Shown here: piece by piece, positions 1 to 64,000 of the stretch | Layout: every line of letters begins with the position of its first letter | Numbering within the stretch: position 1 is the first letter of the stretch | NCBI RefSeq assembly: GCF_000092845.1 | Contig: NC_014150.1 | Span: 1,178,001 to 1,242,000 of the forward strand | Direction of reading: 5' to 3' | DNA from: Brachyspira murdochii DSM 12563 | GTDB lineage: Bacteria > Spirochaetota > Brachyspiria > Brachyspirales > Brachyspiraceae | Length of the DNA: 64,000 nucleotides | Notes under the pieces: generated by a model | What the model was told of the DNA's origin: nothing | Seen by the model: the letters and a program-made list of their open reading frames with translations, nothing else | The model's database searches: none | Position numbers and translations under genes: made by a program

Positions 1-1364
1 GACAAAATAGTATCTTTTACTATTCTATGTATAAGCAAATCAGCATACCTTCTAATAGGAGAAGTAAAATAGGTATAATAATCAAGCCCCAAACCAAAAT
101 GACTCTTATTAACTATACTATAAGATGAAGGCGTCATAGAACGAAGCAAAACCGGTATAAGCAAATTCTCTTCCTGTTTACCTTTAACCCTATCAACAAA
201 CTCCTTTATATCATAACTTTTATCTGGAAGTTCTTTTAAATCATAGCCTTTATTATGAGCCAGTATTTTAAAATTATTAAATCTGTATTCATCTGGAACA
301 CCATGGTAACGATATATCACACCATCATATTTAGAAAGCTTTTTCGCTATTTCGCTGTTTGCTAAAAGCATTAATTCTTCTACTATTGACATAGATTGTT
401 TTTTTTCTTCCGCATAAAACTCTATAGGTATGCCGTCATCATCTAAAACAATTTGTACATTCTGATTATCAAATTCAACGCCCCTGCCCTCTTTTCTTCT
501 ATTATATAAAAGATTTTTGATAATTAAAGCATTATCAATTAAAACAATAAGCCAATCTTCTGCTTGGCATTTTTTATCTATAATATCCTCTGCATAATCA
601 TAAGATAACTTTTTATCAGAATTAATAACACTTTTAAAAACTTCTGAAGATAATACTTCTCCTTTATTGTTAATATGAACTAATAAAGTCATAGCAAATC
701 TGTCGGCATTTTCATTTAGAGAAATTACATTATTAGATAAAATTTCCGGAAACATATTATACACTTCATCAATCAAATACGTAGAGTTTCCTCTGCTTCT
801 GGCTTCAATATCCAAAGGAGAATTAAGTTCGATAAAATGACTTACATCAGAAATATGAATATAAACTTTATAATGATCATCATCTTCTTTTTCTATACTT
901 AAAGCATCATCTAAATCCTTTGAGCTTTCACTATCTATAGTTATGGTTTTTAAATTTCTTAAATCTATCCTGCCTTCTTCTATATTATTAAAATCAGAAG
1001 TATCATTTATTTTTTCAGCATACTTAATTAATTCTTCGCTAAAATCCTGCTTTATATTATAAGCCTTAGCTATAATTTTAGAATCTTCTTTAGCATTTTT
1101 TACATCAATATTTACTCTTACCGATTTTACTGTTTTTGGGACATCTTCTTTACCTTCTAATTTATTGATATACTGCTTTCCTTCTTTTGTAACTTTTAGC
1201 AAATTTCCATCTGTTTTTTGTATATAACCATCACTTATAGATTTTCTTATCAAATTTGTAAGCGATGTTTTTTCAATTGCTGTTTTTGAATTAAATTTTA
1301 TAAATATATTATAATCCATTTGATTTTTCATAAGCTTCTTTATTAATTCTTCTGCTGTTTTCAT
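1..1364 (-). CDS. rnr: Ribonuclease R (RNB-family 3'-5' exoribonuclease), 5' part only
   Basis: The gene runs off the left edge, so only about 454 N-terminal codons are visible. RNase R degrades structured RNA processively from the 3' end and works in mRNA decay and rRNA quality control. The translation begins MKTAEELIKKLMKNQ. It has an N-terminal winged-helix-like segment, a cold-shock/OB stretch around residues 70-110, and the start of the RNB catalytic domain with the metal-binding motif DSESSKDLDDALSIE near residue 145. The HISDVSHFIE block follows, and later the conserved RYHGVPD and TSPIRRYADLLIHR segments. The end of the RNB domain and any S1 domain lie outside the window. The ATG at 1364 is preceded by GGAAGGTG at a good distance. 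It is transcribed divergently from aroC. RNase II is an alternative name, but the winged helix favours RNase R. Confidence 0.9.
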   Translation of the reverse strand, partial: MKTAEELIKKLMKNQMDYNIFIKFNSKTAIEKTSLTNLIRKSISDGYIQKTDGNLLKVTKEGKQYINKLEGKEDVPKTVKSVRVNIDVKNAKEDSKIIAKAYNIKQDFSEELIKYAEKINDTSDFNNIEEGRIDLRNLKTITIDSESSKDLDDALSIEKEDDDHYKVYIHISDVSHFIELNSPLDIEARSRGNSTYLIDEVYNMFPEILSNNVISLNENADRFAMTLLVHINNKGEVLSSEVFKSVINSDKKLSYDYAEDIIDKKCQAEDWLIVLIDNALIIKNLLYNRRKEGRGVEFDNQNVQIVLDDDGIPIEFYAEEKKQSMSIVEELMLLANSEIAKKLSKYDGVIYRYHGVPDEYRFNNFKILAHNKGYDLKELPDKSYDIKEFVDRVKGKQEENLLIPVLLRSMTPSSYSIVNKSHFGLGLDYYTYFTSPIRRYADLLIHRIVKDTIL

Positions 1365-1622
1365 TAATTCACCTTCCAAATTAAATTTCAAATAATATAT
1401 ACTTTTTTCAAAGTTATTTCAATTAAATAGAAAAAAAATTAATATTATATATAAAACCATATAATTTTTTGACTATTCTTCACATCTTACATTTAATGGA
1501 TATAAAAAAATTTTCAGTATAAACAAAACTTTTAATTATTAATATGATATGGAAAGTTTATAAAAAATAATATATACTAATATAAAATTATAATAAAAAA
1601 AATTAATTTCAGGGATGTATTT

Positions 1623-2732
1623 ATGGGAAGCGTATTTGGTAATAATATCAAATTAAGTTTATTTGGAGAATCACATGGCGAAGCTATAGGCTGTGTTATA
1701 GACGGTTTTCCTTACGGTATTAATATAGACTATGACTTTGTAGATAGTGAAATGGACAGAAGAAGGGCAAAAAATGCAAAACTTGCAACAGCCAGAACAG
1801 AATCTGACAAACCAGAAATATTATCAGGTATTCTTGAAAATAAAAGCACCGGAATGCCTATTGCAGCAATAATTAAAAACGAAAATAAAAGAAGCGGTGA
1901 TTATTCTAATTTAAAAATAATGCCGAGACCTTCCCATAGTGATTATACTGCTATGCTTAGATATGACGGCTTTAATGATATAAGAGGAGGCGGACATTTT
2001 TCTGGAAGATTAACTGCTCCTTTAGTATTTGCCGGAGCTTTAGCAAAATTGGCGTTAAAAGAAAAATTTGATATAGAAATAGCTGCACATATTAAACAAA
2101 TATACAATATAAAAGATAAATACCCTAATAATACTTTTCCAACTTATGAAGAGTTCATAGCCAATTACAATAAAGAATTAAGCGTTTTTGATGATGAAGC
2201 TATGAATAAAATGATAAATATAATAGAAGAAGCTAAAATGAATATGGATTCAGTTGGAGGAATTATAACTGCTGCTGCCTTTAATGTACCTGCTGGTTTC
2301 GGAGAGCCTTTTTACGCATCTATAGAAAGCAGAATAGCACAGTCAATGTTTGCTGTTCCTGCTGTAAAAGGAATTGATTTCGGACTCGGATTTGATTTTG
2401 TAAACTATAAAGCAAGTGAATGTAATGATCTATACACTATAAAAAGCTATGATAATATAAAGAAAGTAGAAACAAAAACTAACAATAACGGAGGAATACT
2501 AGGAGGAATATCCAACGGCATGCCTATAATAGTTAATGCTGTAATAAAGCCTACTCCATCAATATCTAAAGAACAATTAACTCTTAACATAGAAACAAAA
2601 GAAGAAGATACTTTGATAATTAAGGGACGTCATGACCCATGCATAGCTGTAAGGGCAGTACCTGTGATAGAGGCGGCACTTGCCATTGCAATACTTGATT
2701 TATGCATAGATATGAAAGGGAAATTAATATAA
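1623..2732 (+). CDS. aroC: Chorismate synthase
   Basis: Converts 5-enolpyruvylshikimate-3-phosphate to chorismate, the last shared step of aromatic amino-acid synthesis, using reduced FMN as cofactor. The 369-residue length is normal for the family. Family signatures are visible: N-terminal GESHGEAIGCVIDGFP, the arginine-rich RRRAKNAKLATARTESD, RPSHSDYTAMLRY, the glycine-rich DIRGGGHFSGRLTA, and C-terminal GRHDPCIAVRAVPVIEA. The start ATG has a weak purine stretch (AGGGAT) upstream. A possible promoter (TTGACT-N17-TTTAAT, 1469-1497) would give a leader of about 120 nt. It stands alone here, with no other shikimate gene beside it. Confidence 0.97.
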   Translation: MGSVFGNNIKLSLFGESHGEAIGCVIDGFPYGINIDYDFVDSEMDRRRAKNAKLATARTESDKPEILSGILENKSTGMPIAAIIKNENKRSGDYSNLKIMPRPSHSDYTAMLRYDGFNDIRGGGHFSGRLTAPLVFAGALAKLALKEKFDIEIAAHIKQIYNIKDKYPNNTFPTYEEFIANYNKELSVFDDEAMNKMINIIEEAKMNMDSVGGIITAAAFNVPAGFGEPFYASIESRIAQSMFAVPAVKGIDFGLGFDFVNYKASECNDLYTIKSYDNIKKVETKTNNNGGILGGISNGMPIIVNAVIKPTPSISKEQLTLNIETKEEDTLIIKGRHDPCIAVRAVPVIEAALAIAILDLCIDMKGKLI

Positions 2733-2749
2733 TTAAGAAAAGATATTTA

Positions 2750-2960
2750 CCGCACGTTAAACCAAATTCTTAAATATAATGAAATTTGAAATTCTAAATA
2801 AAACCTATAATTATTAACTTTATTATACGTGCGGTAATAAACGTTATAAATTTAAAAAAATCTTGGGTGGGCAGCTAAAAATAGCAGATTAAAACTATAA
2901 AGAAAAAAATAATACAGAAATTACAAAATAAGATTAAAAAATTTAGAGGGCGGGCAGATA
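2750..2960 (+). repeat. Composite dispersed repeat, copy 1
   Basis: Three blocks occur in fixed order: an inverted repeat with arms TTACCGCACG (about 2755) and CGTGCGGTAA (about 2829), then TTGGGTGGGCAGC (2863), then AGAGGGCGGG (2946). The two G-rich blocks are about 83 nt apart. The same order and spacing recur on the other strand at 10310-10525 and, more diverged, at 46815-47010. The connecting sequence is AT-rich and not conserved. No ORF spans it. It lies between aroC and the first DUF2262 gene. Confidence 0.7.
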
Positions 2961-3131
2961 TAATGAAATTTTTAAACTTTTATTGATACTCCGCTATTTA
3001 TTATTTATATTTATTACTTAAATTAGAAATAAAGAGTTAATCAGGTTTAGAATTTATTTAATGAAATATTAGTAAAATTTTAATTATAGATAAACTTATA
3101 TTTGTTCTGTGTGTGTAAAGAAGGCTATAAA

Positions 3132-3905
3132 TTAAAAAATCATTAGTTGGGTAATCGGTTTAAAATTAAAATCCCAATCACTATTTACTGGAATTGTATG
3201 TCCATCACCGTTTTTAAAATAAAATGTTATACAGTTTTCACAATATATGCTTATAGATGTTAAACTTATTGATTTTATGAATTCTTCTTTTTCTGTATTA
3301 TGAGGCTTAAATATACTCTCTGCTGCACACTCTTTTAATTTCCTATCAATATCTTTTTTATTAGCGAATATTTTTTTGATTATATCAACGCTTCTTTTAT
3401 TAAACTCTTCATCAATATTGTCAAAGAAGATTAAAATATTACTGCAAGTCCAAGGCATCTCTTTCTTAAAACTGTTTATATCCTTATTAAGTTCAAAATC
3501 TCCTAACTCTTCATCTTTATAATAAATAACCTCTGAATATTTTTCTAATATGATATTTAAATCATCATCTTTATAATTATTATCAACTATATCTTCAAGT
3601 AAAAAATTAATATAGAAGTCGTCAGGATCTTTTTCTTTTCTCACCTTTAATCTTACTATGCTTTCATCTTTAAGTATTTTTAAATATTCTTGAGCTTTTT
3701 CAACTTTTTTATGAATGATAATATGAGTATTTTCTATAATTTCATTAGTAGAAATATTTTTTAAAGCTATAGCATAAACAAATAAAGTATCATATTTTTC
3801 ACAAGGTATTTTATTATATCTGCAGCATGATCTTTTAAGTATGAATGCTATGTCAAAAATTTCATCATTAAAATTTTTATTAAAGTCTTTAATTTCTTTA
3901 TCCAT
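3132..3905 (-). CDS. DUF2262-like protein (degenerate paralogue)
   Basis: A 257-residue soluble protein of unknown function. It is clearly a paralogue of the next gene (4236-5039): both share N-terminal FN.NF..EI.D.AF.LK, central YKDDDLNIILEKYS and YYKDEELGDFEL, and the helix DIIKKIF.NKKDID.KLKE. The C-terminal half matches what I recall of the DUF2262 family (an ELG.F.L core and a terminal F.F.DGD..GH.I.V block). Here the terminal block is worn: the FWGHS part is reduced to GHT and the ADIEG-like end is replaced. There is no signal peptide or membrane segment. The ATG is preceded by AGGGTG. It may be a diverging or decaying copy. Confidence 0.7.
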   Translation of the reverse strand: MDKEIKDFNKNFNDEIFDIAFILKRSCCRYNKIPCEKYDTLFVYAIALKNISTNEIIENTHIIIHKKVEKAQEYLKILKDESIVRLKVRKEKDPDDFYINFLLEDIVDNNYKDDDLNIILEKYSEVIYYKDEELGDFELNKDINSFKKEMPWTCSNILIFFDNIDEEFNKRSVDIIKKIFANKKDIDRKLKECAAESIFKPHNTEKEEFIKSISLTSISIYCENCITFYFKNGDGHTIPVNSDWDFNFKPITQLMIF

Positions 3906-4133
3906 TTTTACACCCTATTAATATAGTAATATACTAAATAAAATATCAATAATAAATTTTCAAAGTTTTATTAATACACCGCCATTTATTATATATAAAT
4001 TTAGTAGTACATTTAATTTTTAAATATGTGCTTTGGAAAAGTTGACATAAAAATAAAATAGAACTTAGATAGCACAATACTTTATTTATATATATTATCA
4101 CAATATAAAATATAATCATATTAAAAATTTATT

Positions 4134-4217
4134 TAACGCACGGTAAGTAAAATTTACTATATAATATAATTTGAATTATAAATAAATTAATGTTTTACAT
4201 TCTATTTATCGTGCGTA
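4134..4217. repeat. Inverted repeat resembling the first block of the composite repeat
   Basis: An arm AACGCACGGTAA near 4135 and a partner TTATCGTGCGTAG near 4206 form an imperfect inverted repeat about 80 bp across. They share the CGCACG/CGTGCG core with the ends of the composite repeats at 2750 and 10310. The G-rich blocks are absent here. The rest of the 3906-4235 gap is AT-rich sequence in which I see no gene. Confidence 0.55.
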
Positions 4218-4235
4218 GAAGTAATTAAAAATTAA

Positions 4236-5039
4236 TTATCCTTCTATATGAGCATCTGTAAAATTAAAATCACAGTCGCTTTCTACTACTATAGAGTGTC
4301 CCCAGAAAATATCGCCGTCATCAAACCAAAATGTTATAATATCTTCACTTATAGTTATAGATGTTAAGGCTATTAATTTTGAGAAATCTTCTTTGCTTAT
4401 ATGAGGCTTTTCTGCATCATCGTTCCATATGTTGGCATCTTCAAGCATATTTTCTGATATATACTCTTTTAGTTTTTTGTCAATATCTTTTTTATTATTA
4501 AATATTCTCTTTATTATATCAACACTTTTTTTATTTAGTTCTTCATCAATATCTTCAAATAAGACTGAAATATTATTATCATTCCATAGTATATCTTTAC
4601 TAAACATGTCTATACTTTTATCAAGCTCAAAATCACCTAACTCCTCATCTTTATAATAAACAGGCTTAGAATATTTTTCTAATATAATATTTAAATCATC
4701 ATCTTTATAGTCATTATCAACTATATCTTCAAGCAAAAATCTCATATATAAATCATAAGTATTTTTTTCTTTTCTCACCTTTAATCTTGCTATGCTTTTA
4801 CTTTTAAGTGTTTGAAAATACTCTTTTGTTTCTTTAACTTTTTTCTGAATAAGAATATTATCGTTTTCTATAATTTCATTAGAGGAAATATTTTTTAAAG
4901 CTATCGCATGAATGTATAAAGTATAATATTTATCTTTATTAGCTTTACCAGCTCCTAAGCATGATTCTTTAAGCACGAACGCCATGTCTAAAATTTCTTC
5001 ATAAAAATTGCTATTAAAGTTTTCAATTTCCCTGCTCAT
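4236..5039 (-). CDS. DUF2262 domain protein
   Basis: A 267-residue cytoplasmic protein. The C-terminal half (about residues 130-267) fits DUF2262: ELGDFELDKSIDMF, a DIIKRIF helix, ISKEDFSKLIALTSITI, and the closing FDDGDIFWGHSIVVES followed by a DAHIEG end. The N-terminal half is shared only with the neighbouring paralogue. The function of DUF2262 is not known to me. Having two copies beside a DUF4132 gene in an otherwise repeat-bounded block suggests accessory cargo rather than a core function. AAAGGAT precedes the ATG at a normal distance. The roughly 330 bp between the two paralogues carries the inverted repeat, so they may be separate transcription units. Confidence 0.75.
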   Translation of the reverse strand: MSREIENFNSNFYEEILDMAFVLKESCLGAGKANKDKYYTLYIHAIALKNISSNEIIENDNILIQKKVKETKEYFQTLKSKSIARLKVRKEKNTYDLYMRFLLEDIVDNDYKDDDLNIILEKYSKPVYYKDEELGDFELDKSIDMFSKDILWNDNNISVLFEDIDEELNKKSVDIIKRIFNNKKDIDKKLKEYISENMLEDANIWNDDAEKPHISKEDFSKLIALTSITISEDIITFWFDDGDIFWGHSIVVESDCDFNFTDAHIEG

Positions 5040-5251
5040 TTTATATCCTTTATATTTGTTATTATATTTATTTTATCAACTTTTTCCAACCGCTATGCTC
5101 TATGAACTTAATCAAAGTTTTTATCCTTCGGATACACTTCGCGAAAGTGAAAGTATAAAATTAGTACTAAATAATAATAATTTTATAATAAATAATTAAA
5201 TGCCCCTATTAAGTACTATATAAAATACACAATAGGTGCGTGAATAATTTT

Positions 5252-8200
5252 TTATTTTATAAAATAAGATTTTACTGTTCCATATATTGATGAAGTAAAT
5301 CTCTTATTAATCTCTAAAGGATTTATATATTCTTCTTCATTGCAGTTTCCGTTTTCATCTAGTCTATGAAAAGCAATATTTTTAAATGTTACTTTTTCTC
5401 CCGCCTCTATTCCAAACCACATATATTCAAAATCTATACGGCATGCAATATTTAATATAGAGTCTTTTAATTCATAATAAGTATAGCTTCCGCCGTCTTC
5501 AATATCTCTGCTTCTTTCAAATGACATTTTATTTGCCATTGACATAATCTCGCCTGCTGTTATTTCTCTATCTTCAAAAGAAATTATTTTGTTGTTTTTT
5601 ATATGCTCTTCTTTCACTTCTTCAAATAATAAATCAAGCTGATTAATAGGCTGTGATATTTCATAGTCGCTTAACTGAGTTTTCCATTTTGATAATTTTT
5701 CATCGTCTAATTCTATAGGGTGAACTAAAGTAATATTCTTTTTGTTTTTAAGACTGTCTTCAAATATATATTCTTCTTCATCGAAGGTATTGAAAGAACC
5801 GTCTTCCATATATCTGAAACTTTCTATTAAATTATTTTTTTCATCATAAACGCCCCATATAAGTTTTAAAGCAAATATGTTCATTATAGGGTTTTCTACA
5901 AAAAGTTCATTAAAAGTTTTATAAGACCATTTACGCCCATTTAATAAAACTTTATTTAATCTTGTTATTTGATTAGAAGTTATCATTTTGATATTTTTCT
6001 TTATCAAAGTTAATTCTTTTTTAGCTGCATCCGCTTTTTCTTTATCATCTTTACTGTTTGGTGCAGGAAGTGATTTTAAAACTTTATTGTTTGAATCTGT
6101 TACTTCTATAGTGAAATCATTTTTTATTTGAAGTTTAAATACTCTGTCGGCTTCTCCTCCGTAATGAAGTTCTCTCATTCCTTTTTTATCAAAATCCAAA
6201 TCTGGTATTATTTTATCTATAAGCTCATCTTCTGAAATCTCTAATGCTTTGGCAGTCTTTTTTAATGCATCTTTAGCAGCATTTTTAACCTGATTATTTT
6301 TAACTTTTACAGACATAGTGTCAACTAAAACCAATGCAAATTTGCTTGCTTTTAATGCTATAGCATATACTGCATGTGCTGCTAATGCTCCTCTTGAGTT
6401 TAATGCCCATTCTTCAATCTGAGCCTTTAACTTTAAGAGTTTATCTTCAGTTTGAAAAAGACAATATGGAATAAGTATATTTTTTAATTTTGTATCTGCT
6501 TTATTATCAAGCCAATTTGAATATATATTATCAAGTGCATTTCTAAGTGAATCAATATCAAAAAACTCTGCTATCTTGTTGCAGTCTTTTAATATTGAAG
6601 GCTCTTTTAAAGCAATATATTCCATAAACATATACTTAACTATATTTAAAGGAGCTTTAGTTTTTTTATCTTTTAACAAAATATTAGAGAGTATATTTTC
6701 GTCTATATCTTTTATTAGAGTTTCATGTCCTTCATTATAGTATTTATTTAAATATTCGTTTATTTCGTCAACACTTTTAAATTTAAAATCATCATCAAAC
6801 TTTTGTAAATCCCAATATTTAATTATCTCTTTATAAACTGTTCTTGAAGCCTCTTTTCCTTCATTTGCCAATTTTTCTACTTCGCTTCTAACAACGCTTT
6901 CATTATTATTTATTACCGATACACAATGCTTTTTTATTTCCTTTGATTTTGCTGTGTCGAGAACTTTGAAAACAAAATCAAATTTATTATCAATAAGTTC
7001 GTTTAATTCATCACTGAAAATATAATTAATGAATGATATAGTACCATTAATATTAACTGTTATAGAAGTGATAAATGATTTTTCTTCCATAATAGATTTT
7101 GTTTCTTCTACATTATTTTTTATAAGAGTAATAATATCATTTTTTGAGTTTAATAATGATAAATAAATATCTTTTAACGGCACTTTTTTATCATTAACTA
7201 ATTTTTCTTTAGCTTCTAAAATACCTCTATTATAGAATATTTCCTGAATAGAAACATAAATAGAAATTTTACCATATATTCCGTAATACTTTAATAATTT
7301 AGTAGTAATTTCTGATGCTTCATCATTTATACCATCAAGCGACATTATAGCTGATAAATAATGACTATGATTGCTATAAGGGTTTTCTTTTACATATTTA
7401 AAGCTTTTAGAAGTTATTTCATCGAAATTTTTAATAGCTCCCATTATTTTTAATAACTCTACGCACATTGTTTTGAGAGTTTCTACAATAGCATTAGTAT
7501 CAATATTATATTTATTATCACCGCTTGCAAGCATAATTGATGAAAGCATAGCATAATCAAGATATAATTGTTCTAATTTTGATTTTGCTATTATCTCATA
7601 AAGCTTATAAAAAGTTTCTTTGTCTTCATCATATAATTTTTTTGCTTCTACTGTTAAATATGAAATAAAAAGAGTGTTATTATTAACTATTGTGTTTAAT
7701 AAAATACATTCTTTAGGGAAACTGCATAGTTCTAAATATTCAGGTATAAGTTTTTGAGTGTAATAATAATAGCCTTTATCCTCTGAATATCCTTTAAATA
7801 ATCTTTTATATAATTTTATAGTTCTTGTCATATCTTTGTATATATTCACAAGAAAATAAATCATATTATTATCTTTATTTAAAATATTCATTAATCTTTT
7901 ATAAACTTCTTCATCTTTATCAGCTATACTAAAAATTAATGATATAGTTTCTTCATCATTAATTTTTAGAGAGTCTATATAATTTAATAATTGTTTGATG
8001 AGGATTTTATCATCATCTCTATTTATGAGATATGCCAAAATAGTTAATAATAAATGAGGCTCTTTATTCAATAATGCTTTATTGTCATTTTTTACTTTTT
8101 CTAAGTATTTATTAAACTCTTTAGACACATAGGCTTCTAATTCTGAAAACTTATAAAAATTATTAACTTGTATTTTTATATATTTAGATGCTTTATTATT

Positions 8201-8578
8201 AGCCAAAGTTGCTTTAGAATATTTTGTATCATATATAGTTCTTTCAGTTGTATTATTATAACTTTCTATTAATGCTTTTTCTAAATCTTCACCAGTGGAT
8301 AATCTTAAAATTATATCAACATTTTCACCCTTGTATATATCTTTAATCACAGCTTCAGCGTATTTTGATATAGCTTTTTTATCTTCTTCTTTAGTATTTT
8401 CATCAAAATAAAACTTAAAAATATCTTCAGCATCAACTCCGTAATAATTTTTTAAAGTAGGACAGCTATTTGTTCTTCCGTAAAAATAATCAAGAAATGC
8501 ATTCTTATTGTTTTCATATTGGAATATTCTTTCAAACTTATTTCTTATTTGTTCTTCATTACTGATATTATTCTCCAT
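5252..8578 (-). CDS. Large DUF4132 domain protein
   Basis: About 1108 residues, cytoplasmic, largely helical and repeat-like through the first two thirds. The C-terminal third resembles DUF4132 as found in MolR/WGR-type proteins: a GMRELHYGGEADRVFKLQI segment, a lysine-rich linker, then KRW-type blocks (NGRKWSYKTFNELFVENPIM, LKLIWGVYDEKNNLIESFRY, a VHPIELDDEKLSKWK-like segment and FEEV). I see no WGR domain at the N-terminus. Biochemical function is unknown. The start is set to the ATG at 8578 because AGGTG lies six bases upstream; an in-frame TTG seven codons earlier would place that ribosome site inside the gene. A good promoter (TTGACA-N17-TATACT) lies just upstream. Confidence 0.75.
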   Translation of the reverse strand: MENNISNEEQIRNKFERIFQYENNKNAFLDYFYGRTNSCPTLKNYYGVDAEDIFKFYFDENTKEEDKKAISKYAEAVIKDIYKGENVDIILRLSTGEDLEKALIESYNNTTERTIYDTKYSKATLANNKASKYIKIQVNNFYKFSELEAYVSKEFNKYLEKVKNDNKALLNKEPHLLLTILAYLINRDDDKILIKQLLNYIDSLKINDEETISLIFSIADKDEEVYKRLMNILNKDNNMIYFLVNIYKDMTRTIKLYKRLFKGYSEDKGYYYYTQKLIPEYLELCSFPKECILLNTIVNNNTLFISYLTVEAKKLYDEDKETFYKLYEIIAKSKLEQLYLDYAMLSSIMLASGDNKYNIDTNAIVETLKTMCVELLKIMGAIKNFDEITSKSFKYVKENPYSNHSHYLSAIMSLDGINDEASEITTKLLKYYGIYGKISIYVSIQEIFYNRGILEAKEKLVNDKKVPLKDIYLSLLNSKNDIITLIKNNVEETKSIMEEKSFITSITVNINGTISFINYIFSDELNELIDNKFDFVFKVLDTAKSKEIKKHCVSVINNNESVVRSEVEKLANEGKEASRTVYKEIIKYWDLQKFDDDFKFKSVDEINEYLNKYYNEGHETLIKDIDENILSNILLKDKKTKAPLNIVKYMFMEYIALKEPSILKDCNKIAEFFDIDSLRNALDNIYSNWLDNKADTKLKNILIPYCLFQTEDKLLKLKAQIEEWALNSRGALAAHAVYAIALKASKFALVLVDTMSVKVKNNQVKNAAKDALKKTAKALEISEDELIDKIIPDLDFDKKGMRELHYGGEADRVFKLQIKNDFTIEVTDSNNKVLKSLPAPNSKDDKEKADAAKKELTLIKKNIKMITSNQITRLNKVLLNGRKWSYKTFNELFVENPIMNIFALKLIWGVYDEKNNLIESFRYMEDGSFNTFDEEEYIFEDSLKNKKNITLVHPIELDDEKLSKWKTQLSDYEISQPINQLDLLFEEVKEEHIKNNKIISFEDREITAGEIMSMANKMSFERSRDIEDGGSYTYYELKDSILNIACRIDFEYMWFGIEAGEKVTFKNIAFHRLDENGNCNEEEYINPLEINKRFTSSIYGTVKSYFIK

Positions 8579-8613
8579 AGTTAGCACCTCATCTTTCAAT
8601 AGTATTTTTATAT

Positions 8614-8642
8614 AGTATAATTAATTTTTTTCATTATGTCAA
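8614..8642 (-). promoter_or_regulatory. Sigma-70 type promoter of the DUF4132 gene
   Basis: Read on the minus strand: -35 TTGACA (8637-8642), a 17-nt spacer, -10 TATACT (8614-8619). The predicted start lies about 30 nt before the ATG at 8578. The match to the bacterial consensus is strong even for AT-rich DNA, because the -35 is perfect. Confidence 0.65.
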
Positions 8643-8697
8643 ATTTATTAGTAAGCAATGAAGTTAAAAAACAATTTTTGCTAAAATGCATACATTT

Positions 8698-8830
8698 TAC
8701 TATGTACTAAAAATTTTTAAGTTTGTCAAAATTTGCTTTTTAATTTTATTGTTTGTGGAGGCTTTGCCCCCACACCCCCAGTTCTTTTTGTGACCAAAAG
8801 AACCAAAAAGACTGCATTTATATGTCCAAA
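8698..8830. repeat. Dispersed GC-rich-core repeat
   Basis: Begins with the motif TACTAAAAATTTTTAAG followed by TTTGTCAAAA. Next comes a core GGCTTTGCCCCCACACCCCC, then an AGTTCTTTT / AAAAGAACC hairpin-like part and GACTGCATTT. The same succession is seen near 20590-20670 (GGGCTTTGCCCCGCACCCC, AGTTCTTTTATTGG). Pieces of it occur at 17520, 22200 and 42000. It is noncoding and fills most of the gap between the DUF4132 and TPR genes. Confidence 0.65.
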
Positions 8831-8877
8831 TTTTGAAGTTCGTATTTAATAATACAGGTTGTAAAAATATAAAATTT

Positions 8878-10221
8878 TTATTTTTCCATAAAATGCTCGA
8901 ATCCTAAATCTTTTGACTTTTGAAGATACTCATCACTTTTATTTTTACATTCTTCTTTTGAATATCCGCTTATTTTTTTACCAAGTTTAGCATATTCATC
9001 GTATACAAGATGTAAATAGTAGTAGGTTTCTCCTATTTCATATTTCTGTTTATTATTTTCTACCGATTTATTTAGATATTCCAATGATTCTTTTAAATAG
9101 TTTTTATCATTATTTTCTTTATATTGTAAATATGAAAGAATACCTTTATTATTTAAAAGTGCTATATTATTAGGTGATATTTCTAAACCTTTATTTATGT
9201 ATATTTCTGCCTGTTTTAAACTTTCTTTATTATCATTTATTTCATAATGATTTAAATATAAAAATGATATATTTGCATATAGAGAATAGTAATTTTTATT
9301 AATACTTAGCTCTTTATTATAATCTTTCAATGCCTTATTAAAATATTCTTCATCTTTAGTTTCTCTGTATTTATTTGAATATAAAGTTCCTCTATTATTT
9401 AAAGTATTTAAAGCTTTAATATAATTTTTATCAATACTTAAAGCATTATTATAATCTTCTAATGATTTCTTGAAATATATTTCTTCTTTAGTTTCTTTAT
9501 ATTTATCAAAATATATATTACCTCTATTATTTAAAGCCATTATATTTTTTGGTTTTATTTTTAATGCTTCAGTATAAAGTTTTATGGCTTCATCATAATT
9601 TTTATTCATTTGTTCATTTAATGCACTACTAAGTAATTCGCTTACTTTAGCCATATCAGCATTTGTTTTTGATTGTTTGGTTTGTTCTTCTATTTTATTT
9701 AATGTTAATTCTATTTCTTGGGCTTTTTTATTTAATTCTTCTAAGGTTTTATTTGATTCTAATTCTGTTTCTTTTATAATAAGTTCCGACTGCTTTTGAT
9801 TGCTTTCCATTATTTTATTATTGGCGTATATTCCTAAAATTGTGAATATTATCATTATTAAAGATAAAAATGCGAGCCAGAAAGTCACTGTATTTATTGA
9901 AAAGTCTTTACTGTCTTTTAGTGTTTCTCTAAGTAAATCGATATTAGGTTTGAATGCTTCTTCTAATGTATTTTTTATAAACTCTTTATTTTCAAAACTT
10001 TCATTTGTAACCGTTTCTTTAAGGAACTCATAATAATTGCTTAATTGTATTTGTGAATTTGTTTCAAACTTTCCAATACTATAATCCATAGACTTTTTTA
10101 TTGAATAAGAAAATAAAAAATATATTACAATCAATGCTATTAAAAATATTAAACATACAACAATATATAATATAAATGTAGTATTATCTTTATTATTAAA
10201 ATTATTTGTATTATTAGACAT
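8878..10221 (-). CDS. Membrane-anchored TPR protein
   Basis: A 447-residue protein with two N-terminal membrane segments (about residues 14-37 and 108-132). Between them lies a polar, probably extracytoplasmic, loop. A coiled-coil stretch follows (about residues 140-190, rich in Glu/Lys/Gln), then about five tetratricopeptide repeats to the C-terminus (for example YDEAIKLYTEALKIKPKN and NNRGNIYFDKYKETKEEIYF). TPRs bind proteins; the partner is unknown. The start ATG has AGGGTAAA upstream. It closes the accessory block, on the same strand as the DUF2262 and DUF4132 genes. Brachyspira-like genomes carry many TPR proteins, and a decayed one lies at 52.5 kb. Confidence 0.8.
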   Translation of the reverse strand: MSNNTNNFNNKDNTTFILYIVVCLIFLIALIVIYFLFSYSIKKSMDYSIGKFETNSQIQLSNYYEFLKETVTNESFENKEFIKNTLEEAFKPNIDLLRETLKDSKDFSINTVTFWLAFLSLIMIIFTILGIYANNKIMESNQKQSELIIKETELESNKTLEELNKKAQEIELTLNKIEEQTKQSKTNADMAKVSELLSSALNEQMNKNYDEAIKLYTEALKIKPKNIMALNNRGNIYFDKYKETKEEIYFKKSLEDYNNALSIDKNYIKALNTLNNRGTLYSNKYRETKDEEYFNKALKDYNKELSINKNYYSLYANISFLYLNHYEINDNKESLKQAEIYINKGLEISPNNIALLNNKGILSYLQYKENNDKNYLKESLEYLNKSVENNKQKYEIGETYYYLHLVYDEYAKLGKKISGYSKEECKNKSDEYLQKSKDLGFEHFMEK

Positions 10222-10309
10222 ATTTTTACCCTATCATATTTTAAATATATTATATAGCTAAATGCAAAAATATAAACAATATTTAATTAACGATTTAATT
10301 TAATAAATT

Positions 10310-10525
10310 TTATTCTCACTCCCCGCCCTCTAAATTTAATTGTATTATTATGTTACTGATATGCTATTTTTTGTTTTTTGGTTTGATACTGTTATTTTAG
10401 CTGCCCACCCAAGAGTTTTTTAAATTTGCTGCGTACTTACCGCACGAATTACGTAATTATAAATAACAGATTTATTTGTAATAACAATATTTATTATATA
10501 ATGAGATTTATTTACCGTGCGTTAA
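10310..10525 (-). repeat. Composite dispersed repeat, copy 2 (inverted relative to copy 1)
   Basis: Read on the minus strand, the order is CGCACG-cored inverted repeat (arms near 10511 and 10440), TTGGGTGGGCAGC (10400-10412) and AGAGGGCGGGGAG (about 10318-10330). The G-rich blocks are about 82 nt apart, as in copy 1. With copy 1 it brackets the 3.1-10.2 kb genes in inverted orientation. Confidence 0.7.
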
Positions 10526-10562
10526 AACATGTGTAGTATGAAATAAAATATTTTATCAAAAC

Positions 10563-10636
10563 TGGAGATAATGGGGCTCGAACCCACGACCCTCACAATG
10601 CCATTGTGATGCTCTCCCAAACTGAGCTATATCCCC
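10563..10636 (-). tRNA. tRNA-Ala (anticodon GGC)
   Basis: Read on the minus strand this folds into a full cloverleaf. The acceptor is GGGGATA/TATCTCC with one G-U pair. The D arm is GCTC...GAGC. The anticodon stem is TCACA/TGTGA around the seven-base loop ATGGCAT, giving anticodon GGC. The T arm is TGGG(TTCGAGC)CCCA and the discriminator is A. CCA is not encoded, which agrees with the CCA-adding enzyme gene in this window. It lies between the accessory block and the flagellar operon. Confidence 0.93.
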
Positions 10637-10831
10637 TTGAAATGTGTAAATATTCTAAATGATTTTTAATTAAAAGTCAATTATATGAGTATTAAGTATT
10701 AGTGTAAATTTAGAATATTATTTATATCTATTATAAGTTTAAGATATTCATTAAATATATTTGATTTATATTTATCCTAAAATATATTAATGTAAAATCT
10801 ATTATAAGTATCAGTATATCAAAAAAAACAT

Positions 10832-10857
10832 TAAACAATTTTTAATTATACCGAAAA
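10832..10857 (+). promoter_or_regulatory. Possible sigma-28 (FliA-type) promoter of the flgE operon
   Basis: TAAA at 10832-10835, then 14 nt, then ACCGAAAA (10850-10857), compared with the usual TAAA-N15-GCCGATAA. Six of eight -10 positions agree and the spacer is one short. Its place in front of a motility operon favours it; on sequence alone it is only suggestive. Confidence 0.35.
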
Positions 10858-10899
10858 TATTTTATAAGAAATACTAAAATTTTTGGAGGAATACGCCTT

Positions 10900-12225
10900 A
10901 TGATGCGTTCATTATTTGCCGGCGTGTCTGGTTTACAAAATCATCAAACTCGAATGGATGTAGTAGGAAATAACATAGCAAATGTTAATACATACGGATT
11001 TAAAAGAGGAAGAGTTACTTTTAAGGATATGATAAGCCAATCTTTAAGCGGGGCAGCAAAGCCTCAGGAAGATAGAGGCGGTATCAATCCTCAGCAAGTA
11101 GGCTTAGGTATGATGGTTGCAACTATAGACACTATACATACACAAGGTGCTTTACAGGTTACAGGAGTAAACACTGATTTAGCTATTCAGGGAGAAGGTT
11201 TCTTTATTGAAAAAAGAGGAAACAATTCTTACTATACAAGAAACGGAGCTTTCTCTTTAGACAGAGACGGTTATTTAGTTAATCCTTCTATAGGTTATAA
11301 GGTACAAGGCTGGAATGCCGTACTTAACCCAGAAACAGGAGAAATGGAATTAAATACTGCAGCAGGTGTTGAAGATTTAATTATACCAGTAGGTTCAAAA
11401 GACCCAGCAAGAGCTACAGCAAATACAAAATATTTCTGTAACTTACAAAAAAGCGGAGAAACACATCAATCAGATTTAACTATATATGACTCTACTGGAA
11501 TACCTCGCCAGTTAAGAGCAACTTTCACTAGAACAGATGTTAACAGATGGGATATGACAATAGATATACCAGATGCGACAGAAGGAAGTGTAAGCGTATC
11601 AGCAGGCGACCCAGTAGAAGGCGGCGGAAACAATACTTTCCAATTAGTATTTAATGATGCTGGTTCATTAATATCAGTAAGCGATGGTACTAATACTCAG
11701 ACAGAAGGAGTATTAATGCCTAATGTATCTTTCACTTATCAGGGAACAGAAGGCGAAGTAAATCAGACTATTAACCTTACTATGGGAGAAGTTGGTTTAT
11801 TTAACGGTATTACACAATTTGAATCTCCATCAACTACTAAAGCTATAGAACAAGACGGATATACTATGGGTATGTTAGAAGGTTTCAGCTTTGATGACAG
11901 CGGTCAAATAACAGGTGTATTCACTAATGGAAATAGAAAAACTTTAGGACAGGTTGCATTAGCTAAATTTAATAATGCAGGCGGTTTAGAAAAAGCAGGA
12001 GACACTTTATTTGTAGCAAGCAATAACTCAGGAGCTGCTAATATTGGTACTGCTGCTGCTGAAGGCAGAGGTTCTTTAAAGGCAGGAGCTTTGGAAATGT
12101 CTAACGTAGATTTGAGCGAACAATTTACCGATATGATAGTAACTCAAAGAGGTTTCCAATCTAATGCCAGAACTATCACTACAGCAGATCAAATGCTTCA
12201 GGAAGTTATAGCACTTAAGAGATAA
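10900..12225 (+). CDS. flgE: Flagellar hook protein FlgE
   Basis: The 441-residue subunit of the hook, the curved joint linking motor and filament in the periplasm. It has the N-terminal rod/hook motif (SGLQNHQTRMDVVGNNIANV, residues 10-29), the FlgE core, and the C-terminal EMSNVDLSEQFTDMIVTQRG coiled region. Lys167 and Cys180 are 13 residues apart in SKDPARATANTKYFC, the same spacing as the Treponema denticola Lys165/Cys178 pair that forms the inter-subunit lysinoalanine cross-link. GGAGGA precedes the ATG; an adjacent second ATG could also serve. First gene of a motility operon with flbD, motA and motB. Confidence 0.95.
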   Translation: MMRSLFAGVSGLQNHQTRMDVVGNNIANVNTYGFKRGRVTFKDMISQSLSGAAKPQEDRGGINPQQVGLGMMVATIDTIHTQGALQVTGVNTDLAIQGEGFFIEKRGNNSYYTRNGAFSLDRDGYLVNPSIGYKVQGWNAVLNPETGEMELNTAAGVEDLIIPVGSKDPARATANTKYFCNLQKSGETHQSDLTIYDSTGIPRQLRATFTRTDVNRWDMTIDIPDATEGSVSVSAGDPVEGGGNNTFQLVFNDAGSLISVSDGTNTQTEGVLMPNVSFTYQGTEGEVNQTINLTMGEVGLFNGITQFESPSTTKAIEQDGYTMGMLEGFSFDDSGQITGVFTNGNRKTLGQVALAKFNNAGGLEKAGDTLFVASNNSGAANIGTAAAEGRGSLKAGALEMSNVDLSEQFTDMIVTQRGFQSNARTITTADQMLQEVIALKR

Positions 12226-12288
12226 TTATAATAGTAGTATACTTTTTATAATTTTATAGTATAATATAAATTAGGAGTTTCTGATAGT

Positions 12289-12513
12289 ATGATACATATA
12301 ACAAGATTTGACGGAAGTATATTGTATGTTAATCCGCATCAAATAGAATTTATGGAGGAGACTCCTGATTTAGTAATAACAATGTTATCTGGAAGGAAGG
12401 TAGTAACTAAAGACAGCTTTGAAACTGTACTTAAGAGAATAGTAGAGTATAGAAGCCGAATAGTTTGTGAAAATAGTGTAAAAAAACCGTCATTCTATGG
12501 TAATGAGGAATAA
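12289..12513 (+). CDS. flbD: Flagellar protein FlbD
   Basis: A 74-residue protein with the FlbD signature: MIHITRFDGSILYVNPHQIE, then a TPDLVITMLSGRKVVTKDSFE strand-turn block and a basic helix (KRIVEYRSRI). FlbD is a small conserved protein found between hook and stator genes in spirochaetes and Firmicutes; its exact role is unsettled. It lies 63 nt after flgE and 38 nt before motA, preceded by AGGAG. The gene order flgE-flbD-motA-motB is the usual one in spirochaetes. Confidence 0.9.
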   Translation: MIHITRFDGSILYVNPHQIEFMEETPDLVITMLSGRKVVTKDSFETVLKRIVEYRSRIVCENSVKKPSFYGNEE

Positions 12514-12551
12514 AAAAATAATAAAAATAAATTTTAGTTAGAGAGTAAAAT

Positions 12552-13343
12552 ATGGATATAATTGTACCTATATGTCTTATAATGCCATTAGCAATTAACT
12601 TATTCGGTATTATCGGGGGAGGCGGTTCATTAGGTAACTTCCTTGATATAGCATCAATAATAGTAACAGCAGGAGGCGGTGCTAACTCGCTTATAATGGC
12701 AAATGATATCGGAACTGTAATAGGCGTACCTAAAGCTATTAAAGTACTTTTGCAAAAGCCGGCATATTCAGAAGACCAAATAATAATAACATTAATAAGT
12801 TTTTCTGAAAAAGCCAGAAGAGAAGGTTTGCTTGTATTAGAAGATGATATACAGGAAGTTTCAGACCCGTTTCTAAAAAAAGGTATGCAGCTTGTAGTAG
12901 ACGGAACAGACCCGGAACTTGTAAAAAACATTCTTAATACAGAAATAGACAACATAGAAGCAAGACACGACTCAGTAAGAAAAGTATTTGACGATGCTGC
13001 TTCGCTTTTCCCTGCTTGGGGTATGATTGGTACATTAATCGGACTTGTAATCATGCTTAGAAGTTTGGGCGGCGGCGGCGGTCTTGAAACAATAGGTTCT
13101 GGTATGGCGGTAGCACTTATTACTACATACTATGGTTCCGTTATAGCTAACGGTTTTGCTTTGCCTATATCAGGAAGACTTGCAGCAAGACACTCATCTG
13201 AAGCAATGGTAAAAAGCATTATGCTTGAAGGTATTTTATCTATACAGGCAGGTGATAACCCTAGAATAGTAAAAGATAAACTTGTATCATTCTTGCCTCC
13301 AGCTCAGCGTCAGAAAGTTAATGAACAAGTTGGAGATAGATAA
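12552..13343 (+). CDS. motA: Flagellar motor stator protein MotA
   Basis: A 263-residue inner-membrane protein that forms the proton (or ion) channel of the stator with MotB. Four membrane segments are visible (about residues 3-22, 33-52, 150-172 and 182-204). The large cytoplasmic loop between segments 2 and 3 has charged residues that contact FliG (KARREGLLVLEDD). The conserved proline-bearing SLFPAWGMIGTLIGLVIML begins segment 3. It lies 16 nt before motB, and the two are presumably co-translated. Confidence 0.95.
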   Translation: MDIIVPICLIMPLAINLFGIIGGGGSLGNFLDIASIIVTAGGGANSLIMANDIGTVIGVPKAIKVLLQKPAYSEDQIIITLISFSEKARREGLLVLEDDIQEVSDPFLKKGMQLVVDGTDPELVKNILNTEIDNIEARHDSVRKVFDDAASLFPAWGMIGTLIGLVIMLRSLGGGGGLETIGSGMAVALITTYYGSVIANGFALPISGRLAARHSSEAMVKSIMLEGILSIQAGDNPRIVKDKLVSFLPPAQRQKVNEQVGDR

Positions 13344-13359
13344 TAATTAGAGGTAAAAA

Positions 13360-14160
13360 ATGGCAAAAATTAAGTTTGGTAAAAAAGCTAAAAAAGTAGG
13401 CGATAAGGCAGATACTCCTGGTCCTTCAGCCCCATTATGGCTGCAAACTTACGGAGACTTCGTAACTTTAGTATTAACATTTTTCGTAATGCTTCTTGCT
13501 ACAATGTCTACTTCTGTTAACGATTCTGCTATACAGCTTATTGCAACAGCATTCCAAGGCTCATTTGGTGTTATGCCGGGAGGTGCCACTCTGTCGCAAA
13601 GCAAACTTGTTTACGGAGGAGCTAATGCTGATACACTGCCTTCTACAGACAGGGGATATTCTATGGGAAGAAGTATTGATAAGGCAGTAGCTGTGTTGGA
13701 AGCTGAAATAAAAAGCAAAAAAGTTAGAGTAGAAGAAGATGAAAGGGGCTTTGTTATAAGTCTTGGTGCTGACCAATATTTTGAATCGGCTTCTACTAAT
13801 ATAATAGACAGTCAAAATAATGTAGAAACATTTATCAAGTTGGCTTCATTGCTTAGCGGTATTCCAAATGAAATAAGAATAGAAGGTCATACAGACTCAG
13901 GTTCTATTATACCCGGAAGTATTACCGAGCAGAAATTTGGTAATAACTGGGGACTTTCTTCAGCAAGAGCTATGGTTATTTTAGAAAAACTTTTTGAAAA
14001 TGATCAAACAGCTAAATTGGATAGAAATAAATACTCTATTGCCGGATATGCTGATACCAGACCTGTGGCTTCTAATGATTTGCCGGACGGCAGAGCTTTG
14101 AATAGAAGAGTGGATATTGTTATAGTAAGAAACGATGTTACTTACTATAATCAAAGATAA
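13360..14160 (+). CDS. motB: Flagellar motor stator protein MotB
   Basis: The 266-residue partner of MotA. A basic cytoplasmic N-terminus is followed by one membrane helix beginning WLQTYGDFVTLVLTFFVML. Asp33 is in the position of the ion-carrying aspartate. The periplasmic part has a plug-like linker and an OmpA-type peptidoglycan-binding domain with IEGHTDSG (residues 174-181) and the SSARAMVILEKLF and NRRVDIVI motifs, which anchor the stator to the cell wall. AGAGGT precedes the start. Confidence 0.95.
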   Translation: MAKIKFGKKAKKVGDKADTPGPSAPLWLQTYGDFVTLVLTFFVMLLATMSTSVNDSAIQLIATAFQGSFGVMPGGATLSQSKLVYGGANADTLPSTDRGYSMGRSIDKAVAVLEAEIKSKKVRVEEDERGFVISLGADQYFESASTNIIDSQNNVETFIKLASLLSGIPNEIRIEGHTDSGSIIPGSITEQKFGNNWGLSSARAMVILEKLFENDQTAKLDRNKYSIAGYADTRPVASNDLPDGRALNRRVDIVIVRNDVTYYNQR

Positions 14161-14187
14161 AAATATAATTAAGACTAACTAAAAATT

Positions 14188-15060
14188 ATGCTTTTGGCTG
14201 ATAAATGGCAAGACTATAAAATTATAGACTGCGGAGATGGCGAAAAACTTGAGAATATAGGAGGATTTATAGTATCGCGTCCTGATTCTCAAGTTATTTG
14301 GTCTAAACGGTTAAATAAATGGACTAACATGGATGCAATATATCATCGCTCAGATAAAGGCGGAGGTTATTGGCAGTATATTAATAAACCTAAAGATAAT
14401 TTTATCATCAAATATGAGGATCTATTATTCAAAATAGAGTTTACTAATTTCAAGCATATAGGGCTTTTTCCAGAACAGGCTGTTAATTGGCAGTTTATCA
14501 TAGATAAAATCAAAGAAAAAAAATCTTCTTCTCATGAAAATAAAGAAATTAAAGCTCTTAATTTGTTTGCATATACTGGAGGAGCAACGGTAGCTTGTGC
14601 TTATGCGGGATGTGATGAAGTTGTACATGTTGATGCTTCAAAAAAAATAGTATCACATGCCAAAACAAATATAAAAATTAATAATCTTCATCAAAAAAAA
14701 GTAAGATTTATTATAGAAGATGTTATTAAATTTGTACTTAGAGAAGTAAGACGAAAAAGAAAATACGATGTTATAATAATGGATCCTCCGGTATACGGAA
14801 GAGGACCTAACGGAGAGCTTTGGCAGATAGAAACAAGTTTAACAAGGTTGGTAGAAGAATGTGTTAAACTTTTATCTGACTGCCCTATTCTATTTTTAAT
14901 CAACTGCTACACAGCAAGTTTTTCTAATATATCATTAAAAAATATCTTATCCTCATCTATAAAAAATAAAGGCAATTTTGAAAGCGGAGAGATAGGACTT
15001 CCAATAGAAAACTCAGATATGATTCTTCCTTGCGGTATATATTCAAGATTTTATACATAA
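14188..15060 (+). CDS. Class I SAM-dependent methyltransferase (RlmI/RlmK-like)
   Basis: A 290-residue protein. The N-terminal region (1-110) resembles the substrate side of RlmK/COG1092-type rRNA methyltransferases (MLLADKWQDYKIIDCGDGEKLE). The Rossmann fold follows: ALNLFAYTGGATVACAYAG (SAM-binding motif I), VVHVDASKKIV (acidic motif II), and YDVIIMDPPVYGRGPNGE (the DPP catalytic motif IV). It probably methylates rRNA, but the target base cannot be read from the sequence. There is no clear ribosome-binding site. It follows motB by 27 nt and probably rides on the motility transcript, which ends at a hairpin just after it. Confidence 0.82.
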   Translation: MLLADKWQDYKIIDCGDGEKLENIGGFIVSRPDSQVIWSKRLNKWTNMDAIYHRSDKGGGYWQYINKPKDNFIIKYEDLLFKIEFTNFKHIGLFPEQAVNWQFIIDKIKEKKSSSHENKEIKALNLFAYTGGATVACAYAGCDEVVHVDASKKIVSHAKTNIKINNLHQKKVRFIIEDVIKFVLREVRRKRKYDVIIMDPPVYGRGPNGELWQIETSLTRLVEECVKLLSDCPILFLINCYTASFSNISLKNILSSSIKNKGNFESGEIGLPIENSDMILPCGIYSRFYT

Positions 15061-15062
15061 AA

Positions 15063-15094
15063 AAAGGAGCTTTTCTTATAAAAAAAGCCCCTTT
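15063..15094. terminator. Bidirectional terminator between the methyltransferase gene and ptsI
   Basis: The hairpin AAAGGAGCTTTT / AAAAGCCCCTTT has one A-C mismatch and an AU-rich loop, with U-rich flanks. It sits between two convergent genes. Confidence 0.7.
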
Positions 15095-15114
15095 AATCAT
15101 CTTTCAAACTAATA

Positions 15115-16860
15115 TTAATAGCTTATTGTCTCGCCTTTCTCATGTATTTCTAAAAATCTTAATAATTCTGCCTTTACCTCATCAGCAGTATCCAAAGTAA
15201 GAACTCTTTTAGCAAGCATCTGACATTCAGTCTTATCTAAAGATATAATCATTTTCTTAACTTCAGGTATTGATATAGCCGACATAGAAAATACATCTAA
15301 ACCTAATCCAAACAACAAAGGTACAGCAAGTAAATCCCCTGCTAATTCCCCACACATAGAAATAATAATACCATTAGCATGAGCCCCATCTATAGCCATT
15401 TTTATAGCTATAAGTACTGAAGGATTATAAGGATCGCATATACTAGCTATTTTTTCATTTCCTCTGTCTGCTGCCAAAGTATATTGAGTTAAATCATTAG
15501 TACCTATGGAGAAGAAATCTGCCTCTCTTGCAAAAGCCTCTGCTCTGAATACAACAGAAGGCGTTTCTATCATCATGCCAAGTTCCAATGCCTCATTAAA
15601 AGCAATATTTTCTTTAACCAGCTCAAGTTTGCATTCATTAAATATAGACTTAGCTTTTCTGAGTTCTTCCAAAGAAACTATCATAGGAAGCATTACTTTT
15701 ATTTTACCAAAAGCAGAAGCTCTAAGCAAAGCTCTGAATTGAGTTCTTATAATAGAAGTTTTATCTAAGCATATTCTTAAAGCTCGCCAGCCTAATGCCG
15801 GATTCTCTTCTTTAGGCATTTCTAAATAAGGCAGATACTTATCGCCTCCAATATCCATAGTACGTATAGTAACAGTATGTCCGCTCATAGCAACGGCTAC
15901 TTCTTTATAAGCCTTAAACTGCTCCTCTTCTGTAGGAAAATCAGTATTTTCCATAAAAAGAAACTCAGTTCTGTAAAGACCTATGCCATCAGCACCATTT
16001 TTTAAAACTCCGCCTAAATCTGCAGGTGAACCTATATTAGCATATACTCTTATTTTTGTTCCGTCTTTAGATACAGCATCTTTATGAGCATATTCTTTCA
16101 ATAAAGCTCTTTTTTTATCAAATTCATCTTTTAATTTTAAACATTCATCTATAGATTCTTTGGAAGGATCTATAATAACAGCTCCTGTATTTCCATTAAT
16201 GATAATAGTTTGATTGTTTTCTAAATCTTTTAGAATTTCTCCAATACCAACTACAGCAGGAATCTCTAAAGATCTAGCCATTATAGAAGTATGCGAAGTA
16301 CGTCCGCCTATTTCGGTAATAAAACCTAAAGTATTATCCAAATCCAAATTTGCAGTATCTGAAGGGGTTAAATCTCTGGCAACAACTACCGAGTCCTTTG
16401 GAAGATTAGAAACATCAGTAATTTCTTCCCCCTGAATATTTCTTATCCATCTGTCAGAAATATCGGCAAGATCTCCGGCACGCTCTCTTAAATATTCATC
16501 TTCAACTTCACTTAAAATTTTAGTGTAAACTTCTATACCTTGAGATAAAGCATACTCAGCACAAACCTTATCATCAGCAATAATATTATTAACTTCTTCA
16601 AGTAAATCTTCATCTTCAAGCAAAGTTATATGAGCATCAAAAATTGCTGCCTTTTCCTCTGAAACTTTTTTTGCTGTTGTTTCTCTAATTTTTAGAAGCT
16701 GTTCTTTTGTTTTATTTCTAGCTTCTAATAATTTCTTTTGCTCCTCAGCTACATTTGCACAAGGACATTTAGATACTACAATATCCTTCTTAAGAAGCAG
16801 ATATACTTTTCCTATAGCTATACCGGGGGAAACCCCAATTCCACTAATTCTTTTTTCCAT
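15115..16860 (-). CDS. ptsI: PTS enzyme I (phosphoenolpyruvate-protein phosphotransferase)
   Basis: A 581-residue cytosolic enzyme that takes phosphate from PEP and passes it to HPr. His190 in GGRTSHTSIMARSLEIP is the phospho-histidine (His189 in E. coli). The TIM-barrel PEP domain carries GIGLYRTEFLFM, TIRTMDIGGDKYLPYL, IGTNDLTQYTLAADR and the active-site cysteine segment ISMCGELAGD. The length is typical. It starts 19 nt downstream of ptsH, so the order is ptsH-ptsI as in most bacteria. No sugar-specific EII gene lies in the window. Confidence 0.96.
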   Translation of the reverse strand: MEKRISGIGVSPGIAIGKVYLLLKKDIVVSKCPCANVAEEQKKLLEARNKTKEQLLKIRETTAKKVSEEKAAIFDAHITLLEDEDLLEEVNNIIADDKVCAEYALSQGIEVYTKILSEVEDEYLRERAGDLADISDRWIRNIQGEEITDVSNLPKDSVVVARDLTPSDTANLDLDNTLGFITEIGGRTSHTSIMARSLEIPAVVGIGEILKDLENNQTIIINGNTGAVIIDPSKESIDECLKLKDEFDKKRALLKEYAHKDAVSKDGTKIRVYANIGSPADLGGVLKNGADGIGLYRTEFLFMENTDFPTEEEQFKAYKEVAVAMSGHTVTIRTMDIGGDKYLPYLEMPKEENPALGWRALRICLDKTSIIRTQFRALLRASAFGKIKVMLPMIVSLEELRKAKSIFNECKLELVKENIAFNEALELGMMIETPSVVFRAEAFAREADFFSIGTNDLTQYTLAADRGNEKIASICDPYNPSVLIAIKMAIDGAHANGIIISMCGELAGDLLAVPLLFGLGLDVFSMSAISIPEVKKMIISLDKTECQMLAKRVLTLDTADEVKAELLRFLEIHEKGETISY

Positions 16861-16879
16861 ATTATAAGTCCAAAAAAAA

Positions 16880-17146
16880 TTAATCTTTTAAATTAGCAAG
16901 AAACTCTTCTATTTTTTTTAGATTTTCTTGTTCATTTTCACCATCGCAATAAATAGTAAGTACTGAATCTTTTTTTACCCCTAAAGACAAAACTTTTAAA
17001 AGAGATGAAGCATTTACTCTTTTTCCTGCTTCATTTTCTATTTCTATTTTACAATTTTGTAATGTTTTTATAAATGTAACAAATTCATTACCAGGTCTAG
17101 CATGAAGTCCTGTATCATTTTGTATAGTAACTTTACCTGTAGTCAT
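16880..17146 (-). CDS. ptsH: PTS phosphocarrier protein HPr
   Basis: An 88-residue protein that carries phosphate from enzyme I to the EIIA domains. Starting at the ATG at 17146 gives MTTGKVTIQNDTGLHARPG with His15, the canonical phosphorylated residue. GGAGGAG stands eight bases upstream; an in-frame TTG two codons earlier is too close to it. The segment NASSLLKVLSLGV holds serines (47/48) at about the place of the regulatory Ser46, two residues later than in B. subtilis. A strong promoter lies directly upstream. Confidence 0.95.
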   Translation of the reverse strand: MTTGKVTIQNDTGLHARPGNEFVTFIKTLQNCKIEIENEAGKRVNASSLLKVLSLGVKKDSVLTIYCDGENEQENLKKIEEFLANLKD

Positions 17147-17185
17147 CGGCAAAACTCCTCCGTTCTTTTCTTATATATATTTTAA

Positions 17186-17213
17186 AGTATATCAGTTTTT
17201 TCTCATTTGTCAA
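17186..17213 (-). promoter_or_regulatory. Sigma-70 promoter of ptsHI
   Basis: Minus strand: -35 TTGACA (17208-17213), a 16-nt spacer, -10 TATACT (17186-17191). The predicted leader is about 30-35 nt, with GGAGGAG before the ATG. No operator or riboswitch-like structure is visible in the short leader. Confidence 0.7.
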
Positions 17214-17449
17214 ATTATATATGTACTAAAAAGTATGTTTTATATACTAAATACATACTTTTTATTTAATTTATATCATGAATATAAAATTTATTACATA
17301 CTATAATTAATACCATAACCAAAATATAGTATCATATTTTTGAAAACCATTTTAATAATTATTTAAACTATTTTATTTTTTAATATTTTTATACTGTAGA
17401 AAGATGAAATAGCATTAGTGCGGTAAGACAACATGCAAATAAAACATTA

Positions 17450-17670
17450 GACTTGTTTCAAAACTCAATTTATTAATACTCATAGTTTTTTAATTTAATA
17501 TTTTTTTTAATTATAGTTTGGGCTTCACAGTTGTGCCAACCTCCACACTTCTTTTTGCCTTCCATACAAATTCCGTATCGCTATGAGTGCCATAGGAAGC
17601 GTGCAGCATGATTTTTTGATATTACCATACATTTAATACATATAATTAAAATATAAAGTTCTATCAATTC
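17450..17670. repeat. Dispersed repeat fragment in a 700-bp gene-free gap
   Basis: The gap 17214-17872 has no gene that I can support. It contains a GC-richer patch (CAACCTCCACACTTCTTTTT, GCTATGAGTGCCATAGG, 17538-17600) and the string ACATTTAATACATATA followed by AAAATATAAAGTTCTA (about 17630-17663). That string recurs at 20694-20726. These look like remnants of the same intergenic repeat family as at 20.2-20.9 kb. The remainder is AT-rich. Confidence 0.5.
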
Positions 17671-17872
17671 ATCTTTATTAAATTTTTTATGCGGCAAAAA
17701 ACTTAATAATTCTATATAAAGTGCATCAGTTGACAAAATGAAATAGTCCAGTATATACTAAAAATAGATTATTATAAAAAATATTAAAAACATAATCTGT
17801 ATAATTAATAAATTAGAAAAATTTAATATATAATATTGTAAAGTAATTTTTATACAAAAATATTCAAATAGA

Positions 17873-18646
17873 CTATTTGTTGTATATCATATTAAAATAA
17901 ATTCCCTGAAGTACTAAAAAAGGATAAACTTTGCATTTTAAAAGTTTTAAATTTGATATACCGCCTGTAAGAAATATTTTTGATTTTATATTGTATTTAG
18001 ATTTTATATATTTTTTTGCTTCTAATACAGCATAATTAACAGTTCCTATAGTATTATATATAGCTCCGGACATAATAGCATCTTTTACATTATTGTTTAT
18101 CGGATTTGGTATTGACGATATAGGTCCTATTTCATAATAAGGAAGAGAAGTAATATTTGAAAGTGCCTGATAACTGGTTTTTGTTCCTGCTATTATCATA
18201 CCGCCTAAGAATGTAAAATCTGAAAGCATAACACTTACTGTTGTTGCTGTACCCATATCTATAACTATAGAAGCATATTTATTATTATCATCATACCCAT
18301 CAAGACATATAGAAGCATAAGTTGATAAGATTCTATCTATACCTACAGAATCTTTAGGTTCATATAAATTATCTTTAAGTTTTATATCATTGTGAGTAAC
18401 TCTATAAGGATTAATATCAAAACAATCCTCTACACTGTCCTCAAACAGGTCATTTACTTTTAGCGATACACTGCTGTAAAATACATTTTTTATATTGCTG
18501 TAATTATTTTTTATTTCATCTAGTGCATTTACCAAATCCAAAGCATTACTATGCTCTATGGCTTTATAATATATTGGAGCATTATTATTATTTTCAAATA
18601 TTGCTAACTTAACTCTTGTATTTCCAATATCAGCAAGCAAGTACAT
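17873..18646 (-). CDS. coaX: Type III pantothenate kinase
   Basis: Phosphorylates pantothenate in the first step of coenzyme A synthesis. The 257 residues have the ASKHA-fold signatures of CoaX: N-terminal LLADIGNTRVKLAIFEN (phosphate loop), DSVGIDRILSTYAS, VIDMGTATTVSVM (second phosphate loop) and FLGGMIIAGTKTSYQAL, then a C-terminal LTGGISNLK adenosine motif. It begins 7 nt after the stop of the CCA-adding enzyme gene, so the two are probably one transcript, with GAGG of the preceding stop region as ribosome site. Confidence 0.93.
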   Translation of the reverse strand: MYLLADIGNTRVKLAIFENNNNAPIYYKAIEHSNALDLVNALDEIKNNYSNIKNVFYSSVSLKVNDLFEDSVEDCFDINPYRVTHNDIKLKDNLYEPKDSVGIDRILSTYASICLDGYDDNNKYASIVIDMGTATTVSVMLSDFTFLGGMIIAGTKTSYQALSNITSLPYYEIGPISSIPNPINNNVKDAIMSGAIYNTIGTVNYAVLEAKKYIKSKYNIKSKIFLTGGISNLKLLKCKVYPFLVLQGIYFNMIYNK

Positions 18647-18653
18647 TTTCTTC

Positions 18654-20048
18654 TCAAGCCTCGTCCTTTATATTATTGCTTTCTAAAAAATTTCTAGTTT
18701 TTTCAAGTAAAAATTCTCTGTTATTTAATTCAGGCTCATCTAATATTAAATCAAGCAAATAATTTAATATCTTACCTATCAAAGGGCTGGGCTTTAGATG
18801 AAATTCATTAATCAAATCATTACCGTCTATTTTTAAATCTTTTACTGTTATAGCATTTTCTTCTTCAATTATCTTATCAATTCTAGCCAAAAGTTTAGGT
18901 ATAGCCTTACTTTCTTTATCTTTTCTATGTCCGCTTCCAAGTCTGTCAGCTTCTCTCAATCTTAAAAGCGGCTTAATATTTTCAACACCAATAGCCCGCA
19001 TAAATCTTCTAACTGCTCCGTCTGTCCACTCGTCCTGATAATAAAACATATGCTGCCTAACTAAAAGCGTTACAAAATCTATCTCAGAATTAGAATATTT
19101 TAATCTCTTCATTACATTTTTAGCTACTTTTGCACCAACAACCTCATGATTATAATAAACAGGATCATCTTGTTTTGATACTTTTTTCTGAACCATAGGT
19201 TTGGCTATATCATGAAAAAGTGCAGCAAGCCTTACTAATAAAGTTAATTCTTCAGTTTCTAAAGGCTCTACAGACTGTATGGTATGAAGTATATGATAAT
19301 AAACATCGTATTTATGAAATTTATTCTGAGCAACTCCGTATCCTTGCATAAGCTCTGGAAGTATTAATGATAAAACCCCTGTTTTTCTTAAAAGCTCTAA
19401 GCCTCTGAAAGGATTTGAAGATAATAATATCCCATTAAACTCTTCACGTATACGTTCAGCTGCAATAGATGCAAGCATACCTGTAGAATGTGTTATAGCC
19501 TCAAATGTTTCTTTTTCTATTTCAAAATTTAATTTAGCGGCAAACCTTATAGCACGCATTATCCTAAGACCATCTTCTCTGAATCTCTCATAAGGATCGC
19601 CTACAGATTTTACTATTTTACGCTTAATGTCTTTCATACCGTCAAACATATCTATGAGAGTGCCGTCCAAAACATTATATGCCATCGCATTTATAGTTAA
19701 ATCTCTTCTTGGTAAATCATCTTCTATACTTGAAGCATATTCTACATTGTCTGGGTGCCTTCCATCGCTATAATTACCATCGCTTCTAAAAGTGGTTATT
19801 TCAACATGCATATCCTCTATAATAACAAGTATAGTACCATGTTTTATACCAGTAGGAACTGTATATTTAAATATTCTTTGCACATCTTCAGGCTTGGCAT
19901 CTGTAGTGATATCGTATTCATGCGGAGTAATACCCATTACAGCATCTCTTACAGCACCTCCAACCAAAAAACATTGAAAGCCCTCTATATGCAGTATCCT
20001 TGCTATTTCTTTTATCGGATGCGGTATATCTGTAAATATTTTCTTCAC
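18654..20048 (-). CDS. cca: CCA tRNA nucleotidyltransferase with HD domain
   Basis: A 464-residue class II nucleotidyltransferase that adds or repairs the 3' CCA of tRNA. Both tRNA genes in this window lack an encoded CCA. Motifs in order: FLVGGAVRDAVMG, the catalytic carboxylates in HEYDITTDA, RRDLTINAMAYN, DGLRIMRAIRFAAKL (the RNA-binding neck), and an HD hydrolase core LAALFHDIAKP with a later NHEVVGAKVA. Translation starts at a GTG (20048) with AGGAT upstream; I see no in-frame ATG that keeps the conserved N-terminus. A poly(A) polymerase of the same family is an alternative that sequence alone cannot exclude. Confidence 0.88.
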   Translation of the reverse strand: MKKIFTDIPHPIKEIARILHIEGFQCFLVGGAVRDAVMGITPHEYDITTDAKPEDVQRIFKYTVPTGIKHGTILVIIEDMHVEITTFRSDGNYSDGRHPDNVEYASSIEDDLPRRDLTINAMAYNVLDGTLIDMFDGMKDIKRKIVKSVGDPYERFREDGLRIMRAIRFAAKLNFEIEKETFEAITHSTGMLASIAAERIREEFNGILLSSNPFRGLELLRKTGVLSLILPELMQGYGVAQNKFHKYDVYYHILHTIQSVEPLETEELTLLVRLAALFHDIAKPMVQKKVSKQDDPVYYNHEVVGAKVAKNVMKRLKYSNSEIDFVTLLVRQHMFYYQDEWTDGAVRRFMRAIGVENIKPLLRLREADRLGSGHRKDKESKAIPKLLARIDKIIEEENAITVKDLKIDGNDLINEFHLKPSPLIGKILNYLLDLILDEPELNNREFLLEKTRNFLESNNIKDEA

Positions 20049-20232
20049 TTAATATCCTATTTATTTTATACTCTATATAGTATATACAATTTTTCATTAA
20101 TTACAAATTATATTTTATATAAAATAAACAATATAATTAGGCTTAATAAAAAAATTATCTACAAACAGTTGTATAAATTTATTAACTATATAAAATTATA
20201 TAATATTTAAGTTAATACATTATAAAATGATG

Positions 20233-20556
20233 TATATGTACTATATACTTAAACAACTATAGTTTGTCAAAATTAGTTTTTATATTTTTATTATTTTCGG
20301 GAACTAGCCCTGCGTGCCTTCGGCAACCCACACTTCTTTTGTGACGCTGTCCGCCTCGCTCTGCGTGCCGTAGGCAGGTGTGCCACAAAGAAGTAAAAAG
20401 GCTACATTTCAGGCTAAATTTAGTAATTTATTCTACATGTAAAACATAAATTAGTACTATTTAGTATTATTTTTAGACTTGCACTTTTTGGTTCTTTTTG
20501 CGGCGGGAAAAAGAACAATAAAAAAATTGATAAACTTAAAAATTTTTAGTATATAC
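20233..20556. repeat. MITE-like dispersed element A
   Basis: The left end is TATATACTTAAACAACTATA with GTTTGTCAAAATTA after it. The right end reads ATTGATAAACTTAAAAATTT with TTAGTATATACC after it, which is the reverse complement of the same motif. The interior is GC-rich (CTGCGTGCCTTCGGCAACCC, GCGTGCCGTAGGCAGG) and carries no gene. The right terminal motif is shared with the next element. Confidence 0.55.
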
Positions 20557-20880
20557 CTAAACAATTACAATTTGTCAAAATTAATTTTTTAAATTTAAAA
20601 TATTTGCAGGGCTTTGCCCCGCACCCCAGTTCTTTTATTGGTATAAAAGAACCAAAAGAACTGCATTTTTAGCCTAAATTTATGGATATACACTACATTT
20701 AATACGTATATATAAAATATAAAGTTCTAGTAATTGCGTTTTTTGAGAATCGTACCGACGAAGTCCACCTGTGGTGTTGGCAACAACTTTTTACAAAGCC
20801 AGACACGCTGTGTGCCGCAGTCAAGCGAAGGCGGGAAAAAGAACAATAAAAAATTGACAAACTTAAGAATTTTCAGTATA
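20545..20880. repeat. MITE-like dispersed element B
   Basis: The left end is TATATACCTAAACAATTACA with ATTTGTCAAAATTAA after it. The right end is ATTGACAAACTTAAGAATTT with TCAGTATAAATA after it. Inside are GGGCTTTGCCCCGCACCCC, an AGTTCTTTTATTGG / AAAAGAACC hairpin, the string ACATTTAATACGTATATATA, and a GC-rich tail. It is about 330 bp long, noncoding, with terminal motifs in inverted orientation, and looks like a non-autonomous element. Short open frames inside it are not genes. Confidence 0.55.
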
Positions 20881-20886
20881 AATATA

Positions 20887-20920
20887 AAAGGCTTTACCTG
20901 AAAATACAAGCAAAGCCTTT
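20887..20920 (-). terminator. Terminator of the lipoprotein gene (copy 1)
   Basis: Minus strand: AAAGGCTTT...AAAGCCTTT around a 16-nt loop, followed by a T/A-rich tract. The same hairpin, nearly base for base, ends the duplicate gene at 62019-62052. Confidence 0.75.
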
Positions 20921-20938
20921 AACTAAAAATATGATTGA

Positions 20939-21664
20939 TTATTGTTGTTTTTTATTGCAAACTATATCTTTATTTAAGAATTCTGCAGGAGCTCCTGGAT
21001 TTTCTGTAAATCTAACTGTTACAGAATTATCAGAAAATTTTAAAGTACCTTTAATTGCATTTGGTTGACCATTATATGAACTAGAAATATTATAATCAGT
21101 ACCATAACCAGTTATACCGCTCATATAATTTCCACTAAAATTTGGAGCTGTTGTATTGTTGTCGTTTGGAAACACTGCAATCATGTCGTTATTCACTGAT
21201 ACCCATACATATGCATTTTTATATTTTTCACCAAAAATCTCAATATTAGATAGGTCAAAAGTTTGTGTAGATACATAAGTATTACCGCTATACTGTTCTA
21301 TGCCTTGTGAAGTTTTAGTATATGTAATCTCTTGTCCATCAATATTTACAGTTGCATTCTTTGCATCTGATGAAAATGTTATTGTAAACTCTCTACCATA
21401 AATTTTTACTTTATAACTAGGATCATTAGCCTCTAATACTTCACCTTTATTTCCACGAGTGCTATTGTATTCATATATATTACCGTTTATATCTATTTCT
21501 ACAGCATCAGGGTTATTTGATGACGACCATATACCAGAATATTTTGGATCTATAGTTTTTGGTGTACTTGTATCTGGTGCTGTTTTGTCCTTATTAGAAC
21601 AGCTTACTGATAACACTCCTACTAAAAATAGGGTTAGAAAGATTGTTGAAATTTTTTTACTCAT
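20939..21664 (-). CDS. Lipoprotein, long copy of a duplicated pair
   Basis: A 241-residue exported lipoprotein of unknown function. The start MSKKISTIFLTLFLVGVLSV is set by AAAGGAG seven bases before the ATG at 21664. The lipobox ends VLSVSC (Cys23) and is followed by a polar KDKTAPDTSTPK linker. The mature part has an N-terminal beta-rich domain (about 35-125, with ITFSSDAKNATVNIDGQEI) and a C-terminal domain (about 126-241, with GTLKFSDNSVTVRF and a DIVCNKK end). The duplicate at 61578 shares the signal peptide and C-terminal domain but lacks the first domain. Promoter, long leader and terminator are also shared. Confidence 0.85.
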   Translation of the reverse strand: MSKKISTIFLTLFLVGVLSVSCSNKDKTAPDTSTPKTIDPKYSGIWSSSNNPDAVEIDINGNIYEYNSTRGNKGEVLEANDPSYKVKIYGREFTITFSSDAKNATVNIDGQEITYTKTSQGIEQYSGNTYVSTQTFDLSNIEIFGEKYKNAYVWVSVNNDMIAVFPNDNNTTAPNFSGNYMSGITGYGTDYNISSSYNGQPNAIKGTLKFSDNSVTVRFTENPGAPAEFLNKDIVCNKKQQ

Positions 21665-21785
21665 AGTAAAACTCCTTTTAATTAGTTTTTTATATATAAA
21701 TATCATTAAAGACATTTATTTCTATTTTAATTTAAATATTTTTAAATGTATTATTAAATTTAAATACGAATTTAAATTTATATAT

Positions 21786-21814
21786 AAATTTATTACACTA
21801 TATATTATTTTAAA
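21786..21814 (-). promoter_or_regulatory. Promoter of the lipoprotein gene (copy 1)
   Basis: Minus strand: TTGCTA, a 16-nt spacer, TATAGT. The copy upstream of the 61578 gene reads TTGATA-N16-TATAGT with the same spacer sequence (TTTGTTTAAAATAAT). The predicted 5' leader is about 120 nt, extremely AT-rich and rich in ATTTAAATTT. Positions of the boxes are approximate to a few bases. Confidence 0.5.
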
Positions 21815-21929
21815 CAAATAGCAAGTATAATATTCGATTTTTTTACAATTTTATGCTATATTCTCGCGTATAAAAGTTTATCGAGTATAGAAGATTTAAT
21901 ACTAATTTATATAAATACTTACTCCTCAA

Positions 21930-22025
21930 ATACAAGGAATTGAAGCGTTTTGATTATTAGTATTGTTTCATACTATTTTAGAAAAATTATTTCCCTCTAA
22001 TGATAAGGATTTGAAGCGTTTGAAA
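21930..22025 (-). repeat. Tandem upstream repeat, lipoprotein copy 1
   Basis: Two units read on the minus strand begin AAACGCTTCAA and continue CCTT, an ATT-AGGGG part, then TAGTATGAAACAATACTAA. They correspond to the two 71-bp units at 61210-61345 upstream of the paralogue. They lie just above the promoter. Confidence 0.65.
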
Positions 22026-22179
22026 ATATATAAATAAAATTCTAAATATAATTAATGTTTATATAAGTTTTATATTTTGTAGTTAGAGAGTAAAATATTA
22101 AAATTATTAATTACTAATAAATTAAATTGCATGAAGTAAGAATAAGCTACTAAACTTTTATTAATTCTAAACCTTCAAG

Positions 22180-22400
22180 ACCCTAGTCTTTTTTACCGCA
22201 CACGCTCTGCGGACTTCGTTAAATGCAGTTCTTTCACCACAGGCGGACAGATTTCATAAAAGAACAGGAGTGCTGCGTAGTACACAGAGTATTCACTCTG
22301 TGTACTTCGTAAGGGAAAACCATGCAAATATTTTAAATTTAAAAAATTAATTTTAATAAACTGTATTTATTTAGGTATATACTAAAAATTTTTAAATTTA
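22180..22400. repeat. Dispersed GC-rich repeat fragment
   Basis: Contains TTACCGCACACGCTCTGCGG, ATGCAGTTCTTTCACCACAG and a small perfect hairpin (ACACAGAGT / ACTCTGTGT, 22280-22303). It ends in the family's terminal motif TATATACTAAAAATTTTTAA (22376-22395). No gene is visible. It appears to be a rearranged member of the intergenic repeat family. Confidence 0.5.
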
Positions 22401-22468
22401 TAAAACAGAAAAAAAATTTATTACTAATTTTATTTATTAATTAGATTAAACTCTATTAATTAAAAAAT

Positions 22469-22505
22469 AGGCTTTACTATTATTTTTTTAATAACAGCAA
22501 AGCCT
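22469..22505 (-). terminator. Terminator of the RND efflux gene
   Basis: Minus strand: AGGCTTTGCTGTTATT, a short A-rich loop, then AATAATAGTAAAGCCT and a U-rich run. It lies 14 nt past the stop codon. Confidence 0.8.
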
Positions 22506-22518
22506 TTAAAATTATAAA

Positions 22519-25500
22519 TCACTTACCAGTTGCATTTATAGTATCATAATTTGAAAAATCATCTCTGCTTTCCAAATCTTTCTGCTCATAGTCTTTAAGA
22601 GGTATTTTATTTCTTATAGCAGCATAAACTGTAGGCACTATAACAAGGGTAAATGCTGTTGATAATAAAAGCCCTCCAAGTATAGCCAAAGATAAAGGCT
22701 GATACATTTCGTTTCCGCTTCCGCCTGATAATGCCATAGGTAAAAGTCCTAATATAGTAGTGAGCGTTGTCATAAGTACTGGTCTTAAACGCCTAGGTCC
22801 AGACTCCAATGCAGCTTCATCTCCGCTTATATTTTTTTCATGCATAAGCTGATTCATATAGTCTATAAGCACAATACCATTATTTACTACAATACCTATT
22901 AGTACAATAAATCCTATGCCGCTGTATACACTTAAAGTTTGACGTCCTATAAAAAGTGCTATTAAAGAACCTGCAAAGCCAAAAGGAATTGCAAGTGCTA
23001 TAACAAAAGGTGCTATGAAAGATTCAAACTGACTAGCCATTATAGCATAAACTAATACAAGTGCCAATATCAAAGCCTGAAGAAGCTGTAAGAAAGCATC
23101 ATTCATATCTTCAAAATCGCCTGTATAATTAATATTAAATCCTGAAGGAATAAATACTTCCTGTTTTATTTTTTCCTGCACATCTGTCATTATTTCACTT
23201 AAAGCTCTGTTATATCCAGAGGCTTTTATGGTAGTTATTCTAGTGCTGTCTTTTCTCTCTATTTCTGTAGGTCCGTAACTTTTTTCAACAGTAGCTATAG
23301 AAGATATAGGAACTATACCGCTTGTAGTAGGTATCATAAGTCTTGATATATCGTCTATATTTAATCTGTCTGGCTCGCCCAACTGAACATTAACATCTAT
23401 ATCTGTAACATCAGAATTGGCTGGAGTCATAGTTGTAGCAGTAGTACCTGCAAAACTTGTTTTAACAATATTTGCTATAGTGTTTACATTGATACCCATT
23501 TTGGCAGCTATTTCTCTATTAACATATATTTTAAGTTCCGGATTGGAATCATCTCTGGTAAGTCTTGGTTCTCTTATACCTTCTATATCCGATATTGCAG
23601 CTATTATATTATTGGCTATTTCTGTAGCTTTATCCAAATCATCGCCTACAAGTTCTATCTCTATTTCATTTCCGCCTGTTCCTCCGTCTCTTCCTCCGCT
23701 ATTTATTGCTGAACTTGTTATAGCTGCTATATTAATCTGTGCAGGATAAGAAACCAAAGCATTTCTTGTAAACTCTATATATTCATCAACCGATTTTTTT
23801 CTTCCCTCGCTTTTATCTCTTAACTGTACTCTTATTTCTGCTTTATTTTCATCAGAACCTGATTGTACTCTTGACTGCATTCTGTCAAAATCTTCTCCTA
23901 TGAGATTTTGTATATCGCTTTCCATTCTAGTAACAAATGATTGTGTCTGCTCTGATTTTGTACCAACCGGCATTTCTACATCTATCTTAAACTGACCTTC
24001 ATCTGAAGTAGGAAATCCCTCCTTACCTATAAAAGTTAAACCTAATGCTATTATTACAAATACAACAGACAATGAAGAAATTAATACTTTCTTTTTATTT
24101 TTTATAGAATAATGAAGCACGCTGGAATATAAATTATTAACTCTATTATGAAAGTTTTTATTAACAAAATTTTCTATAGGTATTAAGAACTTAGTTTTTT
24201 TATTCGTTACAAGTCTAGCTCCAAGCATAGGAACTATTGTAAGAGCTACAAATAATGAACCTATCATAGAAACTGTAACTGTAATACATAAATCTCTAAA
24301 TAATTGTCCAGTCTGTCCTTCAACAAAAAGAAAAGGCAAAAATACCGCTATAGTTGTAAGAGTGGAAGCTGATATTGCAAGTGCCACAGAAGAAGTACCG
24401 TTTATAGCTGAAGAATATTTTCCATATCCATTATTTCTATAATAAAATATATTTTCTAAAACTACTATTGAGTTATCAACCATCATACCTATACCCAAAA
24501 CAAGTCCTGATAATGAAATAATATTTAAAGTAATACCCATAAAATACATTAATGTAAATGTGATTATTATTGATATAGGTATAGAAATCGCTATTATAGA
24601 AACTGTTTTTATATTCCATAGATAAAGCATTAATATAATAACGGCAAATAATCCGCCCTGCCAAGCAGTATCAAGAACTCCGTTTATAGATTCATTTACA
24701 TTGTCTGCATTATTAAAAAGTATCTCATATTCTACGCCCTCTGGAAGAGTAAGATTTGCAAGCTGTTTTTGAACTGCTTTAGATACATTAACAGTATTTC
24801 CTCCAGACTCTTTATTGACAGATACGGATATTGCAGGCATACCGTTAATCTTTACTATCTCAGAATCATCACTGTATCCCTGATAAACTCTGCCTATATC
24901 TTTTAATTTTATGGGTGTATCATTTGTTTTTAATGCTACAACAGTATTTTCTATATCTTCTACTGTGGTAAACTCTCCCATAGTTCTTAAAGTATATTTA
25001 TAAACCCCCTCATAAGTTTCTCCTCCTGATAGGTTTTGATTCTCACTTGAAAGAAGAGAGACTATTGTATTAATATCTATTCCGTAGGCATGAAGTCTAT
25101 TTAAAACCAAGTCTACTTTCATCTCAGTTTGAAGTCCGCCTCTAATCTCTGCCCTTGCTACTCCTGAAGCCTGCTCTATTTTATTTAATATCTGATTATC
25201 TATTAAAGTATACAATGCTCCCAAATTATCCGTTCCAAAGAATGCTATTTCCATAACTGGCATCATATCGGTAGAGAATTTAAATACTGTAGGGCTGTCG
25301 GCATCATCTGGAAGCGAATTTTTTACTCCGTCTATTGCTTCTCTTATATCTGCAGTAGCAACAGCTAAATCCGTGCCCCAGTTAAACTCTATAAATACGC
25401 TTGACTCCCCCTCTTGTGAAGTAGAAGTTATTGTATTAATATCGCTTACTGTAGCCACTGCATTTTCTACAATCCTAGTTACAGATTTCTCCACCTCTTC

Positions 25501-25671
25501 AGGTCCTGCATTCTCATATTCTGTTCTTACAGTTATATAAGGAAGCTCCATATCTGGTAAAAAATCTACTGCTAATTTACTTAAACTTACAAAGCCTAAT
25601 ATTAATACTGCTATCATACACATAAAAACCGCTACGGGTCTTTTTACTACCAATTCTATAAAATTTCTCAT
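22519..25671 (-). CDS. RND-family (HAE1-like) efflux transporter
   Basis: A 1050-residue inner-membrane proton antiporter resembling AcrB/MexB. It has the expected twofold layout: a membrane helix near residue 12, a large periplasmic domain, six helices (about 335-560), a second periplasmic domain and six more helices (about 865-1030). The helix-4 motif reads GMMVDNSIVVLENIFYYRN: the first of AcrB's paired aspartates is kept and the second is Asn. It probably exports hydrophobic compounds or lipids. No periplasmic adaptor or outer-membrane channel gene is adjacent, so partners must lie elsewhere. Start ATG with AGGGGTG upstream. A possible ECF-type promoter lies about 67 nt before the start. 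Confidence 0.92.
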   Translation of the reverse strand: MRNFIELVVKRPVAVFMCMIAVLILGFVSLSKLAVDFLPDMELPYITVRTEYENAGPEEVEKSVTRIVENAVATVSDINTITSTSQEGESSVFIEFNWGTDLAVATADIREAIDGVKNSLPDDADSPTVFKFSTDMMPVMEIAFFGTDNLGALYTLIDNQILNKIEQASGVARAEIRGGLQTEMKVDLVLNRLHAYGIDINTIVSLLSSENQNLSGGETYEGVYKYTLRTMGEFTTVEDIENTVVALKTNDTPIKLKDIGRVYQGYSDDSEIVKINGMPAISVSVNKESGGNTVNVSKAVQKQLANLTLPEGVEYEILFNNADNVNESINGVLDTAWQGGLFAVIILMLYLWNIKTVSIIAISIPISIIITFTLMYFMGITLNIISLSGLVLGIGMMVDNSIVVLENIFYYRNNGYGKYSSAINGTSSVALAISASTLTTIAVFLPFLFVEGQTGQLFRDLCITVTVSMIGSLFVALTIVPMLGARLVTNKKTKFLIPIENFVNKNFHNRVNNLYSSVLHYSIKNKKKVLISSLSVVFVIIALGLTFIGKEGFPTSDEGQFKIDVEMPVGTKSEQTQSFVTRMESDIQNLIGEDFDRMQSRVQSGSDENKAEIRVQLRDKSEGRKKSVDEYIEFTRNALVSYPAQINIAAITSSAINSGGRDGGTGGNEIEIELVGDDLDKATEIANNIIAAISDIEGIREPRLTRDDSNPELKIYVNREIAAKMGINVNTIANIVKTSFAGTTATTMTPANSDVTDIDVNVQLGEPDRLNIDDISRLMIPTTSGIVPISSIATVEKSYGPTEIERKDSTRITTIKASGYNRALSEIMTDVQEKIKQEVFIPSGFNINYTGDFEDMNDAFLQLLQALILALVLVYAIMASQFESFIAPFVIALAIPFGFAGSLIALFIGRQTLSVYSGIGFIVLIGIVVNNGIVLIDYMNQLMHEKNISGDEAALESGPRRLRPVLMTTLTTILGLLPMALSGGSGNEMYQPLSLAILGGLLLSTAFTLVIVPTVYAAIRNKIPLKDYEQKDLESRDDFSNYDTINATGK

Positions 25672-25737
25672 TCGCTTTTCACCCCTAATATTTAATATAT
25701 AGCATACAATCTATTTTTTTTTATTTTATCTAATCTT

Positions 25738-25764
25738 TAGACGAATAAAACAAAAAAAAGTTTT
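25738..25764 (-). promoter_or_regulatory. Possible ECF-sigma promoter upstream of the RND gene
   Basis: Minus strand: AAAAC, 16 nt, CGTCTA. The -10 side, TTTTATTCGTCTAAA, closely matches the promoter at 30893-30920. The -35 is poorer (AAAAC instead of GGAAC) and the spacer is one shorter. Confidence 0.3.
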
Positions 25765-25915
25765 AAACATATGTTTTATATGCCTAAATTTGTATCTATA
25801 TACAGTGTGTAATAAATAATTATAACCTAAACAATTATATTTATCAATTTTTCATACTTGTTTCAAAACTAATTTTACATATTATCACAACAAATAAATA
25901 GTCAAAACATAAAAA

Positions 25916-28900
25916 TCAATCTGAAATATTCTTTAATATGCTAATAATCATAGATATAGATAAAATTATAGTTATTATTATAAGAATAATATTAAGAATA
26001 TTAAAAGCCTCTGTATTAAAAGTTCCTATATACTTTATTATAACGAGAAAAACTCCTACAAAACCTCCAAACATACCGTATAATTTAAGTCTAGTTAAAT
26101 ACTTCTTTGCAAAAGAATTAAATACATCATGTATATTTTTGGCATTCATCTTATCTATCTCTTCTTTTGTAATAGCTGAAAAATCTATTGCATCTATAAT
26201 TAAATTAATATCATCTTCAGCACAATTAATAATCAAATTAAGAAAATAATATTTTAATTTATCATCTATAATAAAAGGTATATCATTTCTAAGTTTTGAA
26301 ATTATCTTTTTTATCTCTTCAGATATGCTTGAGTTTATATATTCATTTTTATCTAAATTATCAAGAATATTATAAATTGATATTATAAAATTATTTAAAT
26401 CAATTAAATTATCATAAAGTAAAAGACGCTCTATATCTGAGTATTTAAAAATATCTTTTAATATATCATCAAAATATTTTTCTATATTCAAACATTCTTT
26501 TATAGTAGTAGGATATAATGAGCTTTCTATATAATTTTTAATATCTTCTGTAACTTTATATCTGTTATTATAAATACTAATGCATAATTTTCTAATGAGT
26601 TCATAAAAATAAATATCCGTATTTTCTAAAAATGATTGAGTATACTTTTCTATTAATTTATAATCTATATTCTTAACAGAAAAATCAAATAATTTATCAA
26701 AAACATTTAATATCAAATACTCATTATTATTTATAGTGTCATTTAAATATTTTCTTAAACTATTTTCTTCATAAAGTTTTTCATTACTATTTTGTCCTAT
26801 AAAATAAGAAACATTTTTTGATAAAATATTTTCATCTAAAAAATTAAAACTTATATTCATAATATCATATTTCATATCATCAATAAAAATAGGAATCTTT
26901 TTATTAATTAAATTTAATATTATTCTGTCTGTCAAATCTATAACCAAATCATTTTTCAAAGGAATATCTTTTATAATGGTCTCTCTTATCTCATACCTAT
27001 TTTCTAATAATGTTTCATTTAATTTTTTACTCATCATAGAAAATATAAACTCACTGTTAGACCTAACAAGGTTTACAATTTCTCCGCCAAACATCTCCTT
27101 TATTTTTTTGCTGCTGTTTTTTGATATCTCATTATCAATAAAATATGCAGCAATATAAAATATTCTATCCCTTACAGAATTTGAATTAATAGCTTTTGTG
27201 GCATTTAAAACTATTATATTTTTAAATTTACTTAAATCTTTTATATTATCTATTATTATATTTTTTATAAAGTCTTTTAAGTTTATAATATTAATATTAG
27301 AAAGTAATAGTTTTAATACTGAAAATATATTATCATTTATATAATTTATTAATACTTCTTTATTATTTTTTATAATATTATATATATAATTATTTTTGAT
27401 AATTAGTTTAATAATACCAGTCTTTATAAAATCAATATTATTAATTATAATAGTGTTAATACTTTCTTTTAAATATGAAAATATATTTAATTTATTTATT
27501 TTCTCATCTTCAAGCATATAATTAAAAAACTTTTTATAATTATCTTTTATCAAATTATCTTCTATATCTTTTTTATTTTCTAAAATACTAATAATACCTT
27601 CTTTTTCCATAAGCCTATCATTAACAAAATCAGACATTGAAGATGCAAATCTGCTTTTCTCACATGCAACAGCCCCCCAAAAAACTTTTTTCTTTATGCC
27701 GAATAAAGGCTCATAAGGCTTGAATATAGAATAAATAGCAAGAACATTCGTTATAAATCCTATAAAAGTGTATACCAAAGGCTCTGCTATATAATTTAAA
27801 TATCCTAAAGAAGGATTAAATGAATTGACTGGAAATAAATACGCTGTTAATAGTCCAAATACAAATCCCAAAAAAGCACCTAATATATTTATAGGCTCTA
27901 ATTCCTTACCCATAAAATCATTGGCCATTTTTGCTATTTCATCTTTATTTAATTTGCCCATATTGTTTTTTATTGTTTTTATTACAATAGAATCTATTAC
28001 TGATGAAATAAAATCCTTCTCTTTATTTATAAACTTTATTATTGAACTATAGGCATTATTATTAAAAAAATTATCTATTTGTTTTTCTTTTTTTATAATT
28101 ATTTCATTTATATTATAATCAGAATATTTATCTATAATTGTTTCAAATAAATTAATTATCTCTTCATAAATAGAATTATTAAATAAATCATTAATAGTTT
28201 TTTCTTTATATTTTAAGTATACATTATATAAATAATTTTCTATACTTGATTTATTTTCTTTAATGATAACACTAATATCAAAACTATAAAAAAACTTATT
28301 TAATGTTTCTTCATTTATAGAATCTATTTTTTTATATACAAATGCTGAAACCTTATCAAAATTTGAAACAGCATATTTAATAATCTCTTTTTCAACAAAA
28401 CTATATAATTCTTTTATCATATAAGAATCAGCTAATAAACTTATCTTCATATTCAAAAACTTTTCTATCAAAGAATTAGGAAACTCTTTGATATTGAATA
28501 TCACAATATCTCTTAAAACATTTTTTAAAGTATCCTCATTAACCTCAATACTTTTTAATATTTTAGATATTTTTGTATTATTAAGATAATTTATTATATC
28601 ATCACACACTGCCTCAACTAATTTCTCATTATTATCTTTATACTTTTGAGTATATTCTATAATTTTATTAACTATCTTATATTTTGAAGCTATATCATTT
28701 AAAAAAACTTTTCTAATAGCTTTTACTATAAACTGCCAAAAAACTCCGTCTATATTTTCTATTTCTTCATCAACAGCCTTTTCTATAATGCATTCTAATT
28801 TTGATTTATTTTCATTTATTATAGGAATTATTATATCTATTAATTTGGGAAGTATATCTGATACTATATCTTTAATTCTATCTGATATATTATGATTTAA

Positions 28901-29731
28901 AAGTTCATATATTGTTTTATCAGTATTTTTTAATTTCATATAGAGTTTATCTATTACATAATCAACTATATTTTCAAATTCTTTTTTATTTGATAATTCT
29001 TTGATAATATCTTTTATCTCTAAAATGTCATTTATAGAAAATAATTCCTTTATTTTTTTATCCGATAGGGAAAAGAAAAAATCATAAAAAAGATTTTCTA
29101 TATTTAAATTATTAATTAAAGATATTAATAAACTCTCTATTTTTTTATTATTATTTGACAAGTTATTAATAATATTATCAGATATTTCTTTTAATATATC
29201 TTTATATTTTTCATTATTATTTTTATATATTTTATTTGCTGCATTTAATATAAAATGATTATTCTTCTCATAAGATATGAAAGACTCTGTAATACTTTTT
29301 ATAATATGTTTGAATTGACTTTCATCTATAATCTGCTCTAGTTTTATATTTTTAGATAATTCATTTAATATTGTTAGTATATTTTCATTAGCATCTGTTT
29401 TTATCCAATTTATTATATTTTCTTTAGACTCATTAAACCCTGCTACATTTTTTATTTTTATATCTGTTTTTGATATTAATTGATTTTTTATTTTCTTAAA
29501 AAACTCTTTTATATTGTTTTGAAACTTATCTTTTATTATTTCTTTATATATAGAATCATAATTAATAATCTTTTTAGAAATCATAATACTTATTTCATCA
29601 ATAAATCTGTCTTTTTCTCTTGCTATTATTCCATTATTAGAAAATAACTTTTTTAATGCTATCGTATTAGTATAATAACCAGCAGCAGCTCCGAGAAAAG
29701 CTCCTAACATTAATTGAAAAAATAAATCCAT
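25916..29731 (-). CDS. Giant membrane protein with two DUF445 units
   Basis: A 1271-residue protein, about three times the usual DUF445 length. Each half has a DUF445-like membrane entry: GAAAGYYTNTIALKKLF at residues about 14-30, and GFITNVLAIYSIFKPYEPLF near residue 660, followed by FWGAVACEKSRFASSMSDFV. Each half also has a closing membrane segment (LGAFLGFVFGLLTAYLF near 620, and a two-helix C-terminus). The long intervening stretches are helical, Asn/Ile/Lys-rich and probably extracytoplasmic or peripheral. DUF445 proteins are envelope proteins of unsettled function. The start ATG has only a weak ribosome site. It begins 19 nt after the 29751-30809 gene, so the two are likely co-transcribed. 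Confidence 0.75.
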   Translation of the reverse strand: MDLFFQLMLGAFLGAAAGYYTNTIALKKLFSNNGIIAREKDRFIDEISIMISKKIINYDSIYKEIIKDKFQNNIKEFFKKIKNQLISKTDIKIKNVAGFNESKENIINWIKTDANENILTILNELSKNIKLEQIIDESQFKHIIKSITESFISYEKNNHFILNAANKIYKNNNEKYKDILKEISDNIINNLSNNNKKIESLLISLINNLNIENLFYDFFFSLSDKKIKELFSINDILEIKDIIKELSNKKEFENIVDYVIDKLYMKLKNTDKTIYELLNHNISDRIKDIVSDILPKLIDIIIPIINENKSKLECIIEKAVDEEIENIDGVFWQFIVKAIRKVFLNDIASKYKIVNKIIEYTQKYKDNNEKLVEAVCDDIINYLNNTKISKILKSIEVNEDTLKNVLRDIVIFNIKEFPNSLIEKFLNMKISLLADSYMIKELYSFVEKEIIKYAVSNFDKVSAFVYKKIDSINEETLNKFFYSFDISVIIKENKSSIENYLYNVYLKYKEKTINDLFNNSIYEEIINLFETIIDKYSDYNINEIIIKKEKQIDNFFNNNAYSSIIKFINKEKDFISSVIDSIVIKTIKNNMGKLNKDEIAKMANDFMGKELEPINILGAFLGFVFGLLTAYLFPVNSFNPSLGYLNYIAEPLVYTFIGFITNVLAIYSIFKPYEPLFGIKKKVFWGAVACEKSRFASSMSDFVNDRLMEKEGIISILENKKDIEDNLIKDNYKKFFNYMLEDEKINKLNIFSYLKESINTIIINNIDFIKTGIIKLIIKNNYIYNIIKNNKEVLINYINDNIFSVLKLLLSNINIINLKDFIKNIIIDNIKDLSKFKNIIVLNATKAINSNSVRDRIFYIAAYFIDNEISKNSSKKIKEMFGGEIVNLVRSNSEFIFSMMSKKLNETLLENRYEIRETIIKDIPLKNDLVIDLTDRIILNLINKKIPIFIDDMKYDIMNISFNFLDENILSKNVSYFIGQNSNEKLYEENSLRKYLNDTINNNEYLILNVFDKLFDFSVKNIDYKLIEKYTQSFLENTDIYFYELIRKLCISIYNNRYKVTEDIKNYIESSLYPTTIKECLNIEKYFDDILKDIFKYSDIERLLLYDNLIDLNNFIISIYNILDNLDKNEYINSSISEEIKKIISKLRNDIPFIIDDKLKYYFLNLIINCAEDDINLIIDAIDFSAITKEEIDKMNAKNIHDVFNSFAKKYLTRLKLYGMFGGFVGVFLVIIKYIGTFNTEAFNILNIILIIITIILSISMIISILKNISD

Positions 29732-29750
29732 TTTTCTATATACTACTCAA

Positions 29751-30809
29751 TCATTTCTCAAAAGATTCTAATTCTTTGCATAGCTTCACAAAATCTTCAT
29801 AAACAGTTATAGACTGCAGATATCTCAAATCAAGCATATACCCAGAATCAACATGCTTGAAAAATTCTGCATCCCAAAGTTCAGTTTGTATAAATCCTTT
29901 TTTATAATCATATTTATAAGGCTCAAATTTAAATGGATAAGCTCTAAAATATTTTACCTTAGCAAAGCATAATTTATATATTCTAAAGAGTATTCCTATA
30001 GTATCGTTTCTATTTAAAAATTTATCAGTAAATATTAAAGTTTTATGCGAGTTTTCTTTCTCCTGATACCATCCTCCATCTTCTTTTTTTAATCCGTATT
30101 TTTTTATGATATTATCTTTATCTGATGAATAAAGCGAGGTAAAATCATAATCATATCTTACCTCTTCATTTATAAACTCTATGCCTTCGCATACAATATA
30201 AAAATATCCTCTCATATCATCAGCCTTAATCTTTACTATAAGAGAAGACTTTTCATCTACAATATTTTTATAATTTTTAATATCATTAAAATCATCAGAA
30301 GCATAAAATACATCATACTCATTAGGACATGCACTAAAATATTTTGAACACTCTACAAAAGATGCATTTTTAAAAATTATTTCTATGCTATGATAACAGC
30401 TTAAATCATTACTAGCAACAATATGCAAATCTTTATCATAACCAGCAATCATAAAATCAAGCCACATATTATCTTTTATAGCATTATTTATATTTTTTAT
30501 ATTTTCTTTTAAGTTAATAAAATTAATCTCTTCAATATATGCCTGAAACTCTGCTTCCATATACTTAAAATTAGTAAATGCAACTTTGTCATCATGTTCT
30601 AATATTTCTATATATACAGCATCATCTATATAAAAAAGATATTTTTTATTATCATTAAATAATAAATATCCGTTTTCAGTTTCTTTCATTTCAGCATTAA
30701 TTTTAGACTTTATGTATCTTATCAAATAAAACATATCATTTTTAATGTTTTCACTGTCAATGATTTTAATTTTTTTTGATTTTTCATCTAAAGAAATTAT
30801 TTTATACAT
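29751..30809 (-). CDS. Conserved protein of unknown function
   Basis: About 352 residues, cytoplasmic, no signal peptide or membrane helix, rich in Tyr, Phe and acidic residues. I do not recognise a family. Visible features are an N-terminal beta-strand-rich part (MYKIISLDEKSKKIKIIDSE), two cysteines in a CSKYFSACPNEYD segment, and a C-terminal part with KKYGLKKEDGGWYQEKE. The start is set to the ATG at 30809, which has GGAT upstream; an in-frame TTG fourteen codons earlier is less likely. It is the leading gene of a pair with the DUF445 protein and lies divergent from the ECF-controlled genes. Confidence 0.65.
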   Translation of the reverse strand: MYKIISLDEKSKKIKIIDSENIKNDMFYLIRYIKSKINAEMKETENGYLLFNDNKKYLFYIDDAVYIEILEHDDKVAFTNFKYMEAEFQAYIEEINFINLKENIKNINNAIKDNMWLDFMIAGYDKDLHIVASNDLSCYHSIEIIFKNASFVECSKYFSACPNEYDVFYASDDFNDIKNYKNIVDEKSSLIVKIKADDMRGYFYIVCEGIEFINEEVRYDYDFTSLYSSDKDNIIKKYGLKKEDGGWYQEKENSHKTLIFTDKFLNRNDTIGILFRIYKLCFAKVKYFRAYPFKFEPYKYDYKKGFIQTELWDAEFFKHVDSGYMLDLRYLQSITVYEDFVKLCKELESFEK

Positions 30810-30892
30810 TTTATATCCAAATATTTTATATTTATAATTATTATAGTACAAAAAATTAGTTTTTTAAAGATTAAAAATAAAGTTATTTAATA

Positions 30893-30920
30893 GGAACTTT
30901 TATCTTTTTTTATTCGTCTA
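30893..30920 (+). promoter_or_regulatory. ECF-sigma promoter 1
   Basis: GGAAC (30893-30897), 17 nt, CGTCTA (30915-30920). The identical bipartite motif with the identical spacer occurs at 31342-31369. Both stand just before genes of a cluster that encodes an ECF sigma factor, which is the usual autoregulated arrangement. The spacing from CGTCTA to the ATG is 27 nt. Confidence 0.8.
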
Positions 30921-30947
30921 AAAAAATTAAATAGAAGGATTTTATGT

Positions 30948-31340
30948 ATGAAAAAATTAATACTTATTATTTTATTAATATTCAGCAGTTTATATGCCGA
31001 TGATACTTTCAATATAAGCGATAATTCATTAAAAGTTCTTCATGATGCAGGAGTTGAAATAAATCAGGAACAGAAAAAAAATATAAATTTGATAGTAAAA
31101 AAATATATGCCTTATATAAAACAATTACTATTAGAAATAAAAGATATAGAGTCAAAACTTAATAATGAATACAAAAAAACTGACGTTAATTTAAACATAA
31201 TAAAGAAATTATTATTTGAAAAAAAGACAAAAGAGGCAGATTTTGACTATATTATAATGTCATGCGATTTGGATATATTAGAATTATTTTCTAATGATGA
31301 TATAAAAAGAATAAAATACTATATAATTTTTAAAAAATAA
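30948..31340 (+). CDS. Small exported protein, Spy/CpxP-like
   Basis: 130 residues with a cleavable signal peptide (KKLILIILLIFSSLYADD). The mature chain is helical and highly charged. It shares its plan with the next gene: an IxLTxEQ-like turn (VEINQEQKKNINLIVKKY), a long amphipathic helix, and a terminal ILELFSNDDIKRIK. This layout resembles Spy/CpxP periplasmic chaperone-like proteins, but the LTxxQ motifs are degenerate, so the family call is tentative. GAAGGA precedes the ATG. It is driven by its own ECF promoter. Confidence 0.7.
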   Translation: MKKLILIILLIFSSLYADDTFNISDNSLKVLHDAGVEINQEQKKNINLIVKKYMPYIKQLLLEIKDIESKLNNEYKKTDVNLNIIKKLLFEKKTKEADFDYIIMSCDLDILELFSNDDIKRIKYYIIFKK

Positions 31341-31341
31341 G

Positions 31342-31369
31342 GGAACTTTTAACAAGTTTATATCGTCTA
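31342..31369 (+). promoter_or_regulatory. ECF-sigma promoter 2
   Basis: GGAAC (31342-31346), 17 nt, CGTCTA (31364-31369). It extends to GGGAACTTTTA at the -35, matching promoter 1. It would drive the 31429 gene and, by read-through, the sigma and anti-sigma genes. Confidence 0.8.
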
Positions 31370-31428
31370 ACTAATTAAAGATAATAGATGATATATAATA
31401 ATAATATGTATACAGATAAGGAGAGTTT

Positions 31429-31875
31429 ATGAAAAAAATATTTTTGGCATTGTCTTTGATATTTGTATTATCTTTATCTATTTTTGCTCAGCCAGGACCG
31501 AAAGGACCGGGACCTCATGGACCAAGACATAGGAGAGGAGCTGAATTTGATAAGAGATTAGGCAATGATCCTTTGCAGTATTTTAGAAAAATAGGTATAA
31601 CACTTACAGATGAACAAGCTGAGATAATGTATGATATAGCAATAAAATTTATCACAGAAGATGAACCTATCAGACTTGAGATAGAAAGAATAAATAATGA
31701 CATTAGAATGGAGTTAATGAAAGAAAATACTGACAGAAACATATTAAAAGAGCTAATAAAAAGCAAAAAAGAGCAGGAAGCTTTGAGAGATTATTTAAGA
31801 ATAGTAAGAGATTTAGACATAATAGATGTGCTTACTCCAAGCCAAAAGGCTTTATTAAATAAAAAGATGCAGTAA
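31429..31875 (+). CDS. Exported Spy/CpxP-like protein with Pro/Gly/His-rich linker
   Basis: 148 residues. The signal peptide (MKKIFLALSLIFVLSLSIFA) is followed by an unusual GPKGPGPHGPRHRRG segment, then a helical domain with GITLTDEQAEIMYDIAIKFI (an LTxxQ-type motif), a long charged helix, and a terminal VLTPSQKALLNKKM (second LTxxQ-like motif). Spy/CpxP relatives bind misfolded or envelope-stress ligands in the periplasm. The histidine-rich linker could also bind metal. It lies 17 nt before the sigma gene and has a strong ribosome site (AAGGAGAG). Confidence 0.75.
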   Translation: MKKIFLALSLIFVLSLSIFAQPGPKGPGPHGPRHRRGAEFDKRLGNDPLQYFRKIGITLTDEQAEIMYDIAIKFITEDEPIRLEIERINNDIRMELMKENTDRNILKELIKSKKEQEALRDYLRIVRDLDIIDVLTPSQKALLNKKMQ

Positions 31876-31891
31876 TATAGGTTTATAAGGT

Positions 31892-32443
31892 ATGAGCGGT
31901 GCTGGTATTATGGCGTATGAAGATAATATAGAAGCTTTTAAAGCAGGTAATGAAGAAGCTTACAAAGAGCTTGTAGAAATGTATAAAAAACCGCTGTTTA
32001 ATTTGGTTTATTCTATCATTTCAAACAGCGAAGAAGCAGAAGAAATCGTGCAGGACGTTTTTGTAAGTTTTTATATAAAAAGAGAAAGTTTTGAAGGCAG
32101 AAGTAAAATATATACTTGGCTTTACAGAGTATCTTTTAATAGGGCAGTAGATCATATAAGAAAAAGAGAAAGAGAGAAAAAATACAGGATAAAAGAATAT
32201 AGAAACTCAGAAGTGCAGGAATCTGATAATGATAATAGTATTAATAAGATTATATTAGCAGAGGCATTATCAAAGTTGGAAGATGATTTTCGTATACCGC
32301 TTATGATGGCAGAATATGAAAATTATTCTTATAATGAAATATCTGAAACACTGGATCTGCCTGTTAATACGGTAAGAACCAGAATATTCAGAGCTAGAAA
32401 AAAACTTTTATCTATTATGCAAAAGATGGGGGTAACTTTATGA
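31892..32443 (+). CDS. ECF (extracytoplasmic function) RNA polymerase sigma factor
   Basis: 183 residues with only sigma regions 2 and 4. Region 2: LFNLVYSIISNSEEAEEIVQ, DVFVSFYIKRESFEGRSKIY and TWLYRVSFNRAVDHIRKR. Region 4: a helix-turn-helix in YNEISETLDLPVNTVRTRIF and RARKKL. It presumably reads the GGAAC-N17-CGTCTA promoters just upstream. The first ATG is close to an AAGG, and a second in-frame ATG at 31910 (MAYEDN) is also possible. Its stop overlaps the anti-sigma start by four bases (ATGA), implying translational coupling. Confidence 0.92.
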   Translation: MSGAGIMAYEDNIEAFKAGNEEAYKELVEMYKKPLFNLVYSIISNSEEAEEIVQDVFVSFYIKRESFEGRSKIYTWLYRVSFNRAVDHIRKREREKKYRIKEYRNSEVQESDNDNSINKIILAEALSKLEDDFRIPLMMAEYENYSYNEISETLDLPVNTVRTRIFRARKKLLSIMQKMGVTL

Positions 32444-32913
32444 AAAATAATCATGAATATTATGAAATGCTTATAAGCAGATATAAAGACAATGATTTAG
32501 ACAGCAATGAAATATTTGAGATGGAAAAACATCTGTCTTCTTGTAAATCATGTCAGAAGTTTAAAGAAGAACTTGATTCTATGTCATCTATACTATGCGG
32601 TAAAAAACTTATAATAGTACATAAAAAGAAAATATTTAATAAAAATAAAGTAATAGCTTCTATAGGATCTCTGGCAGCTGCTTTATTAATATTTGCAGGT
32701 GTTAATAGCCTATATAAACAGCAGTCTGACGATAATTCTGCTATAATAGCAAATAACTCTTCTTCAATGAAAACAGTTATAGACTATAATATAAGCGATG
32801 AAGACTATACTCCTCTATCAAGTTATTTCAGCTACAGCGATGAAGAAAATACAGATGAAGGAAGCGAAGAAATATCAATAATGTCAGCTTATATTTATTA
32901 TATGGGCAAATAA
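32440..32913 (+). CDS. Zinc-finger transmembrane anti-sigma factor
   Basis: 157 residues. The N-terminal anti-sigma domain has the zinc motif HLSSCKSCQKF (HxxxCxxC, residues about 30-37). A single membrane helix (VIASIGSLAAALLIFAGVNS, about 70-90) and a short acidic external tail of about 65 residues follow. This ZAS layout holds the ECF sigma factor at the membrane until a signal releases it. It is coupled to the sigma gene by an ATGA overlap. The external part has no recognisable sensor domain. Confidence 0.88.
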   Translation: MKNNHEYYEMLISRYKDNDLDSNEIFEMEKHLSSCKSCQKFKEELDSMSSILCGKKLIIVHKKKIFNKNKVIASIGSLAAALLIFAGVNSLYKQQSDDNSAIIANNSSSMKTVIDYNISDEDYTPLSSYFSYSDEENTDEGSEEISIMSAYIYYMGK

Positions 32914-32918
32914 ACAAG

Positions 32919-33482
32919 TTAAATAGTTTTAGCTAATTGCTTTACAGTTTCAGGCAGTATTCTATGTTCTTCTAAAAGCACTCTTTTTTGTAAAGTTTCA
33001 GGAGTATCATCTTCTTTTACAGCTACTCTAGCCTGCATTATTATATCTCCTCCGTCTATTACTTCAGTTACATAATGCACAGTACAGCCAGACTCTTTTT
33101 CTTTATTTGCAATAACTGCCTCATGTACATGAATTCCGTACATTCCCTTTCCTCCGTATTTTGGAAGAAGAGATGGGTGTATATTAATAATTTTTCCTTT
33201 CCATTTTTTTATAAAATTAGTATCTACTATTGATAAAAATCCTGCTAACACTACTAAATCTATGTTATTAAGATGTTTGTCTATAGTATTAAACAAATCA
33301 TTTTTATGCATTTTTTTATCTATAATAACAGAAGATATACCAAATCTTTTAGCTATACTAATACCCTTGCATTGTCTATCAGCTATAACAATATCAATTT
33401 GATAATCATCTTTATCTTGCATCTCTATTAGAGAAAGTAAATTACTTCCGCCTCCAGAAATCAAAACAGCTATTCTAAGCAT
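32919..33482 (-). CDS. purN: Phosphoribosylglycinamide formyltransferase
   Basis: Third step of purine synthesis: formyl transfer from 10-formyl-THF to GAR. The 187 residues begin MLRIAVLISGGGSNLLSLIE (phosphate loop). The catalytic segment is KIINIHPSLLPKYGGKGMYG, then VHEAVIANKEKESGCTVHYV with the family's asparagine/histidine/aspartate core, ending DGGDIIMQARV. It overlaps the end of purM by 13 bp, so the two are co-translated. It is convergent with the anti-sigma gene, only 5 nt away, and no strong terminator lies between. Confidence 0.95.
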   Translation of the reverse strand: MLRIAVLISGGGSNLLSLIEMQDKDDYQIDIVIADRQCKGISIAKRFGISSVIIDKKMHKNDLFNTIDKHLNNIDLVVLAGFLSIVDTNFIKKWKGKIINIHPSLLPKYGGKGMYGIHVHEAVIANKEKESGCTVHYVTEVIDGGDIIMQARVAVKEDDTPETLQKRVLLEEHRILPETVKQLAKTI

Positions 33483-34483
33483 ATTCCACTCTTACCCTTA
33501 TCTTCATTTTTTGTAATATAACCAATATCATAAGCCTCTTCATTCATATCTTTCAAATCTCTTATAATATTATCTTTATCATCTTTGGAAGCTATTATAA
33601 CGAAGCCTATACCCATATTAAAAGTATTGTACATCTCTTCTTCTTTAATATTTCCAAGATACCTTATATAATTGAATATATTAGGAGTTTGAAAACTGTC
33701 TTTTTTAATAACAGCTTTATACCCTTTAGCAATAGCACGCGGAACATTTTCTATTAATCCGCCTCCTGTAATATGAGCCATTCCTTTTATATTATATTTT
33801 TCTAATAGAGGAAGAACTTTTTTTACATATATTTTAGTGGGAACTAAAAGAGTCTCGCCTATTTTTTCACCTTCAAATACAGCATTATAATCGCGTACAA
33901 GTTTTCTTATAAGAGAAAATCCATTGCTGTGAAAACCAGAAGAAGAAATACCTATAACAGCATCATCTTCAGCAACATTAGCTCCGTCTATAATTTTATC
34001 TTTTTCCACAACCCCTACACAGAAACCAGCAATATCATAATCACCCTCTTTATAAAAACCCGGCATTTCAGCAGTCTCTCCGCCTATCAAAGCAGCACCC
34101 GCCTCATAACAGCCGTCAGCAATACCTTTTACTATTAAACTAGCAGTTTCTCCGTTTAATTTACCGCAGGCTAAATAATCCAAAAAGAAAATAGGCTTTG
34201 CCCCATGACAAAGTACATCATTAACACACATAGCAACAGCATCTATACCTACTGTATCATACTTTTTCATAGAAAATGCTATTTCAAGTTTTGTTCCTAC
34301 TCCGTCAGTACCAGAAACTAATACCGGATTATTATATTTGCCAAGCTCATACATAGCACCAAAACTTCCTATAGTATTAAGTACATTTGAATGCATAGTT
34401 TTGGCAACTACTTCTTTCATAAGAGAAACAGCTTTGTAGCCTTCTTCTCTATTAACTCCGCTGTCTGCATAAGAAATACTCAT
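33470..34483 (-). CDS. purM: Phosphoribosylformylglycinamidine cyclo-ligase (AIR synthetase)
   Basis: Fifth step of purine synthesis: ATP-dependent closure of FGAM to AIR. The 337 residues have PurM signatures: SYADSGVNREEGYKAV, PVLVSGTDGVGTKLEIAF, GIDAVAMCVNDVLCHGAKP, LIGGETAEMPGFY, a GISSSGFHSNGFSLIR block and AHITGGGLIENVPR. The ATG is preceded by AAGGG. A plausible promoter (TTGTAA-N16-TATACT, 34540-34567) lies upstream. No purine riboswitch is visible in the short leader. Confidence 0.96.
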   Translation of the reverse strand: MSISYADSGVNREEGYKAVSLMKEVVAKTMHSNVLNTIGSFGAMYELGKYNNPVLVSGTDGVGTKLEIAFSMKKYDTVGIDAVAMCVNDVLCHGAKPIFFLDYLACGKLNGETASLIVKGIADGCYEAGAALIGGETAEMPGFYKEGDYDIAGFCVGVVEKDKIIDGANVAEDDAVIGISSSGFHSNGFSLIRKLVRDYNAVFEGEKIGETLLVPTKIYVKKVLPLLEKYNIKGMAHITGGGLIENVPRAIAKGYKAVIKKDSFQTPNIFNYIRYLGNIKEEEMYNTFNMGIGFVIIASKDDKDNIIRDLKDMNEEAYDIGYITKNEDKGKSGICLE

Positions 34484-34539
34484 AAATAATTCCCTTAATT
34501 TTTTAGATTATTTTTTTATTGATAAATAAGATAGCTATT

Positions 34540-34567
34540 AGTATACCAATATTTTTTTTATTTACAA
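34540..34567 (-). promoter_or_regulatory. Likely purM-purN promoter
   Basis: Minus strand: TTGTAA (34562-34567), a 16-nt spacer, TATACT (34540-34545). It falls between the infB terminator and purM, which supports independent transcription of purMN. Confidence 0.45.
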
Positions 34568-34658
34568 GAATAATTTTTTTATTTATAAAAAATAGTTTAA
34601 ATAACAAAAAAATAATAAATATCAAACTTCTATAAAATATAATTTTTATAGAAAATGA

Positions 34659-34695
34659 ATAAAAAAGCAATGAATTTATATGAAATTCATTGCTT
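34659..34695 (-). terminator. Terminator of the infB transcript
   Basis: A perfect 13-bp stem (AAGCAATGAATTT / AAATTCATTGCTT) with a five-base loop, followed on the minus strand by a run of T. It lies 29 nt past the infB stop. Confidence 0.85.
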
Positions 34696-34723
34696 ATATA
34701 ATTATTAAAACACAAAAAATATA

Positions 34724-37048
34724 TTATAAATCCTGTGCTATCTCTTCAATTTTGAATATTTCAAGTATATCACCTTTTTTGATATCGTTAAAGTTTTCTA
34801 TAGAAGCACCACATTCATAACCAGTGGCAACTTCTTTAACATCGTCTTTTACACGTCTCAAACTAGAAATCTTACTTGTGTATATAAGTACATTATCACG
34901 CATAACTCTTACGCTAGCATTTCTCTCTATTTTACCACTAGTTACATAACAACCAGCAATAGTACCAACTTTAGGAACATGGAATACATCTCTCACTTCA
35001 ACAGTACCAATATCAACTTCTTTTTTAATTCTTTCAAGAGAACCTTTCATAGCATTTTGAATAGCTTCTATTGCCTCATAAATAATATCATATCTTTCTA
35101 TAGGTATTCCTAATTTTTCAGCAAGCTCTCTAGCTTTAGCAGAAGGACGTACTCTATAAGCAATAATAATTGCATTAGAAGCATGAGCTAAGTTTACATC
35201 GCTTTCAGTAACAGCCCCAGATGCACTGTATATAGAAACAAAACGTATTTTATCACTTTGTATTTTATTAAGAGCATCTCTCAAAGCCTCAGCACTTCCC
35301 TGAACATCAGCTTTTATTATAACCTTAAACTCTTTCATAGCATCAGAAGCTATTTTTTCATAAAGGTTTTCTAAAGTAACTTTAACATTAGCTTTCAAAG
35401 CCTCCTGCTGTTTTAACTGAACTCTTTTATCAGCTATAGCTTTAGCCTCTTTTTCATCAAGCATAACATTAAATGCTTCTCCAGCTTCAGGAGTTTTTTC
35501 AAATCCTAAAACCTCAACAGGAGTAGAAGGCAAAGCCTTTGTAACTCTCTGCCCCAAATCATTAACCATAGCCCTAACTTTACCAACAGAAAGCCCGCAT
35601 ACAAAATAGTCTCCGATTTTTAGAGTACCATTTTGCACAAGCACAGTACCAACCGGTCCTCTTCCTTGGTCAAGCGAGGCTTCTAAAACTATACCTATGG
35701 CTTCTCTATTAGGATTAGCCTTTAATTCAAGCATTTCAGCCTGAAGTATAATAGCTTCTAATAATTCATTGATACCCTGTTTAGTTAAAGCACTAACACC
35801 TATATACTGGGTATCTCCGCCCCATTCTTCCGGAGTAAGTCCGTATTCTGACAATGAAGCTTTAACTTTATCCATAGAAGCATTAGGCAGATCCATTTTA
35901 TTAACGGCAACTATTATAGGTACATTAGCTTCTTTAGCATGATTTAAGGCCTCTATTGTCTGCGGCATAACTCCGTCATCAGAAGCAACAACAAGTATTA
36001 CTATATCTGTACTTTTAGCTCCCCTTGCTCTCATCATAGTAAATGCTGCGTGTCCCGGAGTATCGATAAAAGCTATTTCGCCGCTAGGTATTTTTACTTT
36101 ATAAGCACCGATATTCTGAGTAATTCCGCCGCTTTCTTTTGAAGTAATATTACTATGTCTTATAGCATCAAGAAGAGAGGTTTTACCATGGTCAACATGC
36201 CCCATAATTGTTACTACTGGAGGACGAGGTTTTAAATCTTCTTCTTTATCCGCTTTTACTTCAATAGTAGCCTCTTCCTGTAAAGATACAACATTAACTT
36301 TACAGCCGAAATCATCAGCTATAATTGTAGCAGTGTCTGAATCTATTATATCATTAACTCTAGCCATAGTACCCATACCCATAAGTTTGGATATGATGTC
36401 GGAGGCTCTTAAATTCATCTTTTTAGCTAAATCGCCTACAGTAATTGTTTCCATTATGCTGATTTCTTTTTCAACACTGGCAAGTCTTTGTTCCTGCTGA
36501 CGTTTTTTAGCCTGCATTTTATTAAAGATTTTATTTTCCTGTCTTTGAGCTGCTTCTGCTTTAGAATCTTTCTGAGAAGATTTTTTATCGTATTCTTTAT
36601 CTTTTTTCTCGTAATCTCTTTTCTTATTATCTTTTTTATTATCTTTCTTGAAAGAAGATACATCATCTGCAGGCGGAGTAATTTGCTGTAATTTATTATC
36701 TTTAGCTTCTCTGTTATTATTAAAATCTTTATGTTCTCTGCTGCCATGAGAATAATTCTTATTTTTGTTTTCTCTATTATCCCTATTATCTCTGCTGTTA
36801 AAGTTTTTAGCAGCATTTTCAGAATTATTATCCTGTTTTTGAACTTCCTGTTTATCAGATTTATTATGTATTATAATTTTCTTTTTAACTATAACTTTTT
36901 TAACTTTCTTCACAGCTGCAGTTGCCTGACTGTCATCATTATTACTGCTATTATTATTAGCTTTTTTTATTATAACTTTAGGCTTATTATCAGCTTGTGA
37001 GCTTTCCTGATTTAAATTTTTTTCATTATTCTCATTTTTTTGAGACAT
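34724..37048 (-). CDS. infB: Translation initiation factor IF-2
   Basis: The 774-residue GTPase that places initiator tRNA on the ribosome. The first 190 residues are a low-complexity Asn/Lys/Asp-rich extension with HNKSDKQE and repeated [12 protein letters not shown]. An IF2-N module follows ([20 protein letters not shown]). The G domain carries [19 protein letters not shown] (G1), [10 protein letters not shown] (G3) and VAVNKMDLP (G4). Domains II-IV end with [19 protein letters not shown]. The start has GGAAAGGAAA upstream. No nusA or rbfA is adjacent, unlike in many bacteria. Confidence 0.97.
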
Positions 37049-37076
37049 TATTTTCCTTTCCCATTTATATTAGATT

Positions 37077-37823
37077 TTAATTATTTGTTCTTGGCAATAA
37101 ATCATTACTTTGAGGCATTATAGCTGTATTTGTTGCATTAGGATCTCCTATTTGAGGAGGAAGTATGCTTGCTTCACCCAAAACAGCTGTATTTCTTTCT
37201 ATCACTGCTTTATCTTTTAAATCCTGTATATCTCTTTGAACTAATTGTTCTGCATAAGCATTTTTATATAATTGAGCAACTAAAGGAGCTGTTTCTGTAT
37301 TATATGCTGTTATACCATACATTTGAGTTAATTGTTGTTTAGCCTGTTCAAAGAAAGCCTGAGCCTGTTCAGGAGTTGGGTCTGGTATATTTTTAGCGGC
37401 ATCAGAAATAAGTTTAGTTAAATAATACTGAAACTTAACATTTCTTACTGAAAGGTTTATAAAATCTTTAGCTTCCTGAGTTTCAAAGAATTTTTCTTCC
37501 TCAGCTTTTTTGAATAATAAAACAGTATTTATTAATTGGTCTGCATACATTTGCTTAGTAGCTGCATCATTAGCATATAGAGCTATTTGATCTGCTGTAG
37601 CTCCTTGAAGTACCAAAGCTGCTTCTAAATCTTTATTGAAATTAGTTTGGTTTACAGTGAAGTCATCTATTTTTAATACCCAATCGCCTTCTCCGCCTTT
37701 TAAATAAGATATAGAATCAGATGAAGAAGAACTGCTGCTTCCGCTTCCTTGATTTTGAGAGCAGGCTATTATAGGTAATGCTGTTAATATTAATAATAGT
37801 TTTTTTAAGTTTTTCAAACTCAT
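37077..37823 (-). CDS. Lipoprotein with SurA-N-like helical region
   Basis: 248 residues. The signal peptide ends with lipobox LPIIAC (Cys21), followed by a serine-rich tether (GSGSSSSSS). The mature part, GGEGDWVLKIDDFTVNQTNF followed by many helices, resembles the N-terminal segment of SurA/PrsA-type periplasmic chaperones. No parvulin isomerase domain follows; the C-terminus is Asn/Thr/Pro-rich. It may be a chaperone-like outer-membrane lipoprotein. AAGGAG precedes the ATG. It lies 28 nt before infB and probably shares its transcript. Confidence 0.65.
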   Translation of the reverse strand: MSLKNLKKLLLILTALPIIACSQNQGSGSSSSSSSDSISYLKGGEGDWVLKIDDFTVNQTNFNKDLEAALVLQGATADQIALYANDAATKQMYADQLINTVLLFKKAEEEKFFETQEAKDFINLSVRNVKFQYYLTKLISDAAKNIPDPTPEQAQAFFEQAKQQLTQMYGITAYNTETAPLVAQLYKNAYAEQLVQRDIQDLKDKAVIERNTAVLGEASILPPQIGDPNATNTAIMPQSNDLLPRTNN

Positions 37824-37944
37824 AAAATTATACTCCTTAAAAAAATAAAAAACAGTTTATTAGTTTTATAGTGTATCATATATAATTTTTTATGCAAGTA
37901 AAAACAAATAATTTTTTACATAGATATTTATAAATTATTTTTAT

Positions 37945-39438
37945 TTATTTCTTTCCAGAATACATACTTATTACTAAATTCGGCAGTTCTTTTTCTAATA
38001 TTCCATACCAAATGGATTTTCTTCTTTTTAAAGTTTTGCTGCTCATAGCATAATTCATAAGTTTATTATAAGTTTCATTTGCCTTCTGAACATTCTGAAA
38101 TATAGGTATATGATTAGCTGGAAATATTTCAGATATATTAGCTTCTATATCTTTCTTTATAACAACATCGTATATAGGCAAAACTTTTTCGTATCCTGCA
38201 CAAATACTTTCGGCATATTCCAAAACCATTTTATCAAAATTCGGTATAGTTTTTAGTAATCTTATTATTAAAGCAAAAGTATCTATAGCCTCTTTATAAT
38301 TTTCTTTAACTACATATGCTCCATTAGCTTTATCACATAAATCACATATAGTATTATTTGTATAGCTTGATATATATTCATTAACATGTTCATCTATTTG
38401 GAAAGGAGGCATTGATTTTGCAACTTTTGATATAAGGTCCAAAACAGCAGTAAACATTCTCTGTTTCCACAAATTACCCTTCACGCTTTTGATAAGCTCT
38501 TCCATCTCATTGAAAAATGATTCTTTATATTTTTCATCTGGATTAAATATAGCTTCTACTATTGGTATCTCTGTACCTTTAAATGATATCATACCATTAT
38601 CATAAAAAGATATAATATTTTTTTCAAATATTTCACTTTTAACTTTGCTGTTTTCTTTTAAGAAGTTGAACTGTAAATTTTTAGTTACTATTACTTTATT
38701 TTCTTTAGGTGCTAAAGTATTGGCTCTTGCCTGCATTCTTGCTGCATTGTTAATTAAAAACCCTGATAAATCCCCGTCTTCTGTAATTATTAATGAACTA
38801 TTAGTGTTGCCGCCTGATATTCCGGCACTTATCTTAAACTCTGGAAGACCTGATGTATCAATGCTAGGATATTCTTTCAATAATCTCTTCTTGCTTAATA
38901 CTCCTATAATTGCTATAGTAGCACTTAAAGCATCAGTAGCAGTTGGACATACCATAATAATTTCATCACCCTGCTTTCTATGCGATATAACATTATAAAA
39001 CTTTGTAACCTCACTTACTTTGTTTTGCATAAGATCATCTAAGGCATGAAGTTTGGATAAATTATTTTTATTCTCTTCGCAGAACTTTGTATAACCATGT
39101 ATATCAAGCATTGCTATATAAACATCAGCTATTGATAAACTTAATTTCAAATCGCCTGCAAAACTATATTTCGGATTTTCAATAACAAACTGAGACCATA
39201 ATTTGGGATAGGATTCTTTATCAAGATTATTAAAAAATCCCCAATTAATTTTACGTATTATATCAAATAAAGCCCTTAATATTGTTTTATGGTCATGAAC
39301 TTTTTCAAAATTAATATTTTTAGCATAAGTAAAAATTTCTGAAAAGTTTTTTATCTCTCCTGAAATTATCTTTTCTGTAAGAAATGCGTATAATTCATAT
39401 TTAGAAGTGGATTGCGTATATTCCTCTATTTTATTCAC
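37945..39438 (-). CDS. Class III adenylate/guanylate cyclase-like protein
   Basis: A 497-residue soluble protein. The central domain (about 103-245) carries the class III cyclase landmarks: MLDIHGYTKF with metal-binding Asp112, HRKQGDEIIM with Asp158, and GFLINNAARMQ with Asn230 and Arg234 in the places of the transition-state residues. The flanking regions (1-100 and 260-497) are helical and unrecognised, and no membrane helix is seen. It could make cAMP or another cyclic nucleotide. Nucleotide specificity is unclear because the usual Lys/Asp specificity pair is not obvious. Translation starts at GTG with AGAGGA upstream. Confidence 0.7.
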   Translation of the reverse strand: MNKIEEYTQSTSKYELYAFLTEKIISGEIKNFSEIFTYAKNINFEKVHDHKTILRALFDIIRKINWGFFNNLDKESYPKLWSQFVIENPKYSFAGDLKLSLSIADVYIAMLDIHGYTKFCEENKNNLSKLHALDDLMQNKVSEVTKFYNVISHRKQGDEIIMVCPTATDALSATIAIIGVLSKKRLLKEYPSIDTSGLPEFKISAGISGGNTNSSLIITEDGDLSGFLINNAARMQARANTLAPKENKVIVTKNLQFNFLKENSKVKSEIFEKNIISFYDNGMISFKGTEIPIVEAIFNPDEKYKESFFNEMEELIKSVKGNLWKQRMFTAVLDLISKVAKSMPPFQIDEHVNEYISSYTNNTICDLCDKANGAYVVKENYKEAIDTFALIIRLLKTIPNFDKMVLEYAESICAGYEKVLPIYDVVIKKDIEANISEIFPANHIPIFQNVQKANETYNKLMNYAMSSKTLKRRKSIWYGILEKELPNLVISMYSGKK

Positions 39439-39625
39439 TTTTTTCCTCTTACCTTATTTTTAAAAAAACCGTAATTATTACTTTAACTTATAAATAAAAA
39501 AAATCAATACTAATAACGAATTTATTAACAATCAATAAAACATATTGAAAAAAATATAAACTATATTAAAATAAATATAATTTTTTCAATAATAAAATAA
39601 ATAAACAAAAATAAATAAACAAATT

Positions 39626-40114
39626 ATGGGTAACAGAGTAATAAAAAATAATTTCAATATAGCTATAGCATTATACAGACCTGAAATACCTGCAAATACT
39701 GGAAATATAGGAAGATTATGTGTAGGACTTAATATAGAACTTCATATAGTTTCAAAGCCGTCATTTATAATAAGCTCAAAAGAAGTAAGACGTGCCGGAC
39801 TTGATTATTGGGAGCATTTAGTATTAATTAAGCATGAAAATGAAAATACATTTTTAGAATACTGCAATAATAATGACAGAAGAATAATACCAATAACAAA
39901 ATTCGGAAAAAACAGATATGATGAGTTTAACTATTCCAACAATGATATACTTTTGTTCGGCAGAGAATCAACAGGACTTAGAGAATCATTATGGGAAAAT
40001 GATTTGGATAACTCTATATACATACCTATGAGTGATAATATACGTTCTATTAATTTATCAAACACAGCTGCAATAACTGCATACGAGGCATACAGGCATA
40101 TTTGTCTCTACTAA
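39626..40114 (+). CDS. trmL: tRNA (cytidine(34)-2'-O)-methyltransferase TrmL
   Basis: A 162-residue SPOUT-class methyltransferase that 2'-O-methylates the wobble base of tRNA-Leu in E. coli. Signatures: ALYRPEIPANTGNIGRLCVG (motif 1), RRAGLDYWEH, LLFGRESTGL (motif 2) and the knot region IYIPMSDNIRSINLSNTAAI (motif 3). The length is normal for the minimal TrmL fold. No Shine-Dalgarno is seen before the ATG; the upstream 60 nt is almost pure A/T. It is divergent from the cyclase-like gene. Confidence 0.93.
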   Translation: MGNRVIKNNFNIAIALYRPEIPANTGNIGRLCVGLNIELHIVSKPSFIISSKEVRRAGLDYWEHLVLIKHENENTFLEYCNNNDRRIIPITKFGKNRYDEFNYSNNDILLFGRESTGLRESLWENDLDNSIYIPMSDNIRSINLSNTAAITAYEAYRHICLY

Positions 40115-40246
40115 AGATTAAACCATAAAAAATAATTTTTTTAACTTGCGGCTTTGTACACATAATACAGCCAATAAATTATTAAAAAATATATTTTTGA
40201 TAATTTATAATTATTTCAGTATTTTATTATAAAGTCTAAAATAACA

Positions 40247-41524
40247 CTATTGTTGTATGTCAATAAATTCTATCACATAGTGAGTTAATGGTTTATTAGG
40301 GGAAATGAATCCTGCTTCTGTTACAGCTGGAGATCCAACCCAAAATCCTTGCAATCCACCCATTTTGGTTGCAACATCATAGAAGTATTGATTAGCTTTA
40401 TAATTAGCATCAGCTTTTATAGATTCATAGCAGGCTTGTTCTATTTCAGCTTGAGGTTTGTCTGAAGCAACAGCAGCTAATGCTTTTGATAATGCAGTTT
40501 CTGCTTCTTTTTTATAAGTATTTATATTTGTTTCCAACATTTTTATAGTATAATAACCTCCGCCAGCACAATGCTCTACAAATCTAATTAAATAATCTTT
40601 ACCGTCTTTTTTTACAGGCATTAACCATATTTGATGCGGAGATTGTTTTCCTATCCATATATAATTTGTATCATTTTCAATATATTCTACAGGGTTTATT
40701 CTATAATCGGCAGTAGTTCCGGTTGAAATATTTATTCCTATATCAAACATATGGTGATTATTAAAATCTTCTTCTTTGAATGTGAATTTGGTTTCTAATC
40801 TTTGAGCTAGCTGCTTCATTCTATTATCAAGTCTTTCTATACTGAATTGAAGTCCACCTCCTGTGTAAACGTAAGTATAAGTTATGCCATTATTAGCAGT
40901 AATTTGAACTCTATTCATAGTTACTGCTTCTCTTTTCGTAGTACCTGCAGGCGGTGTAGTGCTTAATGTATCAGTCCAGCTTTTGAAGTCGGAAGTTTTA
41001 AAATAATTTGCTCCTGCTGAATCTTGTACATATATGTATGTGTCATCTTGATATGCATTGCCGTTTGCTATTTTAGCAATTCTTGTATATTCAGGTACTG
41101 TTCTGCCTAAATTAGCTTTAACTTCTTTCATTTTGAAACCATCGTTAACATCTATTTCTAATATATGTCCATTTGGATAATTCATTAAAGTTGTATTACC
41201 AATCATTATTACTTCATTCGTATAACCATAAATATACTGGTATGCTGCTGTAAGATAATAATGTCCTTTGAATTCAAAATAATGCTCAAAGTGTCCATAA
41301 ACCATTTTTCCATATTGACCACTCTTACTATCATAACCATTTATTGAAGCTTCAACAGGTGTAACTTTAATTGTTGCATCTTTAGATGGTATGCTTAAAT
41401 TAGCTATAGGGTCTTCTATAAATTCTGTTCTTGGCGGTATGTTGGGATTAAATACATTTCTTCTGCAGGAAAATGCAGTTAGCATGATTAATATACAAGA
41501 TATAATTATTAATATTTTGTTCAT
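40247..41524 (-). CDS. Lipoprotein of unknown function
   Basis: 425 residues. The signal peptide (MNKILIIISCILIMLTAFSC) gives a lipobox LTAFSC and Cys20. The mature protein is mostly beta-strand-like, with aromatic-rich segments (GKMVYGHFEHYFEFKGHYYL, YTYVYTGGGLQFSIERLDNR), and a helical Ala-rich stretch near 355-385. I recognise no domain. Good ribosome site (AGGAG). A 5-bp simple repeat stands about 250 bp upstream of the start. Terminator evidence is weak. Confidence 0.75.
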   Translation of the reverse strand: MNKILIIISCILIMLTAFSCRRNVFNPNIPPRTEFIEDPIANLSIPSKDATIKVTPVEASINGYDSKSGQYGKMVYGHFEHYFEFKGHYYLTAAYQYIYGYTNEVIMIGNTTLMNYPNGHILEIDVNDGFKMKEVKANLGRTVPEYTRIAKIANGNAYQDDTYIYVQDSAGANYFKTSDFKSWTDTLSTTPPAGTTKREAVTMNRVQITANNGITYTYVYTGGGLQFSIERLDNRMKQLAQRLETKFTFKEEDFNNHHMFDIGINISTGTTADYRINPVEYIENDTNYIWIGKQSPHQIWLMPVKKDGKDYLIRFVEHCAGGGYYTIKMLETNINTYKKEAETALSKALAAVASDKPQAEIEQACYESIKADANYKANQYFYDVATKMGGLQGFWVGSPAVTEAGFISPNKPLTHYVIEFIDIQQ

Positions 41525-41771
41525 TATTTATCTCCTAAGTTAAAATTGTTTGCTATAAAAATTTGATATGTTTTTTTATGAATAAATAGAATATTAAAAT
41601 TTTTATATTTTATGATATTAATATATATAGAAGCTAATATATACAATTTTGAATATTTTATCGGTTTCAGATTATTTATATATTTTTTTAATATAAGAAA
41701 ATGATAGTAATATGATGTTTTGAAAAAATAGATATGTTTTTTTAATGAAAATAGAAAGTTTAAAGTATTAG

Positions 41772-41825
41772 TCTGTTCTGTTCTGTTCTGTTCTGTTCTG
41801 TTCTGTTCTGTTCTGTTCTGTTCTG
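41772..41825. repeat. Pentanucleotide microsatellite (TTCTG)n
   Basis: Ten perfect TTCTG units (41776-41825) plus a partial unit before them. It is intergenic, about 250 bp upstream of the lipoprotein start at 41524 (where it reads CAGAA). The two neighbouring genes are both transcribed leftward, so it can only act on the lipoprotein or on nothing. Confidence 0.95.
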
Positions 41826-41959
41826 TTCTTCATAATTAAGATAAATAACTCCTAAAATATATACACATTTTCATCATATCATAATTTTAAATATTTTCAA
41901 GCATTTTTATAAATTATATATTCAATTCTTTTATTTCTTTATTTCATAAATAAAATGGA

Positions 41960-42120
41960 CTAAAATATCTGATATATGCCTAAACAATTACAATTTATAA
42001 AAAATAAAATCATATTTTGTTTTGTGTCTTTGCTACAAAGCACACATCATTCCGAACGCCCGCTTCTTTTGCCGACACCTGCCTACAGCAGGACTTCATC
42101 GGCAGACTAGTACCAGAAAA
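41960..42120. repeat. Dispersed intergenic repeat fragment
   Basis: Begins with the terminal motif (ATATGCCTAAACAATTACAA) seen at 20548. It continues into a GC-richer core (CTTTGCTACAAAGCACACAT, CGAACGCCCGCTTCTTTTGC) and stops just before the flaB terminator. No gene. Confidence 0.5.
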
Positions 42121-42140
42121 TAATAAAAGATTACAAATAA

Positions 42141-42174
42141 AAAGCCCATTAGTACATGTGTACCAACGGGCTTT
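42141..42174 (-). terminator. flaB terminator
   Basis: AAAGCCC...GGGCTTT arms with further pairing (GTAC inside) and a small loop, followed on the minus strand by T-rich sequence. It lies 36 nt past the flaB stop. Confidence 0.8.
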
Positions 42175-42209
42175 ATATCTACATTTGTAATAAGTCGCTT
42201 AAAGAAAAA

Positions 42210-43046
42210 TTATCCGATAATTCTCATTATAGATTGGTTTTTCATATTAGCATTAGCTAACATAGCAGCACCTGTTTGCTGTAAGATTTGCTCGCGAGTA
42301 TAAGCAACCATAGCAGAAGCCATATCAGCATCTCTTATAACACTTTCAGAAGCGATAGTGTTTTCAGTAGCTATCATTAAACTTTTTACCATAGATTCCA
42401 TTCTGTTTTGAACAGCACCTAATTCAGCTCTTTGAGCTACTACAATTTGTATTCCTTCATCTATTCTTCCTAAAGCTTGGTTAGCAGTTTCTACAGAAGA
42501 AATAGAAATAGGAGTGTCTCCGCCAACTTGTAAGTTAGCTGCAGTCATAGCACCTATATTAACAGCTACTCTTTGATCCATATTAGCACCAATGTGGAAA
42601 GTCATAGGAGTTTGAGCATCAGCAGCGAAACGTCCTGTTAACATGTTCATTTTGTTGAATTCTGCTTGAGAAGCAATTCTATCAACTTCAGCTACTAATT
42701 GGTTAACTTCTACTTGAATTAAAGCTCTGTCGCTGTCAGAATAAATACCGTTAGCAGACTGTATAGCTAATTCTCTCATTCTTTGCATAATGTTAGTAGT
42801 TTCATTTAAATAACCTTCAGTTGTTTGAATGAAAGAGATACCGTTTTGAGCATTTCTAGTAGCTTGTTGTAAACCACGGTATTGTGAACGCATTTTTTCA
42901 GATACAGCTAATCCAGAAGCATCATCTCCGGCAGTGTTAATTCTCATACCGCTAGAAAGCTGTGCTATTGTTTTAGTCATTGAATTTCCTGTTAAATTCA
43001 ATTGTCTGTTTGCATTTAATGCAGAAATATTATTGTTGATAATCAT
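42210..43046 (-). CDS. flaB: Periplasmic flagellar filament core protein FlaB
   Basis: The 278-residue spirochaete flagellin that builds the core of the endoflagellum. The N-terminal D0/D1 region is MIINNNISALNANRQLNLTG, continuing with IAQLSSGMRINTAGDDASGLAVSEKMRSQ. A short variable middle (TGRFAADAQTPMTFHIGAN) replaces the D2/D3 domains of external flagellins. The C-terminal D1/D0 is SVIRDADMASAMVAYTREQI, ending SIMRIIG. There is no signal peptide, as expected for type III flagellar export. GGAGGG lies five bases before the ATG. Confidence 0.97.
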   Translation of the reverse strand: MIINNNISALNANRQLNLTGNSMTKTIAQLSSGMRINTAGDDASGLAVSEKMRSQYRGLQQATRNAQNGISFIQTTEGYLNETTNIMQRMRELAIQSANGIYSDSDRALIQVEVNQLVAEVDRIASQAEFNKMNMLTGRFAADAQTPMTFHIGANMDQRVAVNIGAMTAANLQVGGDTPISISSVETANQALGRIDEGIQIVVAQRAELGAVQNRMESMVKSLMIATENTIASESVIRDADMASAMVAYTREQILQQTGAAMLANANMKNQSIMRIIG

Positions 43047-43126
43047 AACTACCCTCCATGAATAGTGCTTAAAATATTTTTTGTAATTTTTATTTTTCTA
43101 AAGCTTTAAAATATTATACTTTTATT

Positions 43127-43156
43127 TGCTGTTTAGTCATCCCCTACAAAACAGCA
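43127..43156 (-). promoter_or_regulatory. flaB leader hairpin with CsrA-like loop
   Basis: In the transcript the perfect 8-bp arms UGCUGUUU and AAACAGCA enclose the 14-nt loop UGUAGGGGAUGACU. The loop contains GGGGAUG, close to the CsrA core (A.GGAUG). A second GGA overlaps the ribosome-binding site (GGAGGG, 43052-43057). The hairpin lies about 80 nt upstream of the start codon, between the promoter and the gene. Confidence 0.55.
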
Positions 43157-43185
43157 GTATAATATTAACTTCATAATATGATGTC

Positions 43186-43214
43186 ATTATAATATCTTTT
43201 TAAAAAAAAGTAAA
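43186..43214 (-). promoter_or_regulatory. flaB sigma-70 promoter
   Basis: Minus strand: TTTACT (43209-43214), a 17-nt spacer, TATAAT (43186-43191). The leader would be about 130 nt and includes the CsrA-like hairpin. No sigma-28 motif was found here. Confidence 0.65.
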
Positions 43215-43339
43215 GACTAATTTTTTATAAAAAAATGACGAAAATATAATTTACTGCTTATTAATATAATAACATTGACTTTTTAACACTATTATTTTAA
43301 AATCTAACACCATAAATACCATTTTTTGGAAGAAAAAAT

Positions 43340-44302
43340 ATGAAATCTATAACAATAGCTATGATTATAACCATTTTTATGCTTACTTCCTGCAGCAGTG
43401 CAAAGGCAAATACTGATAATAATTTATATTTTGATTCAGAAAATGCATACAATTATATAAAAGCACAGACTGATTTAGGACCTAGAAACTACGGAAGCGA
43501 AGCTCATAAAAAAGTAAGAGAGTTTTTTAAACAAGAAATTTCTAATATGGGTTATGAAGTTTTTAGTCATAATTTTAAAGCACCATATATTAAAGAAAGA
43601 AACGGAGAAAATATATATGCATTCCTTAAAGGAAAAACTGATAACTATATAATCATAGCAAGCCATTTCGACAGCCGTTCTGTGGCAGAAAAAGATAAAA
43701 TGGCATTTAATAGGGATAAACCTATAAGCGGGGCTAATGACGGAGCAAGCAGCAGCGGGGTATTATTAGAGCTTATGAAGGCTTTAAAAAATTATAATGA
43801 TTTGCCTTACAGTGTATGCTTTGTACTATTCGACTTAGAAGATGACGGAAATTTGTTTGATGTTGAAGGTAATTCCCTTATAGAGACCGACTGGATACAG
43901 GGAAGTATTGCATTTGTCAATGAAATTATAATAAGAGATAATATAATCGATAAACAAAAAATAAAATTTGGAATTCTTCTGGATATGGTTGGAAGCAAAA
44001 ATGCAAAATTCAAATATGAAAGTTTTGCTCATACATATTATTCTACAATATATAATAAAGTTTGGCAGTATGCTTATGATTTAGGATATAGTAATTATTT
44101 TTTTGATGAACATTACGGCACTATAATAGATGATCACACCCCATTTTTGAACGAGAAAATACCTTTTATCGATATTATAGATATGGGATACACATTTCAT
44201 CATACCTCGCAGGATACAATAGACAAATTAGATAAAAAAACTTTAGAAGCTGTAGGAAAAACTGTTGAATATTCTATAATAAATGCTGATAGTATATACT
44301 AA
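43340..44302 (+). CDS. M28-family lipoprotein, glutaminyl-peptide cyclotransferase-like
   Basis: 320 residues. Signal peptide with lipobox MLTSC (Cys18). The M28 zinc-hydrolase fold has metal ligands visible as SHFDSR (His109, Asp111), SGANDGASSSG (Asp134), FDLEDDG (Glu167 region), and a late FHHTSQDTIDKL histidine. The overall order, and the DTIDKL-type end, resembles glutaminyl cyclases that form N-terminal pyroglutamate; an aminopeptidase is the alternative. It would act in the periplasm or at the cell surface. GGAAGAAAA precedes the ATG. Confidence 0.82.
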   Translation: MKSITIAMIITIFMLTSCSSAKANTDNNLYFDSENAYNYIKAQTDLGPRNYGSEAHKKVREFFKQEISNMGYEVFSHNFKAPYIKERNGENIYAFLKGKTDNYIIIASHFDSRSVAEKDKMAFNRDKPISGANDGASSSGVLLELMKALKNYNDLPYSVCFVLFDLEDDGNLFDVEGNSLIETDWIQGSIAFVNEIIIRDNIIDKQKIKFGILLDMVGSKNAKFKYESFAHTYYSTIYNKVWQYAYDLGYSNYFFDEHYGTIIDDHTPFLNEKIPFIDIIDMGYTFHHTSQDTIDKLDKKTLEAVGKTVEYSIINADSIY

Positions 44303-44324
44303 AAATTATTAAATTTGTCAAAAT

Positions 44325-44357
44325 AAAAAAACGTATAACATAAAATGCCATACGTTT
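44325..44357 (-). terminator. Terminator after the FlgN-like gene
   Basis: AAACGTAT / ATACGTTT stem with a 13-nt loop, followed on the minus strand by T-rich sequence. It lies between convergent genes and could serve both. Confidence 0.7.
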
Positions 44358-44380
44358 CATTAAGATATAAATATTCTATA

Positions 44381-44890
44381 TTAAACTTGCTTATTTACTA
44401 AAACTGATAATTTCCTATTAACAACATGTTCTTTTCCCTTGTTGTTATATCCAACTTTTTTGCTTTCATTTAGAACTTCTTTCATATTAGCAAACAAGTC
44501 TAAAGCTTCATCAAAAAGTTTCGGAGCTAGTTTATTGAGATGTTTTAATCTAGCCATTAAAGTAACCAATTCAAGGCGTAATGCAGATATTCTAGCAGTT
44601 TTATTAAGAGGTATTCTTCTAATAATATCTGATAATGTTGCTGTTTCTGATAGATGAGGAAATTTGTTTAGTACTATCAAATCAATAATGCTTTCTCTCA
44701 ATTTTCTAAGTTCATTAGCTTCAGTCATTTTTTCATTCTGATGATCGCAGTATAGATGTATATCCTGCAGTCTAGTATTGATTATAGAATTAACCTTTTT
44801 CTCTTCATCTTCTAAGATTATTTTATAAACTTCTATCTCTTTGGAAAGAAGTATCTCTATTTTTGTAAGCTCTTCATATAAGTTAAACAT
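44381..44890 (-). CDS. FlgN-like flagellar chaperone (tentative)
   Basis: A 169-residue, almost wholly helical protein with long coiled-coil-like stretches (LYEELTKIEILLSKEIEVYK, RKLRESIIDLIVLN) and a short C-terminal GYNNKGKEHVV...LSVLVNKQV tail. Size, helical plan and tail resemble FlgN, the export chaperone for hook-filament junction proteins FlgK/FlgL. No flgK/flgL is adjacent, although flaB is 1.3 kb away, so the call rests on overall pattern only. The start is moved to the ATG at 44890, which has AAAGGTGG at the right distance; an upstream GTG overlaps that site. Confidence 0.5.
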   Translation of the reverse strand: MFNLYEELTKIEILLSKEIEVYKIILEDEEKKVNSIINTRLQDIHLYCDHQNEKMTEANELRKLRESIIDLIVLNKFPHLSETATLSDIIRRIPLNKTARISALRLELVTLMARLKHLNKLAPKLFDEALDLFANMKEVLNESKKVGYNNKGKEHVVNRKLSVLVNKQV

Positions 44891-44988
44891 AAATACCACC
44901 TTTAAATTAATAGTTACTTAAAATAACTACAAATTAATTATCGGCAGTTATTATGATTACTTTACATAATTTTTTTATAAATAATAGA

Positions 44989-46281
44989 TTAATTTTCTAC
45001 TTCGATAGATTTAATAGCTTCTATACATTTATCTCTGTTTTCTTTTCCAGTATATGTAAACCAAGCAAGAAGTGCCAATTTTTTAGCAGCTGCAGCAACA
45101 GTGATAATATAATCATCATCTTCAAGCTCTTTTTCATATACTATGCTTTGTATATTGCTGCTTTTTACTTTTATATCCAGTTCTTCACCTTTATCTTCAC
45201 CTGCAATGTCTATCTGTTTTAATACATATTCCATAATAACATCAGTTTCATCATTAGCAAAAGAGTATACCTGCATAGCTATGTATACATTGATATCTTT
45301 AAACTCTATTAAATTTTTATTATTTTTAAAGATATTCATACGCATAGGAAGGCTTATAGTAAAGCCTGCTGCTATAGAATATCTTGCATTTTCTAATCTA
45401 AATCCTATTTCAGCAGAAGGCTGATGAGTATTTTTTTTGCTTTCTATAAATCTTGCTAAGTTTTCATCATCTAAATAATGAGCTATATCTATTAATATAT
45501 CCCAAGGGTATTTTAGGGAAGGATCTTTTTTGTATGATTCTTGGAAAGAATACATAATTTTTTTATACATAGTTCTTTCTTTATCATCAATTATCTCTCT
45601 GAAAGGATAATATAGCCATATCAGGCTTATAAAACTTTTAAACCAGAATTTAGCATTCATCTCTTCATTATTCCAAATGAAGAACTCTTCAGACATGCTG
45701 AGCCTTACTTCTTCGTTTGCATCTGCAAAGTCAGTAAACCAATTTTTACCCCAATATCCCAAAGCAGAAAGGGCAAAATAGCTTTTTTCTATTAAAGGAT
45801 AATCATAAGGCATAGATATCATAAAATTACTAAATCCATTATCATGATGTGTTATAAGCATTTGAGCATAGTTTGCTAATGAGTTTATAAAAAATTTTTT
45901 TAACTCTTCAAAATTTCTATTTCTGAAATACCCGCTCGGATCTTTATGAGCATCATTTTCTTTAAACTCAATATCAAGTCTTCTAGCTATTCTATCCAAA
46001 ACCCCTACTATAAATCTATGGTATCCTGCTCCGAAAGTTCCAGTACTTATAGTTATAAACAAAGTGTCAGTTTTAAACTCAAAGTATATAGGATCTGAAG
46101 AGGGGTGAAATGAGTATATAAGAGTATTACCGTCTTCTATTATAGAGAACTCTGAAAGCATAACAAGAGGATTAATATTAACTTCATTTAAAGAAGATAC
46201 TATAGCTTTGAATAATCTGTCTTGGGTAGGGATAACCCTTCTATTATCAAATCTGGCTGAAAGTAAAAACTCTATATTCAT
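44989..46281 (-). CDS. Conserved protein of unknown function
   Basis: 430 residues from the ATG at 46281 (MNIEFLLSARFDNRRVIPTQ). An upstream in-frame ATG would add 18 residues translated from promoter-like AT-rich DNA and is less likely. There is no signal peptide. The N-terminal part (1-115) is alpha/beta with FHPSSDPIYFEFKTDTLFIT. The middle is helical and aromatic-rich (GYWGKNWFTDFADANEEVRL). The C-terminal part (about 290-430) is again alpha/beta. I recognise no family. It lies 98 nt upstream of the FlgN-like gene on the same strand and may be co-transcribed. Confidence 0.65.
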   Translation of the reverse strand: MNIEFLLSARFDNRRVIPTQDRLFKAIVSSLNEVNINPLVMLSEFSIIEDGNTLIYSFHPSSDPIYFEFKTDTLFITISTGTFGAGYHRFIVGVLDRIARRLDIEFKENDAHKDPSGYFRNRNFEELKKFFINSLANYAQMLITHHDNGFSNFMISMPYDYPLIEKSYFALSALGYWGKNWFTDFADANEEVRLSMSEEFFIWNNEEMNAKFWFKSFISLIWLYYPFREIIDDKERTMYKKIMYSFQESYKKDPSLKYPWDILIDIAHYLDDENLARFIESKKNTHQPSAEIGFRLENARYSIAAGFTISLPMRMNIFKNNKNLIEFKDINVYIAMQVYSFANDETDVIMEYVLKQIDIAGEDKGEELDIKVKSSNIQSIVYEKELEDDDYIITVAAAAKKLALLAWFTYTGKENRDKCIEAIKSIEVEN

Positions 46282-46814
46282 AATTTTTAATAATATTCTA
46301 CTTATTATAATATTTACAGTATAATATAATAACATTTTTTTTTATTTTAGCAATATATATTTGATAAACTTTTTAGATAATAGTAAATAATTATACTATA
46401 ATTAATTAATTTGTTTAATTTTTAATTAAATTAATTATAAATATACATAAATGTAAAAATTACACTTGTAATGGATTAGATAATTTTGGTATTTAATATT
46501 TTTTATAAAAAATAATTTTCAATGAGGTTTTATAATAGTTTATTATTTTTATATTTATTTCACACTTAAAACCATAATGAAGATTAATCAAAAAAAGTAA
46601 ATACAAACATATAGTTTATTTTTAAGACTTGAATTGGTATAAATATTTTTTAAGGTATATAAATATATTATTTGAAAAATATATATCAAATAAGCATTAT
46701 ATGATTGAGATTTATAATTATTTTGTTATATAACATATTCTTTTTTTAATAATAAATAAAAAAATATTAACAACAAAATAATTTATAAATACCAGAGTAT
46801 AATTTTAAATTTAT

Positions 46815-47010
46815 TCTCACTCCCCACCCTTTTAAGTTTATAACATCATCTGTTATTTTTGTATAATTTTTCTTTATTCACTTTTATTGTTGCTTTAACA
46901 CCCACCCAAGTGCTTTTTTTATTTAAAATATTTTTAATCAATTCTTATATATAAACTTATTATTAATTCTAATTTTTATCATTATAAAGATGTTTCGTGC
47001 GTGCATAAAG
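46815..47010 (-). repeat. Composite dispersed repeat, copy 3 (diverged)
   Basis: Read on the minus strand: a CACGCACGAAA block (about 47000), CTTGGGTGGGTG (46899-46911), and AGGGTGGGGAGTGAGAATAA (about 46814-46832). The G-rich blocks are about 79 nt apart, as in copies 1 and 2. It sits in a 1-kb gap (46336-47339) where I otherwise see only AT-rich sequence and no gene. Confidence 0.6.
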
Positions 47011-47339
47011 TGCAAATTTAAGTTACGTTTTTTTTGGGGCTTGCTTTTGAAATGCTGGCTTGTATATTTAGTCAAAGTCAATAAAAAAATATGAAGCTTT
47101 TAATCTAAAATGGGGGGATTTAACAAAAACTATATTAATACTATACAAACTAGTGTTTTATAAATTATATGATAGAATTCTTATTTATAACCTTTTATAT
47201 TGTTTAAAAGTTATTGTATTTTTATCGTATTTTTTTATAGAAAGCTTTTAAATTTATATAATTAATAAAAAATATACGCTTTATTGCTTGACTTTTTTTA
47301 TGTATCATGTTAGTATAAATACATAATTTTGAAACGAAA

Positions 47340-47412
47340 GGGCGATTAGCTCAGCTGGGAGAGCGGGTGCCTTACAAGCACTAGGTCGGCGGTTCGAGCC
47401 CGTCATCGCCCA
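47340..47412 (+). tRNA. tRNA-Val (anticodon TAC)
   Basis: Full cloverleaf. The acceptor is GGGCGAT/ATCGCCC and the D arm is GCTC...GAGC. The anticodon stem is GGTGC/GCACT around loop CTTACAA, giving anticodon TAC. The T arm is GGCGG(TTCGAGC)CCGTC and the discriminator is A. No CCA is encoded. Confidence 0.95.
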
Positions 47413-47561
47413 ATTTTTCTTTCTTTCACATTCTGTATTGATAAAACTTCCTATTAAATATAATGTTTTTAACAATAATAAATTTGAATTAATTTTAAAA
47501 ACATGTTAATATACAGCGTTATGTTAACTATAAATATATTACAGAGTTAGTAGAAAATATT

Positions 47562-48656
47562 ATGACCGTTTTACAATATGTATTAGTAATAGCAGTTATA
47601 TTGGCTGTATTAGCAGTTATGAGCTTTATCATAAAAGCCAGTTCTAAATATAAGTTTGTTATGATAGCATTTATTATAGTAATTGTCTCTTCTATTTCAG
47701 CTGTAGGTATTATATATATTAATAATACAAAAAGTATGATGCCTAATCTCTCTCTCAATTTGAAAGCTCAAGAGAAAGAAGAAGAGAAAAGAAAAATAAG
47801 AAAAGATATTATAATAAGACCTGGTGCCTTGGAAACTATAGCTTTACATTTAGCGTATTCAAACAGAATATCGCCTCCTGTTATAAAAAACAGAGAGCTT
47901 GGTTTTTATTTAGACGGAATATGGTTTAATTGGGCTAACGGCAAATTATTGACTGATGAGGATATGTCAAATCAGGATGCATATATACCATTCGGATTTT
48001 ACTCATATACTGTTGATGGAATGCCTGAAGTGCAGAAAGAAACACCAGAAAGAACTAAGGAACTTCAGGACTATTATAAAAAAAGGGTAAATAATACAAA
48101 ATACATTAATAATAAATTTTTAGACACTCTTTATGATGGTACAAATGAGCGTTCATTGGTAAAACATATAAGCACAGAAAGTATATTAGGTTATAGGGTA
48201 AGAGTGCATGATTATGTGTATGAACCTCTTTCTAATGTGAGTATAGAAGTAAAATTAATAGCACAGACTAATCAGGAAGCTAAAGAGTTTTTGGATTCAT
48301 TAAAAATTGTAAGCGGTTATGTTTGGAAAATTATTTCAAAAAGTGCAAGCAGAAGCTATCACAGCTACGGGGTTGCTTTCGATACTTTGCCTAAAAAAAA
48401 TAATGGAAAGCAAATTTATTGGGCTTGGACTAGGGTTAATAATAAAGCTTGGTATGCTGTGCCTTATGAAAAAAGATGGCATCCGCCTAAATCTGTAGTG
48501 AAAACATTTGAGAAATACGGTTTTATATGGGGCGGGAAATGGCATAATTATGATACTATACATTTTGAGTACAGACCGGAACTTATCATATATAATAATC
48601 TTAAAAACGATGAAGATACTGCTTATGAACTTATAGAAAAATACGGTATATTCTAA
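47562..48656 (+). CDS. M15-family D-alanyl-D-alanine carboxypeptidase-like protein
   Basis: 364 residues with two N-terminal membrane helices (about 4-25 and 31-54), then a charged coiled stretch and an extracytoplasmic domain. The C-terminal domain has the VanY/M15 zinc site: SYHSYGVAFDTLP (His267, Asp274) and HNYDTIHFEYRPEL (His334). It probably trims peptidoglycan side chains in the periplasm. The middle region (about 85-250) is unrecognised. Ribosome site is weak (GAGTTAGTAG). It lies 31 nt before the DUF115 gene. Confidence 0.82.
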   Translation: MTVLQYVLVIAVILAVLAVMSFIIKASSKYKFVMIAFIIVIVSSISAVGIIYINNTKSMMPNLSLNLKAQEKEEEKRKIRKDIIIRPGALETIALHLAYSNRISPPVIKNRELGFYLDGIWFNWANGKLLTDEDMSNQDAYIPFGFYSYTVDGMPEVQKETPERTKELQDYYKKRVNNTKYINNKFLDTLYDGTNERSLVKHISTESILGYRVRVHDYVYEPLSNVSIEVKLIAQTNQEAKEFLDSLKIVSGYVWKIISKSASRSYHSYGVAFDTLPKKNNGKQIYWAWTRVNNKAWYAVPYEKRWHPPKSVVKTFEKYGFIWGGKWHNYDTIHFEYRPELIIYNNLKNDEDTAYELIEKYGIF

Positions 48657-48687
48657 TTCTTAAAGATTTTTAAAGAGTAATTATAAC

Positions 48688-50370
48688 ATGACTGACAATA
48701 TTATATTTAATGAAAATATAGATAAATTAAAAAAAAATAAATATAATTTTAGAGCCGTAACAAAATTAATTAATTATAATTTAAAAGATAATAAATACCA
48801 ATTAAAACCTGCAAAAAATAATCTTTTCAGTGTCTTATATAATAATAAGCCTCTTACTTCAACTTATGCCCCTATGGAAGAGGCTAAAAGATTGATAAGT
48901 CAGTTTATTAAAGATAATAATGAACATATAGGAATATTTTTGTCTATCGCTTCATTTTATCATATAGAACATTTTTTGTCTTTAAATAAAAATAATAAAG
49001 CCATAATAATAGAAAAAGACATTGAGATAGTAAAACTTATATTAGAAAATATAGAAGAGAAAAATTTAGAAAATATTATAATAATATTAGATGAAAATAT
49101 AGAGAGTATATATTCTTTTTTTAATTTTTATATGAATGAAAATGATGCAAAAAAGATTGTATATATAAGACATGTAAGAGCCTCAAATATTAATTCTGAA
49201 AGCACTGAGTATTATGATGATGTTAATATATGTTTGGCAAATAGCATAAAAGAAAAATTGATGTCTTTAACTTCTAATTATTATTTTGCCCCTATATGGG
49301 CACGCAATATATTATACAACATGCATTTTAACTCTGGATATTCTATAAAAACATATCATAATATTTTAAATAAAGAGACGCCAGTACTGCTTGTATCCGC
49401 TGGGGCATCTATAGATAATTATATAGAAAAAATAAGAGAATTATCTGAAACTCATTTTATTATAGTATTGTCTCATGCACTTAATACTTTGATAAAAAAT
49501 AATATAAAACCCAATGCAGTAGTTTCTACAGACGGCGGTTTTTACTCTTCTATATATCTTACAGAGCTTCTCAAAAAAGAAAATAAAGATATTAATATAT
49601 TTACCACTCATAGTGCCTATCCTTATCCTCTTACCCATATTGACAATGATAGAATATTTTATTTTTCGCATGATGAAAGTCTTGAGAAAATACTTTATCC
49701 TATAAGTGATGATATGGATAATAATATTTATTTTTATATGGAAGGCAGTGTAGTAATGCCTGCTTTGAGAATAGCTTATATGCTTAATCCAAGGTATATA
49801 CTTCTTGCAGGATGCGATTTTTGTCATGCAGATGATAAAAGTCATTCATTATATTCTAATGCCTCTGCCTTTGATTATTTAAATAGCAGCAAATTAAAAA
49901 CTTTTGAAACTTATAAATATAAAAGACTTAATGATAATCAGAAAATTAAATGTTATGATAATATTTATAGAAATACATCTTCTTCTCTTTTAAGCTATAA
50001 AAATCACTTTGAAAACTTAATTTTGGAAATTTCAGATATGACTGATATTTTTACTTTAACTAAAGAATCGGCTGAAATTAATAATGTAAAAATATATAAT
50101 GAAAATATTATATTAAAAAATAATAATCTCAAAAATATAAAAAATAGAAAAATAGAAAATTATATAAGGGAAAATATAGATAAAGAGAATCTTATAAAAA
50201 AAATAAATGAGTTTATAGATGATGTTCATAATAAAAATAACATATCAGAATTAGGTTATTTAATATCTCCTTGGCATATTGATAAATTTGAAAAGTCTAT
50301 GATAAGTTATGATGAATTAAAAGATTATATTAATAAATGGTATGATGAAATAAAAAAATTGATTTATTAG
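48688..50370 (+). CDS. DUF115 / MptE-like protein, motility-associated factor type
   Basis: A 560-residue cytoplasmic protein. The core (about 230-400) has the DUF115 signature VLLVSAGASIDNYIEKI, HALNTLIKNNIKPNAVVSTD, and a later LLAGCDFCHADDKSHS. The family includes the flagellin glycosyltransferase-like Maf proteins and archaeal 6-hydroxymethylpterin pyrophosphokinases. In a spirochaete with FlaB flagellins a role in glycosylation (for example adding a nonulosonate) is the likely reading, but it is inferred. The C-terminal third is lysine-rich and helical. Confidence 0.78.
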   Translation: MTDNIIFNENIDKLKKNKYNFRAVTKLINYNLKDNKYQLKPAKNNLFSVLYNNKPLTSTYAPMEEAKRLISQFIKDNNEHIGIFLSIASFYHIEHFLSLNKNNKAIIIEKDIEIVKLILENIEEKNLENIIIILDENIESIYSFFNFYMNENDAKKIVYIRHVRASNINSESTEYYDDVNICLANSIKEKLMSLTSNYYFAPIWARNILYNMHFNSGYSIKTYHNILNKETPVLLVSAGASIDNYIEKIRELSETHFIIVLSHALNTLIKNNIKPNAVVSTDGGFYSSIYLTELLKKENKDINIFTTHSAYPYPLTHIDNDRIFYFSHDESLEKILYPISDDMDNNIYFYMEGSVVMPALRIAYMLNPRYILLAGCDFCHADDKSHSLYSNASAFDYLNSSKLKTFETYKYKRLNDNQKIKCYDNIYRNTSSSLLSYKNHFENLILEISDMTDIFTLTKESAEINNVKIYNENIILKNNNLKNIKNRKIENYIRENIDKENLIKKINEFIDDVHNKNNISELGYLISPWHIDKFEKSMISYDELKDYINKWYDEIKKLIY

Positions 50371-50467
50371 AGATTTATTTTATTTCTAATATTTTTTAAT
50401 AAATTAACGAGAATATTATATATTAGTAAACATAATATATAGCTGAAATAAAAAAACAGGAGAATGT

Positions 50468-51007
50468 ATGAAAAAAATAGTAATTATATTCATATCTTTG
50501 CTTATAATCAGTATAGAGCTTTTTCCTAAAGCTGTAACTACATATTATAATAATTGGAAAGTAAGGAAAATAACTTATGATAATACAGATACAAAAACTG
50601 TTACAATGACTATGAAAAGTAATAATGATTTTGAAATATATATAGCTTCAAGGGGCAATCAGCTTAGTATAAGTATTAATTGGTATAAAGATGATATAGA
50701 TGAAAATACTCCTATAGTGGAATATAGTTTTGATAATTCAGCATATAATTCTGTAGAGCCTATTATGAGATCTTCAAGTGAAAATTTTGATATACTATAC
50801 ACAATATCTCCGTCTTTCGGAATTATTCAGGAAAAAGAAATTGTTGATTTTTTTAGAAAATTAATAAAAAGTAAAAGCCTTTCCATAAGACCTAACAACT
50901 ATGGAGAAAAGTATACTATTAATGTTACAGGCTTAAAAGAAGCTATAGAAAAAACAGATTTTTCAGGTACTTTATTTGATAAATATAAAAATGAAATATT
51001 AAAATAA
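50468..51007 (+). CDS. Small exported protein of unknown function
   Basis: 179 residues with a signal peptide (KKIVIIFISLLIISIELFPK). The mature part reads as beta-strand-rich (KVRKITYDNTDTKTVTMTMK, SNNDFEIYIASRGNQLSISI) with a short helical C-terminus. No domain is recognised. AGGAGA precedes the ATG. It stands alone between the DUF115 and rhodanese genes. Confidence 0.7.
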   Translation: MKKIVIIFISLLIISIELFPKAVTTYYNNWKVRKITYDNTDTKTVTMTMKSNNDFEIYIASRGNQLSISINWYKDDIDENTPIVEYSFDNSAYNSVEPIMRSSSENFDILYTISPSFGIIQEKEIVDFFRKLIKSKSLSIRPNNYGEKYTINVTGLKEAIEKTDFSGTLFDKYKNEILK

Positions 51008-51090
51008 TATATTATTGATATTTATTTATATTCATGATAATATTAATATACCTATAAATGGTATTTTAAATAAATAAAGGATAAGTTAAA

Positions 51091-51411
51091 ATGTTGAAAT
51101 CTATTAATGTTGAAGAAGCTGTAAATTTAATAAAATCAAATGATGATATTCAGTTACTTGATGTAAGAAGCCAAATGGAAATAGATATGGGCGGAACTAT
51201 AGAGGGAAGCATATTAGTGGATTTGAATGATCCTAAAAGCGAGAAATTAATTAATAGTTTGGATAAAGAAAAAAAATATTTGCTTTACTGTGCAAGCGGA
51301 AGCAGATCTATTTTGCTTGGAATATATATGGATAAAAGCGGTTTTTTAAAAGTTTATAATTTGCAAAATGCCGGATACGCTCAGTTGGCTATTGCTTTAA
51401 AAAATATATAA
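51091..51411 (+). CDS. Single-domain rhodanese-like sulfurtransferase
   Basis: A 106-residue protein consisting of one rhodanese fold: IQLLDVRSQMEIDMGGTIEG, then YLLYCASGSRSI with active-site Cys67 in a six-residue CASGSR loop, and a terminal VYNLQNAGYAQL. It transfers sulfane sulfur; the partner is unknown. There is no signal peptide. Good ribosome site (AAAGGA). Confidence 0.9.
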   Translation: MLKSINVEEAVNLIKSNDDIQLLDVRSQMEIDMGGTIEGSILVDLNDPKSEKLINSLDKEKKYLLYCASGSRSILLGIYMDKSGFLKVYNLQNAGYAQLAIALKNI

Positions 51412-51567
51412 AATGATATAAATAAAATTTAAGCTATTTTTTATCAATTTCTTTAAAAAATGTTATATTTAAAAGGCAGTAATTATAATAAAATTACTGA
51501 CAATATTATAAATATGAAGTCTTTTTGATTCTTTTATCAAAGTCATATTTATCAAAAATTAAACAAA

Positions 51568-51618
51568 TATAATATTTAATTTTATATAATATTTAATTTT
51601 ATATAATATTTAATTTTA
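51568..51618. repeat. Three perfect 17-bp tandem repeats
   Basis: The unit TATAATATTTAATTTTA occurs three times head to tail (51568-51584, 51585-51601, 51602-51618). The array ends 16 nt before the M50 protease start codon, abutting its AAGGAAG ribosome site. Each unit contains TATAAT. Confidence 0.95.
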
Positions 51619-51634
51619 AGGAAGTAAAACAAAA

Positions 51635-52372
51635 ATGGTTTATGAAATATTTTCTAACAGACTCTCTATAGGCATTATATCATATGTAGTGTTTATTATA
51701 TCAGCAAGTATGCATGAATATTCTCATGCAAAAACAGCATATACTCTAGGCGACAGAACAGCTATGAGACTTGGAAGGCTTACTATTAATCCATTAGCAC
51801 ATCTTGATATATTGGGATCTGTTGTTCTTCCTTTGATTGCAGCGGTTACTGGAATTCCAGTTATAGGCTGGATGAAAGCTGTACCAGTCAATCCTCATAA
51901 TTTCAATAATTTTGAAAGAGATCAGGCATTAGTTTCATTTGCAGGTCCTTTTGCTAACCTTATTATAGCTACAGTATCATTTATTATAATAAAAATACTC
52001 ACATTTACAGCCGATGGAACTTTTATAATATATAAAATTATGATGTTTTTAGAAAATCATAATAATATGCTTACTAATATCATGCTTAATGCTTTGCCTA
52101 TAGTTTTAACTATGTTATTTATGTTTTATATGATTAATATAATGCTTATGTTTTTTAATTTATTGCCTTTCCCCCCATTAGACGGAGGCTGGATACTCAG
52201 ATTTTTCTTATCACCTAAAGGAAAAAGCACTTATGATAAAATATATCCTTATGGTTTTTTGATTCTTTATGCTTTATTATTTGCTGGAATATTAAGAACT
52301 GTACTTGGTTTTATACAAACTATTTCTCAGCATATGCTTGGAAAAAGTATTAATATCATATTTTCTATCTAA
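51635..52372 (+). CDS. M50-family (site-2 protease-like) membrane metalloprotease
   Basis: A 245-residue polytopic protein of the compact YwhC/FtsH-distant M50 class. Zinc site HEYSH (27-31) lies in the first helical region, and the second motif is NLLPFPPLDGGWIL, with the aspartate of LDG as third ligand. About five membrane segments are visible. Such enzymes cut substrates inside the membrane and some release anti-sigma factors; here the substrate is unknown. It is not linked to the sigma/anti-sigma pair at 32 kb. AAGGAAG precedes the ATG. Confidence 0.87.
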   Translation: MVYEIFSNRLSIGIISYVVFIISASMHEYSHAKTAYTLGDRTAMRLGRLTINPLAHLDILGSVVLPLIAAVTGIPVIGWMKAVPVNPHNFNNFERDQALVSFAGPFANLIIATVSFIIIKILTFTADGTFIIYKIMMFLENHNNMLTNIMLNALPIVLTMLFMFYMINIMLMFFNLLPFPPLDGGWILRFFLSPKGKSTYDKIYPYGFLILYALLFAGILRTVLGFIQTISQHMLGKSINIIFSI

Positions 52373-52500
52373 TAGATAATATATTAATTATACTTATTTT
52401 AAAACTAATTTTATTTATGATTTGCAGAAAATATTAAAAACATAAAAAATAATTTTCACTATATTATTTTTGGAATAATATAATTATCAAGGGTACAAAT

Positions 52501-52918
52501 ATGTCATCATAAGAAAAATATTATAAAGAAGGTATTAATTATTAAATACGAAGAATCTTTAGAATATTTCAATAAAGCAATAGAACTTGATAATAGCCAA
52601 TCAAAATATTATAGTGCAAGAGGTATTAGAACAATATGAAGAAGCTATAAAATACTATAACAAAGCAGTAGAATTATACCCTAATGATACAATTATAACA
52701 GAGGAGTTTCTGAGGAAAATTTAGGACTATATGATGAAGCTATAAAGTTAAACAATAATGATACTGATGCCTATAATAATAAAGGATTTGATAAATAACA
52801 ATTAGATAAATATGAAGAGGCATTAAAAAATTATAAAAAGTCTTTAGAATTAAAAACTAATAATAATATAGTTATAGAAAATATAAAAAATATTCAAGAT
52901 AAATATAATTTGAAATAG
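52501..52918 (+). pseudogene. Decayed TPR protein gene
   Basis: TPR-like peptides appear in successive pieces but no open frame joins them: KYEESLEYFNKAIELDNSQS ending at a TGA; LEQYEEAIKYYNKAVELYPN ending at TAG; GVSEENLGLYDEAIKLNNND ending at TAA; QLDKYEEALKNYKKSLELKT ending at TAG (52916-52918). At least three frameshifts or stops break it. A plausible original start (ATG at 52501) meets a stop after three codons. The intact relative type in this window is the TPR protein at 8878-10221. Confidence 0.85.
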
Positions 52919-52960
52919 ATATAACTAAACAATTATATTTTGTCAAAACAGCTCTTTTAT

Positions 52961-53050
52961 TTTTTACCCATAAATTATTGCAATATTACAAAAAACAGTA
53001 TATAGTATTACTTAAAAAAGTAACATTTAAATTTTATTTATGGGTAAAAA
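52961..53050 (+). promoter_or_regulatory. argF leader: perfect 15-bp inverted repeat
   Basis: TTTTTACCCATAAAT (52961-52975) and its exact reverse complement (53036-53050) enclose 60 nt. The right arm ends two bases before the argF ATG (53053) and covers the only G-rich bases that could act as ribosome site (GGG, 53042-53044). A smaller hairpin (TTACTT/AAGTAA) lies in the loop. A six-codon frame ATG GGT AAA AAT TAT GAA TAA starts inside the right arm and overlaps the argF start. Confidence 0.55.
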
Positions 53051-53052
53051 TT

Positions 53053-54003
53053 ATGAATAATACAAAAAAAGTAAATTTATCTGGAAGACATTTTATCAAT
53101 TTAGAAGATTTCACGCCTGAAGAGTTATCAGCATTAATTGATTATACTTTTGAGATTAAAGCAAAAATAAAAAATAATGAAGAAATGAATATAATGAAAA
53201 ATAAAACTATGGTGATGTATTTTTCAAAACCTAGTTTAAGAACACGTTTAAGTTTTGAAATAGGTATGAAAAAACTAGGCGGCGATGCTTTTGTATTGAA
53301 ACAAGATGAAATTATACTTGGAGAGAGAGAAAGTATTGAAGACAGTTCAAATGTTATTTCAAGATACTGTGATTTAATTATGATAAGAACATTTGCACAT
53401 AGCGATGTAGAGGATTTTGCTAAATATTCAAAAGTGCCAGTTATAAATGCATTGACAGACCTTTCACATCCTTGCCAAATTATGGGCGATTTATTCACCA
53501 TAAAAGAACATTTCGGAAAGCTAAAAGGATTAACTCTTTCATTTATAGGAGACGGTAATAATGTATGTAATAGTCTTTTAATAGGCTGTTCTATGCTTGG
53601 ACTTAATATAAAAGCAGCAACTCCTAAAGGTTATGAACCAGATTCAAAAATAACAGAATTAGCAAAAAATTATGCAAAAGAAAATGGATGCACTGTTGAT
53701 ATTATTAATGATGTAAAAAAAGCAGTAGAAAGTTCTAATATAGTGTATACTGATGTATGGGCTTCTATGGGAAAAGAAAAAGAAAAGGAAAAGAGATTTA
53801 ATGATTTTAGAGGCTTTACACTCACTAAAGAATTATTTTCTCTTGCAGATAAAAATGCTATAGCCCTTCATTGTCTTCCTGCTCATAAAGGCGAAGAGAT
53901 AAATGAAGATATATTTAAGATAAACTCTGAATATATTTATACTGAAGCAGAAAATAGAATGCATGCTCAAATGGCTATAATGAGCAGCATAATAAAAGAA
54001 TAA
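53053..54003 (+). CDS. argF: Ornithine carbamoyltransferase
   Basis: Makes citrulline from ornithine and carbamoyl phosphate in arginine synthesis. 316 residues from MNNTKKVNLSGRHFINLEDF. The carbamoyl-phosphate motif is KPSLRTRLSF, followed by the LTDLSHPCQIMGDL block and the ornithine-binding HCLPAHKGEEI with its cysteine. The start is placed at the ATG at 53053, where family homology begins; an earlier TTG in frame would translate the leader. First gene of argF-argG-argH. Confidence 0.93.
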   Translation: MNNTKKVNLSGRHFINLEDFTPEELSALIDYTFEIKAKIKNNEEMNIMKNKTMVMYFSKPSLRTRLSFEIGMKKLGGDAFVLKQDEIILGERESIEDSSNVISRYCDLIMIRTFAHSDVEDFAKYSKVPVINALTDLSHPCQIMGDLFTIKEHFGKLKGLTLSFIGDGNNVCNSLLIGCSMLGLNIKAATPKGYEPDSKITELAKNYAKENGCTVDIINDVKKAVESSNIVYTDVWASMGKEKEKEKRFNDFRGFTLTKELFSLADKNAIALHCLPAHKGEEINEDIFKINSEYIYTEAENRMHAQMAIMSSIIKE

Positions 54004-54081
54004 TAAAAAATAATAATAGAGAATATTATAATTTAAACAATTTTATAAATATTTTATTTAATTAAAAAAAGGAAATTCACT

Positions 54082-55305
54082 ATGAAAAAGAAATTAGTAC
54101 TAGCCTATTCAGGCGGATTGGACACTACAGTTATTATACCATGGCTTAAAGAAAATTATGACTATGATATCATTGCAGCATGTGTGGATGTAGGTCAGGG
54201 AACAGAAACAGACGGACTAGAAGAGAAAGCTATAAAAACCGGGGCTTCAAAATATTATCTAGTAAAATGCGAAGATGAATTTGTTACAGATTATATTTAC
54301 CCTATACTAAAAGCCGATGCAGTTTATGAGGATAAATATCTTTTAGGTACTTCAGCAGCACGTCCTCTAATAGCAAAAAAACTTGTTGAAATAGCATTAA
54401 AAGAAGGGGCTTCTGCCATAGCACATGGAGCTACAGGAAAAGGAAATGATCAAGTAAGATTTGAATTAACAGTAAAAGCATTGGCACCTAATCTTGAAAT
54501 AATAGCCCCTTGGAGAATATGGGATATATCATCACGCGAAGATGAAATAAAATATTTGGAAGAAAGAAATATACCAGTACCTATGAAAAAAGATGATTCC
54601 TATTCCAGAGATAAAAACCTTTGGCATTTATCACATGAGGGTTTAGAGCTCGAAGATCCTGCCAATATGCCTAATTATGAAAAACTTTTGAAATTATCAA
54701 ATACTATTGAAAATGCTCCTAACGAGGCACAATTTGTGGAATTGGAGTTTGAAAAAGGAATACCTGTTAAAGCAGACGGTAAAGAGTTTGCCCCTGCTGA
54801 TTTGGTAAAATATTTAAATGAAATAGGCGGAAAACATGCAGTAGGTATAGTTGATTTGGTAGAAAACCGCGTAGTTGGTATAAAATCAAGAGGTGTTTAT
54901 GAAACTCCGGGCGGAACTATTCTTTATGCTGCACATAGAGAGCTTGAACATCTATGCTTAGACAGAGAAACATTATCATTCAAAGCTATAGTTGCAAACA
55001 AATTAACAGACCTTGTATACAGCGGAAGATGGTTTACTCCCCTTCGTGAGGCTTTGAGTGCTTTTGTTGATAAAACTCAGGAAACTGTAACTGGAAAAGT
55101 AAAATTAAAACTATATAAAGGCAATATTATACCTGCAGGAGCTTCTTCTCCTTATTCTCTTTATAATCAGAGTTTGGCTAGCTTTACTACAGGCGAATTA
55201 TACAATCACAAAGATGCTGAAGGCTTTATAACATTATACGGACTTCCTTTGAAAGTTAATGCCTTAATGAAAGAACAAAATAAAAAAACGGGGTTAAATA
55301 ATTAA
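54082..55305 (+). CDS. argG: Argininosuccinate synthase
   Basis: Joins citrulline and aspartate with ATP. The 407 residues have the PP-loop [35 protein letters not shown], the [15 protein letters not shown] motif and [15 protein letters not shown]. Length and order match bacterial type. AAAAAGGAAA precedes the ATG. It lies 78 nt after argF and 3 nt before argH. Confidence 0.97.
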
Positions 55306-55308
55306 TTT

Positions 55309-56700
55309 ATGAAAGAAAAATTATGGGGGGGACGCTTTTCAAAAGCTCTTAATAAAGAAGCTAATGATTTTAATTCATCATTACCTTTTGACTGTAAGAT
55401 GTATAAAGAAGATATTTTAGGAAGCATAGCACATGCAAAAATGCTTGGCGAATGCTCTATTATACCTCTTGATGAAAGCGTAACTATAATAAACGGCTTA
55501 AAACAAATTTTAGAAGAAATAGAAAATAATAAACTTCAATTCGATTTTGAACTTGAAGATATACATACTCAAATAGAAAAATGGCTTATAGAAAAAGTAG
55601 GCGAAGTTGGTAAAAAGGTACATACTGGAAGAAGCAGAAATGATCAGGTAGCCCTTGACCTTAGAATGTATTTAAAAAACGAAACAGAAAATATAAAATC
55701 ACTTATACTAAATTTAATTTCTGTTTTAATAAGCATTCAAAAGGAAAATACAAAAACATATATGAGCGGCTATACTCATCTTCAAAGGGCACAGGTTATT
55801 ACATTTGCACATTATTTAGGGGCTTATGTAGAGATGTTTAAAAGAGATTTTGAAAGATTAAATGACGCTTATAAACGTATAGATGTAATGCCTCTCGGAG
55901 CTGGTGCTTTGGCATGCTCCACTTACAATATAGACAATAAAAAAACTGCTGAAACATTAAACTTCAAAAATGTAATGCTCAACTCTTTGGACGCTGTATC
56001 TGACAGAGATTTTGTTATTGAAACTGAAGCTGATTTATCAATAATTATGATGCATTTAAGCCGATTTTCTGAAGAGCTTATTTTATATTCCACTTCTGAG
56101 TTTAAGTTTATAGAGTTTGATGATGAGTTTACAACAGGTTCTAGCCTTATGCCTCAAAAGAAAAACCCAGATATACTTGAACTTATTCGAGGAAAAACTG
56201 GTAGAGTATATGGAAACTTATTTTCTATACTAACAGTAATGAAATCTCTCCCTTTGGCATACAATAAAGATATGCAGGAGGATAAAGAGGGAATATTTGA
56301 CTCTTTAAAAAATGCTGCAAACTGTTTATCTATACTTCCTAATGTATTAAAAACTATGAAGATTAATAAAGAAAATATGCTTAATTCTGTTAATGAAGGA
56401 TTTTTGAATGCTACAGAGGTCGCTGACTATCTTGTAAGAAAAGGTATTCCTTTTAGAGATGCTCATGGTATATCTGGAAGGCTTGTTGTATACTGCATTA
56501 ATAATAACAAAAATCTTTCTTCTCTAAATATAGAAGAGTATAAAAAAGAATGCTCTATATTTGAAGATGATATATATTCTTTTATAACTCCAGAGGCACA
56601 GATTGCTAATAAAACTATGTTGGGAAGCCCTAATGAAAATGCTGTTATGGAAGTGATAAAAATTAATGAGAATTGGCTTGATAATAATAAAATGAGCTAA
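55309..56700 (+). CDS. argH: Argininosuccinate lyase
   Basis: Cleaves argininosuccinate to arginine and fumarate. The 463 residues begin KEKLWGGRFSKALNKEANDF and carry VHTGRSRNDQVALDLRMYLK, YTHLQRAQVITFAHYL and the fumarase/aspartase-superfamily signature GSSLMPQKKNPDILELIRGK with the catalytic serine loop. It has no clear ribosome site of its own and probably relies on coupling to argG, whose stop is three bases upstream. Confidence 0.97.
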   Translation: MKEKLWGGRFSKALNKEANDFNSSLPFDCKMYKEDILGSIAHAKMLGECSIIPLDESVTIINGLKQILEEIENNKLQFDFELEDIHTQIEKWLIEKVGEVGKKVHTGRSRNDQVALDLRMYLKNETENIKSLILNLISVLISIQKENTKTYMSGYTHLQRAQVITFAHYLGAYVEMFKRDFERLNDAYKRIDVMPLGAGALACSTYNIDNKKTAETLNFKNVMLNSLDAVSDRDFVIETEADLSIIMMHLSRFSEELILYSTSEFKFIEFDDEFTTGSSLMPQKKNPDILELIRGKTGRVYGNLFSILTVMKSLPLAYNKDMQEDKEGIFDSLKNAANCLSILPNVLKTMKINKENMLNSVNEGFLNATEVADYLVRKGIPFRDAHGISGRLVVYCINNNKNLSSLNIEEYKKECSIFEDDIYSFITPEAQIANKTMLGSPNENAVMEVIKINENWLDNNKMS

Positions 56701-56725
56701 AAAATTAATTATAATATCAAAAAAT

Positions 56726-56757
56726 AAGAGTGCTATTTTTTAGCACTCTTTTTTTAT
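56726..56757 (+). terminator. Terminator of the arg operon
   Basis: AAGAGTGCTA / TAGCACTCTT, a perfect 10-bp stem with a five-T loop, followed by a long T tract. It lies 26 nt past the argH stop. Confidence 0.9.
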
Positions 56758-56769
56758 TTATTACAAAAT

Positions 56770-57261
56770 TTATTCTACAAATGTTATTTCTTTATCATAA
56801 GGGAAGCTAAATGACATGCCGTATACTGTAAATGTTAAAGTGGTCTTAGCAGTACATTTAAAGCTTTTACTTTTTATTGCACTGAATGCTGTGGTAAATA
56901 CATCTAAATATTTGGCATTAAAATCAATATTTACTTCTCTAGCCTCATTTGCCGGTATTGTTAAAGTTTCTACAGAATTAGCTGTTGCAAATGTTTTACC
57001 AGATGTATTAACTAAATCTATCTGCACTTTATCTATTGGAACTTCAAAAGGAAGATTATTTTTTATTTCTACTAGTGTAGTTAAAGTCATGTCTGTTAAT
57101 TTAACTTCGGAAATAGAGGATTTTTTTATTTTTATATCGGGCTTATGATCCTCTATATAGCCTCTTGTAATTTCTACAGCCGATTTTTGTAATGTTTCGC
57201 AAGATGATGCAAAAAATATTATACTCAATATTAATGCAAAATATAGTGATTTTTTTAACAT
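56770..57261 (-). CDS. LEA14-like (WHy-domain) lipoprotein
   Basis: 163 residues. Signal peptide with lipobox FASSC (Cys20). The mature domain has the LEA2/WHy pattern: ISEVKLTDMTLTTLVEIKNN, LPFEVPIDKVQIDLVNTSGK, then TLTIPANEAREVNIDFNAKY. This immunoglobulin-like fold occurs in desiccation proteins and in bacterial periplasmic lipoproteins of unclear role. AAAGG precedes the ATG. The next upstream gene (57324-57725) encodes the same type of domain without a signal peptide. Confidence 0.8.
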   Translation of the reverse strand: MLKKSLYFALILSIIFFASSCETLQKSAVEITRGYIEDHKPDIKIKKSSISEVKLTDMTLTTLVEIKNNLPFEVPIDKVQIDLVNTSGKTFATANSVETLTIPANEAREVNIDFNAKYLDVFTTAFSAIKSKSFKCTAKTTLTFTVYGMSFSFPYDKEITFVE

Positions 57262-57323
57262 AGATTATACCTTTTTATATATTATTTTTATAAAACAAAT
57301 ATAAACATAAATAGTAATATTTT

Positions 57324-57725
57324 TTAAGAATGATATAAATGTTTGATAATATCAAGAATATCTATATTTTTTTTCTTATTTGATAAATTTATTGGTATTA
57401 AAGAAAATAGATATAATTTACCGCTAATAAATTGTACTTTAAAAACAGATTTTTTATGATGTATAAAATTATGTATAAATGCTGATGTTTCATTATTATC
57501 TATTGTAATATTTAAAACTATATTATCTGAATTCATAGCTTTTATAGAAAAATCTTCGCATTCTATATGTACAAATTTTTTTTCTGTATTGCTTACCAAA
57601 TCTGCTTTAACATTTTTTACTCTAATTTTTACAGGATAAGTATTTTTTATATTTAATACAGCTTTTAAATATGTATAATCCCATTCAAATTTAATTAATT
57701 CTATATTTTTTAAGCTAAATTTCAT
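57324..57725 (-). CDS. LEA14-like protein without signal peptide
   Basis: 133 residues from MKFSLKNIELIKFEWDYTYL. The strand pattern (LKAVLNIKNTYPVKIRVKNV, KADLVSNTEKKF, FSIKAMNSDNIVLNITIDNN) follows the LEA2 domain of the neighbouring lipoprotein, but with a basic, His-rich C-terminus and no export signal. The ATG at 57725 is chosen because AGGA lies seven bases upstream; an ATG two codons earlier is too close. It is probably co-transcribed with the 56770 gene (62-nt gap). Confidence 0.65.
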   Translation of the reverse strand: MKFSLKNIELIKFEWDYTYLKAVLNIKNTYPVKIRVKNVKADLVSNTEKKFVHIECEDFSIKAMNSDNIVLNITIDNNETSAFIHNFIHHKKSVFKVQFISGKLYLFSLIPINLSNKKKNIDILDIIKHLYHS

Positions 57726-57959
57726 ATACATATCCTAATTATTATTTTAATAAGATTAACATATAATATATTATTTTCAATATAGCTTATTTTTTATATA
57801 TTAGCTAAACATACATAATTCATTAAAAATAAGACTATATTTTTTTTAATATCTAGTAATTAATAAATTTGATAAATAAAAAAACTTATATTGCAATTAT
57901 AAAATTTATCATTACACATCATACTAAAAGTATATGCATATTTTCAAAGCTTTATGATA

Positions 57960-58360
57960 ATACAATAAAACTTGAAACAATAAAGTATTTAATTGAAAGG
58001 AGTATATTATAAATAATGAGGCTTAATATATGAATACGTACATTATGAACTGATGAAATATTTTTTTTATAAAAAATTATGATTATTAAAAATAATTATA
58101 CTTTGCTTATAGAGTTATGCAGCAAAATATATTATGATAATCTATAAAATTGGAATTGTAAAAATAATTCTAATTTTTGATTGAAAGAGATGCTAAGAAT
58201 AGACCCTATTGCTTTAATGTATACGAATATTCTAATAATAAGTAAATAATACTGCTTAAAAATAAATCTGATATTCTTATAAAAAACAATAAAGGAAAAA
58301 CTGTATTATTATGATAATGATATAAAAAATATTTATCTAATCATTAAATTAAAAAAATAA
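57960..58360 (+). pseudogene. Decayed ankyrin-repeat gene
   Basis: Ankyrin-like peptides are scattered over two frames with stops between: KLETIKYLIERS (57967 on), NNYTLLIELCSKIYYDNL (about 58092), DAKNRPYCFNVYEYSNNK, then IILLKNKSDILIKNNKGKTV (about 58250) and a closing YDNDIKNIYLIIKLKK ending at 58360. These fit successive ankyrin units (the loop D..IKNN.GKT and the helix ...KYLIE). No continuous frame longer than about 35 codons survives. The rest of the 57732-58396 gap is AT-rich without a gene. Confidence 0.6.
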
Positions 58361-58396
58361 TTTTTTATAAATTATAGTTATTTAGGTATATATAAA

Positions 58397-58424
58397 AAAC
58401 CGGCATTAATATAAATGCCGGTTT
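58397..58424 (-). terminator. Terminator of the MATE transporter gene
   Basis: Perfect 11-bp stem AAACCGGCATT / AATGCCGGTTT with a six-base AT loop, then T-rich sequence on the minus strand. It lies 18 nt past the stop. Confidence 0.9.
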
Positions 58425-58441
58425 TATATTATTAATGTATT

Positions 58442-59830
58442 TTATGCATTGTTGTAAGCAGCTTCCATATTATTATTCTCTTCTTCTAATGCCTTTCTTT
58501 TCATCTTCCTGTAAATATAAATATACATAACTGTGGCTAATGCAACACTTACAATATCTGCTATAGGCTGAGACCATATAATACCATTTATACCAAAGAA
58601 TTTAGTACCTATAAGTATTGTCGGTACAAATGCTATGCCTTGTCTGCTTAATGAAAGTATAAGAGAAGGTATAGATTTTCCTAATGCTTGGAATGTAGAC
58701 ATAAATACAAACTGAAATCCTATTATAGGAGCTATAGCATAACTTGCTACTAAAAATTTCACTCCGTAATCAATAACCTCTTCATTATTGATAAATACTG
58801 CTACAGATACTCTTCCAAATATTAATGATAAAGCTAAAAGTAAAAATCCTGTTATTACACTTACAACACATGATAATTTTATAGCAGCATTCATTCTCTT
58901 GTAGTTTTTAGAAGCGAAGTTATAACCCACAAAAGGCTGAAGACCTTGAGAAAGCCCTATAAATACAAGTATAACAAGCATAAATATTCTTTGAGCTACA
59001 CCAAGACCTGCTACTACATTATCACTATATCCTGCAGCAAAGTTATTGATAAGTATATTTGATGCACTCATAAGTATATTATTGATAGAAACAGGTATAC
59101 CTATAGAAAACACATTGATAAGTATGTCTTTATGCATAGAAAAATCTTTCACATGTATTGATAGGAAAGATTTTTTTCTTAGTATATGATAGATATAATA
59201 TAAAGTAGAGCAGGCGTTGCCTATTATTGTAGCTAGTGCCGCACCTGCAACACCCATCTCCATATAAAGTATCATAATAGGGTCTAATACTATATTTACT
59301 ACAGTACCTATCATCATACCAATCATAGCTTCTTTTGAAGAGCCTTCAGCACGTACAATCTGTCCCATAGCCATTTGATTTACTACGAAAGGAGCTCCGA
59401 ATGCCGCTATTACCAAATAATCTTTAGAAAATTGATATGTATTAGAGCTTGCTCCTGATATTTTTAGTATATCTTTTATAAATATAAGGTATACTGCCAT
59501 TGAAATAAAGCCAACTATAATGCTCGCATAAAAAGCAAAAGACGATATTTTTTTTACACTATCATAATCTCTTAAGCCTAGTTTTCTCGATATATAAGAT
59601 CCTCCTCCTATACCAAAAATATTACCAAAAGCCATAAGAAGCAGATATATAGGCATACAAAGCGATACAGCGGCTACCTGATTGGGGTCGCCTGTTTGTC
59701 CTACGAAAAAAGTATCTACCATATTATAAAAAACGTTTACTAACATTCCTAGTATAGTCGGAAGTGCTAGCGTCATTAGAGCTTTATGTACAGGATAATT
59801 TTCAAACAGTTCGATTTTTTTATCTGTCAT
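58442..59830 (-). CDS. MATE-family efflux transporter
   Basis: A 462-residue membrane antiporter with twelve predicted helices. The N-terminal family pattern KALMTLALPTILGMLVNVFYNMVDTFFVGQ, the internal PIMILYMEMGVAGAALATII and GLGVAQRIFMLVILVFIGLS, and QPFVGYNFASKNYKRM are typical of bacterial MATE proteins (MepA/DinF type). It exports cationic compounds using a sodium or proton gradient. Strong ribosome site (AGGAGG). A perfect 22-bp palindrome overlaps the promoter region just upstream, suggesting a dedicated repressor, although no regulator gene is adjacent. Confidence 0.93.
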   Translation of the reverse strand: MTDKKIELFENYPVHKALMTLALPTILGMLVNVFYNMVDTFFVGQTGDPNQVAAVSLCMPIYLLLMAFGNIFGIGGGSYISRKLGLRDYDSVKKISSFAFYASIIVGFISMAVYLIFIKDILKISGASSNTYQFSKDYLVIAAFGAPFVVNQMAMGQIVRAEGSSKEAMIGMMIGTVVNIVLDPIMILYMEMGVAGAALATIIGNACSTLYYIYHILRKKSFLSIHVKDFSMHKDILINVFSIGIPVSINNILMSASNILINNFAAGYSDNVVAGLGVAQRIFMLVILVFIGLSQGLQPFVGYNFASKNYKRMNAAIKLSCVVSVITGFLLLALSLIFGRVSVAVFINNEEVIDYGVKFLVASYAIAPIIGFQFVFMSTFQALGKSIPSLILSLSRQGIAFVPTILIGTKFFGINGIIWSQPIADIVSVALATVMYIYIYRKMKRKALEEENNNMEAAYNNA

Positions 59831-59860
59831 ATTGTTAGTACCTCCTAATTTTTATTTTAA

Positions 59861-59882
59861 AATATATAGTATACTATATATT
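59861..59882. promoter_or_regulatory. 22-bp palindrome upstream of the MATE gene
   Basis: The arm AATATATAGTA is followed at once by its exact reverse complement, giving a gapless palindrome of 22 bp. It lies 31-52 nt upstream of the ATG and overlaps plausible promoter elements on the minus strand (TTGATA at about 59892 with TATACT). It could be an operator for a dimeric repressor. The composition is all A/T except the central GTA.TAC, so chance is possible. Confidence 0.4.
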
Positions 59883-60202
59883 AAAATTTATCAAGCAATA
59901 TATAAGAAGAAATTTCTAATTTTTTTCAAAAAGTTATTAATTTTTCCTCTTTTTATATAGATTATAAGCTATATTTAGAGTTCATCATGTAAAATATGTT
60001 TTAATATATAAATAGAAGTGTTTTAAGCCTATTAACAAATAATTTTTATTAGTTTGGCATTTGGCAGTAAAATATTTTATAGAGAAATACTTGTTTAATA
60101 TATAAAAATTGTTTTCTGAAGGAAAATAAAAAAATATTAAATTAAAAATTTAGTTTTGATACAATTATAATAATAAAAGATTATTTATTATTTTTTATAA
60201 AA

Positions 60203-60234
60203 AAAGAGGCATTATTAAAAAATAACACCTCTTT
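60203..60234 (-). terminator. Terminator of the zinc metallopeptidase gene
   Basis: AAAGAGG / CCTCTTT outer stem, a two-base mismatch, then ATTATT-type inner pairing, with T-runs on both sides. It lies 20 nt past the stop. The remaining 59883-60202 stretch is AT-rich and I see no gene in it. Confidence 0.75.
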
Positions 60235-60253
60235 ATTTTTATTTAATATAAAA

Positions 60254-60964
60254 TTAATCTCTTCTTCTTTGTGCAAGCATTAAAAGTCTTAAAAGTGTAA
60301 GTATAGCACTAACAGCAGCAGCAACATAAGTTAAAGCAGCAGCAGACAACACCTTTTTAGCTCCGTCAAGCTCTTCTTGATCTAAAAATCCGCCCTTATC
60401 CAATATTTTTATAGCTCTGTTTGAAGCATCAAATTCTACAGGCAATGTAACAAGCGAGAAAAACACAGCAAATGCAAAAAGCAAAATACCCGCCATCATA
60501 ATGTAGTAGGAGAAACTTCCAGCACCGCCTATGACAATACCTATAAGCACCAAATAAGGACCAAACTGATCCCCTATAGCACATAAAGGATAAAAACCAT
60601 TTCTTATAGAAAGCGGAGCATATCCTCTGTTATGCTGTATAGCATGTCCTACCTCATGGGCAGCAACTCCCAAAGCAGCAACATCAGTACCGTCATAAAC
60701 ACCAGAAGAAAGTCTTAATACTCTTGAAGAAGGATCATAATGGTCTGTTAAAGTTCCTCCTATTCTTTCTACAGGTATATCAATACCGTATCCTTCAAGT
60801 ATGTATCTGGCAGTTTGAGCACCAGTAATTCCTCTTTTATTTTCAACTCTGCTGTATTTTGCATAAGTAGATTTTACTTTCATCTGAGCCCAGAACCCTA
60901 AAAGTATACCCGGAATTAGTATCCATATATATCCGAAATAATATTCAAAATATCCGCCAAACAT
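60254..60964 (-). CDS. YugP-like membrane zinc metallopeptidase
   Basis: 236 residues from MFGGYFEYYFGYIWILIPGI. N-terminal membrane anchor, then the Zn_peptidase_2 pattern: GITGAQTARYILEGYGIDIP, DHYDPSSRVLRLSSGVYDGT, and the zinc site AALGVAAHEVGHAIQHNRGY. Two or three further helices and the segment PVEFDASNRAIKIL follow. The physiological substrate is unknown. The start at 60964 is set by AGGAGG ten bases upstream; an ATG thirteen codons earlier lies before that site. Confidence 0.9.
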   Translation of the reverse strand: MFGGYFEYYFGYIWILIPGILLGFWAQMKVKSTYAKYSRVENKRGITGAQTARYILEGYGIDIPVERIGGTLTDHYDPSSRVLRLSSGVYDGTDVAALGVAAHEVGHAIQHNRGYAPLSIRNGFYPLCAIGDQFGPYLVLIGIVIGGAGSFSYYIMMAGILLFAFAVFFSLVTLPVEFDASNRAIKILDKGGFLDQEELDGAKKVLSAAALTYVAAAVSAILTLLRLLMLAQRRRD

Positions 60965-61209
60965 ATTAAAAAAACCTCCTATTTTATTTTTAGTATTTTT
61001 CATTTATTTATTTGTATATATTATAACATTTTTTTATAACTATGTTAATAGCATTTTGTAAAATATAATAAAACTTCGTATGTATATATAGTGATTTATT
61101 ATACAATATTTATAATTTTAATAATTGATGCTTTGGTTATTTGCAAGTTAAGGAAGTACAGTTTTGTTGTAAGAGTTTATAAAAAATAATTTTAATTTAC
61201 AGATTTTGC

Positions 61210-61345
61210 AAACGCTTCAAAGCCTTGTCATTGGAGGGAGATATTCTTCCTAAAATAGTATGAAACAATACTAATATTTTAAACGCTTCAAAGCCTTGTA
61301 TTTGAGGGGGAATTATTTATATAAATTAGTATGAAACAGTATTAA
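61210..61345 (+). repeat. Two 71-bp tandem units upstream of the second lipoprotein gene
   Basis: Units start at 61210 and 61281, each with AAACGCTTCAAAGCCTTG, then an ATT.GAGGG block, a variable AT stretch, and TAGTATGAAACA(A/G)TA(C/T)T. The first unit's closing motif is an inverted repeat (AGTAT-gaaac-AATACT). Matching units lie at 21930-22025 upstream of the paralogue. The rest of the 60965-61417 gap holds no gene. Confidence 0.7.
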
Positions 61346-61417
61346 ATCTTCTATAACTCGATAAACTTTTATACACGAAAATACAGCATAAAATTATAAA
61401 AAAATTAAATATTATAC

Positions 61418-61445
61418 TTGATATTTGTTTAAAATAATGTATAGT
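61418..61445 (+). promoter_or_regulatory. Promoter of the lipoprotein gene (copy 2)
   Basis: TTGATA (61418-61423), a 16-nt spacer, TATAGT (61440-61445). The element is conserved at the other lipoprotein locus. The leader to the ATG at 61578 is about 125 nt. Confidence 0.55.
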
Positions 61446-61577
61446 GTAATAAATTTAAATTTAAATTTTAATTCGTATTTAAATTTAATAATACATTTAA
61501 AAATATTTAAATTAAAATAGAAATAAATGTCTTTAATGATATTTATATATAAAAAACTAATTAAAAGGAGTTTTACT

Positions 61578-61997
61578 ATGAGTAAAAAAATTTCAACAAT
61601 CTTTCTAACCCTATTTTTAGTAGGTATCCTATCAGTAAGCTGTTCAAGCAAACAAGATCCGAAAGGTATAGAACAGTATAACGGTAATAGTTATGTGTCA
61701 GCTGAAAGTTATACTGTTGAGCAATTAGGTACAGGATATCTATGGATATCTGTAAAAGATAGTAAAGTTGGTATTTCGGCTAGTGCCGACAATGCTAATG
61801 AGCCTACATATGAAGGATATTTTTCTGTAACAGGTTCTGGCACTGATTATAGTTTTTCTAATCCTGATACTCAAGGAACACCAAATGCTATTGTTGGTAC
61901 TTTAAAATTTTCTGATAATTCTGTAACATTGAACTTTACAAAAAATACAGTAATGCCTAGTATTGAAAATACAGATATAGTTTGCAATAAAAAATAA
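61578..61997 (+). CDS. Lipoprotein, short copy of a duplicated pair
   Basis: 139 residues. The signal peptide MSKKISTIFLTLFLVGILSV ends at lipobox ILSVSC (Cys23). After a short linker the protein joins the C-terminal domain of the 20939-21664 lipoprotein: GIEQYNGNSYVSAESYTVEQ, GTLKFSDNSVTLNFTKNT and DIVCNKK. The whole first domain of the long copy (about 100 residues) is absent. The start is set by AAAGGAG. Upstream DNA, leader and terminator match the long copy far better than the mature coding part does. Function unknown. Confidence 0.85.
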   Translation: MSKKISTIFLTLFLVGILSVSCSSKQDPKGIEQYNGNSYVSAESYTVEQLGTGYLWISVKDSKVGISASADNANEPTYEGYFSVTGSGTDYSFSNPDTQGTPNAIVGTLKFSDNSVTLNFTKNTVMPSIENTDIVCNKK

Positions 61998-62018
61998 TAA
62001 TCAATCATATTTTTAGTT

Positions 62019-62052
62019 AAAGGCTTTGCTTGTATTTTCAGGTGAAGCCTTT
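62019..62052 (+). terminator. Terminator of the lipoprotein gene (copy 2)
   Basis: AAAGGCTTT / AAGCCTTTT stem around a 16-nt loop followed by T-rich sequence; nearly identical to the hairpin at 20887-20920. Confidence 0.8.
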
Positions 62053-62166
62053 TATTTTTGTATGGCTTTTTATATTTATACAAAAATAAAATTCTTAAAA
62101 ATTATGACAGTTTTTGCCGCAAACATATGTATAATTAAAGCATAACAAAATTAAAGGAGGCTTTTT

Positions 62167-62292
62167 ATGGCTCAAAACTTTTACTGCGAATATTGCGGTG
62201 CTAAATACTCATCTATAGCTTCACTTACTAGCGGTTATTGTCTCAAACACCCTAATGGTCCTAACAAAGGAAAGCATGCACCTGCTTTATAA
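62167..62292 (+). CDS. 41-residue zinc-ribbon-like protein
   Basis: A short gene with a textbook ribosome site (AAAGGAGG, seven bases before ATG). The product starts MAQNFYCEYCGAKYSSIASL and continues TSGYCLKHPNGPNKGKHAPA, ending in Leu. Cys7 and Cys10 (CEYC), Cys25 (GYC) and His28 (KHP) give a likely C-C-C-H zinc site. I recall the pattern YCEYCG.K..S..SLT...C..HPNG..KGKH as a repeated module in other bacterial proteins; here it stands alone. It sits between the lipoprotein and the symporter with its own downstream terminator. Function unknown. Confidence 0.8.
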   Translation: MAQNFYCEYCGAKYSSIASLTSGYCLKHPNGPNKGKHAPAL

Positions 62293-62338
62293 TTTATAAT
62301 TAATGAAAAATCAATCATAAAATTATCTCACACAAAAT

Positions 62339-62378
62339 AAAGGCAGATAAAAGATTTATACATCTTCTATCTGCTTTT
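62339..62378. terminator. Bidirectional terminator between the zinc-ribbon and symporter genes
   Basis: GCAGATA / TATCTGC stem extended by AAGAT / ATCTT across small mismatches, with A-rich left and T-rich right flanks, between convergent genes. Confidence 0.8.
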
Positions 62379-62399
62379 ATTATATTTTAATCAAATATT

Positions 62400-63830
62400 T
62401 TATTTTGTATTTGAAGCATCAGGCTTAGGCTGTATTATAGCAGAAAGAACTAAAAATACTATTAAGCTAGCAGCTATACCAGGTATTATAGGGTCAACTC
62501 CAAATAAATTTATATTTTTATTGTATTGGAAGAATATTGTAACAACACTTCCGGCTATCAATGATCCCATACTAGCAGCTGCAGAGAGTTTTTTGTTTGT
62601 ATAGTTTCCAAATAAATACGGAATGAATACTCCTGCCGCACGCAGACTAAATGAAAACATAAGTATTGTTATTAAGTTTGAAGCCTTAAAAGCTATAAAC
62701 ATAGATATAAGCCCAACGGCAATCATGCATGCTCTTCCAAGAAAAAGTAACTGTTTGTCAGAAGCATTTTTATTAATATATTTTTTATATATGTCATTTG
62801 TTGCTATTACTGACACTGCAAGCATATCAGAGTCCGCAGAAGACATAGTAGCAGATATTAAGGCAGAAAACAATAATCCAACTATAACAGGAGGCATTGT
62901 ATTCATAGCAAGCACTGGAAGTATATATCTAGTACCTTCAGAAGTTAAAAGTTCAGAAGTAAGAAGTCCGTCTTTGACTACACTTGAAGCAATAAGTCCT
63001 AAAAAAGCTGGAAACAATGAATACAATATGCATACTAATCCCCCTACTAAAGAACCAATCATAAGTGATTTAGAGTCTCTTGCTGAAAAGAATCTCTGAC
63101 TTATTTCAGGTCCTACAGAATATGAAGCTATATACATTATAGTAAGTGATATTATAGTAGGCCACCCCATACCAGCAGTTAAAGACTTTTGTGACTGTGT
63201 TAAATTAGAAACCACATGCTCAAAACCGCCTGCATAATGCAAAGCAAAAGGTATAGCTGCTAAACTTCCTATAAAAACTAAAGAGCCTTGAATCAAATCA
63301 GTGAAAGCAACACCCCAAAGTCCTCCCATAGAAGAATATGCTGTAACTACTATTGTAACTATTACTACTGATAGTTTATAATTCCAACCTGTCATAACAG
63401 TCAAAATACTTGCGGAAGCTATTATCTGAGCGGCTGTTATACCTATCATAGGAAGCCCCATTATTATTGAAGTTACCAAAGCATTAGCCTTTCCGTATCT
63501 TTTATAAAAATATTCTGATACAGTAGTAACCATTGCATTTCTAAATCTCTGAGCCAAAAAAGCAAGAACTAAATATGCAATAGAAGCAGTTATTACATAC
63601 CAAACAGCAGAAAGTCCCCATTTACCATAGGCCTGCTCTGCTAAACCTAAAGAAGTACCTCCTCCAATATTTGTAGCAGCTAAAGTTCCTGCTAAAAGTA
63701 CAGGTCCTAAATTCCTGCCAGCCAATGCAAAATCATTACTATTGTTAACCTTTTTGCTTGAATATACACCTATAAAAAGCATAGCTGCTAGGTATACAAT
63801 TACTATAATTATTACTATAGTTCCTCCCAT
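62400..63830 (-). CDS. Sodium:solute symporter family protein
   Basis: A 476-residue polytopic transporter of the SSS (solute-sodium symporter) family, with about 13 helices. Visible landmarks: NSNDFALAGRNLGPVLLAGT and AATNIGGGTSLGLAEQAYG (sodium-site helix 1), AYSSMGGLWGVAFTDLIQGS, GPEISQRFFSARDSKSLMIG, and ISATMSSADSDMLAVSVIAT (sodium-site helix 8). Substrate is not evident; proline, pantothenate or sugar/acid uptake are all known in the family. The ATG at 63830 is chosen because AAGGAG lies eight bases upstream; an in-frame TTG two codons earlier is too close. The 63831-64000 remainder is AT-rich, with no gene visible. Confidence 0.92.
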   Translation of the reverse strand: MGGTIVIIIVIVYLAAMLFIGVYSSKKVNNSNDFALAGRNLGPVLLAGTLAATNIGGGTSLGLAEQAYGKWGLSAVWYVITASIAYLVLAFLAQRFRNAMVTTVSEYFYKRYGKANALVTSIIMGLPMIGITAAQIIASASILTVMTGWNYKLSVVIVTIVVTAYSSMGGLWGVAFTDLIQGSLVFIGSLAAIPFALHYAGGFEHVVSNLTQSQKSLTAGMGWPTIISLTIMYIASYSVGPEISQRFFSARDSKSLMIGSLVGGLVCILYSLFPAFLGLIASSVVKDGLLTSELLTSEGTRYILPVLAMNTMPPVIVGLLFSALISATMSSADSDMLAVSVIATNDIYKKYINKNASDKQLLFLGRACMIAVGLISMFIAFKASNLITILMFSFSLRAAGVFIPYLFGNYTNKKLSAAASMGSLIAGSVVTIFFQYNKNINLFGVDPIIPGIAASLIVFLVLSAIIQPKPDASNTK

Positions 63831-64000
63831 ACACAAAACTCCTTAAATATTTTTTGTTTTTTATAAAAATATGAATAAGTCATTATAATATTTTTTTGAT
63901 TTTACAAAGCCATTTTTTTGTAAAAAATACAAAAATTTTTAGATTATTTTAAAAAATCATAATATTTTTATATTAGTTTGTAATATTAGCATTTTTCTGC

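What the first reader, a model, noticed from the sequence alone, without database searches (positions are those of the whole stretch)
30893..32913. Self-contained ECF stress circuit with two identical-architecture promoters
GGAACTTTT and CGTCTA with exactly 17 nt between GGAAC and CGTCTA occur twice within 480 bp, each before a small exported Spy/CpxP-like gene, followed by an ECF sigma gene and a ZAS-type anti-sigma gene overlapping by ATGA. Repeated motif plus gene content make autoregulation very likely. It gives a concrete promoter model for the organism's regulon. The anti-sigma external tail has no known sensor, so the signal is open.
Basis: partly seen in the sequence, partly recalled or inferred. 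Interest (0 to 1): 0.65.

Follow-up and report, generated by a model that had tools for sequence, protein, structure and literature searches.

The report
Brachyspira envelope-stress sigma factor regulon
The two promoter sites are real and belong to a stress-response switch found across the intestinal spirochaete genus Brachyspira, which probably turns on protein-protecting factors, efflux pumps and, in some species, small RNAs when the cell envelope is damaged.

Summary
Observation confirmed to the base: GGAACTTTT-N13-CGTCTA at 30893-30920 and 31342-31369, before two small exported genes, then an ECF sigma gene and a zinc-type (ZAS) anti-sigma gene overlapping by ATGA. Not chance: the exact motif occurs 8 times in the genome (about 0.01 expected). 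A slightly relaxed form is in 26 of 26 Brachyspira genomes, about 190 sites, against 1 for the reversed pattern. All 15 Brachyspira ECF loci fetched by protein alone carry it upstream.

"Self-contained" is wrong. The sites head a genus-wide regulon: Spy/CpxP-type proteins, TolC-RND operons, RND pumps, a rhodanese, and the sigma operon itself. A variant -35 (AAAAC) lies before an RND pump in 11 of 11 loci read; one is in this window (25737-25764, minus). In two clades, sites precede apparent free-standing small RNAs.

Best reading: an autoregulated ECF circuit that reads promoters like sigma-E and controls what E. coli places under BaeSR/CpxAR. The first small gene is a diverged paralogue of the second. 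The anti-sigma tail carries two conserved motifs. Signal, proteolysis and RNA function are untested. New variant of a known kind.

The parts
30893..30920 (+). ECF promoter 1, GGAACTTTT-N13-CGTCTA
30948..31340 (+). 130-aa exported protein, diverged paralogue of the Spy-like protein (LTxxQ motifs lost)
31342..31369 (+). ECF promoter 2, GGAACTTTT-N13-CGTCTA, 1 nt after the stop codon of the first gene
31429..31875 (+). 148-aa exported Spy/CpxP-like protein with both LTxxQ motifs
31892..32443 (+). ECF sigma factor (an in-frame ATG at 31910 is an alternative start)
32440..32913 (+). ZAS-type membrane anti-sigma factor, ATGA overlap with the ECF gene
32530..32553 (+). Hx3Cx2C zinc motif of the anti-sigma factor, residues 31-38
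   Evidence: invariant in 15 of 15
32803..32835 (+). conserved external motif 1, DYTPLSSYFSY, residues 122-132
32875..32910 (+). conserved C-terminal motif SIMSAYIYYMGK, residues 146-157
   Evidence: short helix in the low-confidence model
25737..25764 (-). variant ECF promoter AAAACTTTT-N12-CGTCTAA
22519..25671 (-). RND (AcrB/AcrD/AcrF family) efflux pump gene, probable regulon member

Best explanation
This is the control operon of a Brachyspira-wide envelope-stress regulon. The ECF sigma factor reads GGAACTTTT-N12/13-CGTCTAA, with AAAAC accepted at RND-pump promoters. It drives its own operon through one or two in-series promoters and also drives Spy/CpxP-type periplasmic proteins, TolC and RND efflux, a rhodanese and other envelope genes; in some species also short non-coding RNAs. 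The membrane ZAS anti-sigma holds it inactive. Envelope damage most likely triggers release through the anti-sigma's external tail, with the operon's Spy/CpxP-like protein acting as periplasmic chaperone and feedback brake. The two-promoter form most likely arose by tandem duplication of a promoter-plus-spy unit in one clade. Shown by sequence: motif, gene identities, genus-wide conservation, target classes, sigma-E-like recognition helix, conserved anti-sigma motifs. Inferred: that this ECF reads the motif (about 0.9 likely), the signal, proteolytic release (about 0.4), feedback by the Spy-like protein (about 0.4), duplication history, RNA function.
For: Motif 8 exact against 0.01 expected. 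26 of 26 genomes, about 190 sites, reversed control 1. An unforced A after CGTCTA in 118 of 118 sites. Independent test: of loci fetched by ECF protein alone, 15 of 15 Brachyspira loci carry the exact motif within 1.1 kb upstream (11 with two sites, 4 with one) and 0 of 5 distant ECF loci do. Targets are mostly exported or envelope genes: 62 of 104 sites with a called ORF fall in a cluster of small exported proteins, 11 precede tolC, 8 a rhodanese. AAAAC variant: 22 sites, control 0; 11 of 11 read loci precede RND pumps. Recognition helix like E. coli sigma-E, whose -35 box is GGAACTTTT (PMC1804206); the only other ECF in the genome has an unlike helix and partner. CpxP, ZraP, Spy and CnrX are the nearest solved folds of the Spy-like protein. 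An RseP-like protease and one HtrA are present.
Against: No transcript, binding or knock-out data; the held library returned no paper on Brachyspira ECF factors. A few sites lie before non-envelope genes: purB-like in G019, chemotaxis receptors in G007 and G009, nitroreductase-like and dehydrogenase-like genes in G003. The anti-sigma tail is mostly disordered in a low-confidence model, and no separate DegS-like protease was found. Foldseek E-values for the Spy-like model are weak (0.02-0.2) although probability is 1.0.
Confidence: 0.85

Rival explanations
1. A CnrYXH-like metal-sensing circuit: the Spy-like protein is a metal sensor that frees the ECF from the anti-sigma when metal binds, and the RND pumps export the metal.
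For: Same layout of ECF, anti-sigma and a Metal_resist-fold protein with RND targets; CnrX and NccX are among the structural matches. One site lies just downstream of a copper-ATPase-like gene.
Against: No His, Met or Cys is invariant in the mature Spy-like protein, so the CnrX-type metal site is absent; the protein has a cleavable-looking signal peptide, not an anchor; the anti-sigma is a zinc-finger type, unlike CnrY.
Confidence: 0.15
2. The Spy-like and 130-aa proteins are only effectors (chaperones) and play no part in sensing; the anti-sigma is cleaved by HtrA/RseP in response to another signal.
For: Many Spy-type paralogues elsewhere in the regulon are plainly outputs. RseP-like and HtrA proteins exist.
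Against: A spy gene heads the sigma operon in every orthologous operon read, closer linkage than a mere output needs.
Confidence: 0.35
3. The motif belongs to another sigma factor or to a repressor, and the ECF gene is merely one more target.
For: No biochemical link between this ECF and the motif; a second ECF exists (L009).
Against: Two-box layout with sigma-E-like sequence and fixed spacing; sigma-E-like recognition helix in this ECF, an unlike helix in the other; the site is upstream of every Brachyspira orthologue of this ECF.
Confidence: 0.06

Closest known systems
Enterobacterial sigma-E (RpoE-RseA) response
   Same: -35 box GGAACTTTT is the same (PMC1804206); sigma recognition helix very similar; membrane anti-sigma; RseP-like protease and an HtrA present; possible sRNA arm.
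   Different: ZAS-type anti-sigma; no RseB gene in the operon; -10 is CGTCTAA; regulon is Spy/RND rather than outer-membrane assembly; no separate DegS found.
BaeSR / CpxAR envelope responses
   Same: Target set: core E. coli BaeSR regulon is given as spy, mdtA and acrD, that is Spy plus RND pumps (PMC3160322); a CpxP-fold protein in the control operon.
   Different: Those are two-component systems; here the controller is an ECF sigma factor with a ZAS anti-sigma.
CnrYXH of Cupriavidus metallidurans
   Same: ECF, anti-sigma and a Metal_resist-fold periplasmic protein with RND efflux as target (layout from general knowledge; fold match).
   Different: No conserved metal ligands in the Spy-like protein and no membrane anchor on it; different anti-sigma class.
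Fusobacterium nucleatum sigma-E with sRNAs FoxI and FoxJ
   Same: Anaerobic, host-associated, AT-rich non-proteobacterium whose ECF drives sRNAs; lacks Hfq (PMC11005410), and no Hfq was found here.
   Different: There the sRNAs are proven and oxygen is an inducer; here both are predictions. Sequences of the two sigma systems were not compared.

Membership tests
ECF sigma factors | sigma regions 2 and 4 only, in a protein of about 180 aa | tested here: met
   PF04542 2e-15 and PF08281 2e-14; TIGR02937 above cut-off
ECF sigma factors | transcribes its own promoter | not testable with these tools
   motif upstream of the sigma operon in 15 of 15 Brachyspira loci fetched by protein; no transcription data
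ZAS anti-sigma factors | Hx3Cx2C zinc motif in the N-terminal anti-sigma domain | tested here: met
   H31-x3-C35-x2-C38 invariant in 15 of 15; zf-HC2 above cut-off
ZAS anti-sigma factors | binds and inhibits the partner sigma | not testable with these tools
   gene overlap only
Spy/CpxP (LTxxQ) proteins: gene 31429-31875 | two LTxxQ motifs | tested here: met
   L59-T60-x2-Q63 and L135-T136-P137-x-Q139; all of these invariant in 14 of 14 except T60 (90% or more)
Spy/CpxP (LTxxQ) proteins: gene 31429-31875 | long-helix hairpin fold | tested here: met
   AlphaFold pLDDT 81; Foldseek CpxP, ZraP, Spy prob about 1.0, though E 0.02-0.1
Spy/CpxP (LTxxQ) proteins: gene 30948-31340 | two LTxxQ motifs | tested here: not met
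   the motifs are not kept; linked to the family only through its paralogue
CnrYXH | conserved His/Glu/Met metal site in the X protein | tested here: not met
   no invariant His, Met or Cys in the mature protein
RpoE-RseA sigma-E system | GGAACTT-type -35 box | tested here: met
   GGAACTTTT
RpoE-RseA sigma-E system | RseA-type anti-sigma with RseB in the operon | tested here: not met
   anti-sigma is zf-HC2 with no solved relative by sequence; next gene is purN-like on the other strand

The most novel reading that the evidence does not exclude
A spirochaete stress sigma factor with a non-coding arm and a docking sensor. In B. catarrhinii and its relative G001 it drives two tandem ~90-nt RNAs, one with a stretch complementary to a strong translation start (GAGGAG-TCTCAT-ATGAAAAAA), which would silence envelope mRNAs without Hfq. 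The Spy/CpxP-like protein docks on the conserved C-terminal motif of the anti-sigma tail and leaves it when misfolded proteins appear.
Probability: 0.2. Interest if true: 0.72.

Novelty: new variant of a known kind. Interest (0 to 1): 0.5.

Why it matters
It gives Brachyspira a sharp promoter model and a ready list of predicted stress genes, including several RND efflux pumps and TolC. It suggests that sigma-E-type promoter reading, Spy-type chaperones and RND efflux, which E. coli splits between sigma-E and BaeSR/CpxAR, are joined here under one ECF factor. The non-coding targets, if expressed, would be a further case, after Fusobacterium, of sRNAs driven by an envelope-stress sigma outside Proteobacteria.

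Tried and rejected
Rfam on the non-coding loci: nothing near gathering scores. Target search for the tandem RNAs: the only perfect complements in G001 and G003 are the RNA genes themselves; weaker matches hit unrelated genes that differ between the two species, so no target is claimed. The terminator scan of L024 returned none although each RNA ends in a GC stem plus T-rich tail, probably because the stem is extended into the T-run; folding z-scores of -3.4 and -4.5 were used instead. The GGAAC...CGTCTA match at G000:465417 lies inside an ABC-transporter gene and lacks the TTTT extension; treated as chance. The B. murdochii-type ORF-free unit (G000:634316-634543) is not established as a defined sRNA: z only -2.35, and well conserved only in three close species. 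ECF relatives outside Brachyspira were only 26-31% identical, lack the motif upstream, and were not studied further. The exact-17 spacer was rejected as a defining feature. Counting motif-bearing sigma operons among loci fetched by the motif would be circular; loci fetched by protein were used instead. Literature searches for Brachyspira ECF factors, small RNAs and transcriptomes gave nothing on this system.

Full report
Observation. Both sites, their spacing, the gene order and the ATGA overlap are exactly as described. The window lies in a 3,241,804-base single-contig genome. Record titles of near-identical ECF loci name the genus as Brachyspira; the genome size suggests B. murdochii (from memory).

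Chance. GGAACTTTT-N12/13-CGTCTA occurs 8 times exactly. About 0.01 is expected from composition, and six order-3 Markov genomes gave none. A ninth site with one change, GGAACTATT, precedes tolC. Across 26 genus genomes GGAACTNTT-N12/13-CGTCTA is present in all, about 190 sites, against a single match for the reversed pattern. I read 118 of these sites: an A follows CGTCTA in every one although the pattern did not ask for it, and the spacer between GGAAC and CGTCTA is 16 in 85 and 17 in 33. An independent test used loci fetched by the ECF protein alone: 15 of 15 Brachyspira loci carry the exact motif upstream, 11 with two sites and 4 with one, and 0 of 5 distant ECF loci do.

Regulon. In this genome the sites precede: the two small exported genes of the finding; a rhodanese (Pfam 9e-14); a set of three small exported proteins, one Metal_resist 2e-11; a DUF4405 membrane protein; tolC with an RND adaptor; a small lipoprotein-like gene followed by an RND pump; an LTXXQ-like protein; and an intergenic stretch with no ORF. 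The same classes recur in the other species, with PepSY-like, DUF305 and an outer-membrane-like protein in some. Sixty-two of the 104 sites with a called ORF fall in one cluster of small exported proteins; that cluster was built without a low-complexity filter, so some links may rest on repeats.

A variant -35 box. AAAACTTTT-N12/13-CGTCTAA has 22 sites in 15 genomes and none for the reversed control. In all 11 loci read, the next gene is an RND pump. One is in this window, 65 bp before the pump at 22519-25671. Its relative in G001 carries the exact GGAAC form (L020).

The small exported proteins. The 148-aa protein keeps both LTxxQ motifs, is closest to CpxP among solved sequences (E 0.003), and its model (pLDDT 81) matches CpxP, ZraP, Spy and CnrX (probability 1.0, E 0.02-0.2). 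The 130-aa protein is its diverged paralogue and occurs in the species with two promoters; G001, G003, G010, G013, G016 and G017 have one promoter and one spy gene. I infer a tandem duplication of promoter plus gene. Promoter 2 starts 1 nt after the first gene's stop and no terminator was called between them, so promoter 1 probably also feeds the sigma gene.

Sigma and promoter. The ECF is nearest SigW and RpoE in curated models and solved structures. Its recognition helix PVNTVRTRIFRARKKL resembles E. coli sigma-E PVGTVRSRIFRAREAI, whose -35 box is also GGAACTTTT (PMC1804206). The other ECF in the genome has an unlike helix and partner. This is why I assign the motif to the ECF of this locus; it remains an inference.

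Anti-sigma. H5, H31, C35 and C38 are invariant in 15 orthologues. The external tail varies in length and sequence but keeps a motif around DYxPLSsYFsY and a C-terminal motif with an invariant S-x-Y-x2-Y. The model is poor (pLDDT 58), with a short helix at the C-terminus. Conserved islands in a variable tail suggest docking or cleavage sites. The genome has an RseP-like protease and one HtrA, so regulated proteolysis is possible but untested.

Non-coding targets. In G001 two sites 169 bp apart each lead into a ~90-nt unit ending in a strong hairpin and T-rich tail. Folding is more stable than shuffles (z -3.4 and -4.5). The first RNA contains UUUUUUUUCAUAUGAGACUCCUC, the complement of a ribosome site plus ATGAAAAAA. 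No target could be shown. In this genome the site at 634517-634543 also precedes an ORF-free stretch between a catalase gene and a MoxR-like gene, conserved in two close relatives. Rfam does not know them. No Hfq was found, as is also reported for F. nucleatum, which nevertheless uses sigma-E-dependent sRNAs (PMC11005410).

Comparison. At the promoter it works like sigma-E. By targets it resembles BaeSR, whose core E. coli regulon is given as spy plus the RND genes mdtA and acrD (PMC3160322). By gene content it recalls CnrYXH, but the metal-ligand test failed. The held library returned nothing on Brachyspira ECF factors; that is not proof of absence, since many subscription papers are not held.

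Noticed in passing
G000:C1:1502400, 1940289, 2564829 (L012-L014) and 1512604, 1950493, 2575178: Apparently three copies of an element at least 10 kb long, each with a 130-aa protein matching sigma-70 region 4 at the same score and the same GGAACTTTTATTTCTTCACCTCTTTTA sequence about 10.2 kb away; perhaps a triplicated prophage or mobile element.
   Followed up: no
G000:C1:634316-634753 (L002): ORF-free stretch behind a sigma site, between catalase and MoxR-like genes, with repeated TTTGGAGGTTTATG elements, one of them in the loop of a long stem; a weaker tandem site lies 210 bp upstream.
   Followed up: partly
L046 and L098: Exact sigma sites precede genes for chemotaxis-receptor-like proteins in two species.
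   Followed up: no
L036 (G019:C5:60628): The smallest genome of the set (2.0 Mb) has a single site, before a purB-like gene; it may have lost the circuit.
   Followed up: no
window 25916-29731, minus: 1271-aa membrane-anchored protein, no family assigned here, lying between the RND pump and the next gene upstream of the finding.
   Followed up: no
L009 (G000:C1:1026075, minus): The genome's second ECF sigma gene, downstream of a ClpX-like gene and followed by a small membrane protein of another type.
   Followed up: partly
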